Assembly: GCA_004362315.1 (NCBI GenBank)
Contig: SNWL01000006.1
Span: forward strand, 372,001 to 436,000
Origin: Mycobacterium sp. BK086
Lineage (GTDB): Bacteria; Actinomycetota; Actinomycetes; Mycobacteriales; Mycobacteriaceae
Direction: 5' to 3'
Length of the DNA: 64,000 nucleotides
Both the position numbers and the translations under genes were made by a program. Positions 1 to 64,000 of the stretch are shown piece by piece (position 1 is the stretch's first letter; each line of letters opens with the position of its first letter). Under the pieces are notes generated by a model. It worked only from the letters and a program-made list of their open reading frames with translations, was not told the DNA's origin and ran no database searches.

Positions 1-655
1 CACCCTGTTGCGCCGAACAGAATCGCTGCGCAGGCGCGGCCAGGTGGGTACCGTCCGGCCCGAGCAGGCTGTCGGAAACCTGTGGAAGCCAGTCCGACTC
101 GGTGTCCAGTAGATGCGAGGTTGCCTCGGCCGTCTTCGTGATCGAGGCCGTCAAGGCGGCGGTGTCCACACCCAACAGATGCGCTTCGAGCGCCATCAAC
201 AATGCCAGCGTGTGCTGATAGCTACGGCATGCGACGCCGCCGTGCTCCACCTCCGCAGCCAATTCCACCACCGCATCGCATGATTCGGTGATCGGTGATC
301 CCGCGGTGTTGGTCAGCGCCACCGTTGTCGGTCCGGCGGGCAACCGGCGCAGCGCGTCCAGCGTCTCCACCGATCCGCCGCTCGCCGACGTCGCGATGAC
401 CAAAGTCCGCTCTCCCCAGGCCGGTAGCAGCGGCGTGGATGCGAGCTCCGAGGCGGCTACCAGCCCGCGCGCACGCATCCGCGCGGCCGCGACACCACCG
501 GCGTAGGCAGACGATCCCATGCCCAGCAGCACCACCCGCTCGGTGTCGGGCGGGACGACGGTCGCCCATGGGTTGTCCGCGCTGAGTCGGTCGGCGAGGC
601 GGCCCAGCACCTCGGGCTTTCGGACCAGGTCGCCGGCGAAGCGGTCAGGATCCAC
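1..655 (-). CDS. SIS-domain sugar isomerase-like protein (partial)
   Basis: The 3' part of this gene lies beyond the window, so only the N-terminal ~218 residues are visible. They carry a phosphosugar-binding SIS fold: VVLLGMGSSAYAGG near residues 37-50 and the serine-rich ATSASGGSVET loop near residue 90. SIS proteins of this size resemble the isomerase half of GlmS and bind amino-sugar phosphates. The GTG start lies inside the last codons of the upstream kinase gene (11-base overlap), so the two are probably translationally coupled. The pairing suggests that the kinase product, perhaps glucosamine 6-phosphate, is the substrate; that is inference. No glutaminase domain is seen at the N-terminus. 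Confidence 0.8.
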   Translation of the reverse strand, partial: MDPDRFAGDLVRKPEVLGRLADRLSADNPWATVVPPDTERVVLLGMGSSAYAGGVAAARMRARGLVAASELASTPLLPAWGERTLVIATSASGGSVETLDALRRLPAGPTTVALTNTAGSPITESCDAVVELAAEVEHGGVACRSYQHTLALLMALEAHLLGVDTAALTASITKTAEATSHLLDTESDWLPQVSDSLLGPDGTHLAAPAQRFCSAQQG

Positions 656-1862
656 CGGAATTCCTTTCCTCGAGCAGCATCGGCAGCGCGGCATCCGGAA
701 CGTACATCCAGCGCGGAAGATGTCGTGCTGCGTAGACGATCTCGCGCAACGCCTGCTGCAGCCGTAACGCCGCCAGTGGCGCGGCGTCGTAGAGTTCGCC
801 GTGGCCCAGCTCGGCCAGGCGAGCGGCGTAAGCCTGCAGAAAGGCCTGCCGGACAGTCTTTTCCACCGCGATCAGCGCCCCAGGGTCGACCTGGTGGTGA
901 CGGCGGGCCACGATCGCCGCGTGGGTCAGCGACTGAGTCAACCCCGCGACATCGACGACCGCTGGAATGGGGAGCGCACGCTCTTCGGCAGGCAGCACCG
1001 GATTGCCGTCGAAATCGGTGACCACGTAGCCGCCGTCGTGCCGCAGCACCTGGCCGACATGCAGGTCGCCGTGCCCCTCGATCACGGTGCTGCCCGCCAA
1101 TCCGCCGAGAGCGCCGAGGATCTGCTCGATCTGCTCACGCCGTTCGCGCAGCAGCGCCGAGGTTGCCGAATTGCTCAGCGCTTGAGCCTGATCCAGGGTC
1201 GCGAAAGCCGCCGAACACCAGCGGTCAGCGTCGGCCTGGGTGGCGATGGTGGCGGTCACCGACAGCGCGGAATGCAACTCGGCGATCACCACGCCGACCT
1301 CGGCGGCGGCCGCCACCGCCGGACCTGTTCGTGGTGGCGTCCGGTGGGCGGCTTCGGCGAGCAGGTCCACCGCCCACGTCCATCCGTCCACCGCATCGGG
1401 GAGGTACTCGTCGACGCTGACCACGAGCGTCTCGGGACCATCGGCGGGGCGCCAGGTGACCAGGCCCCACGGGGAAGGCATGTGCCGAAAACCGTTGGCA
1501 CGCAGCACTTCGATGCGATGCGGGGCCGGGTGTGGCCCCTCCTGCAGATGAGTGGCCCACTTGACCACCGCCGCATCGCCGACGATCACCGACTCGTTGG
1601 TCTGGTCGACCGTGATCGGCCGCTCGCCGAGGGCGCAGCGCGACGCCCACGAGTGCAGGGTGAACGAACCCACGGCCCGGGTCGCCGGCGCAGCGGTGAG
1701 CAGTTTCAGCAGCGACTCGCCGACGCCGTCGCCGGGGCGTGCGCGCCGCCACCGGCCGTCCGGATCACACACCTGGGGCAGTGCGGCCAGACCGTCGGTA
1801 CCGGCGATCACCGAAAGTCGTTTTCCGGCATCGAGATCCAGTGAATCGCATTCACGACCCAC
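645..1862 (-). CDS. Maltokinase-fold aminosugar kinase, probable glucosamine kinase
   Basis: This 405-residue protein has the aminoglycoside-phosphotransferase/maltokinase architecture. An N-terminal cap (about 1-90) is followed by an ATP-site lysine in VVKW (K101), the catalytic loop HGDLHVGQ (264-271), the metal-binding DFD (283-285) and a C-terminal YAARHLPRWMYVP segment (377-389). Maltokinase (Mak/Pep2) and the actinobacterial glucosamine kinases share this fold. The glucosamine kinases are known to sit beside SIS-domain sugar isomerases, as here, and no treS or glgE is adjacent, so glucosamine kinase is preferred over maltokinase. The GTG start lies 4 bases after the stop of the glycosyltransferase gene, indicating an operon. 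Substrate identity is inferred from context only. Confidence 0.72.
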   Translation of the reverse strand: MGRECDSLDLDAGKRLSVIAGTDGLAALPQVCDPDGRWRRARPGDGVGESLLKLLTAAPATRAVGSFTLHSWASRCALGERPITVDQTNESVIVGDAAVVKWATHLQEGPHPAPHRIEVLRANGFRHMPSPWGLVTWRPADGPETLVVSVDEYLPDAVDGWTWAVDLLAEAAHRTPPRTGPAVAAAAEVGVVIAELHSALSVTATIATQADADRWCSAAFATLDQAQALSNSATSALLRERREQIEQILGALGGLAGSTVIEGHGDLHVGQVLRHDGGYVVTDFDGNPVLPAEERALPIPAVVDVAGLTQSLTHAAIVARRHHQVDPGALIAVEKTVRQAFLQAYAARLAELGHGELYDAAPLAALRLQQALREIVYAARHLPRWMYVPDAALPMLLEERNSGGS

Positions 1863-1866
1863 CGGG

Positions 1867-3174
1867 TCATCGGCTTCGATGCCGACCCACCTGTTCGATC
1901 ACGTCGGCACCCGTCCGCAGGCCGTCGCGGGCGCGGATCGCAGCACCGATCTCGGTGAGGCGCGCCCGCAGGGCACTGTCCGACAGGATCGTGTCCACCG
2001 CGCTGGTGAGCTGACCGTCGGTGAAACCATAGGTGTCCAGCCGCACACCGTAATCGAGTTCGTCGATCCGCTGGGCATTCTCGTACTGATCCCAGAACAA
2101 CGGCAGCACGATCAACGGCTTGCCGAAGTGCAGCGTTTCGGTCACGGTGTTGTTCCCACCGTGGGAGATGACCAGGTCGACCTGCGGGATGATCTTGGTC
2201 TGCGGCAGCATCTGCTCACCGACCATGTTGTCGGCAAGAGTGATTCGGTCCGCTTGCGGGCCTTTACTGACGATGAACCTGTGTTTGGTGGTGCCCAGCA
2301 CATCGACCAGCCGTTGCATGAGTCCGACGTCGGCACCGCCCAACGATCCTAGCGAGAGATAGATCAGCGCGCTGTCCGCCGGACGGTGGGCAACCTGTTG
2401 TGGAACAACGTATTCCGCGTCGGTTTCGCGCACACTGGAGTCCATTCGTGTCCAGCTGGTATCCAGCGGGCGCACGTCGACATAGTCGGCCTCAGCCGGA
2501 TACACGTACAGGTTGGCGGCATTGTCACGGGGCATGAACTCCAGATCCGGCAGCGGATCGGCGCCCTGGTGCTGGACCCAGTCGTTGAATTCGGTCCACA
2601 TCGCCCGGTGGGTGCGATCGAACTCGGCCCGGTAGGCGTCCCATTGCGAACGGTCGGCGCTGGGCAATCCGGAAAAAGGCGGCGGGACGTCAGGACCCGG
2701 TATCTCGAGCGGGCTGCACGACACGATCCGCACGAACGGCGTTCCCCCACTGACCAACGCGGGAAAAAGCACAACGTTGTCTTCGACGATGACGTCGGGT
2801 CGGTGGTGGGCGACGATCTCGCGCAGCCGGGGCTCGGCGTACTTCGCGCCGTCGACGAGAGCCTGATAGGTCGGTTGGATGAAGGTCTCGAGTTGTTCGA
2901 TCGTCGGCTTGCGGAACTCCGGCGCGGTTTCGGCGATGAAGTCGGTCCAGAACTTGCCAGGATCCTCATCGGCGGCACCCTCGGCAGGCTCGGCCAGATC
3001 GACCAACTCTTCGACGAAGCCGAGTGGGGCCAGCTTGCCCGCCCACGAGCTCTCCGCGGCGAACACAATCCGGTGGCCGCGATCTCGCAGAATCGCGGCC
3101 AGGCCGATGCACTGATTCGTTGGCCCGTAGGCCGATTCCGGCCAGAACATGATCGTCAGCGCATCAGCGGCCAT
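1867..3174 (-). CDS. MGT-type glycosyltransferase (GT-B, UDP-glycosyltransferase-like)
   Basis: A 435-residue GT-B enzyme. The N-terminal half begins with a typical acceptor-domain start (IMFWPESAYGPTN, GLAAILRDRGH). The C-terminal half has the sugar-nucleotide binding signature ISHGGNNTVTE followed by GKPLIVLPLFWDQYENAQR, typical of the macrolide/UDP-glucosyl transferase family. It probably glycosylates a small lipid or secondary metabolite in the cytoplasm; donor and acceptor are unknown. The ATG at 3174 is preferred over an in-frame GTG at 3207 because a GAAGGGA ribosome-binding site lies just upstream. It sits 36 bases behind the acyltransferase gene and 4 bases ahead of the kinase gene, so the four leftward genes look co-transcribed. 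Confidence 0.82.
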   Translation of the reverse strand: MAADALTIMFWPESAYGPTNQCIGLAAILRDRGHRIVFAAESSWAGKLAPLGFVEELVDLAEPAEGAADEDPGKFWTDFIAETAPEFRKPTIEQLETFIQPTYQALVDGAKYAEPRLREIVAHHRPDVIVEDNVVLFPALVSGGTPFVRIVSCSPLEIPGPDVPPPFSGLPSADRSQWDAYRAEFDRTHRAMWTEFNDWVQHQGADPLPDLEFMPRDNAANLYVYPAEADYVDVRPLDTSWTRMDSSVRETDAEYVVPQQVAHRPADSALIYLSLGSLGGADVGLMQRLVDVLGTTKHRFIVSKGPQADRITLADNMVGEQMLPQTKIIPQVDLVISHGGNNTVTETLHFGKPLIVLPLFWDQYENAQRIDELDYGVRLDTYGFTDGQLTSAVDTILSDSALRARLTEIGAAIRARDGLRTGADVIEQVGRHRSR

Positions 3175-3210
3175 TGTGGTCCCTTCGGACTCGAGCGGGC
3201 AGGACACCCA

Positions 3211-4386
3211 TCATCGCGCGATCACGGGCTCGGGCACATCGCTGACCGAACTGTCCAGGGGCGGCACCGCTTTCTGCCGATACTCCCAGCGTCGCAGAGC
3301 ATTCCGGCAGGGCGACTCGATCAAGGCGTAGCTGACCGCCGCCATGGCGAAGCCCAGGACCGTCGTCAGCACCAGCATCACGATGAGGTTGCCGTTGAAC
3401 ATGAACTTGCCGACCATCGGGAAGACCATCACCAGCGCGGCCAGATGCCAGACGAACAGCCCGTAGGACCAGCGGCCCAGCGTGACCATGAACCTGCTCC
3501 CCAGAATCGGGTGCGGCGTGTCGGGGCGATCGAGGACCAGCGGCGCGAGCAGCGCACCGGCGACGATGGCTCCCATCGAAGTGCGGATCACGAACTGCCC
3601 CAACGTCGCGGGAACCAGATCCTTCGGCCCGGCAAGCGGTGAAGCCGAGATCAGGTAGGCCACCAAGGCGATACTCGTGATGGCCCAACGATTCCGGGCC
3701 AATGCGTGCATCCTGCCGACCGGACTGACCGTCCACTCCGCAAGAAGCATGCCCGCGGCGAACCAGGACGCGTAGGCCGGCGGCCAGTTCAGGAAATTCA
3801 CGCCCTGCATGGTGTGAATCGGAAGCAGGCCCCAGCCCAGACTGGCCAGCGCCACCGCCGCGATCACCGGAATCCGGGCCCGCACCGGAAGCCTGCGCGC
3901 CAGGAACGCCAGGATCGGCAGCGCGAGATAGAAGCTCACCTCCACCGACAGGCTCCACATCTGGGTGAGCCCGGCGGTCAGGGTCAGCGGCACGTACACC
4001 TGCGTCAGCGTGAGGTTGGCCCACCACACCGTCCAGCTGGCGTGGTTGGCCTCTGGTAGCAGCGTCAGGATGACGACGACGGCCACCACATAGCCGGGCA
4101 TGATGCGCACCAGCCGCGAGCGCAGGTAGTGGCCGGTCGGCGGCCGCTTGCGCAGTCCGCGGGCGGCGGCCGCGTGACCGCGCCACAGCAGGAAGCCCGA
4201 GAGCGCGAAGAACACCGCGACGGCCAAGTCGAAGCGATGCAGCAGGCGGCCCACGACCTCGCCGGATGTGCCGGTCTGGAACGCGACGTGGGTGAGGACC
4301 ACCCCCATGGCCGCACACGCGCGCATGCCTTCCACAGCGGGCAGGAAGCTGCGGGTGCCGCCGACCTGCTCCGCCTCCTCTGCCAT
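3211..4386 (-). CDS. Membrane acyltransferase, family 3 (TmaT/Rv0228-like)
   Basis: A 391-residue polytopic membrane protein of the OafA/YrhL acyltransferase-3 family. It starts with the family pattern FLPAVEGMRACAA, has the conserved histidine in VLTH (H33), continues with VFFALSGFLLWR, and has about ten hydrophobic helices. Its position next to a DUF3068 gene and an Rv0226c-like gene matches Rv0228. The corynebacterial orthologue, TmaT, acetylates trehalose monomycolate, which helps its MmpL-mediated export. A role in TMM acetylation is therefore likely from synteny and family, though unproven here. It is divergent from the DUF3068 gene and heads the leftward operon. Confidence 0.82.
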   Translation of the reverse strand: MAEEAEQVGGTRSFLPAVEGMRACAAMGVVLTHVAFQTGTSGEVVGRLLHRFDLAVAVFFALSGFLLWRGHAAAARGLRKRPPTGHYLRSRLVRIMPGYVVAVVVILTLLPEANHASWTVWWANLTLTQVYVPLTLTAGLTQMWSLSVEVSFYLALPILAFLARRLPVRARIPVIAAVALASLGWGLLPIHTMQGVNFLNWPPAYASWFAAGMLLAEWTVSPVGRMHALARNRWAITSIALVAYLISASPLAGPKDLVPATLGQFVIRTSMGAIVAGALLAPLVLDRPDTPHPILGSRFMVTLGRWSYGLFVWHLAALVMVFPMVGKFMFNGNLIVMLVLTTVLGFAMAAVSYALIESPCRNALRRWEYRQKAVPPLDSSVSDVPEPVIAR

Positions 4387-4568
4387 GGCTGCCAGTGTGC
4401 TCTCCCATACTGGTTGCCCGCGAAAGTGGGTACACCTGGGCTAACCGTGCCAGTGGCGATGACCTCCTAATCTGCCAGTGCCTTGGCCTCTGCTGTTAGG
4501 GTCAGACACGTTTGCTTCGCCGTCAGGCGGTGTAGAGCACGATCGGGAGCGAGGGAGGCCACGGCAGC

Positions 4569-5768
4569 GTGAATCGCGCGGGCATGTTGCGTATCACGGC
4601 GTACGGCATCATCGGGCTCGGAGCCGCCCTGCTGATCGCGGCGCTGCTGTTGTCGACTTACACCTCCGGCAAGATCAAGAAGATTCCGCTCGATATCGAC
4701 GAGACCTTGGTCAGCGACGGAACCGGAAGCGCGCTGGACCCGTCGTCGCTGACGGGTGAGAAGTTCATCGTCGACAAGAACGTGCCCCTGGTATCCCAGC
4801 AGCAGATCACCGTCGAGTCGCCGGCCAACGCCGACGTCGTGACGTTGCAGGTCGGCACCAGCGTGCGGCGCAGCGACAAGCAACAGGACAACGGTCTGTT
4901 GCTTGCCATGGTCGACACCGTGACGGTGAACCGCAGCACGGCTTTGGCGGTGTCGGATGACACCCACCCGGGTGGCTCGGTGCAGAAGCCGCGCACGATC
5001 GAAGACACCAAGCCGCCGACGAACATTGCGCTGCCCCACGAGGGCCTGGCCTACCGCTTCCCCTTCGGCACCGAAAAGAAGACGTATCCCTACTTCGACC
5101 CGATCGCGCAGAAGGCGTTCGACGCCAACTACGACGGCCAAGAGGACGTCAACGGGCTGACGACCTACCGGTTCACCCAGAACGTCGGCTACGACGCCGA
5201 CGGCAAGCTGGTCGATCCGATCAAGTACGCCTCCCTGTACGACAAGAACGAGGACGGCGAGGTGACCGCGCGGGCCGAGCTGTGGGGCCTGCCCGGACCG
5301 CCCGAAGAACCGATCACTATGACCCGCTACTACGCCGCACAGCGGACGTTCTGGGTCGATCCGGTCACCGGCGTCATCGTCAAGTCGACCGAGCACGCGA
5401 ACCACTACTACGCCCGCGACGCGGTGCGCCCGGAGATGGAGCTGGCCGACTACAAGGTCACCTCAACCGAGCAGACCATCGAATCGCGAGTGGCGACGGC
5501 CCGTGACGAGCGCGACCGGGTGGGGCTGTGGTCGCGGGTGCTGCCGATCAGCTTCACCGCGGCCGGCCTGGTGGCACTGGTCGGCGGCGTGCTTCTGGGA
5601 ACGTTCAGCGTGCGCGCGGAGTCCGCCCTGATCGACCCGGGCCTGGACACCGCGGATCACGGGTTCTTCGGCAAGGATGAAACCGGGCCGATGCCCGCCG
5701 CCGAGGCGCAGACCGAGAAGCTGCCCGCGGCGAGACCGGATCTGGAGCCTCCGCCGCCCCAGCGGTGA
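4569..5768 (+). CDS. DUF3068 family membrane-anchored protein (Rv0227c-like)
   Basis: A 399-residue protein with one N-terminal transmembrane helix (about 9-31), a large extracytoplasmic beta-rich domain, a second helix (about 324-347) and a short acidic, proline-rich cytoplasmic tail. This is the layout of the DUF3068 family, which is conserved in mycolic-acid bacteria; family databases have associated it with PorA porins. The gene lies in the conserved TMM-export cluster and its stop overlaps the next start (GTGA), so the two are translationally coupled. The GTG start has GGGAGG ten bases upstream; an ATG 15 bases further in is a possible alternative. Molecular function is unknown. Confidence 0.85.
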   Translation: MNRAGMLRITAYGIIGLGAALLIAALLLSTYTSGKIKKIPLDIDETLVSDGTGSALDPSSLTGEKFIVDKNVPLVSQQQITVESPANADVVTLQVGTSVRRSDKQQDNGLLLAMVDTVTVNRSTALAVSDDTHPGGSVQKPRTIEDTKPPTNIALPHEGLAYRFPFGTEKKTYPYFDPIAQKAFDANYDGQEDVNGLTTYRFTQNVGYDADGKLVDPIKYASLYDKNEDGEVTARAELWGLPGPPEEPITMTRYYAAQRTFWVDPVTGVIVKSTEHANHYYARDAVRPEMELADYKVTSTEQTIESRVATARDERDRVGLWSRVLPISFTAAGLVALVGGVLLGTFSVRAESALIDPGLDTADHGFFGKDETGPMPAAEAQTEKLPAARPDLEPPPPQR

Positions 5769-7498
5769 TCTCTCCCGTGATCCAGGCACGCCCTGCGCTC
5801 CGGTGGGTGGTGCCGGGATACGCCCTCCTGCTGGCGCTGGTGGTGACCGCACCCCTGCTCGCCCCCGGATATCTACTGCTGCGCGACGCGGTCTCGACGC
5901 CGCGGTCGTACCTGTCGGATAGCGCACTTGGTCTGGGTGAGTCGGCGCCGCGGGCGGTGCCGCAAGATTTCCTGATCGCCGTGGTCTCACCCGTCCTCGA
6001 CGGCGGGTTGCTGGTCAAGCTACTGCTGATCGCCGGGATCGTCCTGGCCGGTTGGGGGGCCGGCCGCTTGGCGAGCCTGCTGGTCCCGGACGCCGGGCTG
6101 GCCGGCCAACTGGTGGCGACCACGCTCGCGGTGTGGAATCCCTACGTCGCCGAGCGGCTGCTGCAGGGCCACTGGAGCCTGCTCGTCGGGTACGGCGCCT
6201 TGCCGTGGGTGGCCGCCGCGGTGCTCAGGCTGCGCGACGACTCCGCGCCGGCGTGGGCGCGCTGGGCGACGGCCGTGTTCTGGATCGCGCTGGCCGGGCT
6301 GACGCCGACGGGTCTGTTACTGGCCGCCGTGGTGGCGCTGGTCTGTGTTGCGGCACCCGGCGACGGGGTGTCCCGGCTGCGGTGTGCGATCGGAGTGCTG
6401 ATCGCTTCGGTGCTTGCCGCGTCGCCGTGGCTCACCGCCTCGGCCCTGGGCGACGCGCTTGACTCGACTCCGTCCTCGGGGATCGCCGCGTTCGCGGCCC
6501 GCGCCGAACCGGGTCTCGGCACGCTGGGCAGTCTGGCCGGTCTCGGCGGGATCTGGAACGCCGAGGCCGTTCCGCCTTCTCGCACAACGCTATTGGCCCT
6601 GTTGGCCACGGCGGTATTGCTGGCCGTGGTGGTTGCGGGACTGCCGACGGTGCTGCGCCGCCGGTCCGCGGTGCCGCTGTTGGTCTTGGCCGCGGTCAGC
6701 GTGCTGCTGCCCGCGGCGGCGGCCACCGGTCCCGGGTTGTCGGTGCTGCGGGCGGTGGTCGAGGCGGCACCGGGCGTGGGGGTGCTGCGCGACGGGCAGA
6801 AGTGGGTGGCGCTGGCGATGCCGGGCTACGCGGTCGCGGGGGCCGCCTCGGTGCTGACGTTGCGACGGTGGCTGCGCCCGGGGGTCACCGCGATGCTGTG
6901 TGCGGTCGCGCTGATCGCCGTCCTGCCGGACCTGGCTTTCGGCGCTTGGGGCAAGGTCACGTCGGTGCAATACCCCCCGGGATGGTCGGCGGTGGCCGGG
7001 ATCGTCAACGGGGCACCGGCGGATGTGGCGGTGCTGCCCGCCGACAGCATGCGGCAATTCGGGTGGTCCGGCCCGGCGCCGGTGCTCGATCCGTTGCCGC
7101 GCTGGGTCCGTGCCGAGGTGCTGGCCACCGGTGACCTGACCATCTCGGGCCAGTCGGTACCCGGCGAGGGCGGCCGCGCGCGCGAGGTGCAGCGCACGCT
7201 GCTGGCGGGCGGGCCTGGCCAGGCGCTGGCGGACGCGGGAATCGGGTGGGTGGTCGTGGAGTCCGGCAGCGCGGGAGAGATGGGCGACGCGCAGCGGACC
7301 CTTCAGAATCTGCCGGTGGCCTATCGCGACGGCGACCTGACGCTCTATCGCGTGGGCGGGTCGAGTCAGGCTGCGCCGCAAGGGAAACGGACGCTGGCCG
7401 TGGTCGCCCACCTGGTGTGGCTCACCCTGCTGATCGGGGCCGGGATTTTGGCTCTGGCGGGCCGACGAACCAAAGATGTACCATCTGGTACATGTTGA
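5765..7498 (+). CDS. Large polytopic membrane protein (Rv0226c-like)
   Basis: A 577-residue integral membrane protein rich in Leu, Ala and Val with about a dozen hydrophobic segments, a soluble stretch near residues 400-520 and a last transmembrane helix near the C-terminus. Gene order and composition match Rv0226c, a conserved member of the TMM-export cluster with no assigned activity. Its topology would suit a GT-C-like or transporter fold, but I see no diagnostic motif. The start overlaps the upstream stop by four bases. The 3' end overlaps the ATG of the SRPBCC gene and carries that gene's operator-like palindrome (7476-7493) inside its coding sequence. Confidence 0.78.
   Translation: MISPVIQARPALRWVVPGYALLLALVVTAPLLAPGYLLLRDAVSTPRSYLSDSALGLGESAPRAVPQDFLIAVVSPVLDGGLLVKLLLIAGIVLAGWGAGRLASLLVPDAGLAGQLVATTLAVWNPYVAERLLQGHWSLLVGYGALPWVAAAVLRLRDDSAPAWARWATAVFWIALAGLTPTGLLLAAVVALVCVAAPGDGVSRLRCAIGVLIASVLAASPWLTASALGDALDSTPSSGIAAFAARAEPGLGTLGSLAGLGGIWNAEAVPPSRTTLLALLATAVLLAVVVAGLPTVLRRRSAVPLLVLAAVSVLLPAAAATGPGLSVLRAVVEAAPGVGVLRDGQKWVALAMPGYAVAGAASVLTLRRWLRPGVTAMLCAVALIAVLPDLAFGAWGKVTSVQYPPGWSAVAGIVNGAPADVAVLPADSMRQFGWSGPAPVLDPLPRWVRAEVLATGDLTISGQSVPGEGGRAREVQRTLLAGGPGQALADAGIGWVVVESGSAGEMGDAQRTLQNLPVAYRDGDLTLYRVGGSSQAAPQGKRTLAVVAHLVWLTLLIGAGILALAGRRTKDVPSGTC
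7476..7493. promoter_or_regulatory. Perfect 18-bp palindrome, probable TetR operator, over a leaderless promoter
   Basis: ATGTACCA-TC-TGGTACAT is a perfect 8-bp inverted repeat with a 2-base centre. It contains a TANNNT -10 element (TACCAT, 7479-7484) exactly seven bases before the ATG of the SRPBCC gene at 7492. The second arm ends within that ATG. A repressor bound here would block initiation; the TetR-family gene at 7922 is the obvious candidate. The symmetry is seen directly; operator function is inferred. Confidence 0.7.
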
Positions 7499-7938
7499 GC
7501 TCCAGCAGCGTCGCCATCGACGCACCCGTGGACGTGGTGTGGGGCGTGTTCACCGATGTCGAGAAGTGGCCGGAGTGGACCGCGTCGGTCACCCGGTTGA
7601 CCGGCCTGGACGGGCCGCAGATCGCGGTCGGCCGCCGCTTCGAGATCAAGCAACCGCGCATGCCCAAGCTCGTCTGGACCGTCACCGACGTCGACCCGGG
7701 CGCGTCGTGGACCTGGGTGCAACGCTCTCCCGGCGGGCGAACGTCGGCGCGACACCTGGTATCAGCGGCCAACGGCGGTGGCACCCTGGTGCGTCAGGAA
7801 CTCGTGCAGGGCGGACCCCTCGGATCTTTGGTGGGCGTGCTGATGCGGGGGATGACGCAGCGGTACCTCGCGATGGAGGCGCAGGGACTGAAGGCGCGTA
7901 GCGAAGGTCTGTGGAAGCTTCGTGGTTCGAACGCCTGA
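7492..7938 (+). CDS. SRPBCC (START/polyketide-cyclase-like) family protein
   Basis: A 148-residue single-domain protein with the helix-grip START pattern: SVAIDAPVDVVWGVFTDVEKWPEW at the N-terminus (quoted pieces AIDAPVDVVW and DVEKWPEW), then beta strands, and a long C-terminal helix (GMTQRYLAMEAQGLKA). Such proteins bind hydrophobic ligands and are often encoded beside TetR regulators. The ATG at 7492 is chosen because the domain begins there and a -10 hexamer lies seven bases upstream, consistent with leaderless translation. It overlaps the upstream gene by 7 bases and the downstream TetR gene by 17, so SRPBCC and TetR are probably co-transcribed and autoregulated. Confidence 0.82.
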   Translation: MLSSSSVAIDAPVDVVWGVFTDVEKWPEWTASVTRLTGLDGPQIAVGRRFEIKQPRMPKLVWTVTDVDPGASWTWVQRSPGGRTSARHLVSAANGGGTLVRQELVQGGPLGSLVGVLMRGMTQRYLAMEAQGLKARSEGLWKLRGSNA

Positions 7939-8467
7939 CCTCGCTCGGCGCCGCGAGCTGCTCGACGCACTGGTACGCGAGTGCGCAGAAAGCGGGGTCG
8001 GCGGGCGCTCGTTGCGCGAACTGGCCGAAGCGATCGGTACCAGTCATCGAATGCTGTTGCACCACTTCGGTTCCCGCGAAGATCTTCTACTCGCCGTGGT
8101 GGACGATGTCGAGCGTCAGCAGATGACGCTGCTTCAGGAGCTGCCGCCGGACACCGGTTTCGCCGCGATGTGGGCGCACCTGCGCCGCCCGGAGCTACGT
8201 GGGCTGGAGCGGCTGTTCTTCGAGTGCTATTCCCGTGGTGTGCAAGGCGAATCGCCGTTCACCGCCATGTTGCCCAGTGCTGTCGATGACTGGCTTGCGT
8301 TGGCGCAGACCGACCCCGCCACGGATCCCGCGCTGGCTCGCCTCGGGTTGTCGGTCATGCGCGGCCTGCTGCTCGATCTGGTCGGGACCGACGACGAGGC
8401 CGGCGTGGACGCTGCCGCACGGCGCTTCATCACATTGCTCGGCGCCCGTGAGAACGGTTCTGATTAG
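7922..8467 (+). CDS. TetR/AcrR family transcriptional regulator
   Basis: A 181-residue regulator with an N-terminal TetR helix-turn-helix (SLRELAEAIGTSHRMLLHHF, about residues 29-48, followed by GSREDLLLAVV) and an all-helical ligand domain. The GTG start lies inside the end of the SRPBCC gene. It likely represses its own operon through the palindrome at 7476-7493. The inducer may be the same hydrophobic ligand bound by the SRPBCC protein, but nothing in the sequence tests that. It converges with the next gene with a 4-base overlap. Confidence 0.85.
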   Translation: MVRTPDLARRRELLDALVRECAESGVGGRSLRELAEAIGTSHRMLLHHFGSREDLLLAVVDDVERQQMTLLQELPPDTGFAAMWAHLRRPELRGLERLFFECYSRGVQGESPFTAMLPSAVDDWLALAQTDPATDPALARLGLSVMRGLLLDLVGTDDEAGVDAAARRFITLLGARENGSD

Positions 8468-8928
8468 CCAGTTTTGGGGGCCATTGGACCGAGCTGCGTG
8501 AGGATGTGCGAGATCAGCTCGTCCTGCTTCGTCAGGTGATCCTGGATCATCGCCGCCTCCTTCAACACCGCTTCGGCGTCCTTGTACGTCTCGTCGGCGC
8601 GGGTGTCAGACGCCTTGGCCTGAATATTCTGACCGACGATGATGATCGGCAGCAGCACCAGCTGTAGGAAGCTGCTGGACAACCACACGACTACGAAGTA
8701 CGTGCCCTGCTTGATGGCGTCGGGCAATGCGAACAAGGCCAGCAGCGTGAAAAGGTAAGCGGTCCACATGGTGCCGACCACGACCGTGATCCTCAAGCCG
8801 AACTTCGCGTTGAAGCGGACCAGCCAGTTGTCGTGGTCGATGCCGCGGATGTGGGCCACCTTCACTGGTTTCTTGGCCGCGAGTTCCGCGGCCCGGGGAT
8901 GGCGGACGTACTCATAGATATTCGACAT
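8464..8928 (-). CDS. DUF1003-like small membrane protein
   Basis: A 154-residue protein with two closely spaced transmembrane helices (about 51-70 and 78-98) and then a charged, probably coiled-coil tail. After the second helix comes LPIIIVGQNIQAKASDTRAD, which fits the DUF1003 pattern of a Gln-Asn pair followed by an acidic/basic helix. Function is unknown for this family. It stands alone on the minus strand and converges with the TetR gene. Confidence 0.6.
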   Translation of the reverse strand: MSNIYEYVRHPRAAELAAKKPVKVAHIRGIDHDNWLVRFNAKFGLRITVVVGTMWTAYLFTLLALFALPDAIKQGTYFVVVWLSSSFLQLVLLPIIIVGQNIQAKASDTRADETYKDAEAVLKEAAMIQDHLTKQDELISHILTQLGPMAPKTG

Positions 8929-9068
8929 CCCGGGATGATCACACGGCGAACCCGGGAATCAGCTGTGAATTTTCTCTGCAGCATTGAACTTTGCCGGGAC
9001 ATCTCTCGTGAAACAGCGTGATGCCGTCTGTCGGTTCAACGGAGTACCTGCCTCGAAAGGCTTCGATC

Positions 9069-10502
9069 GTGTCCGATTGTCGAAAGTTGTTGTCTGCTGT
9101 GCCATTTGTCGGGATCGGATTCGCCAGTGCGGCGATTGCCGGCGGTGCGTTTCTATTCGCCACCGACTCAGCCCCCGATCCGGGATATCCGGCGATCACG
9201 TTGGCATCGTTCTCGGTGCCCCTGCCGTTGTCACCGAATACCCCGACCTGCGACCGCGCGACGGCGTTGTGTTCGAGCGGCGCCAAGACTCTCGGCAACG
9301 CCGTCGTCGCCGCCGCCGCGCCGATATCGATCCCCAGGCTCATCGGCAACGGCACCGCTGACCACCCCAATGCCGGACTGCTGTTCGGCAACGGCTTCAG
9401 CTACGACGCCGCCACCTGCACGTCCGGAACCTGCAACGGCGGTAACGCGGGTCTGTTCGGCGGAAACGGGGGCAACGGCTTCAGGGGCGGCCGAGGCGGC
9501 GATGCCGGTCTGGTCGGCAACGGCGGAAACGGCGGAAACGGCGTCTCGGGAGCGGTCGGCTCGTCGGGCGGCAACGGCGGCAGCGCCGGCCTGTTCGGCG
9601 GCAACGGCGGAAACGGCGGGAGCGCCGGCAATGGCGGACCCGGGGGCAACGGTGGAAACGGCGGAAACGGCGGCCGTGGAGCCATCGTCGAGATCGGCTC
9701 CCGCGGACGCGGTGGTACCGGCGGAAACGGTGGCAACGGCGGAGCAGGAGCCGGCGGCGGAAACGGCGGGAACGGCGGCCAAGGCTCCGTGATGCAAATC
9801 GGACCGGGCGGACGCGGCGGCGACGGCGGAAACGGCGGCAGCGCCGGGGCCAACGGCAACGGGGGCAACGCCGGCAACGGTGGAACCGGCGGCTTGTTCA
9901 GCTCCGCCGACGGCGGTGCCGGTGGCAGAGGCGGTAGCGGATCCACTCTGGGAACCCCGGGCACCGGGATCGGCGGTATCGGCGGTCTCGGCGGGGCCGG
10001 TGGCGCCATCGGAGGCGACGGGGGCCGCGGCGGCGACGGCGGCAACGCCCAGTCCAGAGGCGGTCAGGCCGGCGACGGTGGTCAAGGTGGCATGTTCGGC
10101 CGCGGCGGCGACGGCGGAAACGGCGGAGCGGGAGCCGGTGGCATCTCGACCACTGTGAACGGCGGAGACGGCGCACGCGGTGGAAACGGCGGTAGCGGCG
10201 GCATCGCCGGCGGCAACGGGGGCACCGGCGGAAGCGGTGGACAGGCCACCGGCAGTGGGAAAGTCGGCGGCCACGGCGGCGACGGCGGCAACGGTGGTAC
10301 CGGGCTCATCAGTGGGGGCAAGGGCGGAAGCGGTGGAAACGGCGGTAGCGGCGGCGCAGGCTCGCCGGCCACGGGCGGCGCGGGCGGCCACGGCGGTAAG
10401 GGCGGCGGCTCGATTCGCGGTGCGGGCGGCGCAGGCGGCCCCGGGAATCCCGGCGCCGGGCAGGGCGGAGGCGCGGGCGGCGGGGGCGGCAAGGCCGGCT
10501 AG
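9069..10502 (+). CDS. Glycine-rich PGRS-like secreted or anchored protein, no PE domain
   Basis: About 477 residues. The first ~30 form a hydrophobic signal or anchor ([20 protein letters not shown]). A ~95-residue linker follows, with two Cys pairs (CDRATALC and CTSGTC) and the PGRS-entry phrase [10 protein letters not shown]. The remaining ~340 residues are GGNGG/GGxGG repeats like the PGRS domain of PE_PGRS proteins. There is no PE domain. The GTG at 9069 is preferred because GAAAGG lies 8 bases upstream and the signal sequence follows at once; a GTG at 9018 would add 17 residues without a visible ribosome site. It ends convergently with the GT4 gene, overlapping it by four bases. Probably cell-surface; function unknown. 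Confidence 0.75.
9436..10500 (+). repeat. PGRS-type GGN/GGX coding repeats
   Basis: About one kilobase of degenerate 9-12 base units based on GGCGGAAACGGCGG, encoding Gly-Gly-Asn-Gly-Gly stretches. Several 20-40 base blocks recur nearly unchanged, for example around 9455-9480 and 9590-9615. Such tracts are prone to slippage and recombination, and the antisense proline/alanine-rich frames across it are artefacts of the repeat. Confidence 0.85.
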
Positions 10503-11656
10503 ATCACGCCGCTGACTCGTGTTCCGGCGTGCACCGACTCCAGCACGTTGCGCATGGCGTCCGCGCTCTGCTGCCAGGAGAAGTCCCGGCTGCGGGCCTT
10601 GGCCTTGGCGCCCAGCTCGTCACGCAGAACATGTTCTGCCAGAAGGTGTTCGAGACGGTCCACCAGGTCGTCGTGGTCGTCCACGAGCACGCCGGTCACC
10701 CCGTCGATGACCGAGTCGGTGAGCCCGCCAGACGACCGGTAGCCGATGGTCGGCACGCCGTGCTGAGCCGCCTCGATGACGGCCAGGCCCCAGCCTTCCT
10801 TGCGCGACGGCAGCACGTGCACCCAGGACTGTTGCACGACAGCATGTTTGGTCCGGTCGTCGACGTGACCGTGAAAGGTGACGGCATCGGCGATGCCGAG
10901 GTGGCGCGCTCGCTCGACCAACCGGTCGTGCCACCAGCCGCCACCGACAACGTCCAGGTGAAGGTCCGCGACCCGCGGCCGGAGTGCGGCCACCGCATCC
11001 AGCGCGTCCTCGATTTGCTTGTGCGGCACCAGCCTCGACAACACCACGACCCGCGGCGTCGGGGACCGTTGCGCAGTCAGGGTGTCGGCCGGTGCCTCGT
11101 CAAGACCGTTGCGCACCACCGCGATCCGCGCGGGGTCGACCCCGAGATCGGACAGGTCACGGGCCGACGGCAGAGAGACGGTGACGTATTGATTGCGCCG
11201 GTGCATCCGCGGGGAGAGCCAGGATTCGACCAGCCAGCCCAGCCCGCCGACAAAACGACCGGCGACCGGCCATTGTTCGCGGTGGCAGTGGTGCACCAGG
11301 ACCGCCACGCGTCGTCCGAACGCGAGCCGGGCCAGGAACGGCACCCCGTTCTGGGTGTCGATGACGACATCGGGACGCACCCGCCGCAGCGGGCCGAGTC
11401 GCAACCGCGCGGCGACCATGGCCAGGCCGGCCCAGATGTAGACGCTGTAGGGGCCACCACCGCGGCTGATCGTGATGCCGTCGACGACCTCGCGGCGGGG
11501 GGCGCCCCGGTAGCGGGCGGTGCGCAGGGTGACATCCATGCCCGATTCGGCCAGCAGCGTGCCGATGCGCTGAACGTAGGTTTCGCTGCCGCCGCCCTGC
11601 GGGTGGCCGGTGTCCCGCCAGCACAGCAGCAGGACGGAGCGAACGGTGGAGGACAT
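10499..11656 (-). CDS. Glycosyltransferase family 4 (Rv0225-like)
   Basis: A 385-residue GT-B enzyme. The N-terminus ([20 protein letters not shown]) carries the GT4 glycine-rich acceptor loop. The C-terminal half has [19 protein letters not shown], then [20 protein letters not shown], the EX7E-type donor site of this family. Gene order matches Rv0225 of the TMM-export cluster. It is divergent from the methyltransferase gene. The ATG at 11656 is chosen because the fold begins there; the long open frame upstream of it is only the antisense of the methyltransferase gene. Donor and acceptor are unknown. Confidence 0.82.
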
Positions 11657-11716
11657 CGAGATCAGACTAACCCCGCGCCGAAGTGCCCCGAAAATGCCGA
11701 TCACTAGGGTGGGCCC

Positions 11717-12496
11717 GTGGCCGCCACCGATCTGTTCGCCCAGCGCGCGACGCTGCGGCGCTCGGTCCGGCTGCTGTCGCAGTTCCGCTTCGAGCAGAGT
11801 GACCCGGCCCGCTTCTACGGCGCCCTTGCCGACGACACCGCGCAGATGGTCACCGACCTTTGGCAAGCCGGCCACGGCGGTACCCCGGGTGGGCGCACGC
11901 TCGTCGACGTCGGCGGCGGTCCCGGCTATTTCGCCACCGCATTCACCACGGCCGGCTGGAAGTACGTTGGCGTCGAACCGGATCCGAGCGAGATGCACGC
12001 CGCCGAGCACGTGCGCCAGGCCAGCCCCGGCGCGTTCGTGCGGGCGTCCGGCATGGCGCTGCCCTTCGCCGACGGCAGCGTCGACGTCTGCCTCTCGTCC
12101 AACGTCGCCGAGCACGTTCCCCGCCCCTGGCAACTCGGTGCGGAGATGCTGCGCGTCACCCGCCCCGGGGGGCTGGCGATCTTGTCGTACACCGTCTGGC
12201 TCGGCCCGTTCGGCGGCCATGAGATGGGGCTGACGCACTATCTGGGCGGTGCGCGGGCGGCCGCCCGCTACACCCGCAAGCACGGCCACCTGCCCAAGAA
12301 CAACTACGGGTCGTCGCTTTTCGCGGTGTCGGCGACCGACGGCCTGAGGTGGGCGGCGAGCACCGGGGCGCTGGTCGCGGCATTCCCGCGTTACCACCCG
12401 CGATGGGCGTGGTGGTTGACGAACGCCCCCGGTCTGCGGGAGTTCGCAGTGAGCAATCTGGTGCTGGTGATGCGGCCACCGATTCGCCGGAAATGA
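11717..12496 (+). CDS. Class I SAM-dependent methyltransferase (MtrP/Rv0224c-like)
   Basis: A 259-residue methyltransferase: SAM motif I LVDVGGGPGYFATAF near residue 60, an acidic residue after the second strand (GVEPDPSEM), and the post-III region VTRPGGLAILSYTVW. Position and size match Rv0224c. The corynebacterial orthologue, MtrP, is needed for efficient transport of trehalose mycolates, so a role in the same pathway is likely from synteny. The GTG start is about 60 bases from the divergent glycosyltransferase start. The stop is 41 bases before the aldehyde dehydrogenase. Confidence 0.82.
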   Translation: MAATDLFAQRATLRRSVRLLSQFRFEQSDPARFYGALADDTAQMVTDLWQAGHGGTPGGRTLVDVGGGPGYFATAFTTAGWKYVGVEPDPSEMHAAEHVRQASPGAFVRASGMALPFADGSVDVCLSSNVAEHVPRPWQLGAEMLRVTRPGGLAILSYTVWLGPFGGHEMGLTHYLGGARAAARYTRKHGHLPKNNYGSSLFAVSATDGLRWAASTGALVAAFPRYHPRWAWWLTNAPGLREFAVSNLVLVMRPPIRRK

Positions 12497-12506
12497 ACAG
12501 GTTCTA
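12493..12506. promoter_or_regulatory. Near-consensus KstR box upstream of the aldehyde dehydrogenase
   Basis: ATGAACAGGTTCTA matches the KstR operator TnnAACnnGTTnnA except for the first base (A for T), and the AAC/GTT core is intact. It lies just upstream of a plausible leaderless promoter: TAATGT at 12525-12530, seven bases before the ATG at 12538. The M. tuberculosis counterpart Rv0223c is reported in the KstR regulon, which supports the call. Confidence 0.6.
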
Positions 12507-12537
12507 GTTTCTGTCTTCAGTAGGTAATGTGACGGTC

Positions 12538-14010
12538 ATGACACAGAGCACCGCGTTCAAGACCGAGTGGGACAAGCTGTTCATCGGTGGCAAGTGGGTC
12601 GAGCCCTCGACGTCCGACGTCATCGAGGTGCACTCACCCGCGACCGGTGAATTGGTGGGCAAGGTGCCGCTGGCCGCCAAGGCCGACGTCGACGCCGCCT
12701 GCGCCGCCGCCCGCAAGGCCTTCGACGAAGGCCCGTGGCCGCACATGAAGCCCGCCGAGCGCGCCGAGATCCTGGGCCGCGCCGTCAAGATCCTCGAAGA
12801 GCGCGCCGAGGAGCTGAAGTTCCTGCTGGCAGCCGAGACCGGGCAGCCCCCGACGATCGTCGACATGATGCAGTACGGCGCCGCGATGTCGTCGTTCCAG
12901 TACTTCGCAGGTGCCGCCGACAAGTTCACCTGGCGGGATTTCCGCGACGGCGTGTACGGCACCACGATGGTGCTGCGCGAGCCGATCGGCGTCGTCGCTG
13001 CCGTCACGGCATGGAACGTGCCGTTCTTCCTGGCCGCCAACAAGCTCGGCCCCGCCCTGCTGGCCGGCTGCACCATCGTCGTCAAGCCCGCCGCGGAGAC
13101 CCCGCTGTCGCTGTTCGCGATGGCCGATATCTTCGCCGAGGCCGGGCTGCCCGAGGGTGTGCTCTCGGTGGTCCCCGGCGGCCCGGAGACCGGCCGCGCC
13201 CTGACCGCCAACCCGGAGATCGACAAGTACACGTTCACCGGGTCCAGCGCGGTCGGCAAGGAGATCGCCAAGATCGCCGCCGAGCGGCTCAAGCCGTGCA
13301 CGCTGGAACTGGGCGGCAAGTCGGCGGCCATCATCCTCGAGGACGCCGACCTGGATTCCACGCTGCCGATGCTGGTGTTCTCGGGCCTGATGAACACCGG
13401 GCAGGCCTGTGTGGCGCAGACCCGGATCCTGGCACCCCGTTCGCGCTACGACGAAGTCGTCGAGAAGATCTCCGCCGCAGCGGCCGCCATGCCGGTCGGG
13501 TTGCCTGACAACGCGGGCGCCATGATCGGATCGCTGATCAGCGAGAAGCAGCGCGAGCGCGTCGAGAGTTACATCAAGAAGGGCGTCGAGGAAGGCGCTC
13601 GGCTGGTGACCGGCGGTGGCCGTCCGGAGGGCCTCGACAACGGCTGGTTCGTGCAGCCGACGGTGTTCGCCGACGTCGACAACTCGATGACGATCGCGCA
13701 GGAAGAGATCTTCGGTCCGGTGCTGTCGGTGATTCCGTATGACACCGAAGAGGACGCCGTGCGGATCGCCAACGACTCCGCCTACGGTCTGGCCGGTTCG
13801 GTGTTCACCACCGACAACGACAAGGCCATGAAGATCGCCTCGCAGATCCGCACCGGCACCTACGCGGTCAACATGTACGCGTTCGATCCGGGTGCGCCGT
13901 TCGGCGGCTACAAGAACTCCGGTATCGGCCGCGAGAACGGCCCCGAGGGTATCGAGCCGTACACGCAGGCCAAGAGCGTGCTGCTGCCGTTCGGCTACAC
14001 GCCGGAATAG
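12538..14010 (+). CDS. NAD(P)-dependent aldehyde dehydrogenase (Rv0223c-like)
   Basis: A 490-residue aldehyde dehydrogenase of usual length. It has the cofactor-site WNVPFF, the catalytic glutamate in LELGGKS (E257), the nucleophile in NTGQACVAQ (C291) and the late EEIFGPVL signature. The cytoplasmic enzyme would oxidise an aldehyde to an acid. Gene order matches Rv0223c, and a near-consensus KstR site upstream links it to sterol metabolism; the true substrate is unknown. The ATG at 12538 is preferred over the GTG nine bases earlier because TAATGT sits seven bases upstream of it, consistent with leaderless translation. A strong terminator follows. Confidence 0.9.
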   Translation: MTQSTAFKTEWDKLFIGGKWVEPSTSDVIEVHSPATGELVGKVPLAAKADVDAACAAARKAFDEGPWPHMKPAERAEILGRAVKILEERAEELKFLLAAETGQPPTIVDMMQYGAAMSSFQYFAGAADKFTWRDFRDGVYGTTMVLREPIGVVAAVTAWNVPFFLAANKLGPALLAGCTIVVKPAAETPLSLFAMADIFAEAGLPEGVLSVVPGGPETGRALTANPEIDKYTFTGSSAVGKEIAKIAAERLKPCTLELGGKSAAIILEDADLDSTLPMLVFSGLMNTGQACVAQTRILAPRSRYDEVVEKISAAAAAMPVGLPDNAGAMIGSLISEKQRERVESYIKKGVEEGARLVTGGGRPEGLDNGWFVQPTVFADVDNSMTIAQEEIFGPVLSVIPYDTEEDAVRIANDSAYGLAGSVFTTDNDKAMKIASQIRTGTYAVNMYAFDPGAPFGGYKNSGIGRENGPEGIEPYTQAKSVLLPFGYTPE

Positions 14011-14022
14011 TCACAACGAAAG

Positions 14023-14053
14023 AGCCCCCGGCACTGTGTGCCGGGGGCTTTTT
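14023..14053. terminator. Rho-independent terminator
   Basis: A 12-bp perfect GC-rich stem (AGCCCCCGGCAC / GTGCCGGGGGCT) with a 3-base loop is followed by five T on the plus strand. It lies 13 bases after the aldehyde dehydrogenase stop. The minus-strand side is also T-rich (CTCTTTC), so it may also serve the convergent MaoC gene. Confidence 0.9.
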
Positions 14054-14062
14054 CGTCGGCGG

Positions 14063-14521
14063 TCAGAACAGTGCGCGGACGATCATTTCGGCCACGGCGG
14101 CGGGCTTGTCGACACCGTCGATCTCGATGGTGTGCTTGACGGTCATGTTGACGGTGTTGTCGTCGACCTTGTCGGCGCCGGCCAGCTCGGAGCGCACCCG
14201 GACACTGCTGTCGACGGGCACCGGGGACATGAACCGCACCTTGTTGAGCCCGTAGTTGATGGCCATCTTCGCGTTCTCGAGCCGGAAGTTGTCCTTGCTG
14301 AGAGCGGGAACCAGCGACAGCGTGAGGAAGCCGTGTGCAATCGGTGCGCCATAAGGACTTTCGGCCTTGGCCCGCTCGACGTCGACGTGGATCCACTGAT
14401 GGTCGTTGGTCGCGTCGGCGAAGTCGTTGATGCGCTTCTGGTCGATCAGCAGCCACTCGCTGACACCGAGTTCCTGGCCGACCGCGGACGCCGCGTCGTC
14501 GATGGACGTGATCACCTTCAT
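14063..14521 (-). CDS. MaoC-like (R)-enoyl-CoA hydratase, HtdZ (Rv0130) type
   Basis: A 152-residue single hotdog-fold hydratase. The hydratase-2 motif is intact: NDHQWIHVD gives the catalytic D40 and H45, followed by IAHGFLTLSL. Sequence and length closely resemble Rv0130 (HtdZ), a (3R)-hydroxyacyl-CoA dehydratase. It would hydrate trans-2-enoyl-CoA in the cytoplasm. It lies 63 bases downstream of the FadE5-like dehydrogenase on the same strand, so the two could give consecutive beta-oxidation steps from one transcript. Confidence 0.87.
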   Translation of the reverse strand: MKVITSIDDAASAVGQELGVSEWLLIDQKRINDFADATNDHQWIHVDVERAKAESPYGAPIAHGFLTLSLVPALSKDNFRLENAKMAINYGLNKVRFMSPVPVDSSVRVRSELAGADKVDDNTVNMTVKHTIEIDGVDKPAAVAEMIVRALF

Positions 14522-14584
14522 GGGGATTTCCTTTTCAATTCCGAATTAAATTCCGGGCGGTTACCCCGCCATCTTGACCGACGG

Positions 14585-16414
14585 CTAAAACGCCTCTTCG
14601 CTCAGGTCCATGATCGACAGGTCGATCGACTCGGCGATCTTTCGCTCAGCGGCCAGCCGGGGCAGCACGGTGGCGGCGAAGAAGTTCGCCACCGCCACCT
14701 TGCCGCGGTAGAAGGCTTCCTCGCGCGGATCGGGGTCGCCGTCCAGGGCGTGGCACGCAATCTCGGCCTGGCGCAACAGGAACCAACCGATCAGCAGATC
14801 GCCGACCGCCAGCAGAAAGCCCACCGACTCGAGCCCGACCCGGTACAGCTCGCGCGCATCGTCCTGCGCGCCCAGCAGGTAGCCGGTCATCACCGTCGCG
14901 ACGGCACGCACGTTGTCCAACGCGGCGGCCAGCGAGGCGCGGGCGGCGGCCAGCTCCGGCCTGGCATCGGGGCTGTCGATGAACTTCTCGATCTGGGTGA
15001 CGACGTGCGCCAGCGCCCCGCCCCGGTCGCGGGCGATCTTGCGGAAGAAGAAGTCCTGCGCCTGGATGGCGGTGGTGCCCTCGTACAGCGAGTCGATCTT
15101 GGCGTCGCGGATGTACTGCTCGATCGGGTAGTCCTGCAGGAAGCCGGATCCGCCGAAGGTCTGCAGTGACTCGGTCAGGGTCTGATAGGCACGCTCAGAT
15201 CCGACTCCCTTCACGATCGGCAGCAGCAGATCGTTGACCCGCTCGGCCATCGACGCGTCGGCGCCCGAAACCACTTGTGCGACTGTGGGATCCTGATGCG
15301 CGGCGGTATAGAGGTACAGGGCGCGCAACCCCTCGGCGTAGGCCTTCTGGGTCATCAGGGCACGCCGCACATCGGGGTGGTGGATGATCGTCACCCGCGG
15401 TGCGGTCTTGTCGGTCATCTGCGTCAGATCGGCACCCTGCACCCGCGTCTTGGCGTACTCCAGCGCGTTCAGGTATCCGGTCGACAGGGTGGCAATCGCC
15501 TTGGTGCCCACGAACATCCGGGCATATTCGATGACCTTGAACATCTGCGCGATGCCGTTGTGGACATCGCCCACCAGCCAGCCGATCGCGGGCTTTCCGT
15601 GTAATCCCAGGCTGAGTTCGGTGGTGGCCGAAGCCTTCAGGCCCATCTTGTGCTCGAGGTTGGTGACGTAGACGCCGTTGCGGTCACCGGGAGCGCCGGT
15701 CTCGGGGTCCAGCAGGAACTTGGGGACCACGAACAGGCTGAGCCCCTTGGTGCCGGGTCCGGCGCCCTCGGGGCGGGCCAGCACGAGGTGCAGGATGTTC
15801 TCGAAGTAGTCGTCGGCGTCGCCGTTGGTGATGAACCGTTTGACGCCCTCGATATGCCAGGTGCCGTCGCCGGCGTCGACCGCCTTGGTCCGTCCGGCGC
15901 CGACGTCGGATCCGGCATCGGGTTCGGTGAGCACCATGGTGGCGCACCAGTTGCGCTCGGCGGCCAGCGTCGCCCAGTGCTTCTGCTGCTCATTGCCGAT
16001 GTGGAACAGGATGTTGGCCATGATCGGGCCGGCCATGTACATGAAGACCGCCGGGTTGGCTCCCAGCACCAGCTCGTCGATCGCCCAGGTGACCATCGCC
16101 GGAGCCGGGACGCCGCCGACCTCCTCCGACAGGCCGATGCGGAACCACTCGCCCTGTTGCCAGGCCCGCATCGACTTCTTGAACGGCTCCGGTAGCGACA
16201 CCACGTGGGTGTCGGGATCGAACGTCGGCGGATGTCGGTCGGTTTCGGCGAACGATTCGGCGACCGGCCCCTCGGCCAGCCGGGCGGCCTCGGCCAGCAT
16301 CTCGCGTACCGAGTCGCCGTCGAGGTCGGGATAGTCGTCGAGAACTTTCCCCAGGTCCAGCAGCTCGAAGAGATTGAACTCGAGATCGCGGACGTTGCTC
16401 TTGTAATGGCTCAT
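14585..16414 (-). CDS. Acyl-CoA dehydrogenase, FadE5-like (609 aa)
   Basis: A long-form acyl-CoA dehydrogenase with the FadE5 N-terminus ([16 protein letters not shown]), FAD/substrate motifs [11 protein letters not shown] (161-171) and [12 protein letters not shown], catalytic glutamate E445 in LYEGTTAIQ, and the extra ~150-residue C-terminal helical domain of this class. FadE5-type enzymes accept a wide range of saturated acyl-CoA chains. A good AAAGGA ribosome site precedes the ATG. The upstream intergenic region carries a perfect palindrome at 16500-16515 that may be its operator. It is probably a paralogue rather than the orthologue of Rv0244c, because the neighbouring genes differ. Confidence 0.9.
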
Positions 16415-16499
16415 CGATTGCGTCCTTTTCAGTCGCCGACGCAGCCGAGCCTAGTCCGTTGAGCTGGCCTGATCAGGGCGATCCGACGGCCACCAGAAA

Positions 16500-16515
16500 T
16501 ATGATCTGGATCATA
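16500..16515. promoter_or_regulatory. Perfect 16-bp palindrome upstream of the FadE5-like gene
   Basis: TATGATC-TG-GATCATA is a perfect 7-bp inverted repeat with a 2-base centre, 85 bases upstream of the dehydrogenase start. Its size and symmetry suit a TetR or GntR operator controlling the leftward gene. The regulator is not identified; the TetR gene at 16816 is a candidate. Confidence 0.55.
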
Positions 16516-16566
16516 CAAAGGCTTGCCGGCCAGGCCGGGCAGTCAGCTCAGCACCCCCGTTTGCCA

Positions 16567-16607
16567 GCTATTAACCTTCGCGACAGCTCATCGCTTGCGT
16601 TAATAGC
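16567..16607. repeat. 9-bp inverted repeat with a 23-base spacer
   Basis: GCTATTAAC at 16567-16575 and GTTAATAGC at 16599-16607 are perfect inverted copies whose centres are 32 bases apart, about three helical turns. The right copy overlaps the -35/spacer region of the promoter at 16595-16623. This spacing would allow two bound repressor molecules to lie on the same DNA face. Confidence 0.5.
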
Positions 16608-16623
16608 GTTCTAATCCTATGGT
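16595..16623 (+). promoter_or_regulatory. Sigma-70-type promoter for the leader ORF and TetR gene
   Basis: TTGCGT (16595-16600), a 17-base spacer and TATGGT (16618-16623) form a plausible -35/-10 pair. The -10 lies inside the inverted repeat at 16617-16634, so a repressor bound there would compete with RNA polymerase. Transcription would begin near 16630, about 48 bases upstream of the leader ATG. Confidence 0.5.
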
Positions 16624-16640
16624 CGTAACCATAGTTATGG
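16617..16640. promoter_or_regulatory. Two overlapping palindromes, probable TetR operator
   Basis: CTATGGT-CGTA-ACCATAG (16617-16634) is a perfect 7-bp inverted repeat. Its right arm is reused in a second repeat, CCATA-GT-TATGG (16629-16640), giving three alternating TATGG/CCATA half-sites. They cover the predicted -10 element, as expected for autorepression by the TetR protein encoded at 16816. Confidence 0.55.
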
Positions 16641-16677
16641 AGTTGGTCTAGTGACCTGCCCCGCAAGGAGACAAACA

Positions 16678-16815
16678 ATGTGGCTGATCGAGCTGAACAT
16701 CGCCGGTCACCGGTTCACGCGCCAGGTGCCTGACAAGCGCAGGCAGCTGTTCGGGCGGGGCGCACGCGCCCTGGCGTGGCGGGGTACCCACGTCCGTCAA
16801 TCCCCCGCCGCCTGA
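16678..16815 (+). CDS. 45-residue leader protein upstream of the TetR gene
   Basis: A short reading frame with a strong ribosome site (AAGGAG at 16665-16670, seven bases before the ATG). Its stop codon directly abuts the ATG of the TetR gene. The product begins MWLIELNIAGHRF and is strongly basic thereafter (11 Arg/Lys of 45), with no recognised domain. The TetR gene lacks its own ribosome site, so its translation probably depends on termination of this ORF. It may be a functional micro-protein or only a translational coupler; I cannot tell which. Confidence 0.6.
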   Translation: MWLIELNIAGHRFTRQVPDKRRQLFGRGARALAWRGTHVRQSPAA

Positions 16816-17448
16816 ATGACCCAGACGCCGACCGGTAGCACCCGCCGAGCCCGTAGCTCCACCCGCACCAAGATGCTGGTGAGTGCCGCCGAGGTGCTGC
16901 GCGAGCGCGGTGCCGCCGGGGTGACCATCGACGAGGTGCTGGCCCGTAGCGGCGCGCCCCGTGGCTCGGTCTATCACCACTTCCCCGAAGGCCGGAGCCA
17001 GATCCTGCGTGAAGCCCTGGACTACGCCGGCTATGAGATCGGCACCAGCATCGACGAAGCCGCCGGGGAGAGCGCCGGGGTGCTGCTTCACCGCTTCGTC
17101 GAGCTCTGGGAAAACGCACTCCTCACCAGCGACTACACCGCCGGTTGCCCCGTGCTGGCCGCCGCCGTCGGCGCCGGCGAGGACGAACAACAGCTGACCG
17201 CGATCGCCGGTGAGATCTTCTGCCGCTGGCGCGAAGCCGCCAAGCAGGCCTACCTCCGTGAAGGCTTCGAAGCCGCCGAGGCAACCGCATTGGCCGACAC
17301 CACGCTGGCCGCGATGGAAGGCGCGGTGGTGCTGTGCCGCTCGGTGCGAAGCCTGCAGCCCCTGCATGACGTCGCGGCGCAGATCGAGTTCCTGATCAAG
17401 GCAAAGGAATTCGTGACGAAGTTCGGCGTTCCGACCGTCAACGCCTGA
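16816..17448 (+). CDS. TetR family transcriptional regulator (LmrA/YxaF-like)
   Basis: A 210-residue regulator. The N-terminal helix-turn-helix includes GVTIDEVLARSGAPRGSVYH followed by HFPEGRSQIL, which is typical of the LmrA/YxaF branch (PRGSVYHHFP). The ligand domain contains TAGCPVLAAAVGA and LAAMEGAVVLCRS, also usual in that branch. It starts immediately after the stop of the 45-codon leader. It probably controls its own promoter through the nested palindromes at 16617-16640 and possibly the divergent FadE5-like gene. It overlaps the next gene convergently by 11 bases. Confidence 0.86.
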   Translation: MTQTPTGSTRRARSSTRTKMLVSAAEVLRERGAAGVTIDEVLARSGAPRGSVYHHFPEGRSQILREALDYAGYEIGTSIDEAAGESAGVLLHRFVELWENALLTSDYTAGCPVLAAAVGAGEDEQQLTAIAGEIFCRWREAAKQAYLREGFEAAEATALADTTLAAMEGAVVLCRSVRSLQPLHDVAAQIEFLIKAKEFVTKFGVPTVNA

Positions 17449-17962
17449 ATTGCCAACGGGCACAGACAAAATCGCCGTTGACTCCGGTTTCGGCGAGTAT
17501 CCACTCCGAACGGATCGGCAGTACCGGCGCGCCGGAGCCCAGGCTGCACGGCGCATACGACACGATCAGTTCGTCGACCAGACCCGCGGCGACGAACTGT
17601 GCCCCAACCTCCCCGCCGCCGACCACCCACACGTCGCGCTCACCTGCGGCGGCGACCAGCCGAGGATGCAGGTCGGTGACCGTGCCGCTGAACACCGTCA
17701 CCGGATGGCCCTCGGCGATGATCTGCGGGCGATGGGTCAGCACCCAGGTCGGCTGGTCGTACATCCACTCCCCCGGTTGATCGGCCAGCAGCCACTCGTA
17801 GGTCGCCGACCCCATCACCAGCGCGCCGACGGTCGCGCTGAACGCCTCGTAACCGAAGGGTCCGTTGACGTCGATGGCGCGGGAGGTCAACCAGTCAAGG
17901 CTGCCCGCGTCGTCGACGATGAAGCCGTCCAAGCTCGATGCGGTGAAGTACACGGTCGCCAT
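17438..17962 (-). CDS. Dihydrofolate reductase family (RibD C-terminal-like) protein
   Basis: A 174-residue protein of the DHFR/RibD_C fold. It has TASSLDGFIVDDAGSLDWL at the N-terminus, GALVMGSATYEWLL in the middle, and the NADPH-loop VWVVGGGEVGAQF near residue 120. Such stand-alone proteins are NADPH-dependent reductases of unknown substrate and are seldom true folate enzymes. The ATG at 17962 begins the fold. It is divergent from the thioesterase gene. Confidence 0.82.
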   Translation of the reverse strand: MATVYFTASSLDGFIVDDAGSLDWLTSRAIDVNGPFGYEAFSATVGALVMGSATYEWLLADQPGEWMYDQPTWVLTHRPQIIAEGHPVTVFSGTVTDLHPRLVAAAGERDVWVVGGGEVGAQFVAAGLVDELIVSYAPCSLGSGAPVLPIRSEWILAETGVNGDFVCARWQFRR

Positions 17963-18021
17963 GCGGCGAGTATGGTCGGCCCCTCCGACAGCGTCCGGGC
18001 CGCTGATGCTGGAATACAAGC

Positions 18022-18864
18022 GTGACGTTCATCGACCAACCGGCTGGGCGGCAGGACCCGGAGACTCCGGAAAGTGTCATCACCCGCTTCGGCATCCAGA
18101 CCCTCGACGAGAACTTCACCGAGTTCACCGTGGTCGCGTCGATGCCGGTGGGCCACCTGGTCAACCCGTTCACCGGGATGCCGACGGTCGGACCGCTGGC
18201 CATCCTGGTCGACGACGTCGGCGGGCGGGCGAACTTCTACCGGCGCGGGTCGGGGCAGTGGACGGTGTCCAGCGAGCTGACCGTCGAGCTGTCCCCCGAC
18301 GGGATCGACAGCCTGCAGGCCGCCCCCGCCGAACCCGTGGTCGCCAGTAGCCGCCCGTTGGGTCCGCACGGCGCAACGCTGCTGGCAATCTGCACACTCA
18401 GCCATCGCGGCACCACGATCGGCGGGGGCACTGTGCGAACCGTCGCGATCACCGGCGGCCCCGACGGCCCGATCCAACGTGGGCCCGACCCGTTGATCCG
18501 CACTCCGGAGACCTCGCTGGCGGAGCTGATGTCGGGCGAACCGCTTGACCCTGAATCCGGCACCTACCGGTTGGCCCAGCGGCCGGACTCGATCATCAAC
18601 AATCTGATCGGGATCGTGCACGGCGGCGTCAGCAGCGCCGGGCTGGAACTCGTCGCCTCCGCGGCGATCAACCACGAGCAGGCAGAACCACTGCGCACCG
18701 CGTCGATCCGGGTCAACTTTCTGCGACCCTTCTTCGCCGGTGCCCAATCCCGTTATGAGGGAACGGCGTTGCGAATCGGTCGCAACTCCGCGATCGGGGA
18801 CGCGCAGGCCGTCGGCGACGACGGCAAGGTGGCGATCATCGCGCGGGTCACGGGATACCGATGA
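18022..18864 (+). CDS. Double-hotdog thioesterase-like protein
   Basis: A 280-residue protein with two PaaI/acyl-CoA thioesterase-like hotdog halves. The C-terminal half has IGIVHGGVSSAGLELVASAA and SIRVNFLRPFFAG; the N-terminal half has NPFTGMPTVGPLAILVDDVG in the equivalent place. It is the first gene of a tight operon: its stop overlaps the ATG of an acyl-CoA dehydrogenase (ATGA), which overlaps a second dehydrogenase. It could hydrolyse or screen the CoA thioester handled by those enzymes. GTG start; exact substrate unknown. Confidence 0.75.
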   Translation: MTFIDQPAGRQDPETPESVITRFGIQTLDENFTEFTVVASMPVGHLVNPFTGMPTVGPLAILVDDVGGRANFYRRGSGQWTVSSELTVELSPDGIDSLQAAPAEPVVASSRPLGPHGATLLAICTLSHRGTTIGGGTVRTVAITGGPDGPIQRGPDPLIRTPETSLAELMSGEPLDPESGTYRLAQRPDSIINNLIGIVHGGVSSAGLELVASAAINHEQAEPLRTASIRVNFLRPFFAGAQSRYEGTALRIGRNSAIGDAQAVGDDGKVAIIARVTGYR

Positions 18865-20021
18865 CCGACGACTTCGCGACACTGTGCGCCAACGAGCCGG
18901 AACTGGCCACGCTGCGCGCGTCGGTGCGCGCGTTCCTATCCGCCGATCGTGACGAATTCGGTTGGCAGCCAAGCGTCGACACGTGGCTGTCCAGCTGGGA
19001 CGAGGGCTTCAGCGCCCGGCTGGGCGACGCCGGATTCCTCGGCCTGACCATCCCCCGCGAGTACGGCGGGCAGGGCCTCGGCCATCTGCACCGCTACGTG
19101 GTGACCGAAGAACTGCTCGCCGCCGGAGCGCCCGTGGCCGCCCACTGGATCGCCGACCGCCAGGTCGCACCCGGCCTGCTGGCCTACGGATCCGAAGAAC
19201 AACGGCAGCGTCTTCTTCCCAAAATCGCTGCGGGACGGTACTTCTCATCGATCGGCATGAGCGAGCCGCAGGCCGGTTCCGACCTGGCCGCGTCCGCGGC
19301 GAAGGCCACCCGGACCGACGGTGGCTGGGTGTTGTCGGGCACCAAGGTGTGGACCAGTGGCGCTCACCTGGCCCATCAGATCGTGGTGCTGGCCCGCACC
19401 AGCCCGGTTGACCCGCAGCGACGGCACGCCGGGTTCAGCCAGTTCATCGTGCCGACTCAATCGCCCGGCGTCACCATCAGCCCCATCGTGATGATGTCCG
19501 GCGAACACCACTTCAACGAGGTGACCTTCGACGAAGTCTTCATCGAGGACGCCAACGTGCTCGGCGAGGTCGGGGCCGGTTGGCATCAGGTCACCGCCGA
19601 GCTGTCGTTCGAACGCAGTGGCCCCGAACGCATCTTGTCCACCGCGCCGCTGCTGACCGCGCTGGTGCGGCTGCTGGCCGGCCAGGACGTCGTCGACGAC
19701 CACACCGCTGCGGCCGTCGGCGATCTGCTGGCCCGGGTCATCTCGCTGCGCCAGCTGTCGATATCGGTGGCCCGCGCGCTGGCCGCCGGGCAGTCACCGG
19801 CGAATGAGGCTGCGCTGGTGAAGGATCTGGGCACGCGCTTCGAGCAGGAGTCGGTGGATCTGGCTGCCGATCTCTTCTCGTATGTGGCCGAAACCCCGGG
19901 GCGCGAGCGGGTGGGCGCGCTGCTCGATGTCGCGCGGCTGCATTCGCCGCTGTTCACGCTGCGCGGCGGCACCAACGAGGTGCTGCGCGGTGTGGTGGCC
20001 AGGGGAATGGGGTTGAGGTGA
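18861..20021 (+). CDS. Acyl-CoA dehydrogenase, larger subunit-like (386 aa)
   Basis: It has acyl-CoA dehydrogenase motifs IGMSEPQAGSDLA, KVWTSGAHLAHQIV and a C-terminal LRGGTNEVLRGVVARG. At the position where MCAD-like enzymes carry the catalytic Glu (YEGT) it has RGGT, so the base must come from elsewhere. It overlaps the next, shorter dehydrogenase gene by four bases. Adjacent long/short FadE pairs in mycobacteria commonly form alpha2beta2 heterotetramers acting on sterol or branched side chains, and this is the likely arrangement here. Confidence 0.85.
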   Translation: MTDDFATLCANEPELATLRASVRAFLSADRDEFGWQPSVDTWLSSWDEGFSARLGDAGFLGLTIPREYGGQGLGHLHRYVVTEELLAAGAPVAAHWIADRQVAPGLLAYGSEEQRQRLLPKIAAGRYFSSIGMSEPQAGSDLAASAAKATRTDGGWVLSGTKVWTSGAHLAHQIVVLARTSPVDPQRRHAGFSQFIVPTQSPGVTISPIVMMSGEHHFNEVTFDEVFIEDANVLGEVGAGWHQVTAELSFERSGPERILSTAPLLTALVRLLAGQDVVDDHTAAAVGDLLARVISLRQLSISVARALAAGQSPANEAALVKDLGTRFEQESVDLAADLFSYVAETPGRERVGALLDVARLHSPLFTLRGGTNEVLRGVVARGMGLR

Positions 20022-21064
20022 CGCGGGCATTGACCGGCGGGGTATTCGGACCGCTCGGCAGCACAGGCGATTTCGCCGAGCTGCGGCAACTGGCCGAGGA
20101 TATCGGTGCGCGCTCGTTCGACGAGCGCATCGGCCACCGCGGCCTGCCCGACGACGTCGACACCACCGCCTGGCGCCATCTGCAGGACGCCGGCCTCACG
20201 CGGCTGACGAGTGATCCGGAATCCGGTGGCGGACCCGCAGAGTTGGCCGTGGTCCTGCGGGCGCTGGCCCGCCACGCGGTCACGGTGCCGCTGGCGGAGA
20301 CCGACGTGCTGGCGGGCTGGCTTGCCGCCGCGGCCGGACTCGAGGTCCCCGGCGACGGGCCATTGACGATCGCCCTCGGCGATGTCGGCGCGACGGCCAT
20401 CGCCGGTGTGCCCTACGCCGATGCCGCGGCCACCGTGGTGGTGGCCCTGCGCGACGGCGCCGACCTCCAGGTCGCGGCCGCCCAACCCACGTCAGTCATC
20501 AACGGGCACAACCTCGGTGGTGAGCCGCGCGACACGATCAGCATCCCGGCCGAGGGGTTCGTCACCGTTGACGGTGCCGCCGAGGAGCTGCTGCGCCGCG
20601 GCGCCTGGGCCCGCTGTGTGCAGTCACTGGGCGCGCTGGACGCCGCAGTCGAGTTCTCCGTGGCGCACACCAGGGAGCGTGAGCAGTTCGGCCGGCCGCT
20701 CAGCGCATTCCAGGCCGTGCAACACACTCTGGCTTCGATGGCCGGTGAGGTGGAGCGGGCCCGGGCGGCCACCGAGCTTGCCGTCGCCGCCGTCACCGAC
20801 CACGGATTCGCCCATGCCCAAGCCGATTACGCCGTCACCGTGGCCAAGGTGGTGCTGGGCCGGGTCGTGCCGACGGTGGTCACCGCCGCCCACCAGCTGC
20901 ACGGTGCGATCGGCGTGACGATCGAACACCGGCTCTGGCTGGCGACCATGCGGGCCCGCAGCTGGGTCGACGAGTTCGGCGACACCGCGACGCATGCGCG
21001 CAGATTGGGCCGCCTGGCGCTGACCGGCGGCGACCCATGGGATTTCGTCGTCGGGTGTCACTGA
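20018..21064 (+). CDS. Acyl-CoA dehydrogenase, smaller subunit-like (348 aa)
   Basis: A short acyl-CoA dehydrogenase. The middle beta domain is degenerate, but the C-terminal helical domain is clear: TREREQFGRPLSAFQAVQH and QLHGAIGVTIEHRLWLATMR. This composition is typical of the partner subunit in alpha2beta2 FadE complexes. The GTG start overlaps the upstream stop (GTGA), so equal expression with the 386-residue partner is expected. It converges with the LysR gene (7-base overlap). Confidence 0.83.
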   Translation: MTRALTGGVFGPLGSTGDFAELRQLAEDIGARSFDERIGHRGLPDDVDTTAWRHLQDAGLTRLTSDPESGGGPAELAVVLRALARHAVTVPLAETDVLAGWLAAAAGLEVPGDGPLTIALGDVGATAIAGVPYADAAATVVVALRDGADLQVAAAQPTSVINGHNLGGEPRDTISIPAEGFVTVDGAAEELLRRGAWARCVQSLGALDAAVEFSVAHTREREQFGRPLSAFQAVQHTLASMAGEVERARAATELAVAAVTDHGFAHAQADYAVTVAKVVLGRVVPTVVTAAHQLHGAIGVTIEHRLWLATMRARSWVDEFGDTATHARRLGRLALTGGDPWDFVVGCH

Positions 21065-21954
21065 TCGGCCACGTCGCGCGCGACCGCCTTGAGGATGTCG
21101 ATCACCTGCGCGACGGCGGGGCGCGCGGCGGCTCCGGCGCGGGTGACAGCCTCGATCCGGCGGGCGATACGCACTCCACTGAGCGGCTTGCGGACCAGTG
21201 CCCGCGTGGTGTGGACGTAGCGGGGTAGAAGCGCGATCCCGATCCCTGCCGCGACGAGTTCCTCGACGACTCGGAAGTCGTTGACCCGCTGAACGATTCG
21301 CGGTCGTTCCCCGGCGATGGTGGCCAGCGAGCGTAGGACGTCGTCGACCATCAGTCCGCCCTCGACGCCGATCCACGACTCGTCGGCCAGCTCCCGCAAC
21401 GAGACGCGAGAGCTACCGGCGAGTCGATGATGCTGTGGCAGGAGGATTTCGAGCGGTTCGCGCAGCAGCGGGGTCGCCTCGATTCGCGGTCCCCAGGGGT
21501 TGGTATCACGATCATCGCGGTGTACGACGACGACGTCGAAGTCGGCGAGCTGCGTGGGTGCGTAGCTCGCCGGCTGGTCGATGTCGCGGCCGAGCACCTC
21601 GACACCGACGGCGGCGGCCTCGGTGATGAGCCGAGCGAGAAGCATCGCGGCACCTGAGGGGAACATGGCCACCCGCACCGTGCCGCGCGGCGTGGACCGG
21701 TAGCTATCCATATCTGCCTGCGCCCGGTCGAGGGCGGCAAGCACCTCGTCGGTTCGGGCGACCAGGGCACGGCCGGCGTCGGTGAGCCGGACTCGGCGCC
21801 CGTCGGGTTCGAGCAGGGGCACCCCCGCCTCACGCCGCAAGATCTTGAGCTGTTGCGACACCGCAGACGGTGTCAGCGACATCGCCTCGGCGACCGCGTG
21901 CACGGTGCCGCGCTCGGACAATTCACGCAGCAGGCGCAGCCGCACGACATCCAT
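21058..21954 (-). CDS. LysR family transcriptional regulator
   Basis: A 298-residue regulator with an N-terminal winged helix-turn-helix (VAEAMSLTPSAVSQQLKIL, residues ~20-38) and a LysR substrate-binding domain (GIGIALLPRYV near 237-247). It is divergent from the DMT-type transporter gene, a usual arrangement in which the LysR protein controls the transporter. A GTAG/CTAC palindrome lies directly before its start codon. Confidence 0.87.
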   Translation of the reverse strand: MDVVRLRLLRELSERGTVHAVAEAMSLTPSAVSQQLKILRREAGVPLLEPDGRRVRLTDAGRALVARTDEVLAALDRAQADMDSYRSTPRGTVRVAMFPSGAAMLLARLITEAAAVGVEVLGRDIDQPASYAPTQLADFDVVVVHRDDRDTNPWGPRIEATPLLREPLEILLPQHHRLAGSSRVSLRELADESWIGVEGGLMVDDVLRSLATIAGERPRIVQRVNDFRVVEELVAAGIGIALLPRYVHTTRALVRKPLSGVRIARRIEAVTRAGAAARPAVAQVIDILKAVARDVADQ

Positions 21955-21967
21955 GTAGTAAATCTAC
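21955..21967. promoter_or_regulatory. Candidate LysR box
   Basis: GTAG-TAAAT-CTAC is a 13-bp interrupted palindrome in the 72-base gap between the divergent LysR and transporter genes, directly against the LysR start codon. The AT-rich centre fits a LysR recognition site, though the classical T-N11-A form is not exact. Confidence 0.4.
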
Positions 21968-22026
21968 TTGGTTAGTTAAAAATGTATCGCTTGTCTACTT
22001 TGTCTGGAGACGGACACCATGGCGGT

Positions 22027-23028
22027 ATGCCCCCACACCGCCGCGTCGACCTGGCGCTGCTCGCCGTCGCGGTCGTCTGGGGATCGAGCTATTTGGCGGC
22101 CAAGGGCGTCGCCACGTCCGACACCGCCTTCGGGTTTCTCGCCATCCGATTCGCCCTTGCCGCAACCGGACTCGTCGTCGTGCTCGGTGTCCGGCTGTGG
22201 CGCATCCGCCGCGCCGAACTGGTCCTCGGAGCCTTGTTCGGAGCAAATCTCAGCGTGATCTTCGCGCTGGAGACGTTCGGGCTCACCATGACCTCCGCGT
22301 CCCACGCGGGGCTGATCATCTCCCTGACCATCGTGCTGACGCCACTGCTGCAGCAGTGGACCCAACGGACCCGCCTGCGCGCCTCGTTCTATGGCGCGAC
22401 CGTGGTCGCGGCGCTCGGCGTCGTACTGCTCACGCAGGCCGACGGGTTGTCCGCGCCAGGTCTCGGCGACCTCCTGATGCTGCTCGCGGCCGCGGCCCGC
22501 GCTTGCCACGTCGTCGTGATGGCACAGCTGAGCAGGGAGCGCCGACTCGATCCCGGGCGCCTCACGCTGGTGCAGATCTGCATCTGTCTGGCGCTGTTCG
22601 TCACCCTCGCCCCGGTCACCGGCAGCGGGCCCGGAGCCGTCGCAGCCCGCTTCTCCCTCGGCGACTGGCTGATCACCGCCTACCTCGCGCTGGGGTGCAC
22701 CGTCTTCGCCTTCGTCGTCCAGGCGTGGGCGGTGCAGCGCACATCGCCGGCACGAGTCAGCCTGCTGCTGGGTACCGAGCCGCTGTGGGCGGCCGCGGCA
22801 GGCGTCCTCGTGGCCGGCGATCCGGTCACCCTGATCGGCACCGCGGGCGCGATCCTGGTCGTGACCGGAACCAATTGGGGCAGAGCTAGCTGCCCGTCCA
22901 ATTCGGAGCGCGCTTCTCGGCGAACGCGATCGCGCCCTCCTGAGCGTCCTTCGACGCGAACACCGGCATCAGGATCTTGCCCTGTTCCTTCCACTGTTCC
23001 TCGGGAGACCACGCGCGCGACTCGGTGA
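22027..23028 (+). CDS. EamA/DMT family transporter with an unusual C-terminal extension
   Basis: Ten hydrophobic helices in two EamA repeats (start DLALLAVAVVWGSSYLAAKG; second repeat GDLLMLLAAAARACHVVVMA) identify a drug/metabolite transporter, probably an exporter of a small metabolite. Helix ten ends near residue 283 (VVTGTNWG). Instead of stopping there, the frame runs 143 bases into the antisense of echA1 and adds ~47 Arg/Ser/Pro-rich residues that look non-biological. A TAG two bases out of frame lies at 22887-22889, so a small indel near the 3' end may have removed the proper stop. The ATG at 22027 begins the conserved fold; an in-frame ATG at 21982 is also possible. Confidence 0.78.
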   Translation: MPPHRRVDLALLAVAVVWGSSYLAAKGVATSDTAFGFLAIRFALAATGLVVVLGVRLWRIRRAELVLGALFGANLSVIFALETFGLTMTSASHAGLIISLTIVLTPLLQQWTQRTRLRASFYGATVVAALGVVLLTQADGLSAPGLGDLLMLLAAAARACHVVVMAQLSRERRLDPGRLTLVQICICLALFVTLAPVTGSGPGAVAARFSLGDWLITAYLALGCTVFAFVVQAWAVQRTSPARVSLLLGTEPLWAAAAGVLVAGDPVTLIGTAGAILVVTGTNWGRASCPSNSERASRRTRSRPPERPSTRTPASGSCPVPSTVPRETTRATR

Positions 23029-23668
23029 TGATCCGCTTGGTGGCGGCCACGGCCAGCGGGCCGTTGACGGTGATCCGCTCGGCCAGCTCGATCGCGGCCT
23101 CCAGCGCATGCCCGGGCTCGGCCACCACATTGACCAGGCCGAGTTCGTGAGCCCGCTCCGCGGACAGGTTCTCTCCGGTCAGCGCCAGCTCCATCGCGAT
23201 CTGGTACGGGATGCGCTGCGGCAGCCGCAGCAGCCCGCCACCGCCGGCGACCAGCCCGCGCTTGACCTCGGGGATGCCGAACGCGGAGTCCCTCGCGGCG
23301 ACGATCAGGTCGGTGGCCAGGGCCAGCTCGGTCCCGCCGGCCAGCGCGTAACCCTCGACGGCGGCGATCAGCGGCTTGAGCGGCGGGCGCTCGGTGAAGC
23401 CCAGGCCGCGGCCCTCGGCTACGACGTTCTCCCCGCGGGCGAAGGCCTTCAGGTCCATGCCCGCGCAGAACGAGCCGCCGGCTCCAGTGACAATGCCCAC
23501 AGACAGGCCGGCGTCGTCGTCGAGCTCGTCCATGGCGGCGGCCAAACCGTTGCTGACCGCGGCGTTCACGGCATTCTTGGCCTTTGGCCTGTTGATGGTG
23601 ATGATCAGGATGCGACCGCGGCGCTCGGTGAGGACGGCGGGCTCTTCGGTAACGGCGTTTTCAGTCAC
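22886..23668 (-). CDS. echA1: Enoyl-CoA hydratase EchA1
   Basis: A 260-residue crotonase. The oxyanion-hole segments GGSFCAGMDLKAFARG and AVEGYALAGGTELALA are intact, and GIPEVKRGLVAGGGG carries the usual acidic residue. The sequence is very close to what I recall of Rv0222 (echA1), including FARGENVVAEGRGLGFTERP. It acts on trans-2-enoyl-CoA in the cytoplasm. It is divergent from the KstR-box operon to its right. The transporter gene overlaps its 3' end on the opposite strand. Confidence 0.92.
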   Translation of the reverse strand: MTENAVTEEPAVLTERRGRILIITINRPKAKNAVNAAVSNGLAAAMDELDDDAGLSVGIVTGAGGSFCAGMDLKAFARGENVVAEGRGLGFTERPPLKPLIAAVEGYALAGGTELALATDLIVAARDSAFGIPEVKRGLVAGGGGLLRLPQRIPYQIAMELALTGENLSAERAHELGLVNVVAEPGHALEAAIELAERITVNGPLAVAATKRIITESRAWSPEEQWKEQGKILMPVFASKDAQEGAIAFAEKRAPNWTGS

Positions 23669-23727
23669 GTCCGGAATGGTAACTATCGAGGTACGACATC
23701 AGTCGCGAGCCCGGTAGCATACAAAAC

Positions 23728-23741
23728 TAGAACACGTTCCA
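23728..23741. promoter_or_regulatory. Consensus KstR operator
   Basis: TAGAACACGTTCCA is an exact match to the KstR consensus TnnAACnnGTTnnA. It lies 16 bases upstream of the GTG of the acyltransferase gene and 59 bases upstream of the divergent echA1, so it could repress either or both. KstR is the TetR-family repressor of sterol catabolism in mycobacteria; de-repression by 3-oxo-sterol CoA intermediates is established for that regulator. Confidence 0.82.
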
Positions 23742-23757
23742 ATTCTGAGGAGGATGT

Positions 23758-24564
23758 GTGAGCACCAGCGACGCGACACCCACCGAGACGGAGAAGTGGG
23801 ACCCGGGCCTGGTCGAGAAGACCATGGGCGTGCTGCGCCCGTTCCTCAAGCTCTATCACCGCAGCGAGGTGCGCGGCCTGGAGTCGTTCCCGCCCGGCGG
23901 CGCCCTGGTGGTGTCCAACCACTCCGGCGGCCTGTTCGCCATGGACGTGCCGGTGTTCGCGCTGGGCTTCTATGAACACTTCGGCTATGACCGGCCGGTG
24001 TACACCCTGAGCCACGACCTGGTGCTGACCGGTCCGACCGCCGGCTTCTTCAAGCGCAACGGCTTCATCCGCGCCAACCACGAGAACGCCGACGAAGCCC
24101 TGCGCTCCGGCGGTGTGGTGGTGGTCTTCCCGGGCGGCGACTACGACGTCTACCGCCCGACCTTCACCCAGAACAAGATCGACTTCGACGGCCGCACCGG
24201 CTATATCAAGGCCGCCATCAACGCCGGGGTGCCGATCGTGCCCACGGTGGCGATCGGCGGGCAGGAGAGCCAGATCTTCCTCACCCGCGGGACCGGCGTG
24301 GCCAAGGCGCTGCGACTGGACAAGCTGCTGCGGGCCAAGATCCTGCCCATCTCGTTCGGCTTCCCGTTCGGGCTGAGCGCCGTCGTTCCGCTCAACGTGC
24401 CGCTGCCCACCAAGATCGTCGTGCGCGTGCTCGATCCGATCGACATCACCGAACAGTTCGGCGAGGACCCCGACATCCATGCTGTCGACGCCCACGTCCG
24501 CGGTGTAATGCAGAAGGCACTGGACGAGCTGGCCTCCGAACGCCGCTTCCCGGTGATCGGCTGA
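23758..24564 (+). CDS. Lysophospholipid acyltransferase-like protein (PlsC superfamily, Rv1428c-like)
   Basis: A 268-residue PlsC-type acyltransferase. The catalytic block is NHSGGLFAMD (H-X7-D) rather than the classical H-X4-D, a spacing also seen in DGAT-like relatives. A second block is VVVFPGGDYDVYRP. It would transfer acyl groups from CoA to a glycerolipid at the inner membrane face. GTG start with AGGAGG upstream. It is first in an operon with the FadD-type ligase (1-base overlap) and the esterase, the same trio as Rv1428c-Rv1427c-Rv1426c, and lies behind a KstR box. Confidence 0.82.
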   Translation: MSTSDATPTETEKWDPGLVEKTMGVLRPFLKLYHRSEVRGLESFPPGGALVVSNHSGGLFAMDVPVFALGFYEHFGYDRPVYTLSHDLVLTGPTAGFFKRNGFIRANHENADEALRSGGVVVVFPGGDYDVYRPTFTQNKIDFDGRTGYIKAAINAGVPIVPTVAIGGQESQIFLTRGTGVAKALRLDKLLRAKILPISFGFPFGLSAVVPLNVPLPTKIVVRVLDPIDITEQFGEDPDIHAVDAHVRGVMQKALDELASERRFPVIG

Positions 24565-26189
24565 TGGACCTGCTCGGCCGCCTGACATCGATTGGCGATG
24601 CGCTCGTCACCCTGGGCAAGGCCGGTTTCCTGACCCCGATGCGGCCGGATCGCACGGTGGCGATGGTGGCCGCCGCCCGCGACGAGGGGCTGAGCATCGC
24701 GACCGGGTTCGCGACGGCCGCCGCCCGCCGGCCGGACAGCCCAGGCCTGATCGACGAGCTGGGCACGCTGACCTGGCGCGAGCTCGACCAGCGGGCGCAC
24801 GCCCTGGCGGCCGCGCTGCAGCAGCTGCCCGGCGGCACCCCCGAGGTCGTCGGCATCATGGCCCGCAACCACCGCGGGTTCGTCGAGTCGCTGATCGCGG
24901 CCACCCGCATCGGCGCCGACGTACTGCTGCTGAACACGTCCTTCGCCGGGCCGGCACTGGCCGAGGTGGTCAACCGCGAACAGGCCGACGTCGTCATCTA
25001 CGACGAGGAATTCACCGCCTCGGTGGACCGGGCAGTGCAAGACCGCCCCGAAGCCCAGCGCATCCTGGCCTGGACCGATGAGCCCACCGATGCGCCGACG
25101 GTCGAGAAGCTGATCACGAGCCACGCCGGGCAGAAGGCCACGAAGACGGGCCGCAAGAGCCGGCTCATCCTGCTGACCTCGGGCACCACCGGAACTCCCA
25201 AGGGCGCCAAGCACTCTGGCGGCGGGGCGGGCAACCTCATCGCGATCCTGAGCCGTACCCCGTGGCGACTGGGCGAGACGACGGTGGTCGTGGCGCCGAT
25301 GTTCCACGCATGGGGCTTCTCGCAGCTGGTGTTCTCCTCGGCGATGGCCTGCACCGTGGTGACCCGCCGCAAGTTCGACCCGGCGGCGACGATGGGTCTC
25401 GTCGACAAGTACAAGGCCACCGGATTGTGTGTGGTGCCAGTGATGTTCGACCGCATCATGGATCTGCCCGACGACGTCCGCAAGCGCTACAGCGGCCGCA
25501 CCCTGCGATTCGCGGCGTGCTCGGGCTCGCGGATGCGGCCCGACGTCGTCACCAAGTTCATGGACGAATTCGGCGACGTCATCTACAACAACTACAACGC
25601 CACCGAGGCGGGCATGATCGCCACCGCGACCCCGGCCGACCTTCGGGTCGCGCCCGACACCGCGGGTAAGCCGGCTGTCGGCACCGAGATCCGCATTTAC
25701 GACGACGAGTTCAACACAGTCCCCACCGGTGAGGTCGGCCGGATCTTCGTGAAGAACTCCACCCAATTCGACGGCTATACGTCGGGGAATACCAAGGACT
25801 TTCACGAGGGGTTCATGTCGTCGGGCGACATCGGCCGTCTCGACGAGGCCGGGCGGCTGTTCGTCGTGGGCCGCGACGACGAGATGATCGTCTCCGGCGG
25901 CGAGAACGTCTACCCGATCGAGGTGGAGAAGACGCTGGCCACCCATCCCGAGGTGGCCGAGGCCACGGTGCTCGGCGTCGACGACGAACAGTACGGTCAA
26001 CGGCTGGTCGCGTTCGTGGTACTCACCGACGGATCGGGCGCGGGTTCCGACGAGCTCAAAACCCACGTCCGTGACAACCTGGCGAACTACAAGGTGCCTC
26101 GGGAGATCACCATCCTGGCCGAGCTTCCGCGCGGCAGCACCGGGAAGATCCTGCGTAATGAACTCATCGCTCGTACGTCTGACGGCTAA
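24564..26189 (+). CDS. Long-chain acyl-CoA synthetase (FadD12-like)
   Basis: A 541-residue ANL-superfamily ligase: the AMP-binding P-loop LLTSGTTGTPKGAKHS, YNATEAGMIATATP, the hinge/adenylate motif SGDIGRLDEAGRLFVVGRDD and the C-terminal catalytic lysine in LPRGSTGKILR. It activates fatty acids to acyl-CoA, supplying the neighbouring acyltransferase. The ATG shares a base with the upstream stop, and its 3' end contains the start of the esterase gene (32-base overlap). The gene set resembles the Rv1427c (fadD12) locus. Confidence 0.88.
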   Translation: MDLLGRLTSIGDALVTLGKAGFLTPMRPDRTVAMVAAARDEGLSIATGFATAAARRPDSPGLIDELGTLTWRELDQRAHALAAALQQLPGGTPEVVGIMARNHRGFVESLIAATRIGADVLLLNTSFAGPALAEVVNREQADVVIYDEEFTASVDRAVQDRPEAQRILAWTDEPTDAPTVEKLITSHAGQKATKTGRKSRLILLTSGTTGTPKGAKHSGGGAGNLIAILSRTPWRLGETTVVVAPMFHAWGFSQLVFSSAMACTVVTRRKFDPAATMGLVDKYKATGLCVVPVMFDRIMDLPDDVRKRYSGRTLRFAACSGSRMRPDVVTKFMDEFGDVIYNNYNATEAGMIATATPADLRVAPDTAGKPAVGTEIRIYDDEFNTVPTGEVGRIFVKNSTQFDGYTSGNTKDFHEGFMSSGDIGRLDEAGRLFVVGRDDEMIVSGGENVYPIEVEKTLATHPEVAEATVLGVDDEQYGQRLVAFVVLTDGSGAGSDELKTHVRDNLANYKVPREITILAELPRGSTGKILRNELIARTSDG

Positions 26190-27444
26190 GCTGCGGCGTC
26201 CGCGCCCGCTGGCGCGCGCCCTCGTCGAATTGGCCAATGCGGCCAACGGGTTTCACCCGCTGAGCCGCAAAGGCTACAAGACCCTGGCGGTCTTCTCCTT
26301 CGGCTGGCCGACGTCCGAGCTACCGCTGGTGTACCTGGCCGGCTCGGTGCTCGACGCTGTGCGGCGCGGTCTGCGCGGGGACTTCCGCGGCAGGCGCGGC
26401 GGTACTGCGCTGATGCTGACGGCGTTGTCGTGGGTCTTCTTGGGGGCGATCCAGCGTCGCAACATGACCACGCCAAGGCCGGTGCTGCACGCCGCCCTGG
26501 TCGAGGGCCTCGGCGATGATTTCACCGACGTCCTCGACACCCTGCCCAGCACACCGTCCGCGTCGGGTCGGCCCACCGCCTGGCGAACCACCTGGTCGCG
26601 CAGGCAATTCGTCGAGAAGAGCAGCACCGTCATCTACGGGCCGCACGGCCGGGCGAACCTGGCCGACGTGTGGCGCCGCCGCGACCTGCCGCGCGACGGC
26701 AAGGCCCCGGTGATTCTCGAAGTGCCCGGCGGCGCGTGGGCCATCGGCTGGCGCCGCCCGCAGGCCTACCCGCTGATGAGCCACCTCGCCGACCGCGGCT
26801 GGATCTGCGTGGCGATGAATTACCGTGTGAGCCCGGCACATAGCTGGCCCGATCACATCGTCGACGTCAAGCGGGCGCTGGCGTGGATCAAGGAGAACAT
26901 CGCCGAGTACGGCGGCGACCCCGATTTCGTCGCGATCACCGGCGGCTCGGCCGGCGGGCACCTCGCCTCCCTGGCCGCACTGACCCCGAACGACCCCGAA
27001 TACCAGCCGGGTTTCCCCGAGGCCGACACCTCGGTGGTGGCCGCGGTCCCGGTGTACGGCCGCTACGACTGGTACACAGCCCACGGCGAGGGGCGTCGCG
27101 AATTCATCGCCTACCTCGAACGGCTGGTCGTGAAGCGGCAATTCAGCCGGTTCCGCGACATCTACACCGACGCGTCGCCGATCCGCCGGCTGCGCGCCGA
27201 CGCTCCGCCGTTCTTCATCCTGCACGGCGAACACGACTCGGTGATCCCGGTCGGCGAGGCACGCGAGTTCGTCGAGGAATTCCGCCAGGTGGCCAAGGAA
27301 CCGGTGCTCTACGCCGAATTGCCCGGCGCCCAGCACGGCTACGACATCATGCCCTCGCGCCGCGCACACGATTCGGCCGAGGCCGTCGGCCAGTTCCTGT
27401 CGTGGGTGTACGCGAGCGCGATGAAGAATAGGCCTCGTGCGTAG
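26158..27444 (+). CDS. Alpha/beta hydrolase, esterase/lipase (LipO-like)
   Basis: A 428-residue hydrolase of the LipC/LipO group. The oxyanion segment is LEVPGGAWAIGW rather than HGGG; the nucleophile elbow is ITGGSAGGHLASL; the acid and base are probably in LHGEHDSVIP and GAQHGYD. A hydrophobic N-terminal region (~1-120) may associate with membrane. The ATG at 26158, within the end of the ligase gene, is the natural start. It is clearly paralogous to the protein at 29843-31039. A role in acylglycerol turnover is inferred from its acyltransferase and ligase partners. Confidence 0.85.
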   Translation: MNSSLVRLTAKLRRPRPLARALVELANAANGFHPLSRKGYKTLAVFSFGWPTSELPLVYLAGSVLDAVRRGLRGDFRGRRGGTALMLTALSWVFLGAIQRRNMTTPRPVLHAALVEGLGDDFTDVLDTLPSTPSASGRPTAWRTTWSRRQFVEKSSTVIYGPHGRANLADVWRRRDLPRDGKAPVILEVPGGAWAIGWRRPQAYPLMSHLADRGWICVAMNYRVSPAHSWPDHIVDVKRALAWIKENIAEYGGDPDFVAITGGSAGGHLASLAALTPNDPEYQPGFPEADTSVVAAVPVYGRYDWYTAHGEGRREFIAYLERLVVKRQFSRFRDIYTDASPIRRLRADAPPFFILHGEHDSVIPVGEAREFVEEFRQVAKEPVLYAELPGAQHGYDIMPSRRAHDSAEAVGQFLSWVYASAMKNRPRA

Positions 27445-28372
27445 ACATATCCGGCGGGTGCGCGATATCGGCCTGCGCAGGCTGACGATCGCGTTTCTCG
27501 CACTGGCCGCCGTGATCGGCCTGAGCGTCACGGGATACATCACCAGCAGGAACGACACTGATCAGGAAAGCTACTTCGGCGATCCTGATGCGCCGGATCG
27601 AGTGAACGTCACGGCCTGGATCACGAGAGTTGATTCAGCGACACAATCACTTTCGGTGACAATCGTCGATGTGTCGCCGAACGGGAAACTGGCCGACCCG
27701 GAGGGAAACTTCGCCCAGGACGCCACACTGACGACGGCCGCGATCGGAAATTGGAAGGCGGATATCAAGGCCGGCGATGCCGCTCCGGATATCGAACAGA
27801 AAGTCGGTGTGGACGGCGCCGTCACCGATTATCCGTTCGACCGGTACACCGGTCGCTTCGAGGTGCACGTCTTCAACGCCGACGGAAACAATGTTCCGGT
27901 GGCCCTCACCGTGGTCAACACCGATCCCTTCTTCCGGCTCAACACGTCGTCGGGGAGCACCCAAAACGGCGGAGTTGTGGTCAATCTCGGACTTCACCGC
28001 AGCATGCCCACGCTGATCTTCGCGGTGTTCGTGATGGTGCTGATGCTGGGTCTGGCGATCGGCGCGGTGGTTGCGGCCTACTACGTGCTGCACTGGCGAC
28101 ACGGCCTGATCTTCCCGGCCTGTTCGATGATGGCCGCCATCCTGTTCGCGCTGATTCCGCTGCGCAATGCCGTGCCGGGCAGCCCACCGATCGGATCGAT
28201 CATCGACTTCGGGTCGTTCTTCATCGCCGAGGCCGTGATCTCCATTTCGTTGATCTCCGGCATCGTGATCGGCTTCCGCCATCAGCGCACCAAAGAGCGC
28301 GCCGCAAGCGAACCTGAGCCAGAACCCGACCCGATCGATTCAGCGGACGAACCCGTCGAGCAGCCGTCCTAG
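27437..28372 (+). CDS. DUF4436-like membrane protein
   Basis: A 311-residue protein with an N-terminal transmembrane helix (about 14-35), an extracytoplasmic beta-rich domain (~40-190), three C-terminal helices (around 193-220, 225-245, 255-280) and an acidic Glu/Pro-rich tail. This layout matches the actinobacterial DUF4436 family, which has no known function. It overlaps the esterase stop by 8 bases and ends the KstR-box operon. It converges with the WS/DGAT gene, overlapping it by four bases. Confidence 0.65.
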   Translation: MRRHIRRVRDIGLRRLTIAFLALAAVIGLSVTGYITSRNDTDQESYFGDPDAPDRVNVTAWITRVDSATQSLSVTIVDVSPNGKLADPEGNFAQDATLTTAAIGNWKADIKAGDAAPDIEQKVGVDGAVTDYPFDRYTGRFEVHVFNADGNNVPVALTVVNTDPFFRLNTSSGSTQNGGVVVNLGLHRSMPTLIFAVFVMVLMLGLAIGAVVAAYYVLHWRHGLIFPACSMMAAILFALIPLRNAVPGSPPIGSIIDFGSFFIAEAVISISLISGIVIGFRHQRTKERAASEPEPEPDPIDSADEPVEQPS

Positions 28373-29787
28373 GCCTGCGCCATGGCCGTCTCCACGACCG
28401 CCAGCTCACCGGAAAGCCCTGCGGCCACCCGAATTTCGGAGAACGCCGCCAGCATCGCGTCGGTGACTTCATGGGGGTCGCGCACAGTCGAGCCATCGGT
28501 GAGCACCGAGATGTTGAGCTGATCCACGTAACTCCACACGGTGATGTTCAACCCGCTGCCCGCGGTGAGCGGCCCGACGGAGTAGATCTCGGTGACCAGC
28601 GCGCCGCCGACGCGACCGTGTTCGCGTGGGCCGGGCACATTCGAGATGGGCAGATTCAGCACCTTGTTCTGGCCGTCCCTGGTGGACAGCCACTTGAACA
28701 GGGCCTGTGCCGGCGCGGGCGGCAGGTACGTCGACCACCGGCTGACCAACTCGGGTCCGACCAGTTGGTGACTTTCCTTGGCCAGCACCGCGGCGTCGTG
28801 GGTTTGGCGCACCCGCTCGAGCGGATCTTCGACCTCCACGGGTACCGCCACCATCATGCCGGTGAAGAAGTTGCCCGATACTCGGTCAGGGTCGAAGTTG
28901 AAGCTCACCGGAACCGACGCCAGCAGCGGATGATTCGCCTTGCCGTCATAGCGCAACAGCAGGGTGCGCAGCGCCCCGGCCGCGGTGGCGAGCACCAGAT
29001 CGTTGATCGTGACGCCGAGCGTCTTGCTGGTTTCCTTGAACTCGGCCAGCGCCAATGTCGCAGTGGCAAAACGCCTTTGGGGGTTGAGCATGTGGTTCAT
29101 GAACGACGGCGGCGGCGTGAACGGCATGGTCAACTCGGGCGACAGCTTGCGGTCGCTTCGCCGTACCCGGCGCATCCCGTCATAGGTGTATTTCATGACC
29201 CCGGGCAGCTTGCCGAGCTGGCGCAGGTGGTCGGCGAACGCCGAGCGCACCAACTCGCCGCGGGCGGGCGCGGGGTCGGTCGGAAATTCCTGATCCGGGT
29301 CGGGGCCGCTCTGCAGATCCATCCCGCGGGCCATCAGATTGCCCGAGGCGACGCCGTCAGCCAGGGCGTGGTGGATCTTGCCGACGACCGCGATCCGGCC
29401 GTTGGCCAGTCCCTCGACGAAATACATCTCCCACAGCGGCCGGCTGCGATCCAGCGGGGTGCTGGCGATCTCGCCGATCGCCTCGTCGAGCTCGCGGCGG
29501 CCGCCCGGCTCCTTCACCCGCCACGGGCGGATGTGGTAGTCGAGGTCGACGTCGCAGTTCTCCAGCCACATCGGATGGTGGAACTTGAACGGGATGTTGA
29601 TCAATTGATAGCGGAACGGGTCCAGCTTGTAGAGCCTGCCGCGGATGACTTGCCGGAACTCCTCGACGCCGAACGTGCGGCCGCCCCGATCGCCGAGCTC
29701 GATGATCGCGATCTTGAGGGTGTGCATGTGCACATTGGGTGCCTCGCTGTACAGCAGCACCGCGTCCCAGCCGCGCAGTCGTTTCAT
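28369..29787 (-). CDS. Wax ester synthase/diacylglycerol acyltransferase (WS/DGAT, Rv0221-like)
   Basis: A 472-residue WS/DGAT with the catalytic motif HHALADG (139-145). It also has LWEMYFVEGL just before it and the late NLPISNVPGPREH segment that marks the family. It makes triacylglycerol or wax esters from acyl-CoA at the membrane. It lies 55 bases downstream of the LipC-like esterase gene on the same strand, as Rv0220-Rv0221 are neighbours in M. tuberculosis. It converges with the KstR-box operon, so storage-lipid synthesis and hydrolysis genes are clustered here. Confidence 0.9.
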   Translation of the reverse strand: MKRLRGWDAVLLYSEAPNVHMHTLKIAIIELGDRGGRTFGVEEFRQVIRGRLYKLDPFRYQLINIPFKFHHPMWLENCDVDLDYHIRPWRVKEPGGRRELDEAIGEIASTPLDRSRPLWEMYFVEGLANGRIAVVGKIHHALADGVASGNLMARGMDLQSGPDPDQEFPTDPAPARGELVRSAFADHLRQLGKLPGVMKYTYDGMRRVRRSDRKLSPELTMPFTPPPSFMNHMLNPQRRFATATLALAEFKETSKTLGVTINDLVLATAAGALRTLLLRYDGKANHPLLASVPVSFNFDPDRVSGNFFTGMMVAVPVEVEDPLERVRQTHDAAVLAKESHQLVGPELVSRWSTYLPPAPAQALFKWLSTRDGQNKVLNLPISNVPGPREHGRVGGALVTEIYSVGPLTAGSGLNITVWSYVDQLNISVLTDGSTVRDPHEVTDAMLAAFSEIRVAAGLSGELAVVETAMAQA

Positions 29788-29842
29788 CGCTCACCTCTCC
29801 GCCCCTGTCCGTCCCAGCCCGGACGATACAGCCGAGGAGGGC

Positions 29843-31039
29843 TCAGATGACCTCTTTGGTGGACATGAGGGCACGGTCACGGCGAATCTGATTGAGGAAC
29901 AGCCCGATTGCGGTGGCGACTGAGCCGGTACGCGCGCCGTCGGTCATGTCGAAACCGTGACCGGCACCGGGCAATTCGACGTAACCGACCTTCGAGCGGG
30001 ACACCGAGCGAAGCCGGTCCACGAAGGCCTGGGCCTGCGCGACGGGGATCACGCTGTCACCGGAGCCGTGCACGACCAGGAACGGTGGCGCCTTGGGATG
30101 GATCCGCGCGATCGGTGAAGCCTTGCGGAACAGGTCGCCGTGGCGGCTCTGCTTCTTATTGACGACCACCCGCTCCAGGAAGTCGACGAAGCGGATGCGC
30201 TCGGGAGTCGAGCGGTCTTCCCAGTCGTAGCGGCCGTAGATGCCGACGACGGCGTCGACGGCGGTGTCCGACCCCTGCGGCAGGTGCGCCTGGTACTCGG
30301 GGTCGTCGATCGTCAGTCCCGCCAGTGCGGCAAGGTGACCACCGGCCGAACATCCCGCCACCGCAACGAAATTGCGGTCGCCACCGAAGCGGTCGACGTT
30401 CGCGCGAGCCCAGGCGATCGCCGCCTTGACGTCCTGGATGTGCCGCGGCCACCGGTGATGCGGGGCGACACGGTAATCGATCGACAGGCAGACCCAGCCC
30501 TGCTCGGCCAGATGCGACATCAGCGCGTAGCCCTGGATGATCCGGCTGCCGTGCACCCAAGCACCGCCGGGCAGGAACACCATGACCGGGGCGGGTTCGG
30601 CGGGCAGATCCTTGCGGCGCCAGACATCGAGCAGCTGCGAGGGGTCGTCGCCGTAGCGGACCGAACCCCGGTACAGGTTCTTGCGATGTTCGAAGGCCTT
30701 CAGCACGGGCGGCGCCTTTTCCGGCGCCGGCCACTCGATCTGCAGGTCCTCGGCGGCCACGACACCGCGCAGGCCGGCCTCGGCCACCGCACGCGTGCTT
30801 TCCCGGTCGGCCTTGCGGACCTCACCGGCGTTCGGGGCGAACCAGGACTTGGTGGCCGCACCGACGAGCTCCGGCATCTGCCGCGCACCCCAGACACTCA
30901 TCGCGCTCAGCGCACCCAGCGGTTCGAGGTGCTTACCGACGACCGGCAGCTGAGCGGAGGCCACGCTCATGGCCAGCAGGTAGTCAGCGGGGCCGGCTTG
31001 CATCAGCCAGCGAGCTGTCGTCCACGGGTTCACCGTCAT
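29843..31039 (-). CDS. Alpha/beta hydrolase, carboxylesterase LipC-like
   Basis: A 398-residue esterase paralogous to the LipO-like protein at 26158. It has the oxyanion loop FLPGGAWVHGS, nucleophile elbow VAGCSAGGHLAAL, YGRYDWEDRS, acid VHGSGDSVIP and base GAGHGFDM. LipC (Rv0220) is a cell-surface carboxylesterase, and gene order with the WS/DGAT supports orthology. The ATG at 31039 is chosen because TACGCT (TANNNT) lies six bases upstream, consistent with leaderless initiation, and the upstream reading frame shows no conserved sequence. Confidence 0.85.
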   Translation of the reverse strand: MTVNPWTTARWLMQAGPADYLLAMSVASAQLPVVGKHLEPLGALSAMSVWGARQMPELVGAATKSWFAPNAGEVRKADRESTRAVAEAGLRGVVAAEDLQIEWPAPEKAPPVLKAFEHRKNLYRGSVRYGDDPSQLLDVWRRKDLPAEPAPVMVFLPGGAWVHGSRIIQGYALMSHLAEQGWVCLSIDYRVAPHHRWPRHIQDVKAAIAWARANVDRFGGDRNFVAVAGCSAGGHLAALAGLTIDDPEYQAHLPQGSDTAVDAVVGIYGRYDWEDRSTPERIRFVDFLERVVVNKKQSRHGDLFRKASPIARIHPKAPPFLVVHGSGDSVIPVAQAQAFVDRLRSVSRSKVGYVELPGAGHGFDMTDGARTGSVATAIGLFLNQIRRDRALMSTKEVI

Positions 31040-31182
31040 TGCGCGAGCGTACCCCGCAGTAGCAAGGTGAAACGACAAATTCTTCGGAATGTTCACTGCT
31101 TTGCTGGGTTCAGCGGAGATCGACCGTGCTACAACGCATGCCACATAAGTTGGCGTTTGCCCGTTCGCGTCAATTACGCACT

Positions 31183-32169
31183 TTAATGACCCGCGTTACG
31201 CGCCAAATCGATAGCGAACTGGTTCACAAAGTTGCCCGGCCCGGGATCCCCGCGCCCGCACGATCCATCGGAGTCACCCGGACGCTTGACCCACAGGAAC
31301 GCGTCGATGTGGCCGTTACCGGTGGCCGTGGTGGGCTGGACTCCGAGCGCACGACCGCTGGGATTGCACCAATACAATTCGCCGTCGGCCGGTCCATTGC
31401 CGTTGCGGGACGTGTCGATCACATAGGGCTTACCGCCCGTCATCCCCGAAACCGCTTCGCCGTAACCGATTTCCTCGTCGGTGGTCAGGAAGTTGGAGGT
31501 GTTGAGGCTGAAACCTCGCGCGTTGGCGATGCCGACCTGGTTGAGCCGATTGGCGATCTCCTCGGCGGGCAGCCAGCGCGCATGCCCGGCGTCGATGTAC
31601 ACGGCGGCGGCGGGATTCTTGGTCAGGGTGTCGACGCCATAGCGGATCAGGTCGAAGCGTTCCTGGCGCGCGTCACCGGACAGGCAGTCCGCCATGTCGA
31701 GCGCGTCGGGTTCCAGGATGATCGTGACGGGTCCGCCGCCGATCTGGGACGCGACGGTGTCGATCCACCCGCGGTAGGACGCGGCCGATCCATGCCCACC
31801 CGAGGCGAAGCTGCCGCAGTCGCGATTCGGCAGCGAATACATGGCCAGCATCGGCATGGCGCCCGCAGCCCAGGCACCGGTCAGGTACTTGGTGACCGCG
31901 GCGGCCGGAACCAGGTTGTCGATCCAGTAGGCCTGCGGCGTGTTGGCGATGTAGGCCAGCTGGGGATTGTCCGGGTTGGCACGCGAGGCACGCATGGCCG
32001 CGGAGTTCGGGTCCACATAGAAGGGCGACCCGCCGATCGGGGCGGCATCGTCGGCCAGGCGAACCGGCCCGACCTGCACCGGTCCGGTGGACAGAACCAT
32101 GCCGGCGACGACCGCAGCCGTCATGAACGGGGCGATCCATCGTGCGACCGCACCAGCAGCTGAGGACAT
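31183..32169 (-). CDS. Secreted glycoside hydrolase family 6 protein
   Basis: A 328-residue protein with an N-terminal signal or anchor (about 10-30) and a GH6 barrel. The family markers are YSLPNRDCGSFASGG (111-125), the catalytic-acid segment LEPDALD (152-158), the aspartate-bearing YIDAGHARWL and the late DAFLWVKRPGDSDG. GH6 enzymes cleave beta-1,4-glucans by inversion. Mycobacteria keep several GH6 proteins despite lacking cellulose metabolism in many species, and roles on self-made cellulose or wall glycans have been proposed. The gene stands between the LipC and alcohol dehydrogenase genes on the same strand. Confidence 0.87.
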   Translation of the reverse strand: MSSAAGAVARWIAPFMTAAVVAGMVLSTGPVQVGPVRLADDAAPIGGSPFYVDPNSAAMRASRANPDNPQLAYIANTPQAYWIDNLVPAAAVTKYLTGAWAAGAMPMLAMYSLPNRDCGSFASGGHGSAASYRGWIDTVASQIGGGPVTIILEPDALDMADCLSGDARQERFDLIRYGVDTLTKNPAAAVYIDAGHARWLPAEEIANRLNQVGIANARGFSLNTSNFLTTDEEIGYGEAVSGMTGGKPYVIDTSRNGNGPADGELYWCNPSGRALGVQPTTATGNGHIDAFLWVKRPGDSDGSCGRGDPGPGNFVNQFAIDLARNAGH

Positions 32170-32233
32170 CACCGAAGAAAAGCTAGTGCCGGGGGTCCAG
32201 AAACGCCAACCGTGTACCGAAGCCACCCGCAGT

Positions 32234-33259
32234 TCACGGCGTGAGGATGACCTTGACGACCTCGCCACCCCGGGCGGCTACCGCGGCATAACCCTCGGCG
32301 GCCTGATCGAGAGACAGGTTGGTGGTGAAGATGCCGTCGACGTCCAGCCGCCCGTTCTGCAGCAGCGGGATCAGTTCCGGCCAGGTCTGCTGAACGGGCG
32401 CCGTCGTCATCCGGAAGGTCAGGCTGCGCAGCAGGCCGGTGAGCGCCGGGAACGGGTAGGGGTTGAGGTTGTGCACCCCGACCACCGACACCGTGCCGCG
32501 GGCACGCACGGTGGCGATCGCGTCGTCGATCGTGGTGTCGTTGCCGACGGCGTCGATCACCGAGTCCGCGCCCCGGCCACCCGTGGCCTCCATGACCGCC
32601 TGCGCTGAGGGCGGCGCGATCGCCGTCGCACCGAGTTTCGCAGCCCGCTCACGCCGCTCGGCCACCGGATCGACGGCGAAAACCTGTGCCGCACCGAGGA
32701 ACAACGCACTGCGCACTGTGCACAGACCGACCGCACCCAGGCCGATCACCACGGCGGTGCCACCGACCGGGATGTCGGCGCGCTGGGCGGCCGACCACCC
32801 GGTGGCCAGATTGTCGGTGAGCAGCAGCGCCGCCTCGGTGCTGATGTTCTCCGGCATTTTCAGCAGCTGGAAGTCGGCGGCCGGCACGGCCATCAGTTCG
32901 GCCTGCGCTCCGCCCAGCACACCGGAACCGAAAACCTGTGGACCCGAGGCGCATTGGATCGGATCCAGGGTCGCACAGCCTGCGCAGTGGCCGCAGCCGG
33001 CCACCGAGGACACGATGACCTGGTCGCCGACCTTGACCGTGCGCACGTCCGCCCCGACCTCGACCACCGTGCCGATGGCCTCGTGCCCCAGCGAGACCGG
33101 CTGGAAGAGCGGATAGTCACCCTCGTAGAAGTGCAGGTCCGAGCCGCAGATGGCGGCCGCGGTCACCTGGACGATGGCTCCGGTCGGTCCCGGCAATACC
33201 GGGTCGGGCCAGTTGTCGACCCGGACGGATCCCGGCGTTTCGATGAGCACCGCGCGCAT
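32234..33259 (-). CDS. Zinc-dependent alcohol dehydrogenase (MDR family)
   Basis: A 341-residue medium-chain dehydrogenase. The catalytic zinc ligands are C38 (ICGSD) and H59-E60 (GHE), the structural zinc site is C89, C92, C95 and C103, and GLGAVG (173-178) is the NAD site. It is encoded 9 bases downstream of the Baeyer-Villiger monooxygenase with a GAGGAAG ribosome site between them. The pair suggests oxidation of a secondary alcohol to a ketone that the monooxygenase converts to an ester; this is inference from context. Confidence 0.87.
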   Translation of the reverse strand: MRAVLIETPGSVRVDNWPDPVLPGPTGAIVQVTAAAICGSDLHFYEGDYPLFQPVSLGHEAIGTVVEVGADVRTVKVGDQVIVSSVAGCGHCAGCATLDPIQCASGPQVFGSGVLGGAQAELMAVPAADFQLLKMPENISTEAALLLTDNLATGWSAAQRADIPVGGTAVVIGLGAVGLCTVRSALFLGAAQVFAVDPVAERRERAAKLGATAIAPPSAQAVMEATGGRGADSVIDAVGNDTTIDDAIATVRARGTVSVVGVHNLNPYPFPALTGLLRSLTFRMTTAPVQQTWPELIPLLQNGRLDVDGIFTTNLSLDQAAEGYAAVAARGGEVVKVILTP

Positions 33260-33268
33260 GAGTCTTCC

Positions 33269-35212
33269 TCACTTCTCTTTTGTCACAACGAAGTTCGACC
33301 ATTCGGGCTCACGCACCGCGTTCCAGTACACCGGAAGGCGCCACGGACTCACGGTGTGGATCTCCCCGTCGGGGTTCTTGAAGTACGAGTGCTTGATCGA
33401 GGGATGGGCCCACACCATCGTGTTGATCTCGGCCTGATGCCTCTGGTGCCACGCCTCGGTGGCCTCGGCGGTCGGCTCAATTGCGTTCCAGCCGTTGCCG
33501 ATCACTTCCGCAAGGCAGTCGTTGATATAGCGCATCTGCAGCTCGGAGTTGAAGATCAGGCTGCCGCCGTGCGCCAGATGGTTGCCCGGGCCGTAGATCA
33601 TGAAGAAGTTCGGGAACCCGGGCGCGGTGATGCCGAGGTAGGCGGCGGGTCGCTCCCCCCACGAAGCGCGCAGGTCCACCCCGTCACGGCCGGTGATCGT
33701 CATCGGAAACAGCACCTCGGTGGCGCGGAATCCGGTGGCGTAGACGACGACGTCGACGTCGTGGGTCACCCCGTCGGCGGTGACCACCCCGTGCGGGGTG
33801 ATCCGTTCGATCGGCGTACGCACCAGCTCGACGTCGTCGCGGCGCAGGGTGGTGAGCCAAGTTCCGTTGTCCTGCAACGTGCGTTTGCCGGTCGCGGGAT
33901 AGTCGGGCAGCACCTTGGCCAAGAGTTCGTGATCGTCACCGACCTGGGTGGTGATCCAGTCGGTGAACATCAGGCGTGCCACCGCGTTGATCTCGCTGAC
34001 CGCATAGTTCGGGTCGTCGGCGTTGGTGTAGGCCGGATCCGAGCGGGCCGCCTCCAGACCCTTGTCGGCGCCGGGCCACATCACCAGGAAGCGATACCAA
34101 CGGTTGTAGTACGGAAGGTGATTCATCGCCCAGCGCACACCGTCGCCGACGCTGTCGTGGTACATCGGATTGGGAAACATCCACTGCGCGGTGCGCTGGA
34201 ACACGGTCAGGTGCTCGACCCGGTCGGCGATGGCCGGCGCGATCTGGAACCCGCTTGCGCCGGCACCGATCAGCGCCACCCGCTTGCCGGTGAGGTCCAC
34301 GGAGTGATCCCAGGCCGCGGAATGAAATGCGGGACCTTCGAAGGTGTCGGCGCCGTCGATGTCGGGCAGCTGCGGCCGGTTCAGCTGGCCGACCGCGGTG
34401 ATGACCGCCCTGGCGCGAATGGTGGATTCGGTTCCGTCCTTGCCGCGCACGACCACAGCCCAGCTGCCGTCGTCGTCGCTCCAGGTCGCGGAAACGACCT
34501 CGGTTTCCCAGCGCACGTTCTCGTCGAGTTCGTGGCGGGCCAGCACGGTTTCGAAATAGGCACGCAATTCAGGCTGTTCGGCGAAATAGTGCGACCAGTC
34601 GTTGCTCGGTTCGAAGCTGTAGCAGTAGAAGTGATTGGCGACGTCGACCCGGGCACCGGGATAGCTGTTCTCCCACCATGTTCCGCCGGGGCCGGCATTC
34701 TTCTCGACGACGGTGAACGGGATATTGGCTTGTTTGAGCCGGATCGCGGCGAGCAGACCGGATTCACCGCACCCGATCACGACGACCGGGAAGTCGGCTG
34801 TCGCCTCGGGGTCGAGCGCGACGGGACGGCGTGGGTCGACATCCTCGAGGTCCATCTCCTCCAGGACCATCGGGCGGTATTCGTCGTCGACGTGTTCGCA
34901 GGCGGCCCAGTCCAGCATCTCGGCGATCAGATCGGGACTCAGCGGCACCGGTCCCGGGCAGCCCCGGTCGCGGTAGTCGGCGATGACCGGCAGCGCCACT
35001 TCGCGGGCCTTGGCCTTGTCCTCCTCGGACATGAAGCCCTGGACCTCGTTGAGGAAGACGCCGTTCTGCTTGAACTCGCGGATGAATCGAGGATCGCCGG
35101 TGATGTGCACCAGGGACAGCAGCATCGTGGGGATGCTGACCTGCTCCAATGCTGCGGCAATCTCGGCGTCGGTGGACGTGAAGGGTTGCCCCGCATACGG
35201 ATTGGTCGACAT
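33269..35212 (-). CDS. Baeyer-Villiger-type flavin monooxygenase
   Basis: A 647-residue class B flavin monooxygenase. After a ~135-residue N-terminal extension come the FAD site GCGESG (147-152), the Baeyer-Villiger fingerprint FEGPAFHSAAWD (291-302) and the NADPH site GAGASG (316-321), followed by VVYATGFRATE. It would insert oxygen next to a ketone carbonyl to give an ester or lactone. The extended N-terminus is usual in one actinobacterial BVMO branch. It is divergent from an HSL-family esterase across a 31-bp interrupted palindrome and is followed by an alcohol dehydrogenase. Confidence 0.9.
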   Translation of the reverse strand: MSTNPYAGQPFTSTDAEIAAALEQVSIPTMLLSLVHITGDPRFIREFKQNGVFLNEVQGFMSEEDKAKAREVALPVIADYRDRGCPGPVPLSPDLIAEMLDWAACEHVDDEYRPMVLEEMDLEDVDPRRPVALDPEATADFPVVVIGCGESGLLAAIRLKQANIPFTVVEKNAGPGGTWWENSYPGARVDVANHFYCYSFEPSNDWSHYFAEQPELRAYFETVLARHELDENVRWETEVVSATWSDDDGSWAVVVRGKDGTESTIRARAVITAVGQLNRPQLPDIDGADTFEGPAFHSAAWDHSVDLTGKRVALIGAGASGFQIAPAIADRVEHLTVFQRTAQWMFPNPMYHDSVGDGVRWAMNHLPYYNRWYRFLVMWPGADKGLEAARSDPAYTNADDPNYAVSEINAVARLMFTDWITTQVGDDHELLAKVLPDYPATGKRTLQDNGTWLTTLRRDDVELVRTPIERITPHGVVTADGVTHDVDVVVYATGFRATEVLFPMTITGRDGVDLRASWGERPAAYLGITAPGFPNFFMIYGPGNHLAHGGSLIFNSELQMRYINDCLAEVIGNGWNAIEPTAEATEAWHQRHQAEINTMVWAHPSIKHSYFKNPDGEIHTVSPWRLPVYWNAVREPEWSNFVVTKEK

Positions 35213-35234
35213 TGACGTGTCCTCTCGCCGCTAC

Positions 35235-35265
35235 GCAATTACGCTACGCAGCGTTCCGTAATTGC
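35235..35265. promoter_or_regulatory. 31-bp interrupted palindrome between monooxygenase and esterase
   Basis: GCAATTACG (35235-35243) and CGTAATTGC (35257-35265) are perfect inverted 9-mers with a 13-base spacer that itself contains ACGC/GCGT half-sites. It lies 22 bases upstream of the monooxygenase start and 78 bases upstream of the esterase start. This is the right place for an operator shared by both divergent units. No regulator gene is adjacent. Confidence 0.6.
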
Positions 35266-35343
35266 CGCCATCACGATACTGTCGGTGCCGTCGTGGATCA
35301 AGGTCCTGTCCCAGCCCCATCGCCGGTGGTAATACTGGGCTGC

Positions 35344-36231
35344 GTGGCGACCACCGACATCCATCCCGAACTGCGCAAAGCCGCGCGGTTCGCCCCCCGC
35401 AGGCTGATCACCCCCCTGACGCTGCCGGTCATCCGCCGGCTGACCGTCTTCCAGCGAGCCAGGACCGACGACGTCGACATTCTGACGCTGGAATCGGGCA
35501 TCGGCATCCGCCTCTACCGGCCCGCCGGAACGGAAACGACCGCCCCGGCCCTGCTGTGGATCCACGGTGGCGGCTACGTCATCGGCAGCGCCGCCCAGGA
35601 CGATCTGCTGTGCCGCAGATTCGTCAAGGAGCTGGGAATCACGGTGGCCGCGGTCGACTACCGGCTGGCGCCCGAGCACCCGTACCCGGTACCGCTGGAG
35701 GACTGCTACACGGCGCTGCAGTGGCTGGCCCGGCTGCCCGGTGTCGACGCCGACCGGATCGCGATCGGCGGGGCCAGTGCCGGTGGCGGCCTGTGCGCGG
35801 CGCTGGCGCTGCTGGCCCGTGATCGCGATGGGGTGAAGCCGGTCTTCCAGGTGCTGGTCTATCCGATGATCGACGACCGCAGTGTGGGCACCCACCTCTA
35901 CAACCCCGGGCACCGGCTGTGGGACGCCACCAGCAACAAGTTCGGCTGGAAGGCCTATCTGGGCGGCGCCGACCCGGCGGTTGCCGCGCCCGCCCGTCGG
36001 ACCGATCTCGCCGGCCTGCCGCCGGCGTGGCTCGGTGTCGGGACGCTTGATCTCTTCCACGACGAGGACCTCGAGTACGCCGAGCGCCTCAAGGCCGCCG
36101 GCGTGCCCTGCCAAGTTCATGTGGTGCCCGGCGCCTTCCACGGGTTCGATGGAATCGTCGCCAAGGCCGACATCTCGACGGCGTTCTTCTACAGCCAGTG
36201 CGACAGCCTGCGCGAGAGCTTCGGAGGCTAG
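35344..36231 (+). CDS. HSL-family alpha/beta hydrolase (esterase, LipW-like)
   Basis: A 295-residue hormone-sensitive-lipase-type esterase: HGGGYVIGSA oxyanion motif, DYRLAPEHPYPVP, nucleophile elbow GGASAGGGL, acid near GTLDLFHDED and base in GAFHGFDG. It may hydrolyse the ester made by the divergent Baeyer-Villiger enzyme. The GTG at 35344 is chosen over upstream starts because the family sequence begins there and a TAATAC -10-like hexamer lies eight bases before. Its stop abuts the start of the next dehydrogenase gene, so it leads a three-gene operon. Confidence 0.87.
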   Translation: MATTDIHPELRKAARFAPRRLITPLTLPVIRRLTVFQRARTDDVDILTLESGIGIRLYRPAGTETTAPALLWIHGGGYVIGSAAQDDLLCRRFVKELGITVAAVDYRLAPEHPYPVPLEDCYTALQWLARLPGVDADRIAIGGASAGGGLCAALALLARDRDGVKPVFQVLVYPMIDDRSVGTHLYNPGHRLWDATSNKFGWKAYLGGADPAVAAPARRTDLAGLPPAWLGVGTLDLFHDEDLEYAERLKAAGVPCQVHVVPGAFHGFDGIVAKADISTAFFYSQCDSLRESFGG

Positions 36232-37326
36232 GTGTCGGCTGCACTGACCACCGAGCAGCGGGATCTGGCCGACGCGGTGGCCGAGCTGATGGCCAAGCGC
36301 TCGCCGGAGACCGAGGTCCGCCGGTTGATGGCGACCGACACCGGATACGACCCCGCGGTGTGGTCTGAGCTGGCCGCGATGGGTCTGCTCGGCCTCGCGA
36401 TCCCCGATGAGTTCGGGGGTTCCGGCGCCGGAGCCGTCGAGGTCGGGGTGGTCATGGAGGTGATGGGCAAGGCCCTGCTGTGCGCGCCGTACCTGTCGTC
36501 GCTGTTGACCACGCAACTGTTGTTGGCCCTCGGCGACTCCGAGGAGCAGGCCGACGTCCTGCCCCGCATCGCAGCAGGCGAATTCCTCACGACAGTGGCG
36601 TTCGCCGAGCCGGGGTCGGCCCGGCCGGGGTCAGCCACTGTCGCGCGCGCGGCCGGCTTCGACTGGTTGTTGTCCGGCACCAAGACCTACGTGCTCGATG
36701 CGACGATCGCCCAGCGGATCTACGTGCTGGCCGGAGACTCGATCTTTGCGATCGCTCCGGGCGCCCCCGGCCTGGAGATCAGCGCGCTGTCGACGGTGGA
36801 CCAGACCCGCAAACAGGGCCGAATCACGTTGAACGACACGCCCGCTCGTCTGGTCGGCGCCTTGGACGGCGGGGCCACCGCGCTCGACACCGCACTGGAT
36901 CTCGCGGCAGTGGCGCTGCTGGGCGAGCAGGCTGGTGGCTCGATGCACGCGATGCGGATGGCCGCCGACTATGCCAAGACACGCTTCCAGTTCGGCCGTG
37001 CGATCGGCAGCTTCCAGGCGGTCAAGCACATGTGCGCCGACATGCTGCTGGACGCCGAGTCTTCTGTGTCGGCGGCGCGGCACGTTGCCGCGGCGTTCGA
37101 CGCCGACGATCCCGGTCGCCTGGTGGATCTGGCTGCCGCACAGTCCTATTGCTCGGAGGCGTTCGTGTCGATCGCGGCGAACAGCATTCAGGTGCACGGC
37201 GGCATCGGCTTCACCTGGGAGCACCCCGCCCACCTGTACCTGCGGCGGGCACGGACCGACGCCCAATTGTTCGGCGACCCGGCGTGGCATCGGGAACGCT
37301 ACGTACGACTGCGGGAGGCGCAGTGA
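36232..37326 (+). CDS. Acyl-CoA dehydrogenase, smaller subunit-like (364 aa)
   Basis: A 364-residue acyl-CoA dehydrogenase with recognisable N- and C-terminal helical domains (LGLAIPDEFGGSGAG; QVHGGIGFTWEHPAHLYLRR) and a weak middle domain (VAFAEPGSARPGSA in place of the usual TEPxAGSD). This suggests that it partners another subunit for FAD and substrate binding. The GTG start directly follows the esterase stop, and its own stop overlaps the next dehydrogenase start (GTGA). A heterotetramer with the 37323-38486 product is likely. Confidence 0.85.
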   Translation: MSAALTTEQRDLADAVAELMAKRSPETEVRRLMATDTGYDPAVWSELAAMGLLGLAIPDEFGGSGAGAVEVGVVMEVMGKALLCAPYLSSLLTTQLLLALGDSEEQADVLPRIAAGEFLTTVAFAEPGSARPGSATVARAAGFDWLLSGTKTYVLDATIAQRIYVLAGDSIFAIAPGAPGLEISALSTVDQTRKQGRITLNDTPARLVGALDGGATALDTALDLAAVALLGEQAGGSMHAMRMAADYAKTRFQFGRAIGSFQAVKHMCADMLLDAESSVSAARHVAAAFDADDPGRLVDLAAAQSYCSEAFVSIAANSIQVHGGIGFTWEHPAHLYLRRARTDAQLFGDPAWHRERYVRLREAQ

Positions 37327-38486
37327 CCGACGACGAGGTGCGCGAGGAAGTCCGGCAATGGCTCGCGGACCACTGGGATGCCGCGCTGGATCGTGGGCAG
37401 TGGGCGCAGTTGGTGTTCGACGCCGGCTGGGCGGTGCCGAGCTGGGAGCCACAGTGGTGGGGACGCGGATTGAGCGACCCGCAATCTCGCATCGTGGCAG
37501 CAGAATTCGCCGCGGTGGGCGCGCCGGGCACGGGGCACGACCGGGCCAACCTGTTCGCCTGCACACTGCACGATCTGGGGACCGACGAGCAGAAGCATCG
37601 GCTGATCCCGCCATCGATCCGCGGCGAGACCAAATGGTGCCTGCTGTATTCCGAGCCCGGCGCCGGATCCGATCTGGCCGGGTTGCGCACCCGCGCCGAA
37701 CGCGACGGCGACGAATGGGTGATCGACGGACAGAAGGTGTGGACGTCGTTCGCGAAGACGGCCGATTACGGGCTGCTGGTGGCCCGTAGCGATTGGGATG
37801 TGCCCAAGCACAACGGAATCAGCTTCTTCATGTTCCCGATGCGTCAGCCGGGCGTCGAAGTTCGGCCGATCCACCAGATCACCGGGGAGTCCGAGTTCAA
37901 CGAGGTGTTCATCTCCGGTGCGAGGGTGCCGGACGCGAACCTGGTCGGCGAGCCGGGTGGCGGCTGGTCGGTGTTGCAGGTGGCGCTGTCCTATGAGCGG
38001 CGGTTGATGGGTGACCTGGCCCGCACCACGCGCTCGGCGCGCAAGCCGCAGGCGGACGCCGACAGCCTGGTCGAAATGGCCCGCCGCGCCGGCAGACTCG
38101 ACGACTCGTTCATCCGCCAGGAGATCGCCCGGGTCGAGGCATATGCGGCGGTGAACCGGTGGAACACCCAGCGCGCCAAGGCCACCACCGACCGGGCCGA
38201 GGCCGCCACGTTGCTGGCGCTCGGCAAGATCGCCATGTCCCGGATCCTGCACGAGACGGCGAAGGTGCAGACCGAGATCGCCGGTCCCGAGTCGATGCTG
38301 ACCGGTCCGGACAATCCGGTCGGTGACGCGGTGACGTTCCGGACGCTGAACGCCTATTTCACCTCCATCGGCGGGGGTACCGACCAGATTCAGCGCAATA
38401 TCGTCGGCGAGCGCGTCCTCGGCCTGCCGAAAGAGCCGGAGCCATACCGTAATACGGCCTTCCGGGAGTTGCCGACGTCGAGCTAG
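37323..38486 (+). CDS. Acyl-CoA dehydrogenase, larger subunit-like (387 aa)
   Basis: A 387-residue acyl-CoA dehydrogenase with intact nucleotide motifs: LLYSEPGAGSDLAGLRTRA, KVWTSFAKTADYGLLVAR and the C-terminal SIGGGTDQIQRNIVGERVLG. The MCAD catalytic Glu position is Gly (GGGT), as in other paired FadE subunits. The GTG at 37323, overlapping the previous stop, is the genuine start; a longer open frame further upstream is only antisense-free noise in another frame of the partner gene. It completes the esterase-FadE-FadE operon. Confidence 0.86.
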   Translation: MTDDEVREEVRQWLADHWDAALDRGQWAQLVFDAGWAVPSWEPQWWGRGLSDPQSRIVAAEFAAVGAPGTGHDRANLFACTLHDLGTDEQKHRLIPPSIRGETKWCLLYSEPGAGSDLAGLRTRAERDGDEWVIDGQKVWTSFAKTADYGLLVARSDWDVPKHNGISFFMFPMRQPGVEVRPIHQITGESEFNEVFISGARVPDANLVGEPGGGWSVLQVALSYERRLMGDLARTTRSARKPQADADSLVEMARRAGRLDDSFIRQEIARVEAYAAVNRWNTQRAKATTDRAEAATLLALGKIAMSRILHETAKVQTEIAGPESMLTGPDNPVGDAVTFRTLNAYFTSIGGGTDQIQRNIVGERVLGLPKEPEPYRNTAFRELPTSS

Positions 38487-38552
38487 TTCTGCACAGACTC
38501 AGGTTCATCCACAGGCCTGGTTCTGGTGCCAATTCCTGTCGGAGGCGCGGCG

Positions 38553-38575
38553 TAATCTTTCGAACATGCGTTCGA
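38553..38575 (+). promoter_or_regulatory. Leaderless promoter with a perfect LexA (SOS) box over the start codon
   Basis: TCGAACATGCGTTCGA (38560-38575) is an exact mycobacterial LexA box, TCGAAC-N4-GTTCGA, and its central ATG is the start codon of the HNH gene. TAATCT (38553-38558) is a -10 hexamer seven bases before the ATG. LexA binding would therefore cover positions -6 to +10 of a leaderless transcript. Confidence 0.88.
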
Positions 38576-39849
38576 TAGAGGTTGCCCTGGAGGCGCTCGA
38601 TACCGCGATCGAACTCATGGGTGCCGCCGACATCGAGGAGCTACCAGCACCGCAGCGATTCGCCGCTCTGGAACGCTTCGAAAGCGCGATCCGCCGCCAG
38701 GTCGCCATGTCGCACAGCCAGATCACGCAACTCGAGCGCTACGAAGGCTGCCCGCCGATCCCGATCGTGCTGGCCGACGTGTTGCGCATCAGCCGCGCGG
38801 CCGCCAAACGCCGCGTTCGCGATGCCGAACAGCTGACACCGCGCACAACGCTAACCGGGGAGCCATTGCCAGCACCACTGCCCGACACCGGCCAGGCCTG
38901 GGAGGCCGGCGAATTGGATATCGAGCATGTGCGGGTGATCCAGAAGTTCTTCCGCGACCTCCCCGACCATGTCGGCCCGACCGAGGTGGAGAAGGCTCAA
39001 CGCACCCTGGCCCAACACGCCCGCACAATGCGGCCCGATCAGCTGGAGAAAGTGGCCGACCGGCTGGCCGCCCACCTCAACCCCGACGGGCGGTTCTCCG
39101 ACGAAGACCGCGCCCGCAAACGCGGCTTCCAATGGTGCGGCGGCCAACGCGCCGACGGTATGAGTGTGGGAAAGCTGATCGCTGATCCGCTGCTGCGGGC
39201 CCAGCTCGACGCCTGGTTTGCGAAATTCGCCGCACCGCAGCCCGACGATCTGCGCAGTCATGCCCAACGCCAGCACGACGCCTTGACCTACTTGGTGCGG
39301 GACCGGCTGGGTGATCCGAAGCTGGGGCAGCACAACGGCCTTCCCGTCACAATGATCGTCACCACGATGTTGCAGGACCTGCAAGCCGGAGCCGGTCAGG
39401 CAGTCACCGCAGGGGGAACACTGATTCCGATCTCCGACCTCATTCGCAAGGCCACACCGTCGAACAACTACCTGGCAGTGTTCGACGGCGTCACCGGCCA
39501 ATCGCTGTGGCTGGGCCGCAGCAAGCGACTGGCCTCAGCCGATCAACGAATCATGCTGCTCGCCAAATACCGTGGCTGCACGGCACCCGGCTGCACCGTC
39601 AACGGCTACAACAGCCAAGTGCATCACGCCACCACAGACTGGAAACACGGCGGCACCACCGACATCGACCACCTCACCCTGGCCTGCAAATGCGACAACC
39701 TGCTCGTTGAGAACGACGGCTGGAACACCCGCCAACTCCCTGACGGCCAGACCGAATGGACTCCACCACCCGACGTCCCATTGCGCGGCGGCACCAACGA
39801 CTACCACCACCCCGAACGACTGCTGCCGAAGGATGACGAAAAAGACTAA
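38566..39849 (+). CDS. 13E12-type DUF222/HNH endonuclease-domain protein
   Basis: A 427-residue protein: N-terminal helical DUF222 domain (~30-300), then an HNH-type C-terminal domain (~336-390) with CTAPGCTVNG, VHHATTDWKHGG and DHLTLACKCDN giving the His, Asp and Cys residues of the fold. It belongs to the mycobacterial 13E12 repeat family, present in many copies per genome. Several members are LexA-regulated, as this one appears to be. A DNA-directed nuclease role in the SOS response is plausible but unproven. It sits alone between a dehydrogenase operon and a convergent amidohydrolase gene, consistent with its dispersed, possibly mobile, distribution. Confidence 0.88.
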   Translation: MRSIEVALEALDTAIELMGAADIEELPAPQRFAALERFESAIRRQVAMSHSQITQLERYEGCPPIPIVLADVLRISRAAAKRRVRDAEQLTPRTTLTGEPLPAPLPDTGQAWEAGELDIEHVRVIQKFFRDLPDHVGPTEVEKAQRTLAQHARTMRPDQLEKVADRLAAHLNPDGRFSDEDRARKRGFQWCGGQRADGMSVGKLIADPLLRAQLDAWFAKFAAPQPDDLRSHAQRQHDALTYLVRDRLGDPKLGQHNGLPVTMIVTTMLQDLQAGAGQAVTAGGTLIPISDLIRKATPSNNYLAVFDGVTGQSLWLGRSKRLASADQRIMLLAKYRGCTAPGCTVNGYNSQVHHATTDWKHGGTTDIDHLTLACKCDNLLVENDGWNTRQLPDGQTEWTPPPDVPLRGGTNDYHHPERLLPKDDEKD

Positions 39850-41144
39850 TTCCGGACGTGCGGGTGCCCGCCCACGATCGTGGCGGTGACCAGCTCGGCA
39901 TCCAGCGCGTCGAGCACATCGGCGGGCGGCGCGCCGAGCACACAGAGATCCCCGGGCTGCCCCGGCTCGACGGTCCTGGGCACGTCGGGACGTTCGGCAT
40001 GACCGGTGAACATCGTCAGAGCCGTTGTCGCCGAGACACATTCATCGGCATTCAGGACCGCGCCACTAGGGGCGGTGCGGCGGGTGGCCGCGTGCATCGC
40101 CGCCCACGGGTCCGCGCCGCCGAACGGCAGGTCCGTCGACAGGGCGACCCGGACTCCGGCATCGAGCAACGAGGCCAGCCGCCAGAGCGCGGGCTGGTCG
40201 GCCGGCTCGACATCGGCGAGGTACTGGTCACCGCGTTCGGCGACGAAGTTCGGCTGAGTTACCACCAGCACGCCGATGTCGGCGAGCTCGGCGAGGCTGT
40301 CGGCGGGCACCACGGCGGCATGTTCGATCCGGTCGCCGGGGTGGGTGCCGGCCGCTCGCAACGCGGCCAGGGATACCACCAGTTGGCTGGCGGTCACGCA
40401 GTGCAGGGCAACCGCCCCACTGACGCGGTGTCGTTCGGCGATCCAGCCGGTCAGCTCATCGAGATCCAGCGAATCATCGTGCAGGATGCGCTTTCCCGGG
40501 GCCAGCCAGTGCACCCCCTGATGCAATCCCCCATGCCGATGTTCCTCGGTCAAGGTGACGATGTCGTCGGCACCCAACGCCGGGGTGGCGTCGGTGACGC
40601 TCGTGACGCCGAAGCCGAGGAGGCGCTTGCTGATCGTGGCCAGATTGGTGTCGCGGCGTGCGACCGCGTCCGACCAGCTGTCGTAACTACGCAGCCTGCC
40701 GTCGGGATGATCGGGCAGGCCGACCGCGGCCAGGCCTGCGGAGTTGAGGAACCACAGCACTCCGCTGCGGTGCTGGATGCGCACCGGCGCAGCGTCGAAC
40801 AGCTCGTCGAGGGTAAACCGGTCGAGTGGGCCCGCAGCGGTTTCGTGGTAGCCGACCGCGCGGATCCAGCCGTCGACCCCTACCGGGGCCTGAGCCAAGA
40901 CCTGGGAAAGTTCTTCGCGGCTATGAACTTTCGCGGGGCCGACCTGGACGGAGTCCAGTGCGGCCGCGGCGGCCCGCAGGTGCACGTGGTGATCGTGCAG
41001 GCCGGGGATCACGGTGCCGCCCGCAGCGTCCAGAACAGTCTCGGCCAGCCGCGGAGTCAGCGTGTCGGCGACCTCTTCGATATGAGATGTCACCCGGATG
41101 TCGGCACCTCGGCCGTCGAGTAGGCGGGCGCGCTGGATCAGCAT
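39846..41144 (-). CDS. Amidohydrolase (YtcJ-like, Amidohydro_3 family)
   Basis: A 432-residue metal-dependent hydrolase with the first metal motif GLHDHHVHL, a middle histidine in RIEHAAVVP, and the late ALSTDLPFGGADPWAAMHAATRR, which are typical of YtcJ-like amidohydrolases. The substrate is unknown; relatives cleave amide or formamide bonds. It overlaps the upstream CoA-transferase-like gene by 7 bases, so the two form a leftward operon. Its stop overlaps that of the convergent HNH gene. Confidence 0.83.
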   Translation of the reverse strand: MLIQRARLLDGRGADIRVTSHIEEVADTLTPRLAETVLDAAGGTVIPGLHDHHVHLRAAAAALDSVQVGPAKVHSREELSQVLAQAPVGVDGWIRAVGYHETAAGPLDRFTLDELFDAAPVRIQHRSGVLWFLNSAGLAAVGLPDHPDGRLRSYDSWSDAVARRDTNLATISKRLLGFGVTSVTDATPALGADDIVTLTEEHRHGGLHQGVHWLAPGKRILHDDSLDLDELTGWIAERHRVSGAVALHCVTASQLVVSLAALRAAGTHPGDRIEHAAVVPADSLAELADIGVLVVTQPNFVAERGDQYLADVEPADQPALWRLASLLDAGVRVALSTDLPFGGADPWAAMHAATRRTAPSGAVLNADECVSATTALTMFTGHAERPDVPRTVEPGQPGDLCVLGAPPADVLDALDAELVTATIVGGHPHVRN

Positions 41145-42307
41145 GGGACCGTATTCCTTTGTCTGACAATGGCGTCGACGGCGTCGTTGTCGGCGCCGAG
41201 TGGGGCCGCGTGGGCCGTTGCCTGCGGGCGTGTGGGCTCGGTGACCGGCGCTGGGGAATCCTCGGCGGGTAACGTCGCATACCCAGCCGCGACCGTCGCC
41301 ATTCCCAGTTCGATCGTCTCGCCACCACCTCCGCGCAGGGAATGTGTCACGGCCAGAGCCGATTCCAATCCGGTGAGCGGATCAGCGATAGCGTCGCCAC
41401 AGAACACCGGCCCGCTCGGGCTGGTCCCCACCAATCCCCCCGCCACTGCCGCGTCGTCACCGAAGGCCGCGCGGTGCGAGTCCGGTCCGTGGCCGCTGAT
41501 CCGCAGCCACACTCTTCCGTCGCGGCCGGACAGGGTCTCCGGACTCAGGCCCCGCCGCGCCAGCACACCCGGCCGAGAGCCCTCGATCACGATGTCGGCG
41601 GCCACCAGCAGAGCCTGAATGCGGTCGAAGTCCCGGTCGAAATCCACGGCATACGAGAGCTTTCCGTGATTGATCCAGTCGTAGAAGCTCTGGTCACCGG
41701 ATCGCGTCCCGTCGGGGCGCGCCGGGCTCTCCACCTTCACGACGGTGGCACCCGCGGCCGCGAGGAGCCGGCCGCAGAGCGGGCCGGCCCACATCGACGA
41801 CAGGTCGGCCACCAGCAATCCCGCCGGCGAACGGGGTGGGCCCTGAATCCCCGAGGGCCGGACGTGGGGACTCACGGCGGCCGTCTCGCCGAGGCGCGCC
41901 GCGGGCAGGTTCAGCAGGGCCGCCCGGCTGACGGCATCGTCGCCGTAGTGCTGGGCCGCCCACTGCTCGATGGCCGGCCAGGGGTCGTCGGGAACGGTGT
42001 CGGCCTCGACGAGGGCCGGGATGGCCGCGATATCGTCGGCGCGCGAGAGGGTCAGCGCCCACCAGCCGTCCCGGGTCGGCATCAGCCGGGTGGCACCGCC
42101 TGCCGAGATGCGACCCCGACGCTGCAGTCCGAGCAGCGCGGCCCGGCCCGTCACGATGGTGCCCGCATCCACGGGCACGCCCAGCTGTTCGGTGAGTTCG
42201 GCGGCGACGGCTTCGGCGCGGGTCAGCACTGCCGATCGTGAGTGATCCGGCGGCCCGTCGGGCATGCCGGTCAGCCAGGCCAGGGCGCCAGCACCGGAGC
42301 TACTCAC
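41138..42307 (-). CDS. Class III CoA-transferase-like protein with permuted domain order
   Basis: A 389-residue member of the CaiB/BaiF (family III CoA transferase) superfamily. The canonical N-terminal Rossmann start, LLVADLSSMWAGPLCGRLL then GATVVKVESP, appears only at about residue 165. The catalytic-Asp segment is GDAIADPLTG near residue 340. The first 160 residues contain RLMPTRDGWWALTLSRADD, which resembles the small-domain segment that normally comes after the catalytic Asp. The order thus looks circularly permuted compared with formyl-CoA transferase. It would move CoA between acids. It is encoded just upstream of the amidohydrolase with a 7-base overlap. Confidence 0.72.
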   Translation of the reverse strand: MSSSGAGALAWLTGMPDGPPDHSRSAVLTRAEAVAAELTEQLGVPVDAGTIVTGRAALLGLQRRGRISAGGATRLMPTRDGWWALTLSRADDIAAIPALVEADTVPDDPWPAIEQWAAQHYGDDAVSRAALLNLPAARLGETAAVSPHVRPSGIQGPPRSPAGLLVADLSSMWAGPLCGRLLAAAGATVVKVESPARPDGTRSGDQSFYDWINHGKLSYAVDFDRDFDRIQALLVAADIVIEGSRPGVLARRGLSPETLSGRDGRVWLRISGHGPDSHRAAFGDDAAVAGGLVGTSPSGPVFCGDAIADPLTGLESALAVTHSLRGGGGETIELGMATVAAGYATLPAEDSPAPVTEPTRPQATAHAAPLGADNDAVDAIVRQRNTVPC

Positions 42308-42337
42308 CCACCCATTGTCGCGCGCACGCGCCAGCGC

Positions 42338-43351
42338 CTAGAAGTGCAGTGCCGTGAACTTCCAGTCCAGGACCGGACGGTCGTCACTCTCGTCGGCCGC
42401 CGCGAAGACCAGCGAGCGCAGGGTGAGCACTCCGCCGCGATCACCGGGTAGCGCATCGGCTCCCTCGATGCGCAGCTCGCTGTACAGCGTGTCGCCCTCG
42501 TGGACCGGACCGGTGTGGTCGCAGGACTGCCAGCCCAGCACGGTCACGAGGTTGGGCAGCAGCCGGCTAGCCTGGGCCAGTGCCAACCCGATGGTGTGCC
42601 CGCCGTACACCAGACGCTGCCCGCCGACCCGCGAATCATGGTGGGTGGCAGCGATGTTCAGGCTCAGCCGGGCCAGATCGGGCGCGGAGCTGACGACGTC
42701 GCCGGTGCTGTGCAGCACAGCGCCGGCCAGGCCCGGCGAGAAGTACGGGCCGGGGACGCGTTCGCGGAAGGCCACCGCATTCCAGGCGAGGGTCGGGTCC
42801 GGTGCGGGCGCCAGGTCGGCTCCGACCAGCGACAGATCGTCGGCATGGCCGGTCTCCCCGGCGTCCGGGCTCAGCGGCAGCATCGCGCAGCGGTAGAAGT
42901 CCAGCACCTGCCGGCCGGCTTGGTCGGTGGTCGTCATCCGCAACGCCGCCAGCCCCGTCGCGGCCCGACCGGGCTTGGCGGTGTTCTGGCGCAGCCCGAC
43001 CACCTCGGTGCGGGTGACGATGGTGTCGCCGACGACCGGATAGCGGTGGAAGGTCAGCCCGCGGTAGAAGAGGTTGGCCTTGACCCTCTGGGTCACCAGC
43101 GTGCTCTGGCCGATCGCGACATCGCACACCAGCGCCGGATGCACGAGCGCGGCACCGCCGCCCACGACGGCCTGCGCCAGGTCAGCATCCAAGGACAGCC
43201 GCATGCGATCGCCCAGGATTGCCTGGTGGGTGGCCGCCGCACCCGACGTCAACGTCATCGACGGCGCCCAGTCGAAGACCTGGCCGACGGCCAGATCATC
43301 GAAGTAGGGACCGCCGGCCTCGCTACCGCCAATATGGCCGTACAAAGTCAC
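42338..43351 (-). CDS. Double-hotdog (R)-hydratase-like protein (Rv0216-like)
   Basis: A 337-residue protein with two MaoC-type hotdog domains. The N-terminal one includes FDDLAVGQVFDWAPSMTLT and the C-terminal one RLVYGGHTIGLALAQASRL. Length, order and divergence from fadE3 match Rv0216, whose structure is a double hotdog fold; its exact substrate was not established. The GTG at 43351 gives the expected length. One copy of the 15-bp direct repeat (43330-43344) falls in its first codons. Confidence 0.83.
   Translation of the reverse strand: MTLYGHIGGSEAGGPYFDDLAVGQVFDWAPSMTLTSGAAATHQAILGDRMRLSLDADLAQAVVGGGAALVHPALVCDVAIGQSTLVTQRVKANLFYRGLTFHRYPVVGDTIVTRTEVVGLRQNTAKPGRAATGLAALRMTTTDQAGRQVLDFYRCAMLPLSPDAGETGHADDLSLVGADLAPAPDPTLAWNAVAFRERVPGPYFSPGLAGAVLHSTGDVVSSAPDLARLSLNIAATHHDSRVGGQRLVYGGHTIGLALAQASRLLPNLVTVLGWQSCDHTGPVHEGDTLYSELRIEGADALPGDRGGVLTLRSLVFAAADESDDRPVLDWKFTALHF
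43330..43344. promoter_or_regulatory. Direct repeat copy 1, candidate operator
   Basis: CAATATGGCCGTACA, identical to the copy at 43387-43401, 57 bases apart in the gap between the Rv0216-like gene and fadE3. The core TATGGCCGTA is nearly palindromic. This copy lies in codons 3-7 of the Rv0216-like gene. Confidence 0.55.
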
Positions 43352-43386
43352 AGTCGCTCATACTGGCGGTTCTTCCCGTCCCGTGT

Positions 43387-43401
43387 CAATATGGCCGTAC
43401 A
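43387..43401. promoter_or_regulatory. Direct repeat copy 2, candidate operator of fadE3
   Basis: A second identical CAATATGGCCGTACA, 23 bases upstream of the fadE3 GTG. Two identical near-palindromic sites flanking divergent promoters suggest one regulator for both genes; the GntR protein encoded directly after fadE3 is the best candidate. Confidence 0.55.
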
Positions 43402-43424
43402 TTTCCCAACCCTGGAGCGATCTG

Positions 43425-44582
43425 GTGAGCACTGCACTCAACGACGAAGAAACGATGCTGGTAGAGACGGTGCGCGCGTTCGTCGACCGCGACGTCAAAC
43501 CCACGGTGCGCGAGGTCGAACACGCCAACAGCTATCCCGAGGCCTGGATCGAGCAGATGAAGCGGATCGGGATCTACGGGCTCGCGATCAGCGAGCAGTA
43601 CGGCGGGTCCCCGGTGTCGATGCCCTGCTACGTCGAGGTCACCCAGGAGTTGGCCCGCGGGTGGATGACCCTGGCCGGCGCGATGGGCGGGCACACCGTA
43701 GTGGCCAAGCTGCTCGAGATCTTCGGCACCGAGGAGCAGAAGCAGGCGTACCTGCCGAGGATGGCCACCGGCGAGATTCGGGCCACGATGGCGCTGACCG
43801 AACCCGGCGGCGGGTCGGATCTGCAGAACATGATCACCGTCGCCCGCCGCGACGGCGACGAGTTGGTGATCAACGGTGCCAAGACGTGGATCACCAACGC
43901 CCGCCGATCGGGTCTGATCGCCCTGCTGTGCAAGACCGATCCGCAGGCCACCCCGCGACACAAGGGCATCTCGGTGGTGCTCGTCGAGGCCGAGACGCCG
44001 GGGATGACGGTGTCGCGCGACCTGCCCAAGCTGGGCTACAAGGGCGTCGAATCCTGCGAGATCGCCTTCGACGACTGCCGGCTGCCGGCTACCGCGATCT
44101 TGGGCGGCGAGCCCGGTCGTGGCTTCGGCCAGATGATGAAAGGCCTTGAGACCGGCCGCATTCAGGTGGCGTCACGGGCGCTGGGGGTGGCGACCGCCGC
44201 ATTGGAGGACGCGCTGGCCTACGCCCAGGACCGGGAGAGCTTCGGCCAGCCGATCTGGAAGCACCAGTCGATCGGCAACTATCTTGCCGATATGGCCACC
44301 AAGCTGACCGCCGCCCGTCAGCTGACCCGCTACGCGGCCGAACGCTACGACAGCGGCGAGCGCTGCGATATGGAGGCAGGCATGGCGAAGCTGTTCGCCT
44401 CCGAGATCGCGATGGAGATCGCGCTCAACGCCGTGCGGATCCACGGCGGCTACGGCTACTCGACCGAGTACGACGTCGAACGCTACTTCCGGGACGCGCC
44501 GCTGATGATCGTCGGTGAGGGCACCAACGAGATCCAACGCAACGTCATCGCCGGTCAATTGGTCGCTCGCGGGGGCATTTAA
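43425..44582 (+). CDS. fadE3: Acyl-CoA dehydrogenase FadE3
   Basis: A 385-residue acyl-CoA dehydrogenase with intact motifs: TMALTEPGGGSDLQNM, KTWITNARRSGLIALL, RQLTRYAAERYDSG, IRIHGGYGYSTEYDVERYFRD-type C-terminus (seen as VRIHGGYGYSTEYDVERYF) and the catalytic Glu in VGEGTNEIQRN. Unlike the paired dehydrogenases in this window it can act alone. Order with the Rv0216-like gene matches Rv0215c. The GTG at 43425 has GGAG seven bases upstream; an in-frame start 42 bases earlier would place the repeat inside the gene. A GntR gene follows 6 bases later. Confidence 0.88.
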   Translation: MSTALNDEETMLVETVRAFVDRDVKPTVREVEHANSYPEAWIEQMKRIGIYGLAISEQYGGSPVSMPCYVEVTQELARGWMTLAGAMGGHTVVAKLLEIFGTEEQKQAYLPRMATGEIRATMALTEPGGGSDLQNMITVARRDGDELVINGAKTWITNARRSGLIALLCKTDPQATPRHKGISVVLVEAETPGMTVSRDLPKLGYKGVESCEIAFDDCRLPATAILGGEPGRGFGQMMKGLETGRIQVASRALGVATAALEDALAYAQDRESFGQPIWKHQSIGNYLADMATKLTAARQLTRYAAERYDSGERCDMEAGMAKLFASEIAMEIALNAVRIHGGYGYSTEYDVERYFRDAPLMIVGEGTNEIQRNVIAGQLVARGGI

Positions 44583-44588
44583 CCGGCC

Positions 44589-45308
44589 ATGAAACCCGAG
44601 CCCGCGTATCAGGTTCTGCGGCAACGCCTTCGCGAAGAGATCGCCGCCGGGGCCTACCCCGAGGGCGTCCGGTTGCCGACGGAGTCCGAACTGGTCGCCG
44701 AGCACGGGCTGTCGCGGCAGACGGTTCGCCGGGCGTTCCAGGACCTGGTTGCCGAGGGGGTGGTGTACCGGGTGCCGGGGCGCGGAACCTACGCCAATCG
44801 CGGGTACCTGCGGCAGCTGGGCTCCATCGAGGACCTGATGAGCCTGTCCGAGGACACCACGATGGAAGTCCTGCAGGGTCTTTCACGCCGGGTCGACGTC
44901 ACCGCGGCAAGCAGGCTGAGGCTGGATCACGACGTGGTCTACACGGTGGTGTTCCGGCGGCTGCACGACGCGGTTCCGTTCGTGGTGACCACCGTGCACC
45001 TGCCCGAGTCGATCGCGCGGGTGGTGTTCGACTCCACGGAGCTGGCCGACGGCGCCGTCGGCACCAACACCGTCATCGGTGTTCTCGAACCGCACCTGGA
45101 CCACCCCATTGCCGAAGCCGCACAGTCGATCACGGTGGCCCCCGCCGACGAGCTGGTCGCCGGGGCGCTCGACTGCCCGCCCGGACACCCGATGCTGCGG
45201 GTGGACCGGCTCTATTCCGACACCACCGGCACCCCGGTCGAACTGTCGGTCAGCCACTTCCTGCCCGAGCAGTACACCTATCGGGTCACGCTGCGTCGAT
45301 CGAGCTGA
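44589..45308 (+). CDS. GntR family regulator (HutC/UTRA type)
   Basis: A 239-residue regulator: N-terminal winged helix (YQVLRQRLREEIAAGAYPEG, then LPTESELVAEHGLSRQTVRR, residues ~7-55) and a C-terminal UTRA ligand domain (VLEPHLDHPIAEAAQSITVA; LRVDRLYSDTTGTPVELS). It is placed 6 bases after fadE3, so it is probably co-transcribed with it. The repeated site at 43330/43387 is a candidate target. The ligand may be an acyl-CoA or fatty acid, by analogy only. It converges with the crotonase-type gene with a 23-base overlap. Confidence 0.87.
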   Translation: MKPEPAYQVLRQRLREEIAAGAYPEGVRLPTESELVAEHGLSRQTVRRAFQDLVAEGVVYRVPGRGTYANRGYLRQLGSIEDLMSLSEDTTMEVLQGLSRRVDVTAASRLRLDHDVVYTVVFRRLHDAVPFVVTTVHLPESIARVVFDSTELADGAVGTNTVIGVLEPHLDHPIAEAAQSITVAPADELVAGALDCPPGHPMLRVDRLYSDTTGTPVELSVSHFLPEQYTYRVTLRRSS

Positions 45309-46239
45309 TCTCGTCGACCAGGCCCCACGCCTGCGCGGTCACGGGGTCGATGGTCTGACCCGACAACACCAAATATGCTGTGCGCCAACGTCCGATCCGA
45401 CGGGTGATGCTCACGGTTCCGCCTGCGCCGGGAATGAGGCCCAGCGTCAGTTCGGGCAGCCCGAGCACCGCGTCAGCGTGACAGCTGACCCAGCCGCAGA
45501 ACGACGCCATCTCCAGACCGCTGCCGAGAACGCGGCCGTGAATCTCGGCTCGGCAGGCCCGGCCCAGTCGCCGAGTCAGCTCGTCGAGCGCCAGCGCAGG
45601 GCTGTGCCGAGTGCGGGCCAGATGAGCGCTGGCTGGATCGGCAAACGTGCCGAACTCGCCGAGATCCCCACCGCTGCAGAAGGATGCGCCGTTGCCGCCG
45701 AGCACCACCTCGGTGATGGTGTCGTCGAGTAGCGCGACGTTGAGCGCCTCGAGCAACAGCGCACGGGCGTCGGTGCTGAAGGCGTTGTGCCGCTTGGGCC
45801 TGTTGAACCGGATGTGCAGTGTGCCGCCGTCGCGTTCCGCCAGAACGGGATCGGGGATGTCAGGCAGGCTGGCGGGCCCGCGCTCGGCAAGCCAGCGGGC
45901 GAACTCGAGGCCGGACTGCAGCGTCGAATAGGCCAGCGATTCGGAGATGACCCCAGGCAGGGCGGGGCCGGTCACGTCCACCGATCGCAGTACGTCATCG
46001 CACACCGCACTGGCGTGTGGCCAGTGCTGACAACGCTCCGCAAGCTCTGCCACCGTCTCGTCGACCGATTCCACCGTGACGAACCGACGGTCCTCGTGCT
46101 CGGTCTCGGTCAGCGCGAATGTGGCTGTATCAAGCCAGAATTCACCATCCGGCGTCGAAGACTCTCCGACCGCGACGACCACGCCCGGTGGACCCGTCAC
46201 CCCGATCGGGGGCGGGTCGGACAGGTCGACAAGCAGCAT
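45286..46239 (-). CDS. Enoyl-CoA hydratase/isomerase-like protein with N-terminal extension
   Basis: A 317-residue protein whose crotonase core starts only near residue 135 (GGTLHIRFNRPKRHNAFS). It has oxyanion segments GASFCSGGDLGEFG and EIHGRVLGSGLEMASF and the Glu-bearing LGLPELTLGLIPGAGG. The first ~130 residues are acidic, unlike the usual family start, and may be a divergent first half of a duplicated crotonase fold. It starts directly after the fadD4 stop, so the ligase and this enzyme are co-expressed, giving activation followed by hydration or isomerisation. Confidence 0.78.
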   Translation of the reverse strand: MLLVDLSDPPPIGVTGPPGVVVAVGESSTPDGEFWLDTATFALTETEHEDRRFVTVESVDETVAELAERCQHWPHASAVCDDVLRSVDVTGPALPGVISESLAYSTLQSGLEFARWLAERGPASLPDIPDPVLAERDGGTLHIRFNRPKRHNAFSTDARALLLEALNVALLDDTITEVVLGGNGASFCSGGDLGEFGTFADPASAHLARTRHSPALALDELTRRLGRACRAEIHGRVLGSGLEMASFCGWVSCHADAVLGLPELTLGLIPGAGGTVSITRRIGRWRTAYLVLSGQTIDPVTAQAWGLVDEISSIDAA

Positions 46240-47775
46240 CTAGCCGGTGGTGGCCGGCGAGTACTTGGCGATCAGCTCCTGCTTGTAGAGCTTGCCGGTG
46301 TCGGTGCGCGGCAGCTGCGCCTCGAACGAGATGGACCGCGGACACTTGTAGTGCGTCAACCGATCTCGCAGCCATACCAACAGCTCTTCGGCAAACGCGT
46401 CGGTAGCGTCGGCCGGGTCGACCACCTGGACGACACCCTTCACGCTTTGGCCCATCTCCTCGTCGGGCACGCCGAACACGGCCGCGTCCATCACCTTCGG
46501 GTGGGTGACGAGCATGTTCTCGGCTTCCTGCGGATAGATGTTCACACCGCCGGAGATGATCATGTGGTGCCTGCGGTCGGTGAGGTAGAGGTAGCCGTCC
46601 TCGTCGACGTAACCGATATCGCCGACCGACTTCCAGCCGTGGCTGTCGCGCGACTTCGCCGTCTTCTCAGGATCATTGAGGTACTCGAAGTCGAATCCGC
46701 CCTCGAAGTAGATCTCTCCCGCCTGTCCTGGCGGCAGCTCGTTGCCGTCCTCGTCGAGGATGTGCAGGCCACCCAGCATCGGCTTGCCGACGGACCCGGG
46801 ATGGGTCAGCCAGTCCTCGGCGGTGATCAGTGTGGAGCCGATCGCCTCGGAGGAGGCGTAGTACTCGTCGACGATCGGGCCCCACCAGTCGATCATCTGC
46901 TTCTTGATCTCGACCGGGCACGGCGCCGCGGCGTGCATGATCCGCTGCAGGCTCGATAGGTCGTACGAATTACGCACGGTCTCAGGAAGTTTCAGCATCC
47001 GAGTGAACATCACCGGGACGAACTGCCCGTGGGTGACACCGTGGCGCTGGATCGCGTCGAGGCAGCCCTCGGCGTCGAACTTCTCCAGCACCACCGTGGT
47101 GATACCGCCCGCCAGCGTCTGCATCGACCAGACCGACGGCGCGGTGTGGTACAGCGGCGCGGGGCTGATGTACACGGCCTGCGGGTTCATCCAGAACTCG
47201 ACGAGCGCCGACATCAAGCCGGGCACCTCGGCGGGCGGCAGGTGCGGCAGCTCGCGCTTGATGCCCTTGGGACGCCCGGTGGTGCCTGACGAGTACTGCA
47301 GCAGGTCACCGTCGATCTCGTCGTCAATGGGCGTAACCGGTTGATCCGCAACGCATTCGGGGTAGCTCTGCCAACCATCGAGCTGACCGCCTGCGATGAT
47401 TCGCAGCGATGGCAGACCGTTGGGCAGCTCAGCCTCGAGCCCGGCGAGGGTCTCACGCAGCGCCACCGAGCCGATGACGGCTTTGGCCTCGCTGTTGTCG
47501 ATGATGTAGGCGGCTTCCGCGGAATTCAGATGGGTGTTGATCGGCACGTAGTACAGGCCGCAGCGCCGCGCCGCCCAGAGCACCGTGTGGAAATGCTCGT
47601 TGTTCTCGATGAGCACCGCGACGGCGTCGCCCTCGCGCAGCCCGGCCTGCCGGAACAAGTGTGCCAGCTGGTTGGCCCGGGCTTCCATCTCGCCGAACGT
47701 GACGGTTTTTCCGGACGGATACAGGATGACGGCCGGCTTGTCGGGCGTGGCCTCAGCATGCTCGCGGATCTGCAT
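46240..47775 (-). CDS. fadD4: Acyl-CoA synthetase FadD4
   Basis: A 511-residue ANL-superfamily ligase: LLQYSSGTTGRPKGIKRELP P-loop, YYASSEAIGSTL, the adenylate motif SVGDIGYVDEDGYLYLTDRR and catalytic-lysine end LPRTDTGKLYKQ. Order with pckG and fadE3 matches Rv0214 (fadD4). The ATG at 47775 is preceded, six bases upstream, by TATTGT on the minus strand, consistent with a leaderless transcript. That -10 overlaps the outer arm of the 44-bp palindrome. The enzyme forms acyl-CoA from a fatty acid; the chain-length preference is not visible. Confidence 0.88.
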   Translation of the reverse strand: MQIREHAEATPDKPAVILYPSGKTVTFGEMEARANQLAHLFRQAGLREGDAVAVLIENNEHFHTVLWAARRCGLYYVPINTHLNSAEAAYIIDNSEAKAVIGSVALRETLAGLEAELPNGLPSLRIIAGGQLDGWQSYPECVADQPVTPIDDEIDGDLLQYSSGTTGRPKGIKRELPHLPPAEVPGLMSALVEFWMNPQAVYISPAPLYHTAPSVWSMQTLAGGITTVVLEKFDAEGCLDAIQRHGVTHGQFVPVMFTRMLKLPETVRNSYDLSSLQRIMHAAAPCPVEIKKQMIDWWGPIVDEYYASSEAIGSTLITAEDWLTHPGSVGKPMLGGLHILDEDGNELPPGQAGEIYFEGGFDFEYLNDPEKTAKSRDSHGWKSVGDIGYVDEDGYLYLTDRRHHMIISGGVNIYPQEAENMLVTHPKVMDAAVFGVPDEEMGQSVKGVVQVVDPADATDAFAEELLVWLRDRLTHYKCPRSISFEAQLPRTDTGKLYKQELIAKYSPATTG

Positions 47776-47784
47776 GGCTGCACA

Positions 47785-47828
47785 ATACGACAGGGCCAGT
47801 TGACGGGTGTCAACTGGCCCTGTCGTAT
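47785..47828. repeat. 20-bp perfect inverted repeat (terminator of pckG and/or operator of fadD4)
   Basis: Two perfect 20-base arms (47785-47804 and 47809-47828) flank a 4-base loop. It lies 11 bases after the pckG stop and 9 bases before the fadD4 start, both genes reading leftward. No T-run follows on either strand, so if it terminates it would be of the T-less type. Its fadD4-proximal arm overlaps the predicted -10, which would also allow operator function. Confidence 0.75.
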
Positions 47829-47839
47829 GTGCTCAGCAG

Positions 47840-49666
47840 TTAGGAACTCTCGGCGAGACGCTGCTTGAGCGCCTCGAACTCGTCCTTCACGCCGGTCGGC
47901 AGCTTCTCGCCGACGAACTCGAACCACTCCTCGATCAGCGGCAGTTCGTCGCGCCACTCCTGAACGTTCACGGCCAGGGCCTCGTTGACGTCAGCCGGAT
48001 CGGCGTCCAGGCCGTCGAGGTCGAGATCGGCTGCGCCCGGCACGATGCCGATCGGCGTGGTGGAGCCGTTGGCCTTGCCCTCGACGCGCTCGATGATCCA
48101 CTTCATCACGCGGCTGTTCTCACCGAAGCCCGGCCACAGGAAGCGGCCGTCGTCGCCGCGGCGGAACCAGTTGACGAAGAAGATCTTCGGCAGCTTCGAC
48201 TCGTCGGCGTTCTTGCCCAGGTTGATCCAGTGCCCCATGTAGTCGCCGACGTTGTAGCCGATGAACGGGATCATCGCCATCGGGTCGCGGCGGACGGTGC
48301 CGACCTTGCCCTCGGCGGCGGCGGTCTGCTCGGAACCCAGCGTGGCGCCGATGAAGACGCCGTGCTGCCAGTCGCGGGCCTGCGTCACCAGCGGCACCGT
48401 CGTCTTGCGGCGGCCGCCGAACAGGATCGCCGAGATCGGCACGCCCTGCGGGTCATCCCACTCCGGCGCCAGCGTCGGGCACTGCGACATCGGGGTGCAG
48501 TAGCGCGAGTTCGGGTGCGCGGCCTTCTCGTCGGAGTCGGGCGTCCACTCGTTGCCCTTCCAATCGATGAGGTGCTGCGGATCGCCTTCGAGGCCCTCCC
48601 ACCAGACGCCGCCCTCGTCGGTCAGCGCGACATTGGTGAAGACGGTGTTGCCCGCCGCGACGGTCTTCATCGCATTCGGGTTGGAACTCCAGTTGGTGCC
48701 CGGCGCGACGCCGAAGAAGCCGAACTCGGGGTTGGTGGCGTACAGCCGGCCGTCCTTGCCGAAGCGCATCCAGGCGATGTCATCGCCGACGGTCTCGGCA
48801 CGCCAGCCTTGGATGGTGGGCTGCAGCATCGCGAGGTTGGTCTTGCCGCAGGCCGACGGGAACGCGGCGGCGACGAAGTACGCCTTGTTCTCCGGGGAGA
48901 TCAGCTTGAGGATCAGCATGTGCTCGGCGAGCCAGCCCTCGTCGTGAGCCATCGCCGAGGCGATGCGCAGCGAGTAGCACTTCTTGCCCAGCAGCGCGTT
49001 GCCGCCGTAACCCGAACCGAAGCTCCAGATTTCGCGGGTCTCCGGGAAGTGGGTGATGTACTTCGTGTCGTTGCACGGCCACGGCACGTCTTCGGCGCCC
49101 GACTCGAGCGGCGCACCGAGCGAGTGCAGCGCCTTGACGAAGAAGCCGTCCTCGCCGATCTTGTCCAGCGCGGCCTTGCCCATGCGCGTCATCGTCCGCA
49201 TGGAGACGACCACATATTCGGAGTCGGTGATCTCGACGCCGAGCTTCGGATCCTCGGCACCGAGCGGGCCCATGCAGAACGGGACCACGTACATCGTGCG
49301 ACCGCGCATCGAACCGCGGTACAGGTCGGTCATGAGGGCCCGCATCTCGGTCGGGTCCATCCAGTTGTTCGTCGGGCCGGCGTCGATCGCGCGCTCCGAG
49401 CAGATGTAGGTCCGCGACTCCACGCGCGCCACGTCGGACGGAGCCGAGCGGGCCAGGTAGGAGCTGGGCTCCTCGGTGTCGCTCAGCTTGGTGAAGGTTC
49501 CGGCGGCGACCAGTTGGTCGCACAGCCGCTGGTACTCCTCGTCGGAGCCGTCGGCGAAGACAACGCGGTCGGGCTGGGTGAGTTCGGCGATTTCCTGGAC
49601 CCAAGCGAGCAGGCCCTGGTGCTTGGTCGGTGCGTTATCCAGACCGGGGATGGTCGCTGAAGTCAT
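47840..49666 (-). CDS. pckG: GTP-dependent phosphoenolpyruvate carboxykinase
   Basis: A 608-residue PEPCK of the GTP-using class. The kinase-1a P-loop with its hyper-reactive cysteine, [13 protein letters not shown], is present, as are [34 protein letters not shown] and the N-terminal [16 protein letters not shown]. It interconverts oxaloacetate and phosphoenolpyruvate in the cytoplasm and is the gateway of gluconeogenesis during growth on fatty acids or sterols, matching the surrounding lipid genes. A CAGGAGA ribosome site precedes the ATG. The position matches Rv0211 (pckA). Confidence 0.96.
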
Positions 49667-49747
49667 TGCTATTCTCCTGCTTAATTTCTTATGGCCAGGA
49701 CGCAGGCCGGATTCCGCGCCGAGACACGGTCCTCCCTGAAAAGTAGG

Positions 49748-49775
49748 TTAACGCGGGTGAGATACCCGCGGTTAA
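49748..49775 (-). terminator. Hairpin downstream of the dynamin-like pair, possible terminator
   Basis: CGCGGGT (49752-49758), a 5-base loop and ACCCGCG (49764-49770) form a 7-bp stem extended by TTAA/TTAA with one bulged base. Read leftward, it follows the 49832-51241 gene and is trailed by TTAACCTACTTTTC. It could end that operon, or lie in the pckG 5' region about 80 bases before its start. Confidence 0.45.
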
Positions 49776-49831
49776 TCGGGATTATGTCCGATCACTCACA
49801 GGAACGATTCAGAAAGCCATAATCGGGGCTT

Positions 49832-51241
49832 TCATCGGTCCAGTTCGGCCCGTACCGCCCTCAGCGCCCTCTCGATCACCGGGACTTGCCGGTCCCGAAC
49901 CGCAGAAGCTCGCGCCCGCTGCATGCCGTGTTCGCGGATTTCCCGGTCGATCCGGGTCACGGATTCGTCCATGCCGGCGTGCTCGACGGCGTCCCGCTCG
50001 GCGACGGCTCGGCCCAGTGACGCCTCCGCGGCAAGGACGCGGGTGGCCACCCATTCCTCCATGGCGGTGCGCAGTCCGGTGACGACATCGACGACCCAGC
50101 GATCCAGGACCGCCCGGTCGTGCAGCAGTCCGCGGACACCGACCACCCACAGCGTCACCGCCAGCCCGACGGCCGCACCGCCGATGCCGCCTGCGAGCGC
50201 CCACTGCGGAGCCAGGTCGGCCAACAGCCGACCCAGTGTCAGCGCGACGCCCAGACCGAAGCCCGCCCCCAGCAGCACCATCAACCGGGTCTCGGCACTG
50301 CGTGACCACCGCGGTGCGGTGCCCACCTCGACCACCGGAGCCGACTCGGTCGCGGCGCCGACCGGCAGGCCCAGTTGCTCTCCGACGCCGGCCAGATGCC
50401 GCGCGGTGGCCTCCTGTACCTCATCGCTCACCTGCGCGGCCCGGCGTCGCACCCGCTCGGCGAAGCCCCCGAACTCGCGTCGAGAGATCGTCGCGACGTC
50501 CTCCTGAAGCGCGGTCCGCGCGGCCGCACAGCGGGTGCGTGCGAAGGAGGACAACTGCACGCGGGCCTGCTGGATCTGGCTGCGCACCGCGATCGAACGC
50601 TGCGACTTGTCCAGCCGAAGTCTGCGCAGCTGCTCGGCGCGCTCTTCCCGCAGCACCGTCAGCCGGGCCTCCCGCCCGGCGCCCTCGACATCGCGATCCA
50701 GCCGGCGATGGCCACCGACGAGCCGATTTTCCCACGCCCGCAACCGATTTCGACGCTCCAACGAGTCGCAGGCCAGCGTGGCGGTCAATGCCGCAACGAG
50801 GTCGTCGACGACGGGCGCACCGATATCCGGGGCAGCCGCGGCCCCGACCCAGATCACGGCACCGTAGCGGGGCGCCCGCTGCGCCAGCAGCGCGCGGTCG
50901 GCGTCGAGCACGTCTCGCCAGGTGCGGTACACATCGATCTTGGCCACCACCGCGATCACGGCATCGGTGTCGGCGGCCACCACATCCAATAGCGCACAGT
51001 CGGATTCGGTCATCGGGGCGGTGGCCGAGACCACGAACACCACCGCGGCGGGCGCCTCACCGGCGGCCAGATCGGGTGCTTCGAGCACCGTGTGCCCGGG
51101 CAGCCGGTGCCGCAGTGCGGCGGCCACACCGCTGGTGCCGGCCAGCCACGGACCCGCGACCAGCACGACGTCGCGACGCAGGATCGACGGCGGCGGCAGG
51201 TCCGGGTCGATCTGCGCGACCACGTGGTCGGCGTCGATCAC
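49832..51241 (-). CDS. Dynamin-like membrane-associated protein with degenerate P-loop (Rv0210-like)
   Basis: A 469-residue protein. The N-terminal ~165 residues look like a small GTPase fold with a degraded P-loop (AGPWLAGTSG, no Lys) and a G4-like VAKID. A long charged helical region (~170-305) follows, then two transmembrane helices (around 320-345 and 350-378) and another charged helical stretch. This is the organisation of bacterial dynamin-like proteins. The GTG at 51241 overlaps the stop of the upstream, related gene (GTGA). Together they match Rv0209-Rv0210, of unknown function; membrane remodelling or scaffolding is a possibility only. Confidence 0.65.
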   Translation of the reverse strand: MIDADHVVAQIDPDLPPPSILRRDVVLVAGPWLAGTSGVAAALRHRLPGHTVLEAPDLAAGEAPAAVVFVVSATAPMTESDCALLDVVAADTDAVIAVVAKIDVYRTWRDVLDADRALLAQRAPRYGAVIWVGAAAAPDIGAPVVDDLVAALTATLACDSLERRNRLRAWENRLVGGHRRLDRDVEGAGREARLTVLREERAEQLRRLRLDKSQRSIAVRSQIQQARVQLSSFARTRCAAARTALQEDVATISRREFGGFAERVRRRAAQVSDEVQEATARHLAGVGEQLGLPVGAATESAPVVEVGTAPRWSRSAETRLMVLLGAGFGLGVALTLGRLLADLAPQWALAGGIGGAAVGLAVTLWVVGVRGLLHDRAVLDRWVVDVVTGLRTAMEEWVATRVLAAEASLGRAVAERDAVEHAGMDESVTRIDREIREHGMQRARASAVRDRQVPVIERALRAVRAELDR

Positions 51242-52125
51242 GACAGCCGCTCCGCGACCCCGCCGGCACGCTCCCACAGCAGCAATGAGCCGCGGACGAT
51301 GTCGGCGCCACAGCTGCGATGCAGTCGGGACACCGGCCCGCGGGAGTATCGCTGCCAGGTGATCGCGCGCCGCAGGTGGGCGGACGCGCTGGCATCGTCA
51401 TCCACGTCGTCCACCTCCAATCCGGCGGCGCGTATCACCGCGACGGCCGCGGCCATCCGGGTGTCGACCGCCTCGTCTGCAGCCAGGCGCTGGTAGCGCA
51501 CCGGCGCGGCGGCCGCGTCGATGCCGGCGAGCAGTCCGTCGACCGCGCTGGCCCGCCGCAGCGCGGCCATCAGCCCGGCCCGGTCGGCGCCGGCGCGCAA
51601 CGCCAGCACACCGTGGGCGATGCCGAACAGGTCGAGCCGGACGAGCAGTCGCTGCCGGGTCGCGGCCGGAAGCCGGTGGGAGGTGGCGGCGAACCGGTCC
51701 GTCGAGCCGAGGTCGGCCGGATCGGTGATCAGCGCCCGCAACGCGTCGACCAGGTCGTCGTCGATGACGGTGTCATCGGTGGCGGCGACGGCGGCGAGCC
51801 CGGCCAGCGGGAAGAAGGGAACGCCGGTGAGATCGCCGAGGCGCCCGCAGTGTGAGGCGGCGGCCGCCAGCGGACCCGGGCCGCCGAATCCGGCCAGGTC
51901 GGCCTTGTTGAGGACGGCGACGACCGGCCGTGGCGACTCCGCGAGGGCGCGCCGGTCCTCGGGTTTCAGGGTCTCGGTGAGCACGTAAACATCGAGGTCC
52001 GCGGGCTCCGACGCGTCGGCGATCGCCACACCCGCCCCACGCAGCGCACGGGCCACCGTGCGCCGGCCACATCCGGGGCGGCCACCGACCCTGACCTGCA
52101 CCGGCAGCTTCACCACACCCGACAT
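51238..52125 (-). CDS. GTPase-like protein with altered Walker A (Rv0209-like)
   Basis: A 295-residue protein with a P-loop NTPase start. RVGGRPGCGRRTVARALRG has Arg where the Walker A Lys is expected, while G4 is canonical (VAVLNKADLAG). A helical C-terminal half follows. There is no transmembrane helix. It forms a translationally coupled pair with the membrane-bound partner encoded next (GTGA overlap), as is common for paired bacterial dynamin-like proteins. Loss of the Walker lysine argues for weak or absent hydrolysis. The ATG at 52125 begins the fold. It is divergent from trmB. Confidence 0.65.
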   Translation of the reverse strand: MSGVVKLPVQVRVGGRPGCGRRTVARALRGAGVAIADASEPADLDVYVLTETLKPEDRRALAESPRPVVAVLNKADLAGFGGPGPLAAAASHCGRLGDLTGVPFFPLAGLAAVAATDDTVIDDDLVDALRALITDPADLGSTDRFAATSHRLPAATRQRLLVRLDLFGIAHGVLALRAGADRAGLMAALRRASAVDGLLAGIDAAAAPVRYQRLAADEAVDTRMAAAVAVIRAAGLEVDDVDDDASASAHLRRAITWQRYSRGPVSRLHRSCGADIVRGSLLLWERAGGVAERLS

Positions 52126-52218
52126 GCTGGCATCAGCTGACCTGTTGCGCGATTCACTACCAGGGGAAGGCAACTGTTGGGTATCAAATTGCACCACGGT
52201 GCGGGTACACCCACATTC

Positions 52219-53001
52219 ATGAGCGACGATGGACGGATGCATGTGCAGCGCCAGGGTGGCTCAACCACGCCCGATGCCTTGGCGACGCATCCGTATCCCC
52301 GGATCACAAGCTTCCGCTCGCGCCGGTCTGCGCTGACCGATGCGCAGCAGGAGGTGTGGGACAGGCTGTGGTCTGAGCTGGGGACCGTCGCGCGCGCCGA
52401 CGGTGAGCCGGCCGCTCACCTGGACACGAACGCGTGGTTCGGCAGGCAGGCACCGGTCGTCCTGGAGATCGGCTGCGGCACCGGCACCTCGACGCACGCG
52501 ATGGCGCTGGCCGAACCGGATATCGACGTGGTGGCCGTCGAGGTCTACCGGCGCGGACTGGCACAGCTGCTCAGCGCGATCGACCGGGACGGGGTGACCA
52601 ACATCCGCCTGGTCCGGGGCGATGCCGTCGACGTGCTCGAGCACATGTTCACCACCGGCGACCTGACCGGGGCGCGGGTGTTCTTCCCCGACCCCTGGCC
52701 GAAATCACGTCACCACAAGCGCCGGCTGCTGCAGCCGAACACCATCGCGCTGATTGCCGACCGGCTGCGGCCCGGTGGTGTGCTGCACGCCGCCACCGAC
52801 CACGCAGGCTATGCCGAGCAGATCGCCGAGGCCGGTGACGCCGAGCCGCTGCTGCGTCGGGTTCAGCCGGACGAGCTGGGGGTACCTCCCGCTTGCGGGG
52901 GACTGCCGATCTCGGTGCAGCGCCCCACGACCAAGTACGAGACGAAGGCCGCTCACGCAGGCAGCGCGGTGACCGAACTTCTGTGGATGAGGCGCCCATG
53001 A
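52219..53001 (+). CDS. trmB: tRNA (guanine-N7-)-methyltransferase TrmB
   Basis: A 260-residue class I methyltransferase. SAM motif I is LEIGCGTGTSTHAMA, then VAVEVYRRGLAQLL. The TrmB signature FFPDPWPKSRHHKRRL is present, with the C-terminal substrate motif TKYETKAAHAG. It makes m7G46 in tRNA. Near residue 222 an in-frame palindromic element (52878-52902) adds GVPPACGGL-type residues in a surface loop. The ATG at 52219 is the most likely of several in-frame starts (52177, 52237). The stop overlaps the NYN gene start (ATGA). Position matches Rv0208c. Confidence 0.9.
   Translation: MSDDGRMHVQRQGGSTTPDALATHPYPRITSFRSRRSALTDAQQEVWDRLWSELGTVARADGEPAAHLDTNAWFGRQAPVVLEIGCGTGTSTHAMALAEPDIDVVAVEVYRRGLAQLLSAIDRDGVTNIRLVRGDAVDVLEHMFTTGDLTGARVFFPDPWPKSRHHKRRLLQPNTIALIADRLRPGGVLHAATDHAGYAEQIAEAGDAEPLLRRVQPDELGVPPACGGLPISVQRPTTKYETKAAHAGSAVTELLWMRRP
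52878..52902. repeat. GC-rich palindromic element inserted in frame in trmB
   Basis: GGGGGTACCTCCCGC-TT-GCGGGGGA folds into a short hairpin (CCTCCCGC/GCGGGGG with one G-U pair) beside a GGTACC palindrome. It encodes extra residues between strands of TrmB. It has the look of a small dispersed palindromic repeat tolerated inside a gene; only this copy is in the window. Confidence 0.45.
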
Positions 53002-53690
53002 GTGTGATGGAAGACGCCGCAGCGGCCCCGGCACCGCCCGAGGGCGACGACCCGGTGATCAGCCCGTCGGTCCAGCGGGTTCTTCTGGTCTGGGACGCCC
53101 CCAATCTGGACATGGGCCTGGGCTCCATTCTCGGCGGACGGCCGACGGCCGCCCACCGACCGCGGTTCGACGCGCTGGGACGCTGGCTGCTGAACCGCAC
53201 CGCCGAACTGTCGGCCGGCCACCCGGAGATCTCGGTGGAACCCGAGGCAACCGTGTTCACCAACATCGCGCCCGGCAGCGCGGACGTTGTCCGCCCCTGG
53301 GTCGAGGCGCTGCGCAACGTCGGCTTCGCGGTGTTCGCCAAACCGAAGGTCGACGAGGACAGCGACGTCGACAGCGACATGCTGGCGCACATCGAACTGC
53401 GCCGCACCGAAGGCCTGGCCGCCGTCCTGGTCGCGTCGGCCGACGGGCAGGCGTTCCGCGCGCCGCTGGAAGACATCGCCCGGGCGGGCACCCCCGCCTA
53501 CGTGCTCGGATTTCGCGAACATGCCAGCTGGGCGTTAGCGTCGGATACCTTGGAGTTCGTCGACCTGGAGGACATTCCTGGTGTTTTCCGAGAGCCGCTG
53601 CCGCGAATCGGCCTAGATTCGCTACCAGAGCAAGGGGCGTGGCTGCAACCGTTCCGGCCGTTGTCCTCGCTACTGACATCGCGCGTGTAG
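52998..53690 (+). CDS. NYN-domain (PIN-like) putative ribonuclease (Rv0207c-like)
   Basis: A 230-residue protein with the NYN start VLLVWDAPNLDMGLG (conserved Asp and Asn) and the acidic cluster DEDSDVDSDMLAHI that completes the PIN/NYN metal site. Later GLAAVLVASADGQAF provides the third acidic residue. NYN domains are nucleases acting on RNA. It overlaps trmB by four bases, linking it to tRNA processing by context, and lies 45 bases upstream of mmpL3. Function unproven. Confidence 0.82.
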   Translation: MSVMEDAAAAPAPPEGDDPVISPSVQRVLLVWDAPNLDMGLGSILGGRPTAAHRPRFDALGRWLLNRTAELSAGHPEISVEPEATVFTNIAPGSADVVRPWVEALRNVGFAVFAKPKVDEDSDVDSDMLAHIELRRTEGLAAVLVASADGQAFRAPLEDIARAGTPAYVLGFREHASWALASDTLEFVDLEDIPGVFREPLPRIGLDSLPEQGAWLQPFRPLSSLLTSRV

Positions 53691-53735
53691 GAGAACCCGA
53701 TGCGCAGGTCGCCACAGATTTAGTTAGGAGATTAC

Positions 53736-56690
53736 GTGTTCGCCTGGTGGGGTCGAACCGTGTATCGGTTCCGATACATCGTGATCGCGGTCATGGTCAG
53801 TTTGTGCCTCGGCGCCGGTGTGTTCGGGCTGAGCCTGGGCAAGCACGTCACGCAAAGCGGTTTCTACGACGACAACAGCCAGTCGGTGAAGGCATCGGTG
53901 CTGGCCGACGAGGTCTACGGTCGCGATCGATCCAGCCACATCGTGGCGATTTTCACCGCCCCCGAGGGCAAGACCGTCGACGACCCGGAATGGTCCAAGA
54001 AGATCGTCGACGAGTTGAACAAGGTCGTCGCTGACCACCCCGATCAGATGCTCCCGTGGGCCGGCTACCTGAAGGCGCCGACCCTGCCCGCAGTCCAGAA
54101 ACTCGCGACCGACGACAAGACGCGCACGTTCGTCACGTTGCCGCTCAAGGGCGACGACGACGACACCATCCTGAACAACTTCAAGATCGTGCAGCCCGAC
54201 CTGCAGAAGATGGACGGCGGCAAGGTCGAACTGGCCGGCCTGCAACCGGTGGCCAGTGAGCTGACCGGCACGATCGGCAAGGATCAGCAGCGCGCCGAGG
54301 TCCTGGCGCTGCCCTTGGTCGCGGTCGTGCTGTTCTTCGTGTTCGGCGGCGTCGTGGCGGCCTGCCTTCCCGCAATGGTCGGTGGTCTGTCCATCCTGGG
54401 CTCACTGGGCATCATGCGGCTGATCTCACTGTTCGCGCCCGTGCACTTCTTCGCCCAACCCGTCGTCACCCTGATCGGCCTGGGTATCGCGATCGACTAC
54501 GGCTTGTTCGTGGTCAGCCGGTTCCGCGAGGAACTCGCCGAGGGCTATGACACCGAGGCCGCGATCCGGCGCACCGTGATGACAGCGGGCCGCACGGTCA
54601 CCTTCTCGGCCGTCCTGATCGTGGCCTCGCTGGCCGGCCTGCTGCTGTTCCCGCAGGGCTTCCTGAAGTCGCTGACCTACGCCGGTATCGCCTCGGTCAT
54701 GCTGGCCGCGATCTTGTCGATCAGCGTGCTGCCCGCGGTGCTGAGCATCCTGGGTCCCAACGTCGACGCACTCGGTGTGCGCACGCTGCTCCGGGTGCCG
54801 TTCTTCCGTAACTGGAAGCCGATGCGCGTGTACCTGGAGTGGCTGGCCAACAAGCTGCAGAAGACCCAGACGCGCGAGCAGGTCGAGAAGGGCTTCTGGG
54901 GCAAGCTCGTCAACATGGTCATGAAGCGGCCGATCATGTTCGCGCTTCCGATCGTCGTCATCATGATCTTGCTGATCATCCCGCTGGGCAAACTGTCGCT
55001 TGGTGGATTCAGTGAAAAGTATTTGCCCCCAACGAATTCCGTGCGCATGGCGCAGGAGGATTTCGACAGGACCTTCCCCGGCTTCCGCACCGAGCAGATG
55101 ACGCTGGTGATCCAGAACGCCACCCCGGCGCAGATCGAACAGATCACCCAGCAGGCCAATGCGATCTCCGGATTCACCGGGCAGTGGACCCCACGGACCG
55201 CGACCGACGAGGGCACCAAAGACCCGAACGTCACCGTGATCCAGAACGGCCTACAGGTCCGCAATGACGCGCCACAGAAGATCAAGGACCTGCGGGCGAT
55301 ACCGCCGCCCAAGGGCGTGACCATCTGGGTGGGCGGCACCCCGGCGCTGGAGCAGGACAGTATCCACAGCCTGCTCGACAAGGGGCCGCTGATGGTGTTG
55401 ATCCTGATCACCACCACGACGATCCTGATGTTCTTGGCATTCGGCTCACTGGTGCTGCCGATCAAGGCCGCGTTGATGAGCGCACTGACACTCGGTTCGA
55501 CCATGGGCGTACTGACGTGGATATTCGTCGACGGCCACTTGTCGAAGTGGCTGAACTTCACCGCGACACCACTGACCGCACCGGTGATCGGCCTCATCAT
55601 CGCCGTGATCTACGGCCTGTCCACCGACTACGAGGTGTTCCTCGTCTCGCGCATGGTCGAGGCCAGGGAGCGCGGAATGTCAACCGCAGAGGCCATCCGG
55701 ATCGGTACCGCCACCACCGGACGCATCATCACCGCGGCGGCGCTGGTGCTGATCGTGGTGGCCGGCGCATTCGCCTTCTCCGACCTGGTGATGATGAAGT
55801 ACCTGGCGTTCGGCCTGATCACAGCGCTGGTCCTGGACGCGACGATCATCCGAATGTTCCTCGTCCCCGCGGTGATGAAACTGCTCGGCGACGACTGCTG
55901 GTGGGCTCCGCGCTGGATGAAGCGGCTGCAGGTCAAGCTCGGCCTCGGCGAGATCCACCTGCCCGACGAGCGCAAGCGCCCGATCGTGCGTGATCCGGAT
56001 CCCGCACTGGTCGGCGCCGGCGCGCCCGTCGCGGCGGCGCGCCCGGCGCACGATCCCACCCATCCCGGCATCGAAGGCCGGGCCATGCCGCGGGTCGTGG
56101 GCCGTGCCGAATACCGCACCCCGCCCCCGCAGGATCCGCCGTCGGCGGCAGGCACGTCACGGATGCCCGATCCGAGTGACGCCACTACCGACGCACCGAC
56201 CACCCGCTTCTCGGTAGCCAAGAACGTCGTCAAGAACGCGGTGAACACCGCGGCATCTGCGGCATCGGCGGCCCGGTCCACCCGTCCGCCGGCCCCGCCG
56301 GCGCCGGATCGGGAGATCGAGTCGTGGCTGGGCGAATTGCGGGGATCCGGCGGGCAGGAGCGCAGCGACCGGGGAATGACACAGCCGGGTTCTGGGCCTA
56401 CTCCCCCGCCGCCGCCGTCAACCGAACCCACCGAGACGTTGCCGCCACCGGATGACGCCACAACGGCGATCCCAGCGCAGCGCGAGCCCAAGGACGACGA
56501 GGTGTCGCCCGCGATCAGCGCCGAGGAGACCCGGGCGATCCCGGTGAGCCGACCCGAGCAGGGCGACTCCGAGGTCGCCACCGAGAAGCTGAACTCGCGC
56601 GGAAAGAAAGAGGGCGACGAGCAGCGTCGCCGCGGCACCGGTGGTGGGCTCAGCGCCGCCGATCTGCTGCGCCGCGAAGGCCGCCTCTGA
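53736..56690 (+). CDS. mmpL3: Trehalose monomycolate flippase/exporter MmpL3
   Basis: A 984-residue RND-superfamily transporter with twelve transmembrane helices, two periplasmic porter domains and a long disordered Pro/Glu/Arg-rich C-terminal tail (~750-984), as expected for MmpL3. Both proton-relay Asp-Tyr pairs are intact: D254-Y255 (IAIDYGLFVVSRF) and D631-Y632 (STDYEVFLVSR). It moves TMM across the inner membrane and is essential in mycobacteria. The GTG start has TAGGAG six bases upstream. Location after the NYN and trmB genes matches Rv0206c. Confidence 0.96.
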   Translation: MFAWWGRTVYRFRYIVIAVMVSLCLGAGVFGLSLGKHVTQSGFYDDNSQSVKASVLADEVYGRDRSSHIVAIFTAPEGKTVDDPEWSKKIVDELNKVVADHPDQMLPWAGYLKAPTLPAVQKLATDDKTRTFVTLPLKGDDDDTILNNFKIVQPDLQKMDGGKVELAGLQPVASELTGTIGKDQQRAEVLALPLVAVVLFFVFGGVVAACLPAMVGGLSILGSLGIMRLISLFAPVHFFAQPVVTLIGLGIAIDYGLFVVSRFREELAEGYDTEAAIRRTVMTAGRTVTFSAVLIVASLAGLLLFPQGFLKSLTYAGIASVMLAAILSISVLPAVLSILGPNVDALGVRTLLRVPFFRNWKPMRVYLEWLANKLQKTQTREQVEKGFWGKLVNMVMKRPIMFALPIVVIMILLIIPLGKLSLGGFSEKYLPPTNSVRMAQEDFDRTFPGFRTEQMTLVIQNATPAQIEQITQQANAISGFTGQWTPRTATDEGTKDPNVTVIQNGLQVRNDAPQKIKDLRAIPPPKGVTIWVGGTPALEQDSIHSLLDKGPLMVLILITTTTILMFLAFGSLVLPIKAALMSALTLGSTMGVLTWIFVDGHLSKWLNFTATPLTAPVIGLIIAVIYGLSTDYEVFLVSRMVEARERGMSTAEAIRIGTATTGRIITAAALVLIVVAGAFAFSDLVMMKYLAFGLITALVLDATIIRMFLVPAVMKLLGDDCWWAPRWMKRLQVKLGLGEIHLPDERKRPIVRDPDPALVGAGAPVAAARPAHDPTHPGIEGRAMPRVVGRAEYRTPPPQDPPSAAGTSRMPDPSDATTDAPTTRFSVAKNVVKNAVNTAASAASAARSTRPPAPPAPDREIESWLGELRGSGGQERSDRGMTQPGSGPTPPPPPSTEPTETLPPPDDATTAIPAQREPKDDEVSPAISAEETRAIPVSRPEQGDSEVATEKLNSRGKKEGDEQRRRGTGGGLSAADLLRREGRL

Positions 56691-56898
56691 TCGATCCAGA
56701 ACGCAGAGCGACGATTCAGCCGAAATCTCGCTCTCAGTACTGACTCGATGCCGCCACTCGGGAGCGCCACCCGTTTCCAGTGAATATTTGCTGTGCTGGC
56801 ACCCCGCCGTAGCTAATCGCCTGTTATACATAGTGCTGGCAGTTCTTCACAAGTAACTTGCAGCAATTTCACAGGTGGCTCTGGGGGGTCAGTCAGTG
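56691..56898. other. Intergenic region between mmpL3 and the repeat-protein gene
   Basis: 208 bases without a convincing gene. AGAGCGA (56705-56711) and TCGCTCT (56728-56734) form a weak hairpin 14 bases after mmpL3 with no T-run. AT-rich TGTTATACAT near 56821-56830 is a possible -10 for the downstream gene. Confidence 0.4.
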
Positions 56899-59800
56899 GT
56901 GAGTCGTCAGCGCGTCATGCCCTACCAGTGGCTGGGTGCCGGAGCGGTCACGTTGGGCATCGGCGCGGCGATAGCCGGCGGCTCAGCTGTTGCGCACGCC
57001 GACAGTGAGTCCGGCACGGGTTCGGCCGGCCCGTCGTCTCGATCGTCGGCGGGTGACAACTCCGCGTCGTCGAAGCCGCTCCGCAAGAACACTCCGAAGG
57101 CCGCGATGGCCGGCTCGGCCAGGAAGGCCGGCTCGGCGAGTACGGCCCGCAGTGCACGGCCGTCGCCAAGGACGCCGAGTCCAGCCACCCCGAGCGCCGA
57201 GGTGCTCGCGACAGCCCTGGCGGCGACGACCCGCCGCGGGGCCGGGAAGACACCAGTCTCGACCGCGGTCACCAACTCGACGGCTGAACTCGAACGCGAG
57301 AAGGCCGTCGCCGACATCAACATGTCGGTCGGGTGGGTCCCGGGAGTCGGCACCGTCGTCAACGGCATGAGCCTGGTATCGGACTTCCTCGACTTCACCC
57401 TCGCGGTGCTGCGGGGCGACACCGCTGATATGGCCGACGAAATACGGGACATGGCTATCGATGTCGTCGGGATGGTTCCGATCATCGGTGCTCCCTTGGC
57501 GGCGACGATCCACCGGGCGACGGCGCCGGTCGTCCCACCACCCAATCACGCTCCCGGCGCCGTCAACGACAGCTTCACCGTCGACGAGAACGCCCAGTTG
57601 ACCGGCAATGTGTTGACCAACGACACCGATCCCGACGGCGACGTCTTAACCGCTGCCGTGGACACCGCGCCGGGCCACGGCGTTCTCACGCTCAATTCCA
57701 ACGGATCATTCACGTACACACCGGCTTCCGGCTTCTACGGCACCGACGTCTTCAGCTACACGGTCAGCGACGGCAAAGGCGGCACCGCGGCGGGCACTGC
57801 CACCATCACGGTGAAATCCGTTGATCCCGCACCTGTCGTGGACCCGCAGCACCCGTACTCGGTCGACTCAATCGACCCCGATACCGGGAAGATCAGCGGA
57901 CACTTCAACGTCACTGACGACGATGCGCTGACCTATCACGTTGTCACTGCACCAGATCCGACGTTGGGTACCTTCGAGCTTGACGAGCAGACTGGCGCAT
58001 GGACCTTCACTCCGCACCCTCGGACCAGGGTGCTGGCGAGCTACTTCGAGCCGGATTCGCCTGCAGCGGTGAAGCTTACGTTCGCCGTCACGGCCACCGA
58101 CGGCATCACGACGACCGCGCCTATCGCGGTGACCGAACAGATCGCCGCGTCCCCGCGCGCCGCAGTCGCGCTGCCCACCGGCACTGTGCCGGTGCTGTCG
58201 CTGGTCGATCCCCGCACCGGTGACGCCTACATATTCGGTTACCACGGAGCCTTTTTCGAGGGTTTCGACGAACAGACATCCTCGTACCTGGCGGTCATCG
58301 TGCACAGCGACGGCAGCTACGACGTCCCCACAACCGGAAACCAGACGGTGGGTGTGGCGCTCACCGCGTTCATCTCGAATGGCACCACCTACGTGGTGAC
58401 CCGAGTCGGTGATACCTCCGACAGCTACCAGACCTTCGTGTCGGAGCTGGGGCCCGACGGTCTGACGACTGTCACAGGCCCACTTTCGGGGGTGTTTCAG
58501 CGTTCGATTGCCGTGGGCGACACCACGTTCGTGGTGACCGTGTCCCAAGATCTCGACTCGAGTTACCAGTACCACGTCACCGGACTGGGGCCCGCCGGCG
58601 TGACACCGACGACGTCGACCCCAGGCTTCCCCTACGGCGATCCAATCGTCGTAGGGGACACCACGTACCTGGTGAGCGAAACCGGTGATGACGAATCCGG
58701 CTTCCAGACCCACCTGACAGCGCTGAGACTCGACGGCTCGACAACAACGGCGTCGATTCCCGGCTCTTTCATCCGATCGATCGTCGCCGCCGACGCCACC
58801 TACCTGGTGAGCGAAACGGGGCAGTATGAATCCGGCTACCAAACCCACCTGGCAGCGCTAGGGCCCGACGGCGTCACGTCGACGACATCGATACCCGGGC
58901 AGTTCCATGAGGACTCGTGGGGATATTCGGTTGTCGTTGGCGAGACCACGTACGTGGTGACACTCACCGGTCGCTACGAATCCGGCTACGAAACCCACGT
59001 CACGGCGCTGGGCCCAGAAGGTGTCGGCTCGACGATCACGATTGCCGGCTCGACACAACACGATCCGGTCATCATCGGCGACACCACCTATCTGTTGGTG
59101 ACCCCGTATTCGCGCATCGTGACCCACGTTCTCGCGTTGACGTCCGACGGCACAGTGCCAGTGGGGTCGATTCCCGGTGTGCTGAGCGGGGATCCGATCA
59201 CGGTCGGGGGCACCACTTGCCTGGTGTCGCAGACGGGTGCTTCCGACGACGCGGAGACCTGGCAGACCTATGTGACGACGCTGTCACCGACACCGGGCGG
59301 CATCACCTTCATCGGCGATCCCATCGCCGGATACCGTTACGGGCATCGCCCGATCGTCGTCGGCGACACGACCTACCTGGTGACCGAAACCTGGAACTCC
59401 ACCATCGGCTCCGAGACCGACCTGACGGCTATCGGTCCCGACGGGCTGATGTCTGTCGTCACCGATATCCCCGGCCGGATGTGGTCGGATGCGTACGTCG
59501 TAACCATCGGCGGCACAACGTATCTGGCGACAACGACAAGCTACTATTACCCTGGCGACTCGACCAACACCTACGAGCACACCTACCTGACCGGACTGGG
59601 GCCCGACGGGCCTGCACCGGCATTGGATCCGGTGTCGGGATACCCGGCCACAGCCCCGATCGTCGTCGGCGATACCACCTACCTGGTGATGGAGATCGAC
59701 GATCCGTCCACCGGATACCAAGTACAGCTGGTATCGGTCACCCCCGACGTCCTCACAGCGATCGGCGGTCCGGTAGCGGGCCGGGTGAATTCCCACAACG

Positions 59801-60624
59801 ATCTCGACGTGATCGTCATCGGCGGCAGCACCTACTTGGCGGTCGAGACCTCCGACCACGAGACCTCCCTCGTCGCAGTGGGATCCGGCGGTCTGACCAC
59901 CGGGCTCGGCACGCTGCCCGGGCACCTGATCACCACCCCGATCGCCGTCGGCACGACCACCTACCTGGTGACCCAGACCGGCGAATACGAGTCGGCTCAA
60001 ACATATTTCACGGCAGTCGGGCCTGACGGCCTCCCGCTGTCCACGTCCGCAGTCCGCGGCGAGGTGAGTTCCTATGAGCCGATCATCCTGGCGGGGGACG
60101 TCACGCACGTGGTGACAGTCGAATGGGAGGCGACCGACTCCGGCGGCTACTCGAGCAGTACTCGGCACGTCACGGCGTTGATGCCAGACGGCAGCAGCGC
60201 GTCGGTGGACCTTCCCGATGGCTGGGGCCAGACGATCACCGTCGGCGACACCACCTACTTCACAACGGAGGTTTATCCCGACGACGGCGGCGAGAGTCAG
60301 ACCCACCTCGTGGCATTGACACCCGACGGCTTCAGGACGCTCGCCGCTCCGCTGACCGGATACTGGTTTCCGCCAATCTCGCTCGGCGACAACGTGTATC
60401 TGCTGTCGATCACCGGCGATCCCGCCTCCGGCATCGAGAGCTACCAGACTCCCATCGTGGTGTTGACCCCCGAGGGCCCCGTTCGGATCGCAGAGCCCGT
60501 CCCCGGGGCGGTCCTCGGGACCTCCGACGCGATCTTCGTGGTCGGAGATACCCGGTACATCGCGACGACGGCGGGAGTGTGGGCGATCGGCGTCGGCGAG
60601 GGCGACGACAGCCTCAACCTCTGA
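56899..60624 (+). CDS. Large secreted protein with Ig/cadherin-like module and ~15 beta-propeller-like repeats
   Basis: A 1241-residue protein. A signal peptide (cleavage probably after AVAHA, residue 34) is followed by a low-complexity Ser/Ala/Arg region (~35-130). Next is a hydrophobic helical block (GWVPGVGTVVNGMSLVSDF onward, ~143-205) and a Big_9/cadherin-like domain (PGAVNDSFTVDENAQLTGNV, ~216-309). A second beta domain (~319-420) follows. From ~426 to the end are about 15 repeats of 45-52 residues built on VVGDTTYLVSETG, a Q/E-T-H-L-T-A-L centre, GPDG and a closing IPG. This pattern suggests beta-propeller blades. GTG 56899 is chosen because GGGGGG lies ten bases upstream. Surface binding or adhesion is plausible; function unknown. 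Confidence 0.8.
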   Translation: MSRQRVMPYQWLGAGAVTLGIGAAIAGGSAVAHADSESGTGSAGPSSRSSAGDNSASSKPLRKNTPKAAMAGSARKAGSASTARSARPSPRTPSPATPSAEVLATALAATTRRGAGKTPVSTAVTNSTAELEREKAVADINMSVGWVPGVGTVVNGMSLVSDFLDFTLAVLRGDTADMADEIRDMAIDVVGMVPIIGAPLAATIHRATAPVVPPPNHAPGAVNDSFTVDENAQLTGNVLTNDTDPDGDVLTAAVDTAPGHGVLTLNSNGSFTYTPASGFYGTDVFSYTVSDGKGGTAAGTATITVKSVDPAPVVDPQHPYSVDSIDPDTGKISGHFNVTDDDALTYHVVTAPDPTLGTFELDEQTGAWTFTPHPRTRVLASYFEPDSPAAVKLTFAVTATDGITTTAPIAVTEQIAASPRAAVALPTGTVPVLSLVDPRTGDAYIFGYHGAFFEGFDEQTSSYLAVIVHSDGSYDVPTTGNQTVGVALTAFISNGTTYVVTRVGDTSDSYQTFVSELGPDGLTTVTGPLSGVFQRSIAVGDTTFVVTVSQDLDSSYQYHVTGLGPAGVTPTTSTPGFPYGDPIVVGDTTYLVSETGDDESGFQTHLTALRLDGSTTTASIPGSFIRSIVAADATYLVSETGQYESGYQTHLAALGPDGVTSTTSIPGQFHEDSWGYSVVVGETTYVVTLTGRYESGYETHVTALGPEGVGSTITIAGSTQHDPVIIGDTTYLLVTPYSRIVTHVLALTSDGTVPVGSIPGVLSGDPITVGGTTCLVSQTGASDDAETWQTYVTTLSPTPGGITFIGDPIAGYRYGHRPIVVGDTTYLVTETWNSTIGSETDLTAIGPDGLMSVVTDIPGRMWSDAYVVTIGGTTYLATTTSYYYPGDSTNTYEHTYLTGLGPDGPAPALDPVSGYPATAPIVVGDTTYLVMEIDDPSTGYQVQLVSVTPDVLTAIGGPVAGRVNSHNDLDVIVIGGSTYLAVETSDHETSLVAVGSGGLTTGLGTLPGHLITTPIAVGTTTYLVTQTGEYESAQTYFTAVGPDGLPLSTSAVRGEVSSYEPIILAGDVTHVVTVEWEATDSGGYSSSTRHVTALMPDGSSASVDLPDGWGQTITVGDTTYFTTEVYPDDGGESQTHLVALTPDGFRTLAAPLTGYWFPPISLGDNVYLLSITGDPASGIESYQTPIVVLTPEGPVRIAEPVPGAVLGTSDAIFVVGDTRYIATTAGVWAIGVGEGDDSLNL
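58160..60600 (+). repeat. Tandem ~135-155 base coding repeats (blade-like units)
   Basis: About 15 units, each beginning near GTCGGCGACACCACCTACCT (encoding VGDTTYL). Examples start near 58505, 58645, 58780, 58930, 59066, 59355, 59665, 59944 and 60238. Units are clearly related at the protein level but diverged at DNA level, so the array is old rather than a recent expansion. Confidence 0.75.
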
Positions 60625-60631
60625 CGCCGGG

Positions 60632-61783
60632 TCAGTCCTTCTCGCTTTTGGGCGGCACGACGTCAGGTTCGGCGGTGATCACGACGCCGTCCTGCGCCTC
60701 GAGTTCGGCGGCCTCCTCGGCGGGGTCGTCGGCCACCAGCACCCGGATCGCGCTGTTGAGGAAGGCCACCAGCGGCACCGACAACAGCGCGCCGACGATG
60801 CCTGCCAGCACGCCGCCCGTCGAGATCGCCAGCACGATCGCCAGCGGGTGGATCGACACGGCCCGACCCATCACCAGCGGTTGCAGGATGTGGGCCTCCA
60901 GCTGCTGCACCGCGATGATCAGCCCGAGGGTGATCAGGGCGTAGACGACGCCTTTGGCCAGCAGTGCCACCACGACGGCGAGGAATCCGGTGACCACCGC
61001 ACCCACGAGCGGGATGAAGGCGCCGAGGAACACCAGTGACGCCAGAGGCAGCGCCAGCGGGATACCCATGATCGCCAGGCCGGTGCCGATACCGACCGCG
61101 TCCACCAGCGCCACCAGGAAGGTGGCCCGCACGTAGCCGATCAGCGATCCGAACCCGGCGCGACCGGCGTCGCGCACCCGTTCCCGGGTGTGTGACGGGA
61201 CGATCCTGGTGACGAAGTCGTAGATGTTGCGGCCGCCGTGCAACAAGAAGATCAGCGTGAAGAACACCAGCAGTGCACCGGTGATGATCTCGGTGAGCGT
61301 GGCCGCCGTGGACAGCGCGCCGGTGGTCAGCTTCTCCTGGTTGTCGCGCAGCGCCTTGATCGCGGTGGTGCCGGCGCTGTCGATCTGCTCGCGGCTCAGG
61401 TGCGCGGGCCCTTCGATGAGCCACTTTCGCAGGTTGTCGATGCTGTGGGTGACCTGTTCCACCAGCCCTGGCAGGCCCGAAACGAATTGGCTGACAACGA
61501 AAGTCATGATCCCGCCGAAGATGGCGAAGCCGCCGAGGATGACCAGGGCGACCGCGCCACCCCGCGGCGCCCCGCGGCGGTCGAGCCAGTCGACGGCGGG
61601 CAGCAACAGGGCGGCCAGCATGGTCGCCAACGCCACCGGGACCAGGATGACCTCGAGCCGAACGACCACCCACATCAGTGCCAGGATCGCGGCCCCGACC
61701 ACCAGCAGGCGCCAACACCACGCTGCGGATTTGCGGAGGAAGGGTTCTACCGAATCGTCATCCGTAGCTAGGGTGGCCGGCAT
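60632..61783 (-). CDS. AI-2E family transporter-like membrane protein (Rv0205-like)
   Basis: A 383-residue membrane protein of the AI-2E exporter (PerM/TqsA) superfamily. It has a pair of N-terminal helices, a soluble helical insert (~100-165), then further helices including [19 protein letters not shown] and [15 protein letters not shown], and the family motif [17 protein letters not shown]. The substrate is unknown; the name reflects the family only. The ATG at 61783 is preferred because TACGCT lies seven bases upstream (leaderless). It is divergent from the Rv0204c-like gene. Confidence 0.85.
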
Positions 61784-61863
61784 GCGGCCAAGCGTAACCG
61801 CCACCGGCGGCGATCCCGTGCCGAACACCGTCGATACCGGCCTGCACAGTTAGGCTCAACGGC
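61784..61863. promoter_or_regulatory. Divergent leaderless promoters
   Basis: On the minus strand TACGCT (61791-61796) lies seven bases before the ATG at 61783. On the plus strand TAGGCT (61851-61856) lies seven bases before the GTG at 61864. Both fit the mycobacterial leaderless pattern and leave about 55 bases between the two -10 elements for regulation. Confidence 0.6.
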
Positions 61864-63042
61864 GTGTCCTACGACGCGTCGGTCAACACCGCCCGCGAGG
61901 AACACGACCCCCCGGCGCGCGGGAAGTGGTGGTGGGTCCGCTGGGCGGTGCTCGGCGTCGCCCTGATCGTGCTGGCTGTCGAGGCCACCCTGGTGTGGGA
62001 TCAGTTGGCCAAAGCCTGGAAGAGCCTCATCACGGCGAACGCGTGGTGGGTGCTGGCCGCCATCGCCGCGGCCATGTTGTCGATGCACAGTTTCGCCCAG
62101 ATCCAGCGGACCCTGCTGCGATCGGCCGGTGTCGTCGTGCACCAGTGGCGCTCGGAGGCGGCGTTCTACGCAGGTAATGCGCTGAGCACCACGATGCCCG
62201 GCGGACCGGTGCTCTCGGCCACCTTCGTCTACCGACAGCAACGGCTTTGGGGCGCCTCGCCGGTGGTGGCGTCCTGGCAGCTGGTGATGTCGGGGGCACT
62301 TCAGGTCGTCGGCCTGGCGCTGTTGGGCCTCGGCGGCGCATTCCTGTTGGGCGCCAAGAACAATCCGTTCTCGCTGCTGTTCACCCTCGGCGGATTCATC
62401 GCATTGCTCTTGCTCGCGCAGGCGGTGGCCACCCGGCCCGAACTCATCGACGGCATCGGGGTCAAGGTGCTGGGCTGGGTCAACTCGGTACGGGGCAAGC
62501 CCGCCGACAGCGGCCTGCACAAGTGGCGCGAGACGCTCAACCAGCTCGAATCGGTCAGCCTGAGCCGGCGCACCCTCGGCGTGGCGTTCAGCTGGTCGTT
62601 CTTCAACTGGGTCTGCGACGTGGCATGCCTGGCCTTCGCCGCCTACGCCGCGGGCGGTAAACCGTCGCTGGCCGGGCTGACCGTCGCCTACGCGGCCGCC
62701 CGCGCCGTCGGCTCGATCCCCCTGATGCCCGGTGGGCTGCTGGTGGTCGAGGCCGTGCTGGTCCCCGGCCTGGTCTCCAGCGGGATGGCGCTGTCGGCCG
62801 CCATCTCGGCGATGCTGATCTACCGCCTGGTCAGCTGGATCTTCATCTCATCGATCGGCTGGGTGGTGTTCTTCTTCATGTTCCGCACCGAGGGCGCACT
62901 CGACCCTGACGCGGTGGCCGAAGAGATCGCCGAGGCCGAGGCGGACGCCGCCCGCGGGGGAGCCGACGATCCTGCCGACACCGCCTTACAGGGTCCGGTG
63001 CCGCCGCCGTGCCCGGGTCCAGACGACGACGTCCGTCACTGA
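61864..63042 (+). CDS. Lysylphosphatidylglycerol synthase TM-like/flippase-like membrane protein (Rv0204c-like)
   Basis: A 392-residue polytopic protein of the UPF0104/LPG-synthase TM family. It has eight or so helices, the NALSTTMPGGPVLSATFVYR loop (about 103-122) typical of that family, and PLMPGGLLVVEAVLVPGL in the second half. The C-terminal ~50 residues are acidic and disordered. The family includes lipid flippase-like and glycolipid-handling membrane proteins; no catalytic synthase domain is attached. It is probably leaderless from GTG 61864. Gene order matches Rv0204c beside Rv0205. Confidence 0.82.
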   Translation: MSYDASVNTAREEHDPPARGKWWWVRWAVLGVALIVLAVEATLVWDQLAKAWKSLITANAWWVLAAIAAAMLSMHSFAQIQRTLLRSAGVVVHQWRSEAAFYAGNALSTTMPGGPVLSATFVYRQQRLWGASPVVASWQLVMSGALQVVGLALLGLGGAFLLGAKNNPFSLLFTLGGFIALLLLAQAVATRPELIDGIGVKVLGWVNSVRGKPADSGLHKWRETLNQLESVSLSRRTLGVAFSWSFFNWVCDVACLAFAAYAAGGKPSLAGLTVAYAAARAVGSIPLMPGGLLVVEAVLVPGLVSSGMALSAAISAMLIYRLVSWIFISSIGWVVFFFMFRTEGALDPDAVAEEIAEAEADAARGGADDPADTALQGPVPPPCPGPDDDVRH

Positions 63043-63071
63043 CGCGAGGGGGCGCGTGCTTGAATCCGAGC

Positions 63072-63449
63072 ATGGCAGTTCGTACCAACACCCGGCCCAC
63101 GGTTCTCGCGCTCGCCGGTGACATCGTCTGCGTCCTGGTGTTCTGCGCCCTCGGCCGGCGCAGTCACGCCGAGGGGCTGACCCTCGCCGGAATCGCCGAG
63201 ACCGCATGGCCGTTCCTGTCCGGCACGCTGTTGGGATGGGTGATCTCGCGCGGCTGGCGAGCGCCGACCGCCGTCGCTCCCACCGGGGTGATCGTCTGGG
63301 TGGCTACCGTTGTGGTCGGAATGTTGTTGCGCAAAGCCAGTTCTCAAGGTGTCGCGACGAGTTTCATCATCGTCGCGTCAGTGGTGACCGCACTGCTTCT
63401 GCTTGGCTGGCGCGGGATCGCCGCGCTGGTGCGTAAGCGCAGCGGCTAG
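63072..63449 (+). CDS. DUF3054 family membrane protein
   Basis: A 125-residue protein with four hydrophobic helices and the DUF3054 opening LALAGDIVCVLVFCALGRRS followed by HAEGL, then TAWPFLSGTLLGW. The family is widespread in Actinobacteria with no known role. The ATG at 63072, 29 bases after the previous stop, begins the conserved sequence. It ends one base before the convergent sensor kinase stop. Confidence 0.85.
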   Translation: MAVRTNTRPTVLALAGDIVCVLVFCALGRRSHAEGLTLAGIAETAWPFLSGTLLGWVISRGWRAPTAVAPTGVIVWVATVVVGMLLRKASSQGVATSFIIVASVVTALLLLGWRGIAALVRKRSG

Positions 63450-63450
63450 T

Positions 63451-64000
63451 TCAGGCCATCCCGGTCGGAAACTCGGGGCCGGGGAATGCCGCCACCGTGA
63501 GCACGGCCCGCAATCCGCCGAGCGGGCCGTCGGACAGTTCGATGTCGCCGCCGTGCAGGGCCGCCTGCTGAGCCACCAGCGCCAGGCCCAGACCCGAACC
63601 GCCGGCCGTGGCGGTGCTGCCACGCGCGAAGCGCCCCAACACCTTTCGATGCTCCTCCGCGGGCAGGCCACGGCCGTTGTCGTCGACGGTGATGGCCAGC
63701 ATCGCCTCGTGACGGCTGGCCCGAAGCACGATGCGGGTCGCCTCGCCGTGGGTGATCGCATTGCGAACCAGGTTGTCCACCGCCAGCCGCAGGCCGGCCG
63801 GCCAGCCCCATACCGTGCCGGCCTCGTCGGCCTCCACGATGATCTCGACCGCGCCGGAGCGGACGTTCTCGCGCGCCACCCGGTCCAGCATCTCGGCGAC
63901 GTCGATCGACTCCCGATCCTCGGCCCGCGCCAGCTGTCCCGACGCCAGCTGCCCGAGCGCGGTGATGATCGCCTCGACGCGGCGCTGCGCCCGCGACAGG
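63451..64000 (-). CDS. Sensor histidine kinase, C-terminal part (partial, PrrB-like)
   Basis: Only the last ~182 residues are in the window; the sensor, HAMP and most of the dimerisation region lie beyond its end. The HATPase domain is complete: N box DNLVRNAITHG, G1 DDNGRGLP, F-type RFARGS, G2 GSGLGLALVAQQAALHGG. The closing GPLGGLRAVLTV resembles PrrB-type kinases. It would phosphorylate a response regulator encoded outside the window. An OmpR-type partner is expected but not seen. Confidence 0.85.
   Translation of the reverse strand, partial: LSRAQRRVEAIITALGQLASGQLARAEDRESIDVAEMLDRVARENVRSGAVEIIVEADEAGTVWGWPAGLRLAVDNLVRNAITHGEATRIVLRASRHEAMLAITVDDNGRGLPAEEHRKVLGRFARGSTATAGGSGLGLALVAQQAALHGGDIELSDGPLGGLRAVLTVAAFPGPEFPTGMA

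Follow-up and report, generated by a model that had tools for sequence, protein, structure and literature searches.

Recently amplified beta-propellers and WRAP consist of tandem blades whose number varies among close relatives, and have more blades than one ring holds, according to Pereira and Lupas (2022, PMC9218822). The Cake propellers were designed from a quinoprotein and have a fold of eight or nine blades, according to two further reports (PMC7734218, PMC8458387). In the window analyzed here, a 64,000-nucleotide stretch of the Mycobacterium sp. BK086 genome (contig SNWL01000006.1, positions 372,001 to 436,000), we studied an exported repeat-protein gene at positions 56899..60624 of the forward strand, where an open frame of 1241 amino acids runs from a GTG at 56899 to a stop at 60624. 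The start codon was picked by a G-rich stretch upstream and by comparison with orthologues. An earlier note had described a large secreted repeat protein between mmpL3 and an Rv0205-like gene; the open frame, the signal peptide and the repeats were all seen in our analysis. The likeliest reading of the product is an exported binding protein that is specific to its lineage and evolves fast, and that belongs to a wider set of mycobacterial proteins sharing N-terminal parts but carrying exchanged C-terminal domains. No published description of the protein or its repeat was seen in titles and abstract openings, which does not establish absence from print.

The repeat domain, predicted to form beta-propeller blades, covers residues 422–1230 (58162..60588, forward strand) and comprises an N-terminal unit, 15 units found by a unit profile and a C-terminal partial unit. 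The 15 units score 22.0–66.4 bits, with a best domain score of 6.7 bits on 200 shuffles of residues 421–1241; the profile was trained on the same proteins and its high scores are partly by construction. The N-terminal unit (approximately residues 429–474) was missed by the profile and identified by inspection and model strands, while the C-terminal partial unit (strands A-B-C, 60532..60588, forward strand) was found by the profile at residues 1213–1227 with 10.6 bits, its strands lying at model residues 810–828. The earlier count of about 15 units is therefore confirmed, with one end unit added on each side, the last being partial. Unit starts, set by hand from the profile matches, are spaced 43–53 amino acids apart (mean 48.1), and the repeat head is acidic (88 D+E versus 16 K+R). 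The earlier note had suggested a Pfam search and a structure prediction as checks; the Pfam search of residues 427–1241 found no family on the repeats at E-values up to 10 with HMMER filters on, including FG-GAP/integrin, NHL and PQQ.

The structure prediction returned four-strand, propeller-type blades. The AlphaFold model of the repeat domain has a pLDDT of 78 and four strands per unit, and that of the inner block (residues 716–1110) a pLDDT of 82.9 and a pTM of 0.75, with shallow underlying alignments of 4 and 7 sequences. Propellers are recognized by tandem units of 40–50 amino acids, each with four antiparallel strands; the profile units and the model strands agree with this pattern, and prediction supports beta-propeller-type blades in this domain. 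Judged by titles, the structural matches listed (50 for the whole array and 50 for the inner block) are propeller-containing proteins, with eIF3b, BamB and DPP4 propellers among those of the inner block. Foldseek TM-scores were at most 0.22 by query length and 0.32 by target length for the whole array, and at most 0.41 and 0.44, respectively, for the inner block, with an rmsd of at least 9.3 Å. At TM-scores this low, closed rings are hypothetical, and the earlier propeller reading is supported for the blades and their structural matches. Two seven-bladed propellers, as the earlier note had guessed, disagree with the 17 blades counted here, though G229 and G528 have 14.

Unit counts, alignment A5 and the model of residues 716–1110 suggest instead a proposed inner block of eight units at residues 723–1110 (59065..60228, forward strand). 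We infer that this block may form an eight-blade ring inserted in a larger, outer one built of six to nine blades, which would be completed by pairing of the C-terminal partial unit with the N-terminal strand (residues 422–424; model residues 20–22). With hand-set block ends, on which the inner count depends, the outer ring has six to nine blades and the inner block eight in six of seven homologues; assignment of the last units is ambiguous in G018, G229 and G528, and the hand-set ends account in part for the constant eight. At the sequence level, hhalign comparison of the repeat profile A9 with profile A8 from other mycobacterial proteins gave a probability of 96.8 and an E-value of 2.3e-10 in a single comparison, and A8 matched Cake5 at E 1e-5. 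Compared directly, a unit matches Cake only weakly, at 9.9 bits, where the best of 500 shuffles (425 of them reported) scored 7.5. Sequence searches of solved structures with the repeats returned nothing from A1 and two chance-level rows from A9, neither a propeller.

The N-terminal part begins with a Sec-type signal peptide read from the sequence (residues 1–34; 56899..57000, forward strand), with cleavage expected after AHA in AVAHA/D; a similar stretch occurs in ten other genes of the same genome. It is followed by a low-complexity, basic Ser/Ala/Thr/Pro-rich linker (residues 35–128; 57001..57282, forward strand; 13 K+R versus 4 D+E), in agreement with the signal peptide and low-complexity stalk noted earlier. 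The helical block of that description corresponds to a module at residues 129–210 (57283..57528, forward strand) containing two GW/GM-V/I-P-x-x-G motifs plus two hydrophobic segments, located by profile A7 and hydropathy, which is probably helical by the appearance of its sequence. Profile A7, built from the repeat protein, its orthologues and L042, has 23 matches, spread over 13 of 98 genomes of the genus, and with the BK086 protein and L042 excluded it also finds this GWxPxxG module in 11 open frames of 10 fetched loci. Next is a Big_9 bacterial Ig domain (residues 216–304; 57544..57810, forward strand; PF17963, E 8.1e-28) scoring 97.6 bits versus a gathering score of 23.6. The Ig/cadherin-like assignment stands, but probably for two domains rather than one: the Pfam search reported a second Big_9/Cadherin_4 stretch without its position, which we place by orthologue inspection at approximately residues 308–420 (57820..58158, forward strand). 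With Big_9 and a signal peptide, the protein belongs among Big_9/cadherin surface proteins. No known anchoring signal was identified in it, and Pfam gave no PE or PPE domain at E-values up to 1.

Upstream of the gene, a conserved non-coding block (56780..56875, forward strand) was aligned in BK086, UC10 and G018 and is recognizable in G513. Its ends are a degenerate inverted repeat, GTGAATATTTGCTG ... YAGCAAWTTCAC, in the three aligned genomes, which is less clear in G513. With up to three mismatches allowed, the BK086 genome has a single copy of a 23-base core. Copies of the gene were the only places where the 34-base second half was found with 0–2 mismatches, the next match having 11, and the 23-base first half, with up to seven mismatches allowed, gave chance-level matches at 6–7, as poor as the G018 copy. 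A structured RNA was considered and set aside: one of 29 predicted pairs covaries, the covariation term is unfavorable (+1.67), and folding compared with shuffles gave z-scores of -2.37 in BK086 (4 of 200 as good), 0.55 in UC10 and 0.59 in G018, with two weak Rfam rows below the gathering score. The block is probably a promoter/operator.

In four genomes the gene is flanked by mmpL3, which encodes an essential lipid exporter (NCBIfam TrhMmycExpMmpL3, 1721 bits), and by the Rv0205-like AI-2E family gene; in a fifth the contig ends within the locus. Of 60 genomes searched, 58 had an AI-2E match, and the 30 best-matching loci were read; mmpL3 is directly adjacent to the AI-2E gene in 26 of these, consistent with the accessory insertion described earlier; three of the 30 hold the gene (BK086, G018 and G043), and L064, with a 27% partial MmpL match only, was not counted as adjacent. 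Gaps, measured between the last aligned position and the following stop, are -41 to 131 bases in the adjacent loci, except for 474 in L077. The position raises the idea of an MmpL3 accessory, a periplasmic scaffold aiding trehalose monomycolate export or mycomembrane assembly, by analogy with the propeller BamB of another outer-membrane system. This role would be very improbable: the gene is absent from the gap in those 26 loci, it has its own conserved upstream block, it diverges fast beside MmpL3 (62% identity between BK086 and UC10, where MmpL3 has 95.5% and the AI-2E protein 89%), and the BamB match is of fold only. A role with MmpL3 also stays unsupported because G229 and G528 carry the repeat domain with no mmpL3 in the 16–18 kb fetched. 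The functional tie to the export locus drawn earlier is thus not borne out, and 'surface system' was an overstatement for one gene around which no partner or effector genes were found.

Ten genomes match the protein, of which G197, G504 and G515 do so weakly (E 3.4e-6 to 3.6e-10) and were taken for distant relatives; because their match identities are the same, G522 and the UC10 record were counted once, and the genus genome samples of separate searches overlap. A secreted enzyme, or an enzyme-associated targeting protein, with a polymer as the substrate bound or processed by the propeller, is an unlikely but plausible reading, favored by the right-handed beta-helix region (Pfam E 6.2e-10) of a related repeat protein in G515 and by M23 peptidase or other domains in proteins with the helical module; against it, the Pfam families found in the protein are of Ig type only, none catalytic. 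Blade number ranges from 14 to 17 among seven homologues, with local duplication of blades and approximately 50–56% identity at a conserved gene position, as a self/non-self or contact-recognition protein selected for diversity of blade number and sequence might show. We consider that role rather unlikely, since the comparison covered a single sequence from each species, no gene for a partner or effector was found, and Pereira and Lupas (2022, PMC9218822) describe similar blade variation in other propellers. One blade is position-conserved in four orthologues (74–82% identity), and others look like recent local duplicates, with whole-unit gaps in the alignments; blade gain and loss within the lineage would best explain this pattern. 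The repeats were earlier called old and maintained, which is right only in part. Between BK086 and UC10, a single pair, the repeats have a dN of 0.36 and a dS of 0.71 (dN/dS approximately 0.5), which may fit weak constraint as well as adaptive change, and the gene has a dS of 0.74 versus 0.36–0.41 in flanking genes. These values could suit near-neutral baggage, weakly expressed, tolerated and slowly eroding, but the open frame of approximately 3.6–3.9 kb in four complete copies, the conserved upstream block and a dN/dS that stays below 1 in all five segments make it improbable.

A single origin was considered and set aside: on the AI-2E tree (without G513), and in 58% of bootstrap trees, the minimum is one gain, but with support of 53/12. 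Recent import was also set aside; GC3 is slightly lower (0.81 versus 0.88–0.89), and an insertion signature was sought by gap sizes only. A plasmid origin was rejected, the repeats having no match in plasmids, as was a phage origin, one phage matching only the Ig part (residues 215–419). The other repeat region of the G229 protein (residues 901–1500) was too weak to count as a homologue (hhalign probability 9.7, BLAST E 0.001) and has no match in the BK086 genome.

We think, with middling confidence, that the gene encodes a Sec-exported modular surface protein of a small group of mycobacteria, with a propeller head and a function outside the MmpL3 machinery, although the protein may be freely secreted. 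The signal peptide would be removed after export, and the basic linker and hydrophobic module may retain it within the cell envelope or close by, with the Ig/cadherin-like domains as a stalk and the acidic 17-blade array as an exposed head. This head, as two propellers nested as proposed above, might bind a ligand, most likely a polysaccharide or other surface polymer, in attachment or surface recognition, and would change as blades are gained and lost. The gene, in the gap beside mmpL3, probably has its own promoter. More tentatively, the Sec signal peptide and basic linker, plus the GWxPxxG hairpin in a subset, could be an unrecognized general mycobacterial surface-display device, comparable to the PE domain but Sec-dependent, for anchoring exchangeable payloads (M23 peptidase, PE-PGRS_C peptidase, PGRS, Ig arrays, propellers) in the mycomembrane, the payload here being the nested double propeller with six to nine outer blades and eight inner ones in six of seven homologues; we regard this combined reading as doubtful. 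If true, exported proteins with common N-terminal parts may explain surface display of large non-PE proteins in mycobacteria, and the homologues would form a series with 6, 7, 8 and 9 blades in one ring and a nearly fixed number in the other, in which the gain of blades by propellers could be tested in nature.

Among known systems, PE/PE_PGRS proteins are alike as exported families with many payloads, and some paralogues sharing the signal/linker stretch carry PGRS-like or PE-PGRS_C domains, but the repeat protein has a Sec-type signal peptide instead of a PE domain. Bacterial Big_9/cadherin surface proteins share the signal peptide and Big_9 stalk and differ in the head domain. The seven-bladed PLL/PHL lectins of Photorhabdus match with an rmsd of approximately 7–10 Å and had no sequence match in solved-structure searches, and sugar binding here is hypothetical. 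Quinoprotein/PQQ-like propellers (BamB; PDB 3HXJ and its derived Cake designs) are alike in blade length, four strands and an 'HLxAINPDG'-like strand and turn, and have eight- or nine-blade rings; in contrast, the repeat protein has no Pfam match, a longer loop before that strand, approximately 17 blades and low global TM-scores. With the recently amplified propellers and WRAP it shares the features given at the outset, yet most of its blades have diverged and the arrangement suggested here is one propeller inserted in another.

The earlier note described 56899-60624 (strand +) as a gene for a secreted repeat protein, and the 1241-codon open frame agrees with that description. The protein begins with a Sec-type signal peptide recognized by inspection (residues 1-34), from which export is predicted, followed by a basic linker rich in Ser, Ala, Thr and Pro (residues 35-128; 13 Lys and Arg versus 4 Asp and Glu), a short module (residues 129-210) containing two hydrophobic stretches, and a Big_9 domain (residues 216-304; Pfam E 8.1e-28). 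A probable second cadherin-like domain, seen by inspection at about residues 308-420 (the Pfam scan gives two Big_9 stretches), leads into the repeat domain at residues 422-1230. Using a profile trained on the units themselves, we found 15 units of 22.0-66.4 bits each, spaced 43-53 residues apart (mean 48.1), and a C-terminal partial unit of 10.6 bits, while the maximum over 200 shuffled copies of the repeat region was 6.7 bits. An extra unit at the N-terminal end can be picked out by eye and shows up as strands of the structure model. A Pfam search with the repeats returned no family at E up to 10.

Genus-wide searches recovered the repeats from 3 of 198 genomes with the BK086 sequence as query, from 4 of 248 with alignment A1 of the repeat family, and from 10 of 316 with alignment A4 (three of the ten weak), the three samples overlapping. 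An order-wide search of 249 genomes from 68 genera found them only in BK086, and a pattern-based scan of genome contigs gave a single locus, in the genome UC10. The gene lies between mmpL3 and the AI-2E gene in four genomes (BK086, G018, UC10/G522 and G513), and in G043 it is cut by the contig end with the AI-2E gene downstream. As the proposal of an accessory insertion implies, mmpL3 adjoins the AI-2E gene with no space for the repeat gene in 26 of the 30 AI-2E loci read. In G229 and G528 the repeat domain instead ends a protein of ~2400 residues that carries many Big_9 domains, and the 16-18 kb fetched contained no mmpL3. A single gain fits the AI-2E tree, with little support. At locus L056 of genome G004, a PGRS-like frame of the same N-terminal type (1-1374, strand -, truncated at the end of the locus) adjoins the AI-2E gene on its flank opposite mmpL3, the position occupied in the window by the LPG-synthase-TM gene; the 1.5 kb examined at L056 did not show that gene.

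A block of ~95 bases ahead of the gene (56780-56875) is conserved in BK086, UC10 and G018 and recognizable in G513. Its 23-base core occurs once in the BK086 genome at up to 3 mismatches, and among the loci examined only the gene's own copies match its 34-base second half with 0-2 mismatches, the next-best match having 11. The block shows no convincing shared RNA fold, although the window copy, taken singly, does fold better than shuffled versions of itself; most simply, the block is a putative promoter that has operator sites and is distinct from mmpL3. In the one pair compared (BK086 and UC10), protein identity is 95.5% for MmpL3, 89.4% for the AI-2E protein and 61.6% for the repeat protein, with NG86 dN and dS of 0.03 and 0.41, 0.06 and 0.36, and 0.29 and 0.74, respectively. 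Recombination or misaligned blades may account for the raised dS of the repeat-protein gene. For this pair dN/dS is 0.15-0.30 in the linker, helical and Ig parts versus 0.50 in the repeats, where misaligned blades can inflate values, and the gene reads as being under purifying selection that is relaxed in the head.

Ten other BK086 genes share the signal-peptide and linker stretch but have different C-termini, which as read from sequence include Gly-rich PGRS-like ones (loci L037, L038 and L041; G000:C5 and C3) and a pentapeptide-like one (L035). In the three PGRS-like proteins this stretch occupies the place expected for a PE domain. Another of the ten, L033 (G000:C2:588000-598000; 2402-4180, strand -), has a similar Sec-type signal peptide and linker ahead of a PE-PGRS_C domain, aspartyl peptidase-like (Pfam E 1.9e-91), and the scan reported no PE domain in it. 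Because these stretches consist of a signal peptide and low-complexity sequence, their likeness is only suggestive of homology. The helical module is a firmer link: counting the copies in this protein and its orthologues, it occurs at 23 places, spread over 13 of the 98 genomes of the genus that were searched, and 11 ORFs across ten fetched loci carry it. The five ORFs covered by the Pfam scan combine M23 peptidase and Big_9 (two), NHL-like repeats and Big_9, Calx-beta and Big_9, or have Big_9 alone. L121 and L122 (G004 and G084) are M23 peptidases in which this module, marked by GWxPxxG, is combined with a single Big_9 domain, so that the same scaffold may serve in envelope remodelling. L032 (G000:C4:491000-501000; 2562-6479, strand -), which lies about 61 kb away from the window gene, encodes a thermolysin-family (M4) metallopeptidase with a different type of signal peptide and four Big_9 domains ahead of the M4 domain.

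The protein is best read as a lineage-specific, surface-binding one whose head changes; its anchoring, ring number and ligand binding we infer. Structure prediction and remote homology support the propeller blades that had been suspected; neither the seven-plus-seven arrangement nor a tie to envelope export found support. The seven-sequence family profile A9 aligns with A8, a second mycobacterial propeller-like domain drawn from G515 and G504, at an hhalign probability of 96.8 (E 2.3e-10 for that single comparison). The corresponding loci, L105 and L106, encode a propeller-like array in which about 11 units can be counted by eye and which ends in the closing motif TTSTGVW, as in the window protein; in L105 a right-handed beta-helix region comes after the array. 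A8, for its part, has matches to three designed proteins of solved structure, Cake5, Cake4 and Cake3 (E 1e-5 to 3.2e-3); Cake is described as a quinoprotein-derived design whose fold has eight or nine blades (PMC7734218, PMC8458387). Compared directly with Cake, the units match only weakly (9.9 bits versus 7.5 for the best of 500 shuffles), and no propeller was among the matches of A9 to PDB sequences. Variation in blades is in itself already known, since Pereira and Lupas (2022, PMC9218822) describe cases in which 2 to 47 similar blades follow one another, and blade numbers that vary between closely related proteins.
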